Origin: an uncultured Bacteroidales bacterium
GTDB lineage: Bacteria > Bacteroidota > Bacteroidia > Bacteroidales > F082
NCBI GenBank assembly: GCA_946410535.1
Contig: CAMKAR010000037.1
Coordinates: forward strand, 1 to 10,994
Direction: 5' to 3'
DNA: 10,994 nt
The translations under genes were made by a program, and so were the position numbers. Below are positions 1-10,994 of the stretch, piece after piece; within the stretch, counting starts at the first letter, position 1, and each line of letters begins with the position of its first letter. The notes below the pieces were generated by a model. The model was given only the letters and a program-made list of their open reading frames with translations. It had not been told where the DNA came from and ran no database searches.

Positions 1-1154
1 GTCTCGGTCAAGCCATAGCCCTCCACGATTGGGATGCCCATGGCGGCGAAGAGCTTCACCAAACGGGGATGCAAGGCTGCGCCACCCGAGATGATGAACT
101 CCAGATTGCCGCCAAAAGCCTTCTTCACATCCTTGAACACCAAGCAGTTGGCCAAACGCAGCTTCAGCAGGTAGATCCGTCCATTGTTGCGCCCCGTCTC
201 GTCGTAACGGTCGGCCAACTCAAAGGCCCAATTGAATACCTTTTTCTTCAAGCCCGTCAGTTTGTCGCCCTTGCGCATGATGCTGTTATAGGCTTTCTCA
301 ATAACGCGAGGTACGGTGAGGAAGTGGTTGGGCTTCACGTCGGCGATGTCGCGCATGATGGTACCGAAGTTCTCGACGTAATAGGTCGAATTGCCGAGAA
401 ACACATGGGTATAGAACACAGAACGTTCGAGGATGTGCGACAGTGGCAGGAAACTCACGATCTTGTGGCTCGGCGGCACGGGGAAATGCGGTCCGTAGTA
501 AGCCACATCTTGCATCAGGTTGCGATGGGTCAGCATCACGCCCTTGGGCATTCCGAGCGTTCCCGAAGTATAGATGATGGTGGCCACGTCGTCGGTGTCG
601 ACAGCATCTTCACGGGCCTTCAGTTCCTTTTTGGTCGCCTCGTCGGCTTTCACCTCCTTCAAGAAAGCATCAAACGACTTGACGCCTTCCACTTCCTTGA
701 AAGAAAACACCTTAGGCCGCTCTTCCATGGTCTCGATGATGTCTCTCACCTTGCCATAAATCAACTTGCCTTCAACGAAGATCACCTTTGGCGCGGCATG
801 GTTGATGATATACTCATAGTCGCTGTGGCGCACCGTCGGATAGATGGGCACCAAGATGGCACCCGCCTGCTGTGTGGCAAAGTCCACCATGTTCCATTGC
901 GGGCAGTTGTTGGAAATCACAGCCACGCGGTCGCCTTTCTGGATACCTATTTGGATCAACCCAAAACTGATGGCATCGGTCAGTTCGGCAAACTTCTGGC
1001 CGCTATATTTCACCCATTCGCCGTTATCCTTGCATGCCACCATGTCGTCCTTATACCCATATTTCTCAACGAAATGAGGCACAAGTTCGAACACGCGCGA
1101 CGGTATGTCGGGATAAGGCTGAATTGGTGTCGGTATGAATACATTCTTCTCCAT
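1..1154 (-). CDS. fadD: Long-chain acyl-CoA synthetase (AMP-forming), C-terminus cut by window edge
   Basis: Activates free long-chain fatty acids to acyl-CoA through an acyl-adenylate, using ATP and CoA; acts in the cytoplasm or at the inner face of the membrane. Reading the minus strand from the ATG at 1154 gives 384 residues beginning MEKNVFIPTPIQPYPDIPSR. The ANL-superfamily P-loop reads YTSGTLGMPKG (normally YTSGTTGxPKG, so one Thr is Leu here). It is followed by GVMLTHRNL, then FLPLSHILER, PNHFLTVPRVIEK and ISGGAALHPRL, and near the window edge the A5 motif GYGLTE. The order and spacing are those of FadD/ACSL enzymes, which are usually about 600 residues, so roughly the last 200 residues (the hinge and small C-terminal domain) lie outside the window. 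It diverges from the phosphopantetheinyl transferase gene across 162 bp. Family assignment is secure; the exact fatty-acid chain preference is not readable. Confidence 0.93.
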   Translation of the reverse strand, partial: MEKNVFIPTPIQPYPDIPSRVFELVPHFVEKYGYKDDMVACKDNGEWVKYSGQKFAELTDAISFGLIQIGIQKGDRVAVISNNCPQWNMVDFATQQAGAILVPIYPTVRHSDYEYIINHAAPKVIFVEGKLIYGKVRDIIETMEERPKVFSFKEVEGVKSFDAFLKEVKADEATKKELKAREDAVDTDDVATIIYTSGTLGMPKGVMLTHRNLMQDVAYYGPHFPVPPSHKIVSFLPLSHILERSVFYTHVFLGNSTYYVENFGTIMRDIADVKPNHFLTVPRVIEKAYNSIMRKGDKLTGLKKKVFNWAFELADRYDETGRNNGRIYLLKLRLANCLVFKDVKKAFGGNLEFIISGGAALHPRLVKLFAAMGIPIVEGYGLTE

Positions 1155-1289
1155 ATCCAAGAAAATTGCCGCGAAATTAGGATTTATTTCAATCAAACAG
1201 ACTATTTATCCAAACGAAAGGCAATTTTGAAAACAAAATGGGGAATTTCTTCAACGAAAACTTTTTTCCTTCGGTTTCGACAGAATAAT

Positions 1290-1297
1290 TATTTTTG
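1290..1297 (+). promoter_or_regulatory. Candidate Bacteroidetes -7 box for the phosphopantetheinyl transferase gene
   Basis: TATTTTTG matches the Bacteroidetes -7 consensus TAnnTTTG and lies 19 bp before the ATG at 1317, implying a very short leader. A convincing -33 TTTG at the usual spacing is not visible (only T-runs around 1262-1267), so this is a candidate. No matching box was found on the other strand for the divergent acyl-CoA synthetase. Confidence 0.4.
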
Positions 1298-1316
1298 CGA
1301 CCTGAAACAAAATACG

Positions 1317-1889
1317 ATGCTATCCATCTTCGATGACATGACCCAAGCAACCGAAGCCGAGGTGCAGCACATGTTACCCTTGGTCGACGAGCAACGCTGC
1401 CACGAGGCTTTGCGCTACAGGCACCTCTTCGGCCAGTTTGCCTGCCTCAAGTCGTGGCTGATGCTGAAAGATTTATTGAAACCACTGGGAATCAATAACA
1501 TGAAAATAGATTTCAATGCTCACGGAAAGCCATTTCTGGTTCACTATCCGCAAGTGCATTTCAACCTGAGCCACTGCAAGAACGGAATAGCCGTGGCTGT
1601 TGACTTCGCCCCCATCGGCATCGACATCGAGAGCTTCCGCAAGCCTGACCTGGCCCTCATCCGCAAGACGATGAATCCCGCCGAAGCGGAATGGATCCTC
1701 GCCTCCACCGACCCAACAGTGGCCTTCACCCAATATTGGACCAAGAAGGAAGCCGTGCTGAAACTGCGCGGCACCGGCCTCGTCGACGACCTGCACGGCG
1801 TCCTCGACGGAGAAGGCTACCGCTTGGAGACCTATATTAATAAAGAAAAACGCTATGCCTTAAGCATAGCGTTTTCACATAACCTATAA
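1317..1889 (+). CDS. 4'-phosphopantetheinyl transferase (Sfp/AcpT-like)
   Basis: Transfers the 4'-phosphopantetheine arm of CoA to a conserved serine of acyl- or peptidyl-carrier proteins, turning apo into holo carriers; needs Mg2+. The 190-residue product starts MLSIFDDMTQATEAEVQ. It carries the family motifs in order: GKPFLV (about residues 70-75), FNLSH (about 82-86), the metal-binding IGIDIE (about 101-106) and WTKKEAVLKLRG (about 142-153), whose Glu is the second metal ligand. The open frame runs upstream to 69, but that part is antisense to the acyl-CoA synthetase. The ATG at 1317 gives a length usual for small Bacteroidetes members and sits just after a -7 box. The neighbouring acyl-CoA synthetase fits a general lipid or acyl-carrier context, but no specific carrier-protein partner is in the window. 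The last codons contain a strong hairpin shared with the convergent carbamate kinase gene. Confidence 0.9.
   Translation: MLSIFDDMTQATEAEVQHMLPLVDEQRCHEALRYRHLFGQFACLKSWLMLKDLLKPLGINNMKIDFNAHGKPFLVHYPQVHFNLSHCKNGIAVAVDFAPIGIDIESFRKPDLALIRKTMNPAEAEWILASTDPTVAFTQYWTKKEAVLKLRGTGLVDDLHGVLDGEGYRLETYINKEKRYALSIAFSHNL
1847..1875 (-). terminator. Intrinsic terminator for carbamate kinase, embedded in the transferase reading frame
   Basis: A perfect 12-bp inverted repeat, AAAACGCTATGC (1847-1858) and GCATAGCGTTTT (1864-1875), with a 5-nt loop. Read on the minus strand the stem ends in TTTTTCTTTATT, a good U-tract, 21 bp past the carbamate kinase stop. Read on the plus strand it ends in TTTTC and may work weakly in that direction too. 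It lies wholly within the last codons of the transferase gene (stop at 1887-1889). Confidence 0.75.
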
Positions 1890-1896
1890 AAATCCA

Positions 1897-2838
1897 TTAA
1901 GCAATAATTCTTGTCCCACAAGTCGGGTCGCCAAGGCGCGTGGCCTCGGTGATGATGGCCTCGTGGCCCGTAGCCTCCACGAAGAGGATGGCGGCACGCA
2001 CCTTGGGTGCCATGCTGCCCTCGGTGAATTGGCCGTCGGCAAGATGCTTCTTGGCCTCGGCAACGGTGATGGTGTCGAGAGCCTGCTCGTTGTCCTTGCG
2101 GAAGTTGATGTAGACCTTCGGCACGTCGGTGAGGATGTAGAACTCGTCGGCGTGGATGTCGATGGCAGTCATGGCGGAGGCAAGATCCTTGTCGATGACC
2201 GCCTCGATGCCGCCCAAGCTGCCGTCGGCCTTCTCGATGACGGGGATGCCGCCACCACCCACGGTGATAACCACGTTGCCCTGCTCGGCCAATTGCTTCA
2301 CAATCTCAACGTTCTGGATGGCAATGGGTTTCGGCGATGCCACCACCTTGCGCCAACCGCGACCTTTGGGGTCTTCCTTGTAGACGGCACCCGTCTCGGC
2401 AGCGTATTTCTCGGCGTCTTCCTTAGAATAGTAAGGGCCGACGGGCTTGGTGGGGTTTTGGAACATCGGGTCGTTCTTGTCGACCACGACCTGCGTCACT
2501 AACGTGACCACGTTGCGCTTGATGCCTTCCTTGGCGAAGGTCTTGCCCAAGCCCATCTCAATCATGAAGCCGATGAGGCCTTGGGTCTCGGCCACGCAGA
2601 AGTCGATGGGCATGCCCGGCACGCCAAACTGGTGGCTACCGGCCTCGTGTTGCAGCATCACGTTGCCCACCTGCGGGCCGTTGCCGTGACCAATGACCAA
2701 GTTATAGTCGTTCTTCAAGAACGGGAGCAACGACTGGCACGTCTCGGTGACATTCTCCATCTGCTCCTTATAAGTACCTTTCTGTCCGCCTCTCAACAGG
2801 GCGTTTCCGCCAAAGGCGATAACAGCTAATTTCTTCAT
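1897..2838 (-). CDS. arcC: Carbamate kinase
   Basis: Catalyses the reversible reaction carbamoyl phosphate + ADP to carbamate + ATP in the cytosol, usually as the ATP-yielding last step of arginine, agmatine or purine-derived carbamoyl phosphate breakdown. The product is 313 residues, the family's normal length. Amino-acid-kinase-fold motifs appear in order: IAFGGNALL near the N-terminus, VIGHGNGPQVGN, MPIDFCVAETQGLIG, VVASPKPIAI, VITVGGGGIPV, AVIDKDLASA, ILTDVPKVYINF, and GSMAPKVRAA before the C-terminal GDPTCGTRI. The frame stays open upstream to 2910, but those codons come from extragenic repeat sequence (reading PEAKGQKPEAKK), so the start is the ATG at 2838 giving MKKLAVIAFGG. No arginine deiminase or ornithine carbamoyltransferase gene is adjacent, so its carbamoyl phosphate source is not shown here. 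A hairpin terminator follows its stop. Confidence 0.95.
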   Translation of the reverse strand: MKKLAVIAFGGNALLRGGQKGTYKEQMENVTETCQSLLPFLKNDYNLVIGHGNGPQVGNVMLQHEAGSHQFGVPGMPIDFCVAETQGLIGFMIEMGLGKTFAKEGIKRNVVTLVTQVVVDKNDPMFQNPTKPVGPYYSKEDAEKYAAETGAVYKEDPKGRGWRKVVASPKPIAIQNVEIVKQLAEQGNVVITVGGGGIPVIEKADGSLGGIEAVIDKDLASAMTAIDIHADEFYILTDVPKVYINFRKDNEQALDTITVAEAKKHLADGQFTEGSMAPKVRAAILFVEATGHEAIITEATRLGDPTCGTRIIA

Positions 2839-2878
2839 TATTTGAGATTTAAGATTTATTATTAATATTCTTTTTTTT

Positions 2879-2908
2879 GCTTCTGGCTTCTGGCCTTTAG
2901 CCTCTGGC
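2879..2908. repeat. Short GCTTCTGGC-type degenerate tandem repeat
   Basis: Two adjacent copies of GCTTCTG followed by the related GCCTTTAGCCTCTGGC, next to a run of eight T. It lies in the 147-bp gap between the lipoprotein and carbamate kinase genes and would translate as the low-complexity PEAKGQKPEAKK. Imperfect repeats of this kind look extragenic, not coding. Function unknown. Confidence 0.5.
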
Positions 2909-2920
2909 AATCCTTGTTCC

Positions 2921-2953
2921 GAGGTGTCATTGCGGACTTGATCCGCAATCTCC
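2921..2953. repeat. Extragenic palindromic (REP-like) repeat unit
   Basis: The core is a perfect 8-bp hairpin, ATTGCGGA (2929-2936) and TCCGCAAT (2942-2949) with loop CTTGA, inside a GTGTC...CTCCT frame. From memory, sequences of the form GTCATTGCGGACTTGATC recur between genes in many Bacteroidetes and other bacterial genomes, and accidental translations contain VIADLIRNL, as this one does on the plus strand. No U-tract follows, so it is not read as a terminator. Copy number in this genome cannot be seen from the window. Confidence 0.6.
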
Positions 2954-2985
2954 TAAAGAAAAAGGATTTGCCAATAGCCATGGTA

Positions 2986-3333
2986 TCATTTTTTCTGATA
3001 AGTCACAGTATAGCCATCAGAGCCGACAATGAGGTTTTTGTCGTTGACGGAGACAATGTCGAGCGTGTCGGCGAAGTCGCGTGGCACCGAGCCGCTGATG
3101 GACCCTGAGATGATGAGTTTCTTGCCTTGCTGCTCCCAATGCTTGTATTCGCGGAAGCCCGTATTGATGGATTTCACCTCTCCGTTTTCGAGCAAAGTGA
3201 AGCCCACTTCGCCGAGCAGGCTGCCTTCGGCGGCGGGTTCAACCCATGTGCCGACCAGCGAGGGTTTGCCACATGAGGCCAAAACAAGCCCCATGAAACA
3301 AGCTAATACTATAGAAACCAAGTGTTTGTTCAT
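2986..3333 (-). CDS. Lipocalin-like lipoprotein
   Basis: A 115-residue exported lipoprotein of unknown ligand. The N-terminus MNKHLVSIVLACFMGLVLASC is a type II signal peptide with lipobox LASC, so Cys21 would be lipidated. The mature part begins GKPSLVGTWVEP and continues with GFTLLENGEVKSINTGFREYKHWEQ, KKLIISG, FADTLDIVSVNDKNLIV and YTVTYQKK. This matches my memory of small Bacteroides lipocalin-like lipoproteins, whose pattern is GTWVEP, then GFTL..G....N, then W...G.KL.L.G, then F.DTL.I, and a C-terminal Y. Two earlier in-frame codons extend to 3390 but cover the promoter, so the ATG at 3333 is chosen. It lies upstream of carbamate kinase on the same strand, with a repeat-filled gap, so co-transcription is uncertain. 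Confidence 0.8.
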   Translation of the reverse strand: MNKHLVSIVLACFMGLVLASCGKPSLVGTWVEPAAEGSLLGEVGFTLLENGEVKSINTGFREYKHWEQQGKKLIISGSISGSVPRDFADTLDIVSVNDKNLIVGSDGYTVTYQKK

Positions 3334-3360
3334 TTTCTGACCCTTTCTGTTTTGGAGCGG

Positions 3361-3390
3361 CAAAGATACGGAATATTTATGGTTTGGCAA
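3361..3390 (-). promoter_or_regulatory. Bacteroidetes-type promoter of the lipocalin-like lipoprotein gene
   Basis: On the minus strand the -7 box TATCTTTG (3361-3368) matches TAnnTTTG exactly. An upstream TTGC (3387-3390), 18 bp away, can serve as an imperfect -33 element. Transcription would start near 3353, about 20 nt before the ATG at 3333, and the leader contains the A/G-rich stretch AGAAAGGG. Confidence 0.7.
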
Positions 3391-3412
3391 GCGATTTTTC
3401 GTTCTCTCCGAT

Positions 3413-3454
3413 AAAAAAAGCGGAATGGCCGGACCGTCGCGGCTGGGCCATTCC
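3413..3454 (-). terminator. Intrinsic terminator at the end of the central minus-strand operon
   Basis: The stem GGAATGGCC (3422-3430) pairs with GGCCATTCC (3446-3454), 9 perfect base pairs around a GC-rich loop. On the minus strand it is followed by GC and seven T (3419-3413). It lies about 50 bp after the stop of the XRE regulator and is oriented to end transcripts coming from the right. The plus strand lacks a U-tract. Confidence 0.8.
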
Positions 3455-3506
3455 TAAAATCTAGATGAATCAATAATCAATCTACCCCTGGCGGGGCGAC
3501 TGTTTT

Positions 3507-3821
3507 TCAATGTCCCCTATCCTTCTCCAACACCTCAATGTACTTGTTGAGGTTGGCGATGATGGCATCCTTGGCCTTGCAATCCGCGCATTCACTTTCC
3601 GATGCCTCGACGACATACTTCTCGGGCCAGCCGATGAGGTCGATGACCGAAACCCCCAAGACCCTGCTTATCTCCTCCAGGCGGCTATAGGTGATGTCGC
3701 TCTCGCGGGTGATGAAGCTCGAATAGGAGCATTGCTTGATGCCCAACTCAGCGGCGATTTGCTCTTGCTTGATGTGCTTCGCCTTGCGAACCGCTTCTAT
3801 GTTTTTCAGTATGCTGTCCAT
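3507..3821 (-). CDS. XRE-family helix-turn-helix regulator with CxxC/coiled-coil tail
   Basis: A 104-residue putative DNA-binding protein. Residues about 5-60 form a Cro/CI-type helix-turn-helix: a basic first helix (IEAVRKAKHIKQEQIAAELGI), the recognition-helix region KQCSYSSFITRES, then YSRLEEISRVLGVSVIDLIG. The tail has Cys78 and Cys81 in CADC, followed by a heptad-like helix (KDAIIANLNKYIEVLEKD) that may dimerise the protein; no further Cys pair is present to complete a metal site within one chain. It is the last gene of the central run, 21 bp after the 79-aa gene, and a terminator follows. I infer local autoregulation of the lipoprotein operon, but the operator is not identified. Confidence in the HTH fold is high, in its target low. 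Confidence 0.85.
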   Translation of the reverse strand: MDSILKNIEAVRKAKHIKQEQIAAELGIKQCSYSSFITRESDITYSRLEEISRVLGVSVIDLIGWPEKYVVEASESECADCKAKDAIIANLNKYIEVLEKDRGH

Positions 3822-3842
3822 TAATTATAGTGCTGGCGTTGG

Positions 3843-4082
3843 TTATTCGGGGAAGATTTCCTTATGCACACGGTTGAAGAAGAACGCACCCATGGGCATG
3901 CCCGTCCTTACGAACAGCTCGGCATCCATGTTGGGCATGGCAAACAATGCATCGAGCGTTTCCACGGCTCGACCCGTCTTGTCGGCCAGCCATTCCTCGC
4001 TATGGCCGCTCGCCTGCAAACACTGTTGCAGAAAACGGCCCGCGTGAAACGTGTTGGATAGGTTGTTGGTGTCCTTCTTCAT
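3843..4082 (-). CDS. Small degenerate HTH-like protein
   Basis: A 79-residue protein beginning MKKDTNNLSNTFHAGRFLQQ. It resembles, from memory, a common Bacteroidetes small HTH family with the pattern hIGxLIxxxLxxxGxSxxWLAxKLxxxxxxVYKIFxxxxIDTELLxRIS...FF. Here one sees HAGRFLQQCL, GHSEEWLADKTG, DALFAMPNMDAELFVRTG and GAFFFNRVHKEIF. The middle segment that would be the recognition helix (RAVETLDALF) lacks the usual N-V-Y-K pattern, so DNA binding may be weakened or lost. It lies 30 bp after the second lipoprotein gene and 21 bp before the XRE gene, so the two regulators look co-transcribed. The family link is by eye; an alternative is an unrelated small helical protein. Confidence 0.65.
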   Translation of the reverse strand: MKKDTNNLSNTFHAGRFLQQCLQASGHSEEWLADKTGRAVETLDALFAMPNMDAELFVRTGMPMGAFFFNRVHKEIFPE

Positions 4083-4112
4083 TGTGTTTCTATTATTTTG
4101 CCAGTTTTTTCA

Positions 4113-6200
4113 TCACTTGATCATCAAACGGACAGAAAAGCCAACTGCACGATGAGTATAACTTTTTGCACTTACGACTCCCTCTGTTGTATGTTGAGGT
4201 GAAAATGCAAAAGCGTATGCTTGTCCATCATTGTAGTGGTCGCTCAGCCAATAACGTCCACTATAGTTGCCCCAATTGTCCATTTCCGACTGTGCTCCCC
4301 AGCAACCAGCGCATGGAAGGAACACTACTCCAACGTGTTCTAGTAATGACCACTCTCTTTCTGTATAAGTGGAAAAGTCTGCGATTCCTGTCGGCCACCA
4401 AGCCCCATCAAACGGATTGTTGCCATTATCATCATTAATGTGGGTCGCGACTGTAACAGTGTTAGGCCAGGTGAAGTCATCAGGGAAAAGCATAATACCT
4501 CTAACAATTGTATCATTTACCTGAATGCGGGCAAAGGCGAAGCGTTCGCCCACGCGATTGTGAAGCAGATAATCCATTTGCGATGAACTTGGGGTAAACT
4601 TGTTGGGCCATGCGTTGCTGCCTCCGTTTGAGATGGTGTTAGTTCCCCAATCCGCTCGTCCGTCTGAACTATTGAGGTCGGCAACTCTGTTAGCGTATGC
4701 ATAATAATGGCTTGCGTCACTATCATTATGCCACCTTATCCATGGCTGGTACTGTGTCGCACCGTGCTGTATGTTGCTTGTACCCCATTGAAACACATCT
4801 ACCCATCCGCTATATGTGGAAGCTGCAAAATCGTTGTTGGATCTGATGCCATTGTCTACAACAGTACCAAACTTCATCATCGTTGTTGTACCTGAAGTAG
4901 CGACATTGTGTTCATACCCCACATAGTCGAATTGTCGCTTAGCATAACGCCATGTATTGGTTGATGCTTGATATTGCAGGTTGCCCATGGAGAAATAGCA
5001 CACTTCGTTGGCTGCCGTGTGGAAAGCGCCAGGCAGTTTGCCATTGGTGAAATTCGCTCTTGAGGCAAAAGGAATTGCATCACCATAATAAACGGTATTA
5101 TTGGCGCTTTTTGCGTAGGCCCTCACGTAATAGACGGTGTTTGGCATCAAGCCGGTCATGCTGATGGCGGTTGTGCCCGTTGCGTGGTCACCCGTGGCTA
5201 CGGGGTCGATGGAGGTACCCCAGCAAATGCCGGTTTCAGTGGGTGTTCCATTCGTCACCGAGACCACACCGCCCTTTGCCGATGTCGTGGTGATGTAGGT
5301 CGGGCTTGCCGTGGTCACCTCCAAGGGTATCTCAAGATTTGCACCCACTTTCTTGATCTTGTTACGCTCGATGAGATAGTTACTATTGTTCTCAACATCG
5401 TAAACCACATTGTTGCTGCCGTCGTAGGCGGTCAATCTGAGACCATGGAGCGTGCCTGGAGGCAACATGAAGTAGAAATAGGTCTCAGATGTGCCAAGGG
5501 TGATGCCACTGCCACAGTCGATGGTGATGGTGTTGCCGCCTCCGCTTTGCCAAGCGAGCGTTGGATTGGTCGAACTGCAATCAACCGTGAACACACCGTT
5601 AAGATGGTCGCTCGTGTTAGTGGTAGTCAGCACGACGCGCTGCACGGTGACATTGCTGCCCACCATGGGGAAGCGCAGTCCGCCGCAGGCATTCTTAAAC
5701 TGCAAAGTCTGCGAAGTGGAATAGGCCACCATGGGCACGACCTTCTCGGCAAACAAGTTGCTGCCAGCGTAGGCTTGCGTGGCGGGCAGGTTGAAGGTGG
5801 CATTCTTTCCCGAAAGGCTGTTGGCGATGCCTTCGGAGTTGACATTAGGGTAGATGGCGGCATAGTTGGGATGGAAGAAGTCGTCGTGGGGCTGGCCTGT
5901 GTAGAAGGTGCCGTCGGCGGTGTTTTCGCCTTCGGTAAGTTCGTAGGTGAGCGTGGTTGAAGCACTTGCGTTGTCAGCATTGTTGGCCACCAAGATTTGG
6001 TCGGCAGCAGTCCATTTCACGTTGACCACATTGTCATTTACGCCGACTTCGCCATGGGTGCGGCTGTCGCTCGATTGCTCGATGCTTGCCTTGAAGCCTT
6101 GGCCGTCGGCGGTGCCGCCGTTGTCGTTTTTCTTGCACGAAGCAAGCAGGCTTACCGCCACCAAGCCTATCGTAAGCAATGTAAGATTTGTTTTAGTCAT
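4113..6200 (-). CDS. Fimbrillin-like / FN3-like / FISUMP-type surface lipoprotein (copy B)
   Basis: A 695-residue predicted lipoprotein, probably displayed on the outer membrane. The signal peptide MTKTNLTLLTIGLVAVSLLASC has lipobox LASC with Cys22. Residues about 36-300 resemble Bacteroidetes fimbrillin/Mfa-like domains (VKWTAADQILV, GTFYTG, NYAAIYPN, FNLPATQ, LQFKNACGGLRFPM, VVLTTTNTSDHLNGVFTV). Residues about 300-385 are FN3-like (TTSAKGGVVSVTNGTPTETG, GLMPNTVYYVRAYAKS). The last 300 residues are of the FISUMP type common in gut Bacteroidetes: YFSMGNLQYQASTNTWRYAK, FQWGTSN, DYLLHNRVGERFAFARI, GIMLFPDDFTWP, EWSLLEHVGVVFLPCAGCWG, GRYWLSD and a C-terminal VGFSVRLMIK. The frame is open to 6293, but the ATG at 6200 starts the signal peptide. 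It is a paralogue of the gene just upstream. Ligand or assembly role unknown; an adhesin or pilus-tip-like role is inferred only. Confidence 0.87.
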   Translation of the reverse strand: MTKTNLTLLTIGLVAVSLLASCKKNDNGGTADGQGFKASIEQSSDSRTHGEVGVNDNVVNVKWTAADQILVANNADNASASTTLTYELTEGENTADGTFYTGQPHDDFFHPNYAAIYPNVNSEGIANSLSGKNATFNLPATQAYAGSNLFAEKVVPMVAYSTSQTLQFKNACGGLRFPMVGSNVTVQRVVLTTTNTSDHLNGVFTVDCSSTNPTLAWQSGGGNTITIDCGSGITLGTSETYFYFMLPPGTLHGLRLTAYDGSNNVVYDVENNSNYLIERNKIKKVGANLEIPLEVTTASPTYITTTSAKGGVVSVTNGTPTETGICWGTSIDPVATGDHATGTTAISMTGLMPNTVYYVRAYAKSANNTVYYGDAIPFASRANFTNGKLPGAFHTAANEVCYFSMGNLQYQASTNTWRYAKRQFDYVGYEHNVATSGTTTMMKFGTVVDNGIRSNNDFAASTYSGWVDVFQWGTSNIQHGATQYQPWIRWHNDSDASHYYAYANRVADLNSSDGRADWGTNTISNGGSNAWPNKFTPSSSQMDYLLHNRVGERFAFARIQVNDTIVRGIMLFPDDFTWPNTVTVATHINDDNGNNPFDGAWWPTGIADFSTYTEREWSLLEHVGVVFLPCAGCWGAQSEMDNWGNYSGRYWLSDHYNDGQAYAFAFSPQHTTEGVVSAKSYTHRAVGFSVRLMIK

Positions 6201-6235
6201 CGTTGGTGTTTTGAGTTTAGGTTGTTTTGGCATTC

Positions 6236-6272
6236 CCCCTAAAAAGCCCCCCTGTTGGAGGCTTTTTAGGGG
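6236..6272 (-). terminator. Terminator-like hairpin between the two lipoprotein genes
   Basis: A perfect 13-bp inverted repeat, CCCCTAAAAAGCC (6236-6248) and GGCTTTTTAGGGG (6260-6272), with an 11-nt loop. In the minus-strand RNA it can also form the A-tract/hairpin/U-tract layout of a bidirectional intrinsic terminator, with a GC-rich inner stem followed by UUUUU. It begins 21 bp after the stop of lipoprotein A and ends 35 bp before the ATG of lipoprotein B. No TAnnTTTG promoter was found between it and gene B, so it may act as a partial terminator or as an mRNA-processing hairpin setting the ratio of A to B. Confidence 0.65.
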
Positions 6273-6293
6273 AACACGTGGATTGTCTGTCAC

Positions 6294-8540
6294 TTACGGA
6301 ATCATGAAACGAACCGTAAAGCCAATGTATCTTTCGTCTTTGGCATATGGGTTCACAATGCCTTCGCCGCCTGATTCATAATCATAATGGTGTTTCGGGG
6401 AGAAGGCGAAATCGTATGCTCCAGAATACGGATTGGGGTCTACAAGAGGACGATGGTCGCTTGTCCAGTATCGTCCGCCCGCATTAGTCCACTCCACTTC
6501 TCCAGTGATACCATAGCAACCAGCGGCAGGGAGGAATACCAAGTCATTGTGTTCGAGGAGCGACCACTGTGCTTCCGTGAAATGGTTACCTTCAGGGAGT
6601 TGCCAATTTGTAACCTCCCCAGCCATATTCTGATACTCTTCATTGATGAGTGAAAGTTGATTGTCTACTAACTCAGGCCATTCAAAGCTGTCGGGGAACA
6701 AGAAAATACCATTGACCTTTGCGTCTTTTCTTACAGTGAGTTCAGCGAAAGCGAAACGTGCATTAGAAACACCGTGTACCGTACTAGCGGGGCGTACTTT
6801 GGTTAGATAATTCCATTCGGCGGTACTTCCCGTGTACCTACCATTGGCAGTGCCATTGGTTATGTTGTTGACAGCCCAGTCTGCCGTTGTTCCTGTCAGA
6901 TTGTTTTCTTTATCACCGAAGATATAAAAATGCTCATTTTGGAAATTCTGGTTGTTGTCGTATTCACTAGGATTGGTAGGATTGTAATTCCTCACCCTTC
7001 TCCATGGTTCATTGTAATCTGCACCATTATATTGTCCACTTGTGCCCCAAGCAAAGTAATCGTACCATTGGGTACTGGTGCGCTGGTCTTCTTGCATGGC
7101 ATAGTTGTTGCATTTCGTTCTGGTTTCAACAGGGTCTTCTCCTCCTAAATATACATTACCAGACATAACGCCTTGGCTTGTATTTTCGCCGCCCACATAT
7201 TCAAACTGGTATTCAGCATAGCGCCATTCACTGTTGTTATGTTGCAGGTTGCCCATGGCGAAGGAGACCTGTTTGCTTGGTGAAACAGAGAATACGCCTT
7301 GCAGCTTGCCATGACAGTCGTGTTCATAGTCCCTTCTCGTTGCAAACGGGATGGCTTCGCCGTAGTAGGTCTCGCCGCTCGCGCTAATGGCGTACGCTTT
7401 CACGAAATAAACGGTATTCTTGGTAAGCTCGTTGGCCCAGTCGTTGTAGGCAGTACCACTGGGGGTCATCTCAACACTATAGACGTTGCTGCCCGTCATG
7501 ACGAGATTGTCAGGATTGCCGCTAAGAGCATCATAAGTGGCATAAATAACACCGCATTCGGTAGGTGTGCCGCCAGTCACGGTGCCACCCATCCAAGCCT
7601 TGTCGTAGGAGATGAAGGTCGGGCTAATGGTGGTCACAGTCAGCGGGTCGGAGATGGTGATGGGGGTCTCCACCTTGCTCACCACGCTGCGCTTGATGAA
7701 GTTGGCATGGGTGGTGGCATCCCAGGTGATGTTCTGGTTGTAGATGACATTGTCGCCGTCGTAAGCCGTCACGGTGAATCCGGTGGTCATCGTTTGCGGA
7801 GGCACCATGATGTAGAAGTCCTGCGGTTCGGCAGTGAGGGTGATGCCCGTAGTGCCATTACAAATCAGCTCCACGCTGTTGCTGCCGCCAGAGACGTGGG
7901 TCGGCATGGGGCCGGAGGCCAAATCGCCCGTGGTGGGCACGGCGGTACAATTGGCCGTGAAGGTACCCCACAGCCTGTCGCTCGTGTTCTTTGAGGTGAG
8001 CACAATCTTGGTCACGTGCTTGCCCGCGCCTTGCAGCGGGAAGCAAATGCCGCCGCACACGTTATAGAAATCGAGCTGGTCGGTGGTGGTGTGGGCCACC
8101 ATGGGCATGGCGCCATTGCCGAAAGTGCCAGTCTGCATCATCTGCTGCTGTTGCGGCAGGGAGAAGGTGGCTGTGGTGCCGCTGATGGTCACCTTGTCGT
8201 AGGGGTAGGCAGCCACATAGTTCGGCGAACGGTCAAAGGTCGATCCAGTGTAGAAAGTACCGTTCATTGAGCCAATGCCTTCCACAACCTCGAAAGGAGC
8301 CTGTTGGACGGGGCTGGCACTGTTTTGCACCAAGATAAGGTCGCCGGCCGTCCACTTGATGTCCTCGCCGTCGAGGTAGGTCTTGGCATTGCGGTTGCCA
8401 CCTTCGGTGCTGGCCTTGAAACTGATGCCGTCGAGGTTGAGGTTTGAGTTGGTGTTGCTTGTATTGTTTTCTTTCTTGCACGAGGCAAGCAGGCTGGTCG
8501 CCACCAAGCCTATCATCATTAATCGAAATGGTGTTTTCAT
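6294..8540 (-). CDS. Fimbrillin-like / FN3-like / FISUMP-type surface lipoprotein (copy A)
   Basis: A 748-residue predicted lipoprotein with the same architecture as its downstream paralogue. The signal peptide MKTPFRLMMIGLVATSLLASC has lipobox LASC (Cys21) and shares IGLVA(V/T)SLLASCKK and much of the underlying DNA with copy B. The fimbrillin-like part (about 30-300) shows IKWTAGDLILVQN, GTFYTGS, NYVAAYPYD, FSLPQQQQ, LDFYNVCGGICFPL and IVLTSKNTSDRLWGTFT. An FN3-like segment follows (about 300-400, with TKNTVYFVKAYAISASGETYYG). The C-terminal FISUMP-type module begins SFAMGNLQHNNSEWRYAEYQ and contains DYFAWGTSG, FAFAELTVRK, GIFLFPDSFEWP, QWSLLEHNDLVFLPAAGCYG, GRYWTSDH and GFTVRFMIP at the very end. 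It lies 55 bp after membrane protein A. Function is inferred as surface adhesion or assembly; no catalytic motif is visible. Confidence 0.88.
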   Translation of the reverse strand: MKTPFRLMMIGLVATSLLASCKKENNTSNTNSNLNLDGISFKASTEGGNRNAKTYLDGEDIKWTAGDLILVQNSASPVQQAPFEVVEGIGSMNGTFYTGSTFDRSPNYVAAYPYDKVTISGTTATFSLPQQQQMMQTGTFGNGAMPMVAHTTTDQLDFYNVCGGICFPLQGAGKHVTKIVLTSKNTSDRLWGTFTANCTAVPTTGDLASGPMPTHVSGGSNSVELICNGTTGITLTAEPQDFYIMVPPQTMTTGFTVTAYDGDNVIYNQNITWDATTHANFIKRSVVSKVETPITISDPLTVTTISPTFISYDKAWMGGTVTGGTPTECGVIYATYDALSGNPDNLVMTGSNVYSVEMTPSGTAYNDWANELTKNTVYFVKAYAISASGETYYGEAIPFATRRDYEHDCHGKLQGVFSVSPSKQVSFAMGNLQHNNSEWRYAEYQFEYVGGENTSQGVMSGNVYLGGEDPVETRTKCNNYAMQEDQRTSTQWYDYFAWGTSGQYNGADYNEPWRRVRNYNPTNPSEYDNNQNFQNEHFYIFGDKENNLTGTTADWAVNNITNGTANGRYTGSTAEWNYLTKVRPASTVHGVSNARFAFAELTVRKDAKVNGIFLFPDSFEWPELVDNQLSLINEEYQNMAGEVTNWQLPEGNHFTEAQWSLLEHNDLVFLPAAGCYGITGEVEWTNAGGRYWTSDHRPLVDPNPYSGAYDFAFSPKHHYDYESGGEGIVNPYAKDERYIGFTVRFMIP

Positions 8541-8595
8541 CGTTGTTTAGTATTCTTTTGTTTTCTCTTGTGTTACTTTCATTTGTAAATTCGTA

Positions 8596-8889
8596 CTATG
8601 GGATATAGAAGCCTTCGTCTGTAGGCGTTTCCACCTCACCGTTCAGGAACCGATTTCCTATCTCGTCCATTTCCTTGACCAGTTTCTCCTTTGCGGTCAG
8701 AGGCGCGTCGGGCTGGGCCTGGACATTGATCCATTCGGCCTCGCCACCGTCATTATAGATGAGCACAGCCTTATCGGAGCGTGCGATTCTAACAGCCAGG
8801 AAAACGACTGTGGTAACAAGCCAAAGGCTCAACATGAATAGGAAAATCGATTTCCTCTTTCTTTCCCGTTTTGCTTTTTGCCAATCCAT
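8596..8889 (-). CDS. Small single-pass membrane protein A, unknown function
   Basis: A 97-residue protein not recognised as a member of any named family. It has a strongly basic start (MDWQKAKRERKRKS) and one hydrophobic segment at about 14-34 (IFLFMLSLWLVTTVVFLAVRI). A soluble, acidic C-terminal part of about 60 residues (IYNDGGEAEWINV, EKLVKEMDEIGNRFLNGEV) would lie in the periplasm by the positive-inside rule. Its ATG at 8889 comes only 4 bp after the stop of micro-protein 1, which suggests translational coupling, and 55 bp separate it from lipoprotein A downstream. It has the same length, topology and position relative to a micro-protein as membrane protein B, but sequence similarity between them is slight. 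Role could be anchoring or assisting assembly of the lipoproteins; this is inference only. Confidence 0.75.
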   Translation of the reverse strand: MDWQKAKRERKRKSIFLFMLSLWLVTTVVFLAVRIARSDKAVLIYNDGGEAEWINVQAQPDAPLTAKEKLVKEMDEIGNRFLNGEVETPTDEGFYIP

Positions 8890-8893
8890 TAGG

Positions 8894-9031
8894 TTACGGG
8901 AAAGAGAAATGTTCGGTCGTTACTGCCTCGGTGCTGTTGCCTAGTATGGGCGAGCCGCACAACACGGTTTGGATTTCAAGCTCGATGATTTCGAGCTTCG
9001 GTGCTTCATAACTGTTTCTTTTTTCTCTCAT
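8894..9031 (-). CDS. Micro-protein 1 (45 aa), YExPxxE family-like
   Basis: A 45-codon frame read on the minus strand from ATG 9031 to TAA 8894, between the two membrane-protein genes. It begins MREKRNSYEAPKLEIIELEI, continues QTVLCGSPILGNSTEAV and ends in FSFP. It shares with micro-protein 2 an ordered pattern: aromatic-E-x-P-basic-x-E-(I/V), a Leu, a (V/I)L-x-x-S element, a Gly, a TE pair and a C-terminal FP. Conservation in a second, separate gene at the equivalent operon position supports real coding. From memory, small Bacteroidetes proteins starting K..Y..P..E(I/V).E(L/M) are common but uncharacterised. Its stop is 4 bp before the start of membrane protein A and its start lies 46 bp after the stop of membrane protein B. 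There is no signal peptide; it could be a cytosolic micro-protein or a peptide precursor. Confidence 0.65.
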   Translation of the reverse strand: MREKRNSYEAPKLEIIELEIQTVLCGSPILGNSTEAVTTEHFSFP

Positions 9032-9077
9032 CTGGAAAAGTGTTTAATTGTTACTATTCTGTTATTGTTTGACTTAA

Positions 9078-9371
9078 TCATTCTATGTTTGGTGAAGAAA
9101 TGACGTGGCGCATTTGTTCGTAGGACTGTCGCTTGTTTTGCTCCCTGTCCGAAACCTCTTCGGCGGCCTCTTGGGGTTCGTCGTCAGTACCGAGTTGGAT
9201 GTCGGGATTCGATTTTTCGGTTTTTGCCTTCGGTGTAGGTTGCCCATATTCCACCATGTCGCCATCGGCGGCTCTCAAAAGGAGCATCAGGGCGACCATG
9301 CTTATAACGCAGATTATAATGCAAGCTGCGGTGCGCCATGTGAACTTGTATTTTCCGTCCATTCCTACCAT
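9078..9371 (-). CDS. Small single-pass membrane protein B, unknown function
   Basis: A 97-residue protein with a short basic N-terminus (MVGMDGKYKFTWR), one membrane segment at about 14-33 (TAACIIICVISMVALMLLLR) and a hydrophilic, very acidic and Pro-rich outside part (YGQPTPKAKTEKSNPD, DDEPQEAAEEVSDREQNKRQ). The tail is probably disordered. An alternative start is the second Met at 9362. It follows micro-protein 2 by 23 bp and precedes micro-protein 1 by 46 bp, mirroring the arrangement of membrane protein A. No named family recognised. The pairing suggests it works with the micro-protein or the downstream lipoproteins, but the sequence alone does not say how. Confidence 0.7.
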   Translation of the reverse strand: MVGMDGKYKFTWRTAACIIICVISMVALMLLLRAADGDMVEYGQPTPKAKTEKSNPDIQLGTDDEPQEAAEEVSDREQNKRQSYEQMRHVISSPNIE

Positions 9372-9394
9372 TGTCTTCTGAATTGGGGAATGGA

Positions 9395-9571
9395 TTATGG
9401 GAACACAATCATTTCAGACATGTCGAAACTTTCCGTGTTGGTCAGTCCCATAACGGCCGAACTGGTTAGTATGCCATAAGGGACGAGGTTGAGCACCTCT
9501 GTCCTTGGAGGCTCGTAGGTATGTTGGTGATGGTTGAACAGCGTGGCATTATTAATAAGGTGTGTTGCCAT
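9395..9571 (-). CDS. Micro-protein 2 (58 aa), YExPxxE family-like
   Basis: A 58-residue protein from ATG 9571, beginning MATHLINNATLFNHHQHTYE. The core (residues about 18-58) contains TYEPPRTEVLNLV, then YGILTSSAVMGLTNTESF, and ends in IVFP. This matches micro-protein 1 in the YExP-basic-x-E-hydrophobic motif, the L-x-x-S element, G...TE and the terminal FP. The frame is open to an ATG at 9649, but that start lies against the upstream terminator; the ATG at 9571 has AGGA four bases before it. It is the first gene after the structured leader and 23 bp before membrane protein B. It is a little His/Asn-rich before the conserved core. Function unknown. Confidence 0.6.
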   Translation of the reverse strand: MATHLINNATLFNHHQHTYEPPRTEVLNLVPYGILTSSAVMGLTNTESFDMSEMIVFP

Positions 9572-9650
9572 GATCCTGTATTTCCTCTTCTTTTTCGCCA
9601 ACCGATTCCCTTGTTGGCAGGTCTTCTGTAACTCAAGATAGAAACACATG

Positions 9651-9744
9651 AAAAAGCGTGGGAACCTCTGTCCTATTGCTTATCCCACTAGTCGAGGCTC
9701 TGGTACGCCTATCATCTGAGGATAAGCAATACCGATGCCCACGC
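9651..9744 (-). terminator. Large branched terminator-like hairpin ahead of the operon's first gene
   Basis: On the minus strand an outer stem GCGTGGG (9738-9744) with CCCACGC (9656-9662) encloses an internal loop and a perfect 12-bp inner stem, GGATAAGCAATA (9720-9731) with TATTGCTTATCC (9674-9685). The outer stem is followed directly by TTTTT (9655-9651). The layout is that of an intrinsic terminator, 79 bp upstream of the micro-protein 2 start. It may end a small RNA, or work as an attenuator for the operon. Confidence 0.6.
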
Positions 9745-9858
9745 AGACACATCCATAAGCGCAACACAAAAGTTGCAGGATATGCCTTCCCATGGACGTC
9801 GCCTATTGCCTTATCGTGCAGATGATTGAATTTACCAGATTCGACTAGTGCAGATAAG
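9672..9858. repeat. Pair of hairpin elements with direct arms and inverted loops
   Basis: Element 1 (9672-9731) and element 2 (9802-9858) share the arm CCTATTGC(C)TTATC in direct orientation (9672-9684 and 9802-9815) and the closing arm GATAAG (9721-9726 and 9853-9858). Their 32-33-nt loops are inverted relative to each other. On the plus strand element 1 reads CACTAGTCGA, TCTGGTA, ATCATCTG (9686-9718), and element 2 carries the reverse complements of these blocks in reverse order (9819-9850). The spacer between the elements is about 70 bp. No recombinase gene is in the window. Confidence 0.7.
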
Positions 9859-9932
9859 ACGTAGCACAACGCCTCGTCATTATGTTTGTCATCCGCCCAC
9901 TAACCCCACGGGGCATCGGCCAAATGACGCGG

Positions 9933-9964
9933 CAAAAATAGTGCTTTTTTTTGTATCGGGGCAA
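9933..9964 (-). promoter_or_regulatory. Bacteroidetes-type promoter for the leader RNA and central operon
   Basis: On the minus strand the -7 box TATTTTTG (9933-9940) matches TAnnTTTG. A TTGC (9961-9964) 20 bp upstream may serve as the -33 element, the same arrangement as in the lipocalin-gene promoter. Transcription would begin near 9926. No other -7 match was seen ahead of micro-protein 1, the membrane-protein genes or lipoprotein B, so this is the best candidate for driving the whole run. Confidence 0.6.
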
Positions 9965-10097
9965 CTATTTCGGAAAAATAATTCGCATCGCAAATAAAGC
10001 GCAACTAAGAAATATAGGAAAAAGCCTTTGGTTTTGGCGAAAAAACGTAAAGTTCCTTTTCAGATACTACGCTCCCATTCGCATCGACAAAACAGAA

Positions 10098-10361
10098 TCT
10101 TTTGTCAAGTATTTCACCATTGAGGTGCGCAACGGACAGCCCGATAAGTTCATGCCTCGCTTGGAAGCCTTGTTTGCAGGACAAGACTACATTTACATCT
10201 TTGAGTTCAAGATTGACAAGTCGGCTGACGAGGCATTGAAGCAAATCGAGGAAAAGCAATACGCCAAGCCTTTTGAGCAAGATGGACGCAAACTCTATAA
10301 AATCGGCGTGAACTTTTCAAGCTCGACAAGGCGGATTGAAGGCTGGAAGGTGGCAGATTAA
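10098..10361 (+). pseudogene. Remnant of AAA-ATPase-like / PD-(D/E)XK nuclease gene with internal deletion
   Basis: The plus-strand frame encodes FVKYFTIEVRNGQPDKFMPR and LEALFAG, then jumps straight to YIYIFEFKIDKSADEALKQI and the C-terminal KIGVNFSSSTRRIEGWKVAD. This is the C-terminus of the large Bacteroidales ATP-binding family with an N-terminal AAA-ATPase-like domain and a C-terminal PD-(D/E)XK (PDDEXK_9-type) domain, about 500 residues when intact. The whole ATPase part is missing. About 45 residues between LFAG and the YIYIFEFK strand are also missing, including the GR(I/A)D strand that supplies the catalytic Asp; only the E-x-K of EFK remains. There is no suitable start codon upstream: the frame opens at a TTG at 9951, and the codons from there to 10097 show no homology I recognise. 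The product would be inactive. Confidence 0.75.
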
Positions 10362-10383
10362 CTTCCTTCTTCAGTTAGTTTAT

Positions 10384-10994
10384 CTATCGCCCCATCGCCT
10401 TTTTCACCAACCGCACTAACTCGCCTATCCACAGAATCGCCGATGTGCTAACGATGATGCGCAGCCAGTCGGCCAACGGCAAAGGCTCCACGTTGAACAT
10501 CTCGCCGCCAAAGCTGACAATCAGCACCTGACCGGCAGCTATTATTAATAAGGTGTAGCCGAAACCGCGTCGCACGTCCTTGTCGAGCAGGCCTTTCAAG
10601 GCCGAATGGCCCGTTCGGTAGGCCTTAGCGTTGAAGATGTTCCAGAACTGCATGAAGACGAAGATGGTGAAGAAAAGCGACAGCTCCTTGGGCGTCAGTC
10701 CTCCCGTTTTCGAGAAGTTGAAATAGTTGGCGAAATAGTCGCGCAGCGAGAAGTCGGCCAAGGTCTCCACACCACAATGCGTGAAATACTGGATGAGGCC
10801 GAACAACACGGCCACGAAAGCCAATCCCACGCCGAAGATCAAGCCCCCCATGTCTTTGGTGATAATGAAAGCGTCGCGCGAGCGGGGCTTTTCGTTCAGC
10901 ACGCTGTGGTCGGGCGGCAACGAGGCCAATGCCATGGCCGCGAAGGTGTCCATGATGAGGTTGATCCACAGCATCTGCGTCACGGTGAGCGGCG
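10384..10994 (-). CDS. Calcium-translocating P-type ATPase (PMCA-like), C-terminal part only
   Basis: The 3' end of an inner-membrane cation pump that exports Ca2+ using ATP; about 202 residues are inside the window and the 5' end lies beyond the right edge. The frame continues through the edge as PLTVTQMLWINLIMDTFAAM. This is the M6 helix, with the Asn and Asp of NLIMDT corresponding to the Ca2+ ligands of SERCA/PMCA pumps, followed by ALASLPPD and the NEKPRSRDAFI loop. Four further membrane segments follow: GLIFGVGLAFVAVLFGLIQY (M7), SLFFTIFVFMQFWNIFNAKA (M8), GYTLLIIAAGQVLIVSF (M9) and WLRIIVSTSAILWIGELVRL (M10), then a short basic tail ending KKAMGR. The NLIMDT wording is closer to the plasma-membrane type than to SERCA. 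Phosphorylation and nucleotide-binding domains are off the window. It converges with the nuclease remnant, 22 bp apart; no clear terminator is seen between them. Confidence 0.9.
   Translation of the reverse strand, partial: PLTVTQMLWINLIMDTFAAMALASLPPDHSVLNEKPRSRDAFIITKDMGGLIFGVGLAFVAVLFGLIQYFTHCGVETLADFSLRDYFANYFNFSKTGGLTPKELSLFFTIFVFMQFWNIFNAKAYRTGHSALKGLLDKDVRRGFGYTLLIIAAGQVLIVSFGGEMFNVEPLPLADWLRIIVSTSAILWIGELVRLVKKAMGR

Follow-up and report, generated by a model that had tools for sequence, protein, structure and literature searches.

A minus-strand lipoprotein operon of a Bacteroidales bacterium with a structured leader RNA and candidate RiPP-like YxxP micro-proteins

Operon layout and encoded proteins

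The window, which is the whole stretch of 10,994 nucleotides of an uncultured Bacteroidales bacterium that was analysed, contains a minus-strand operon encoding two related micro-proteins, two single-transmembrane (TM) mini-proteins, two paralogous lipoproteins and two small regulators, with a good terminator at its end:

9933..9940, minus strand: Bacteroidetes-type -7 box TATTTTTG, promoter-like, about 56 nt upstream of the leader RNA, not above chance alone
9395..9571, minus strand: MicA, 58-aa YxxP micro-protein (ORF and family alignment)
9078..9371, minus strand: MemA, 97-aa single-TM mini-protein (ORF and topology)
8894..9031, minus strand: MicB, 45-aa YxxP micro-protein, about 50% identical to many micro-proteins in relatives
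8596..8889, minus strand: MemB, 97-aa single-TM mini-protein (ORF and topology)
6294..8540, minus strand: LipA, 748-aa lipoprotein with an Mfa-like fold at 35-299, FN3 at 298-404 and a C-terminal half (405-748) that was not matched
4113..6200, minus strand: LipB, 695-aa paralogous lipoprotein (homology to LipA)
3843..4082, minus strand: Reg79, small protein, directly behind a lipoprotein in three relatives and 65% identical to the copy in L050
3507..3821, minus strand: HTH104, HTH_3/Xre-type regulator (HTH_3, E 2.1e-9)
3413..3454, minus strand: intrinsic terminator of the operon (fold of -21.8 kcal/mol, z -2.2, followed by a U run)

The ORF listing reproduced the eight minus-strand ORFs in the order given by an earlier sequence-only reading of this DNA, and the clear terminator proposed at 3413-3454 was likewise recovered. 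The short intergenic spacing also held, with measured gaps of 23, 46, 4, 55, 93, 30 and 21 nt, that is, 4-93 nt instead of the claimed 4-92 nt. The claim of a clear promoter at 9933-9964 stood only in part: a perfect TAnnTTTG box, which we take to be the Bacteroidetes promoter consensus, occupies 9940-9933, but boxes of this kind number five in the window, against 5.3 expected by chance. The box also precedes several related leaders, as judged by eye. Regarding the proposed twofold repeat of a micro-protein and membrane-protein pair, MicA and MicB are weakly related (E 1e-5) and MemA and MemB have the same topology, although the latter two could not be aligned by BLASTP. MemA, MemB and six relatives have a loose C-terminal motif in common, and two homologues of MemB, one of them 99% identical, were found among 5.8 billion proteins in a search that requires shared 5-residue words. 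HTH104 agreed with the description of two HTH-type proteins, whereas Reg79 matched no Pfam or NCBIfam model.

LipA and LipB were confirmed as paralogues (36% identity, E 9e-122), and the predicted Mfa-type fold of LipA supported their description as fimbrillin-like surface lipoproteins. The Mfa fold is linked to type V pili. The LipA model, built from a 50-sequence alignment, replaced a single-sequence model that was useless (pLDDT 28.6); FN3 domains formed its top Foldseek rows. A PDB search by the LipA sequence profile gave no match. Because LipA alone matches no Pfam or NCBIfam model, the FISUMP label of the earlier reading rests on relatives: among 18 aligned lipoproteins, three match TIGR02145, two PF09603 and three Lcl_C (PF07603). 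No anchor, tip or fibre-assembly gene was recognised in the operon by Pfam or NCBIfam.

Structured leader RNA upstream of the operon

The region upstream of MicA contains the following elements, and the structured leader RNA was absent from the earlier reading:

9645..9876, minus strand: structured leader RNA, a long irregular hairpin (folding and covariation in alignment A9)
9738..9744, minus strand: GCGUGGG, 5' strand of a proposed pseudoknot, complementary to CCCACGC
9674..9731, minus strand: competing 12-bp hairpin UAUUGCUUAUCC/GGAUAAGCAAUA, with arms at 9674-9685 and 9720-9731 that are 100% complementary
9656..9662, minus strand: CCCACGC, 3' strand of the proposed pseudoknot, followed by U5 (98.6% of A9 cells pair)
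9651..9688, minus strand: competing terminator-like helix GUGGGA/UCCCAC with the U5 tract (96% of A9 cells pair)

The 354-nt leader folded at -133.9 kcal/mol (z -5.3); one shuffle-based regional folding run used 25 shuffles per region. Leader relatives were found at the DNA level in 37 of 149 genomes of the family. Alignment A9 of this group (group B) comprised the window and 20 of the 30 loci from that search, leaving out L289, a near-copy of L284, and, as duplicate or partial matches, L286 (same as L285), L288, L290, L292, L294-L296, L301 and L302. In A9, whose structure RNAalifold had predicted from these 21 sequences themselves, 97.9% of pair cells were kept, 21 of the 57 pairs showed compensatory changes, and double-change cells numbered 119, compared with 31.9 in shuffles and at most 18 when slid. 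G-U exceeded A-C cells by 117 to 9 (about 13:1). As judged from this alignment, the window's leader was shown to be an RNA-level structure preserved by compensatory change, with an RNA-type G-U bias. The leader had no Rfam match at E<=1. When 40 copy-bearing loci were scanned against Rfam at E<=0.1, three matches appeared, none of which reached the gathering score: one to a miRNA model over the element in L166, one to a miRNA model in L170 and one to fluoride in L303, the last two both outside the element. No known Rfam family fitted among the copies tested.

The sister group (group A) was represented by alignment A7, in which 94.9% of cells were paired and 41 of 47 pairs covaried across 55 copies, these being matches of model R1 at E<=1e-6 in 53 chosen loci, with the alignment fitted to the model. 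Double-change cells in A7 numbered 466 against 125 shuffled, and the ratio of G-U to A-C was 297:25 (about 12:1). Sister-group models found copies in at least 72 of 149 genomes of the family and at least 105 of 295 of the order, with at most 18 and 9 candidates, respectively, scored per genome. A group-A covariance model matched the window's leader weakly (23.3 bits, E 0.0021), another group-A model run recovered it in part at 13.2 bits, ranked second below a spurious hairpin, and model R1 had no window match at E<=10. Uniting groups A and B thus rests on their common layout, because recovery by the group-A covariance model was weak or partial.

Among 99 RNA copies (77 of group A and 22 of group B, after seven antisense matches were dropped), 97 were immediately followed, within about 160 nt, by a gene on the same strand, and L265 and L266 had no called gene. 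Exported-like proteins, scored by an author-made hydrophobicity rule, were encoded by 71 of these 97 genes and by 111 of 314 control ORFs, the controls being ORFs of at least 100 aa from the same kind of loci and the test proteins ranging down to 40 aa. YxxP micro-proteins accounted for 15 of the 97 genes, one of them scored as exported by the script. The copies stand before very different genes, and L271 has two RNA elements with their own genes.

The competing helices share the leader's 3' strand, which fits cis control, and the leader may switch through transcription termination. Covariation of the proposed pseudoknot was absent in A9 and little in A7, and the local fold of the terminator-like stretch at 9651..9688 was no better than shuffles (z -0.3). 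Alternatively, the leader may act without any switch, either as a trans-acting small RNA with its end or processing site at the U tract, or as a stable 5' cap that merely protects the mRNA. The great stability of the hairpin, the promoter-like box just upstream, the U tract at the end and the diversity of the genes behind the copies are consistent with this explanation, whereas the placement of 97 of 99 copies directly before a same-strand gene and the 3' strand common to the competing helices argue against it, and we consider it rather unlikely.

YxxP micro-proteins and candidate maturation genes

Among micro-protein ORFs, which were chosen by the pattern Y.{1,3}P, the Y and P of YxxP were invariant in 25 of 25 aligned sequences, and YxxP was present in all 120 homologues listed (the best 120 of 410), of which 96 end in P and 19 in W. 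MicA is without the Cys that is otherwise near-invariant. Over 14 micro-protein pairs, a pooled pN of 0.139 against a pS of 0.335 showed the signature of purifying selection on the YxxP micro-protein.

The survey of micro-proteins covered 64 places in 60 genomes, 60 of the places being read (G156:C6, G084:C11, G154:C13 and G164:C18 lay outside the reading) and 57 having room, with L111, L133 and L134 too close to a contig end. A micro-protein stood directly before a lipoprotein in 54 of these 57 places (the script called 52; L124 is actually a phage-type integrase, and L107, L118 and L121 were recognised as lipoproteins by eye), the exceptions being L105, L110 and L124. Nineteen of the 60 places lie in profile-building loci; in the other 41 (L101-L140 and L154), the order was kept in 35 of the 38 with room. 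The TM mini-protein is an optional third part of the pairing in relatives. The parts thus share a neighbourhood in relatives rather than being scattered. By gene order, the micro-protein was shown to be paired with a predicted fimbrillin-like lipoprotein, and we infer a role for this pairing.

No maturation gene for the micro-proteins was found within the window. In relatives, PqqD and NTP_transf_5 genes adjoin the micro-protein in 19 of 64 places, and 45 of 64 are not beside the enzymes. PqqD was present in 13 of 13 genomes with enzyme-unlinked micro-proteins and in 11 of 47 others (p 5e-7, a value that ignores kinship), and the PqqD-type RRE (B1) occurred in all 21 micro-positive genomes of the 60 relatives. 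Relative genomes with micro-protein/lipoprotein pairs were thus shown, by profile matches, to carry PqqD and NTP_transf_5 genes. In L117, PqqD (E 6e-14) and NTP_transf_5 (E 5e-31) were both over the cut-off, and the S24-like (E 2e-4) and HprK-related (E 4e-6) matches were both under the curated cut-off. The features by which a RiPP system is recognised, namely a short precursor with a conserved recognition half, an RRE and tailoring genes, were found in relatives only. Because YxxP is a published recognition motif, characterised for lasso peptides in the sections consulted of PMC12710340 and PMC10368454, we read the micro-proteins as RiPP-like precursors. The results point to precursors whose maturation genes would lie mostly elsewhere in the genome, and the micro-proteins may undergo peptide modification. 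The earlier suggestion of a role for the micro-proteins in sorting or regulating the lipoproteins was not supported; YxxP and the co-occurrence with PqqD and the nucleotidyltransferase suggest a RiPP-like precursor. Since the B2 leader peptidase (Transglut_core3) was found in 0 of 60 genomes, with the controls Bacteroides ihuae and Haloferax volcanii matching, one over the cut-off, the lasso class was excluded. No lasso cyclase (asparagine-synthetase-like, C) was evident in the gene clusters read.

The micro-protein could instead be a small cytoplasmic partner or adaptor that is bound by PqqD-like proteins or the nascent lipoprotein chain and tunes lipoprotein synthesis or export. Its strict position before the lipoprotein, the 45 places away from PqqD and a C-terminal end that is conserved in kind rather than hypervariable among the homologues listed fit an adaptor, whereas YxxP, the linkage to PqqD and NTP_transf_5 and the 13/13 co-occurrence are what a precursor, but not an adaptor, would be expected to show. 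We regard an adaptor as unlikely, somewhat more so than a leader without a switch.

Proposed scenario and comparison with known systems

A DNA-level element (a transposon end, an integron-like site or an invertible promoter) that spreads surface-gene cassettes could also explain the leader's multiple copies before unrelated genes, the many copies that, in fragmented genomes, sit 100-400 bp from a contig end, and the two elements of L271. The features of attC sites form the background to the integron-like comparison. Because a strand-neutral DNA hairpin would not give the G-U over A-C asymmetry seen in both groups, an integron-type or other DNA hairpin is disfavoured; the arms do not enclose the promoter-like box, against an invertible promoter, and the exact consensus pattern, a strict pattern and hence weak evidence on virus-borne copies, was unmatched in viral_contigs. 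We consider such an element improbable. Equally improbable is a plain fimbrial or adhesin operon with incidental small ORFs, which the predicted Mfa-type fold of LipA would fit, whereas the micro-proteins show conservation at the protein level (pN < pS) and recur at the same place in many genomes.

Considering these results, we propose, at even odds (a probability of about 0.5), that the operon produces a modified peptide and a surface lipoprotein partner under the control of a structured leader RNA. Transcription may start at the TAnnTTTG box. The nascent leader would adopt one of two forms, namely the long hairpin, closed by the outer helix, or a fold whose 3' CCC(A/G)CGC strand, just 5' of the U tract, pairs either with GCGUGGG (pseudoknot) or with the local GUGGGA, and this choice would make the polymerase halt or continue into MicA. 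A PqqD-type recognition protein would bind the micro-proteins via YxxP, an HprK-like kinase and a nucleotidyltransferase would modify them in trans, and an S24-like peptidase and an ABC transporter would trim and export the products. The lipoprotein encoded with each micro-protein may be its surface partner, for example a holder, receptor or immunity protein. More tentatively, and at clearly less than even odds, switching leader RNAs of a hitherto undescribed class may, across the order Bacteroidales, govern many separate exported-protein genes via one shared signal, with one branch of the regulon consisting of scattered YxxP peptides that are matured in trans by PqqD, kinase, S24 and nucleotidyltransferase proteins, each with its own fimbrillin-like surface partner.

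The surface lipoproteins of Bacteroidales determine encounters with hosts, phages and rivals. In many related bacteria, genes for surface proteins follow an RNA of the same layout, which may thus be a widespread switch in control of the bacterial surface. A common leader of this kind, if real, would offer simple access to that surface, and standard RNA methods could serve to search for its signal. One maturation locus serving many precursor-lipoprotein pairs would, if true, be a further RiPP-like architecture, and one that mining by gene clusters would probably overlook, since most of the precursors found lay away from the enzymes (45 of 64). The RNA leader and the RiPP-like reading of the micro-proteins go beyond the earlier reading of the operon, and descriptions of the leader RNA and of the micro-protein system were not found in the open-licence PMC literature searched.

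The leader resembles the Rfam RNAs Bacteroidales-1, Bacteroides-1 and Bacteroid-trp, as well as riboswitches and attenuators, in its folded 5' leader form, its predicted competing helices and the U tract at its end. Unlike these cis-regulatory RNAs, it is multi-copy before unrelated exported-protein genes and has no known ligand, and the tested copies fit no Rfam family. The Rfam comparison leaves out Bacteroides-2 and GUCCY-hairpin, which have no Rfam number in the part of PMC2864571 consulted. LipA differs from the Mfa-like fimbrillin or adhesin lipoproteins of Bacteroides (PDB 3t2l, 4k4k and 3ufi) by its FN3 domain and FISUMP-like C-terminal half. Bacteroidales RiPPs mined earlier (PMC10352776) likewise have small precursor-like ORFs; a word search of the main text of that paper returned no YxxP, nucleotidyltransferase, HPr or S24, and PqqD in a reference only. 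Lasso clusters with a PqqD-type RRE (B1), an HprK-like kinase and a nucleotidyltransferase include, in the sections consulted, Bradymonas bsf (PMC10368454) and the Paenibacillus HPr kinase and pseudomycoidin systems as cited in PMC7533575, and what these sections describe shares with the micro-protein system the YxxP leader motif and discrete PqqD, kinase, nucleotidyltransferase and ABC transporter genes. Unlike in those clusters, B2 was absent from all 60 relative genomes, and the putative precursors are numerous and scattered, each being accompanied by a fimbrillin-like lipoprotein.

Operon layout and the micro-protein family

Eight genes separated by gaps of 4-93 nt run from MicA to HTH104 on one strand of the window, a Bacteroidales-type contig, and end at a convincing terminator.

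9571-9395, minus: MicA, YxxP micro-protein ORF, first operon gene
9371-9078, minus: MemA, 97-aa single-TM mini-protein ORF, second
9031-8894, minus: MicB, YxxP micro-protein ORF, third
8889-8596, minus: MemB, 97-aa single-TM mini-protein ORF, fourth
8540-6294, minus: LipA, lipoprotein ORF, fifth
6200-4113, minus: LipB, lipoprotein ORF, sixth
4082-3843, minus: Reg79, small protein ORF, seventh
3821-3507, minus: HTH104, HTH_3/Xre-type regulator ORF, eighth
3454-3413, minus: operon terminator, downstream of HTH104

This operon and its lipoprotein fold are almost certainly real. With 36% identity between them, LipA and LipB are paralogues, and MicA bears a weak likeness to MicB. MemA and MemB gave no alignment with each other. 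What they and six other such proteins share is a single TM segment at the N-terminal end and, at the C-terminal end, a loose motif; a common origin of the two is possible. By eye, Reg79 resembles small HTH-like proteins with a WFA/WLA pattern that are found either ahead of micro-proteins or immediately after leader RNAs (loci L049, L050, L068, L115, L132, L133, L274, and L278). Divergent from the operon, the ORF at 9951-10361 (plus strand) matches PF08011 (PDDEXK_9) positions 43-105 (E 4e-13) and, carrying only this C-terminal part, looks like a remnant of a longer gene. Where convergent genes stopping at 1889 and 1897 meet, a 14-bp hairpin with a T-rich tail (1846-1876) is probably their common terminator.

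Loci around LipA relatives (16/149 family genomes, E<=1e-20) yielded 25 aligned micro-proteins, none of which departs from the Y or P of the YxxP motif or from one Ser; a near-invariant Cys (LC[AGS]S) is absent from MicA. The resulting profile had 410 matches in a large protein database, with YxxP in 120/120 of those listed, and 64 places in 21 of 60 genomes of the genus. Among the 60 places read, 57 had downstream room, and a fimbrillin-like lipoprotein followed in 54 of these, with or without an intervening Mem protein (35/38 once 19 places in profile-building loci were excluded). Pooled pN over 14 pairs was 0.139 against a pS of 0.335; the micro-proteins are therefore proteins under purifying selection. 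At L124:5969-7802, a YxxP micro-protein and a TM mini-protein precede a phage-type integrase (PF00589, E 2e-19) in place of a lipoprotein. Mini-proteins near micro-protein loci (L001:7204-7461, L064, and L068) carry a signal peptide, and their C-terminal tail, P[LV]GxG-TM-basic, resembles a sorting signal.

PqqD loci and a RiPP-like reading

The micro-protein adjoins PqqD and NTP_transf_5 genes in 19/64 places. In L117, L122, L142, and L154, an HprK-like kinase comes first, then an S24-like peptidase, PqqD, NTP_transf_5, micro-protein, and lipoprotein; in L117, PqqD (E 6e-14) and NTP_transf_5 (E 5e-31) score above the Pfam/NCBIfam cut-off and S24 (E 2e-4) and the HprK-related kinase (E 4e-6) below it, the kinase and peptidase elsewhere being named by likeness. 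In L143 and L144, the same four genes precede what by eye is an ABC-type transporter, and L141 and L127 combine a YxxP-lipoprotein pair with a nucleotidyltransferase and an ABC transporter.

All 21 micro-protein genomes are among both the 24/60 with PqqD and the 27/60 with NTP_transf_5. Because some micro-proteins themselves adjoin PqqD, co-occurrence was retested on unlinked copies: PqqD occurred in 13/13 genomes with unlinked micro-proteins versus 11/47 others (p 5e-7, uncorrected for kinship), and in 8 of these 11 a micro-protein is linked to PqqD. Among the relatives found, G001 is closest to the window, matching LipA residues 7-240 at 74% identity; it has the four-gene locus (L142) and a second locus (L141), from which we infer that the window's organism may have such maturation loci too.

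According to PMC12710340, YxxP is a characterised recognition motif in lasso leaders, and several RiPP classes have RREs binding W/Y/LxxP-type motifs; PMC10368454 describes a lasso cluster that combines an RRE with a kinase, a nucleotidyltransferase, and an ABC transporter. No member of the leader peptidase family of lasso peptides was found (0/60 genomes), and the micro-protein system is therefore not called lasso. The best reading would be a RiPP-like system in which the precursors are scattered, a lipoprotein partner being encoded with each, and there is a maturation locus. Micro-proteins as putative PqqD-bound precursors are slightly favoured, and the lipoprotein as the peptide's partner is a tentative proposal.

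Leader RNAs upstream of the operon and its relatives

The 354 nt between the TAnnTTTG box and MicA, which include the window leader (group B; 9645-9876, minus), fold at -133.9 kcal/mol (z -5.3; 0/100 shuffles as low). As a DNA query the leader found relatives in 37/149 genomes, full-length ones at ~70% identity. Across 21 aligned leaders (A9), 97.9% of 57 pairs are kept, with 119 double-change cells versus 31.9 shuffled and at most 18 slid, and 117 G-U versus 9 A-C cells. We consider the group-B leader a functional RNA, with a probability of roughly 0.93.

Regions upstream of micro-proteins reached z -3.9 or lower in 15/29, and those that fold divide into sequence groups; two tested regions beside a PqqD locus had no strong fold (L117, z -1.7; L122, z 0.3). 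The consensus of the sister group A (A5, 10 sequences) has 25/47 pairs backed by compensatory change, and its covariance model found copies in at least 72/149 genomes. In 55 copies aligned to this model (A7), 94.9% of pairs are kept, 41/47 covary, and double-change cells number 466 versus a shuffled mean of 125 and at most 88 slid. G-U cells outnumber A-C cells, 297 versus 25: selection on the group-A structure acts at the RNA level, on the strand of the gene. With a second covariance model, copies turned up in at least 105/295 genomes of the order.

Groups A and B have a common layout, comprising a 5' GCGUU element, an apical GCGUGGG, a CC-containing bulge, a 3' C(A/G)CGC, and a U tract, and on this basis probably form one family. 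The window leader was not listed at E<=10 by group-A model R1; R2 scored it at 23.3 bits (E 0.002). With filters off, a spurious hairpin (1876-1838) outscores a partial leader match (9850-9686).

A same-strand gene starts within ~160 nt of the leader 3' end in 97/99 copies; 71/97 encode exported-looking proteins, versus 111/314 control ORFs, and 15/97 encode YxxP micro-proteins. In L205-L213, nine group-A leaders precede a small exported protein of ~100-129 aa and then, by eye, a lipoprotein with a FISUMP-like end; the small protein is an alternative occupant of the micro-protein slot. One 7-kb contig carries two leaders (L271:2508-2678 and 4642-4806), each with its own small exported gene run. 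In the fragmented genomes G180, G337, G234, G334, G197, and G355, several leader copies lie, repeat-like, 100-400 bp from contig ends, a position that could point to arrays or to spread in recent times.

Possible switching and comparison with known systems

The leader 3' strand has three possible pairings, with the apical GCGUGGG, in a local GUGGGA/GCGGGA helix, and in the outer helix. In A9, 98.6% of pseudoknot cells pair with hardly any variation, so that this alignment is silent on covariation there, and 96% of local-helix cells pair. In A7, the pseudoknot could be anchored in 54/55 copies, nearly all with the first five pairs; the sixth fails in 12 and shows one clean double change (L221). 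Three copies (L055, L065, and L119) pair a neighbouring stretch instead, GGGCUUUAC with its complement. Window positions 9731-9720 and 9685-9674 offer a further alternative, a perfect 12-bp pairing. Competing helices ahead of the U tract suggest conditional termination by the leader, which we rate as an even prospect; the local terminator form alone, no more stable than shuffles, speaks against it.

Among the Rfam families, none fits the window leader; PMC2864571 also has two Bacteroidetes motifs that carry no Rfam number. Against 40 loci with leader copies, Rfam likewise gave no fitting family and three weak matches, one of which, a miRNA model in L166 below gathering score, overlies the element. 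No description of the leader RNA was found in the open-licence PMC literature searched. As kinds, leader RNA, RiPP-like peptide, and fimbrillin lipoprotein are known; if the switch were shown, the RNA part would stand out further.
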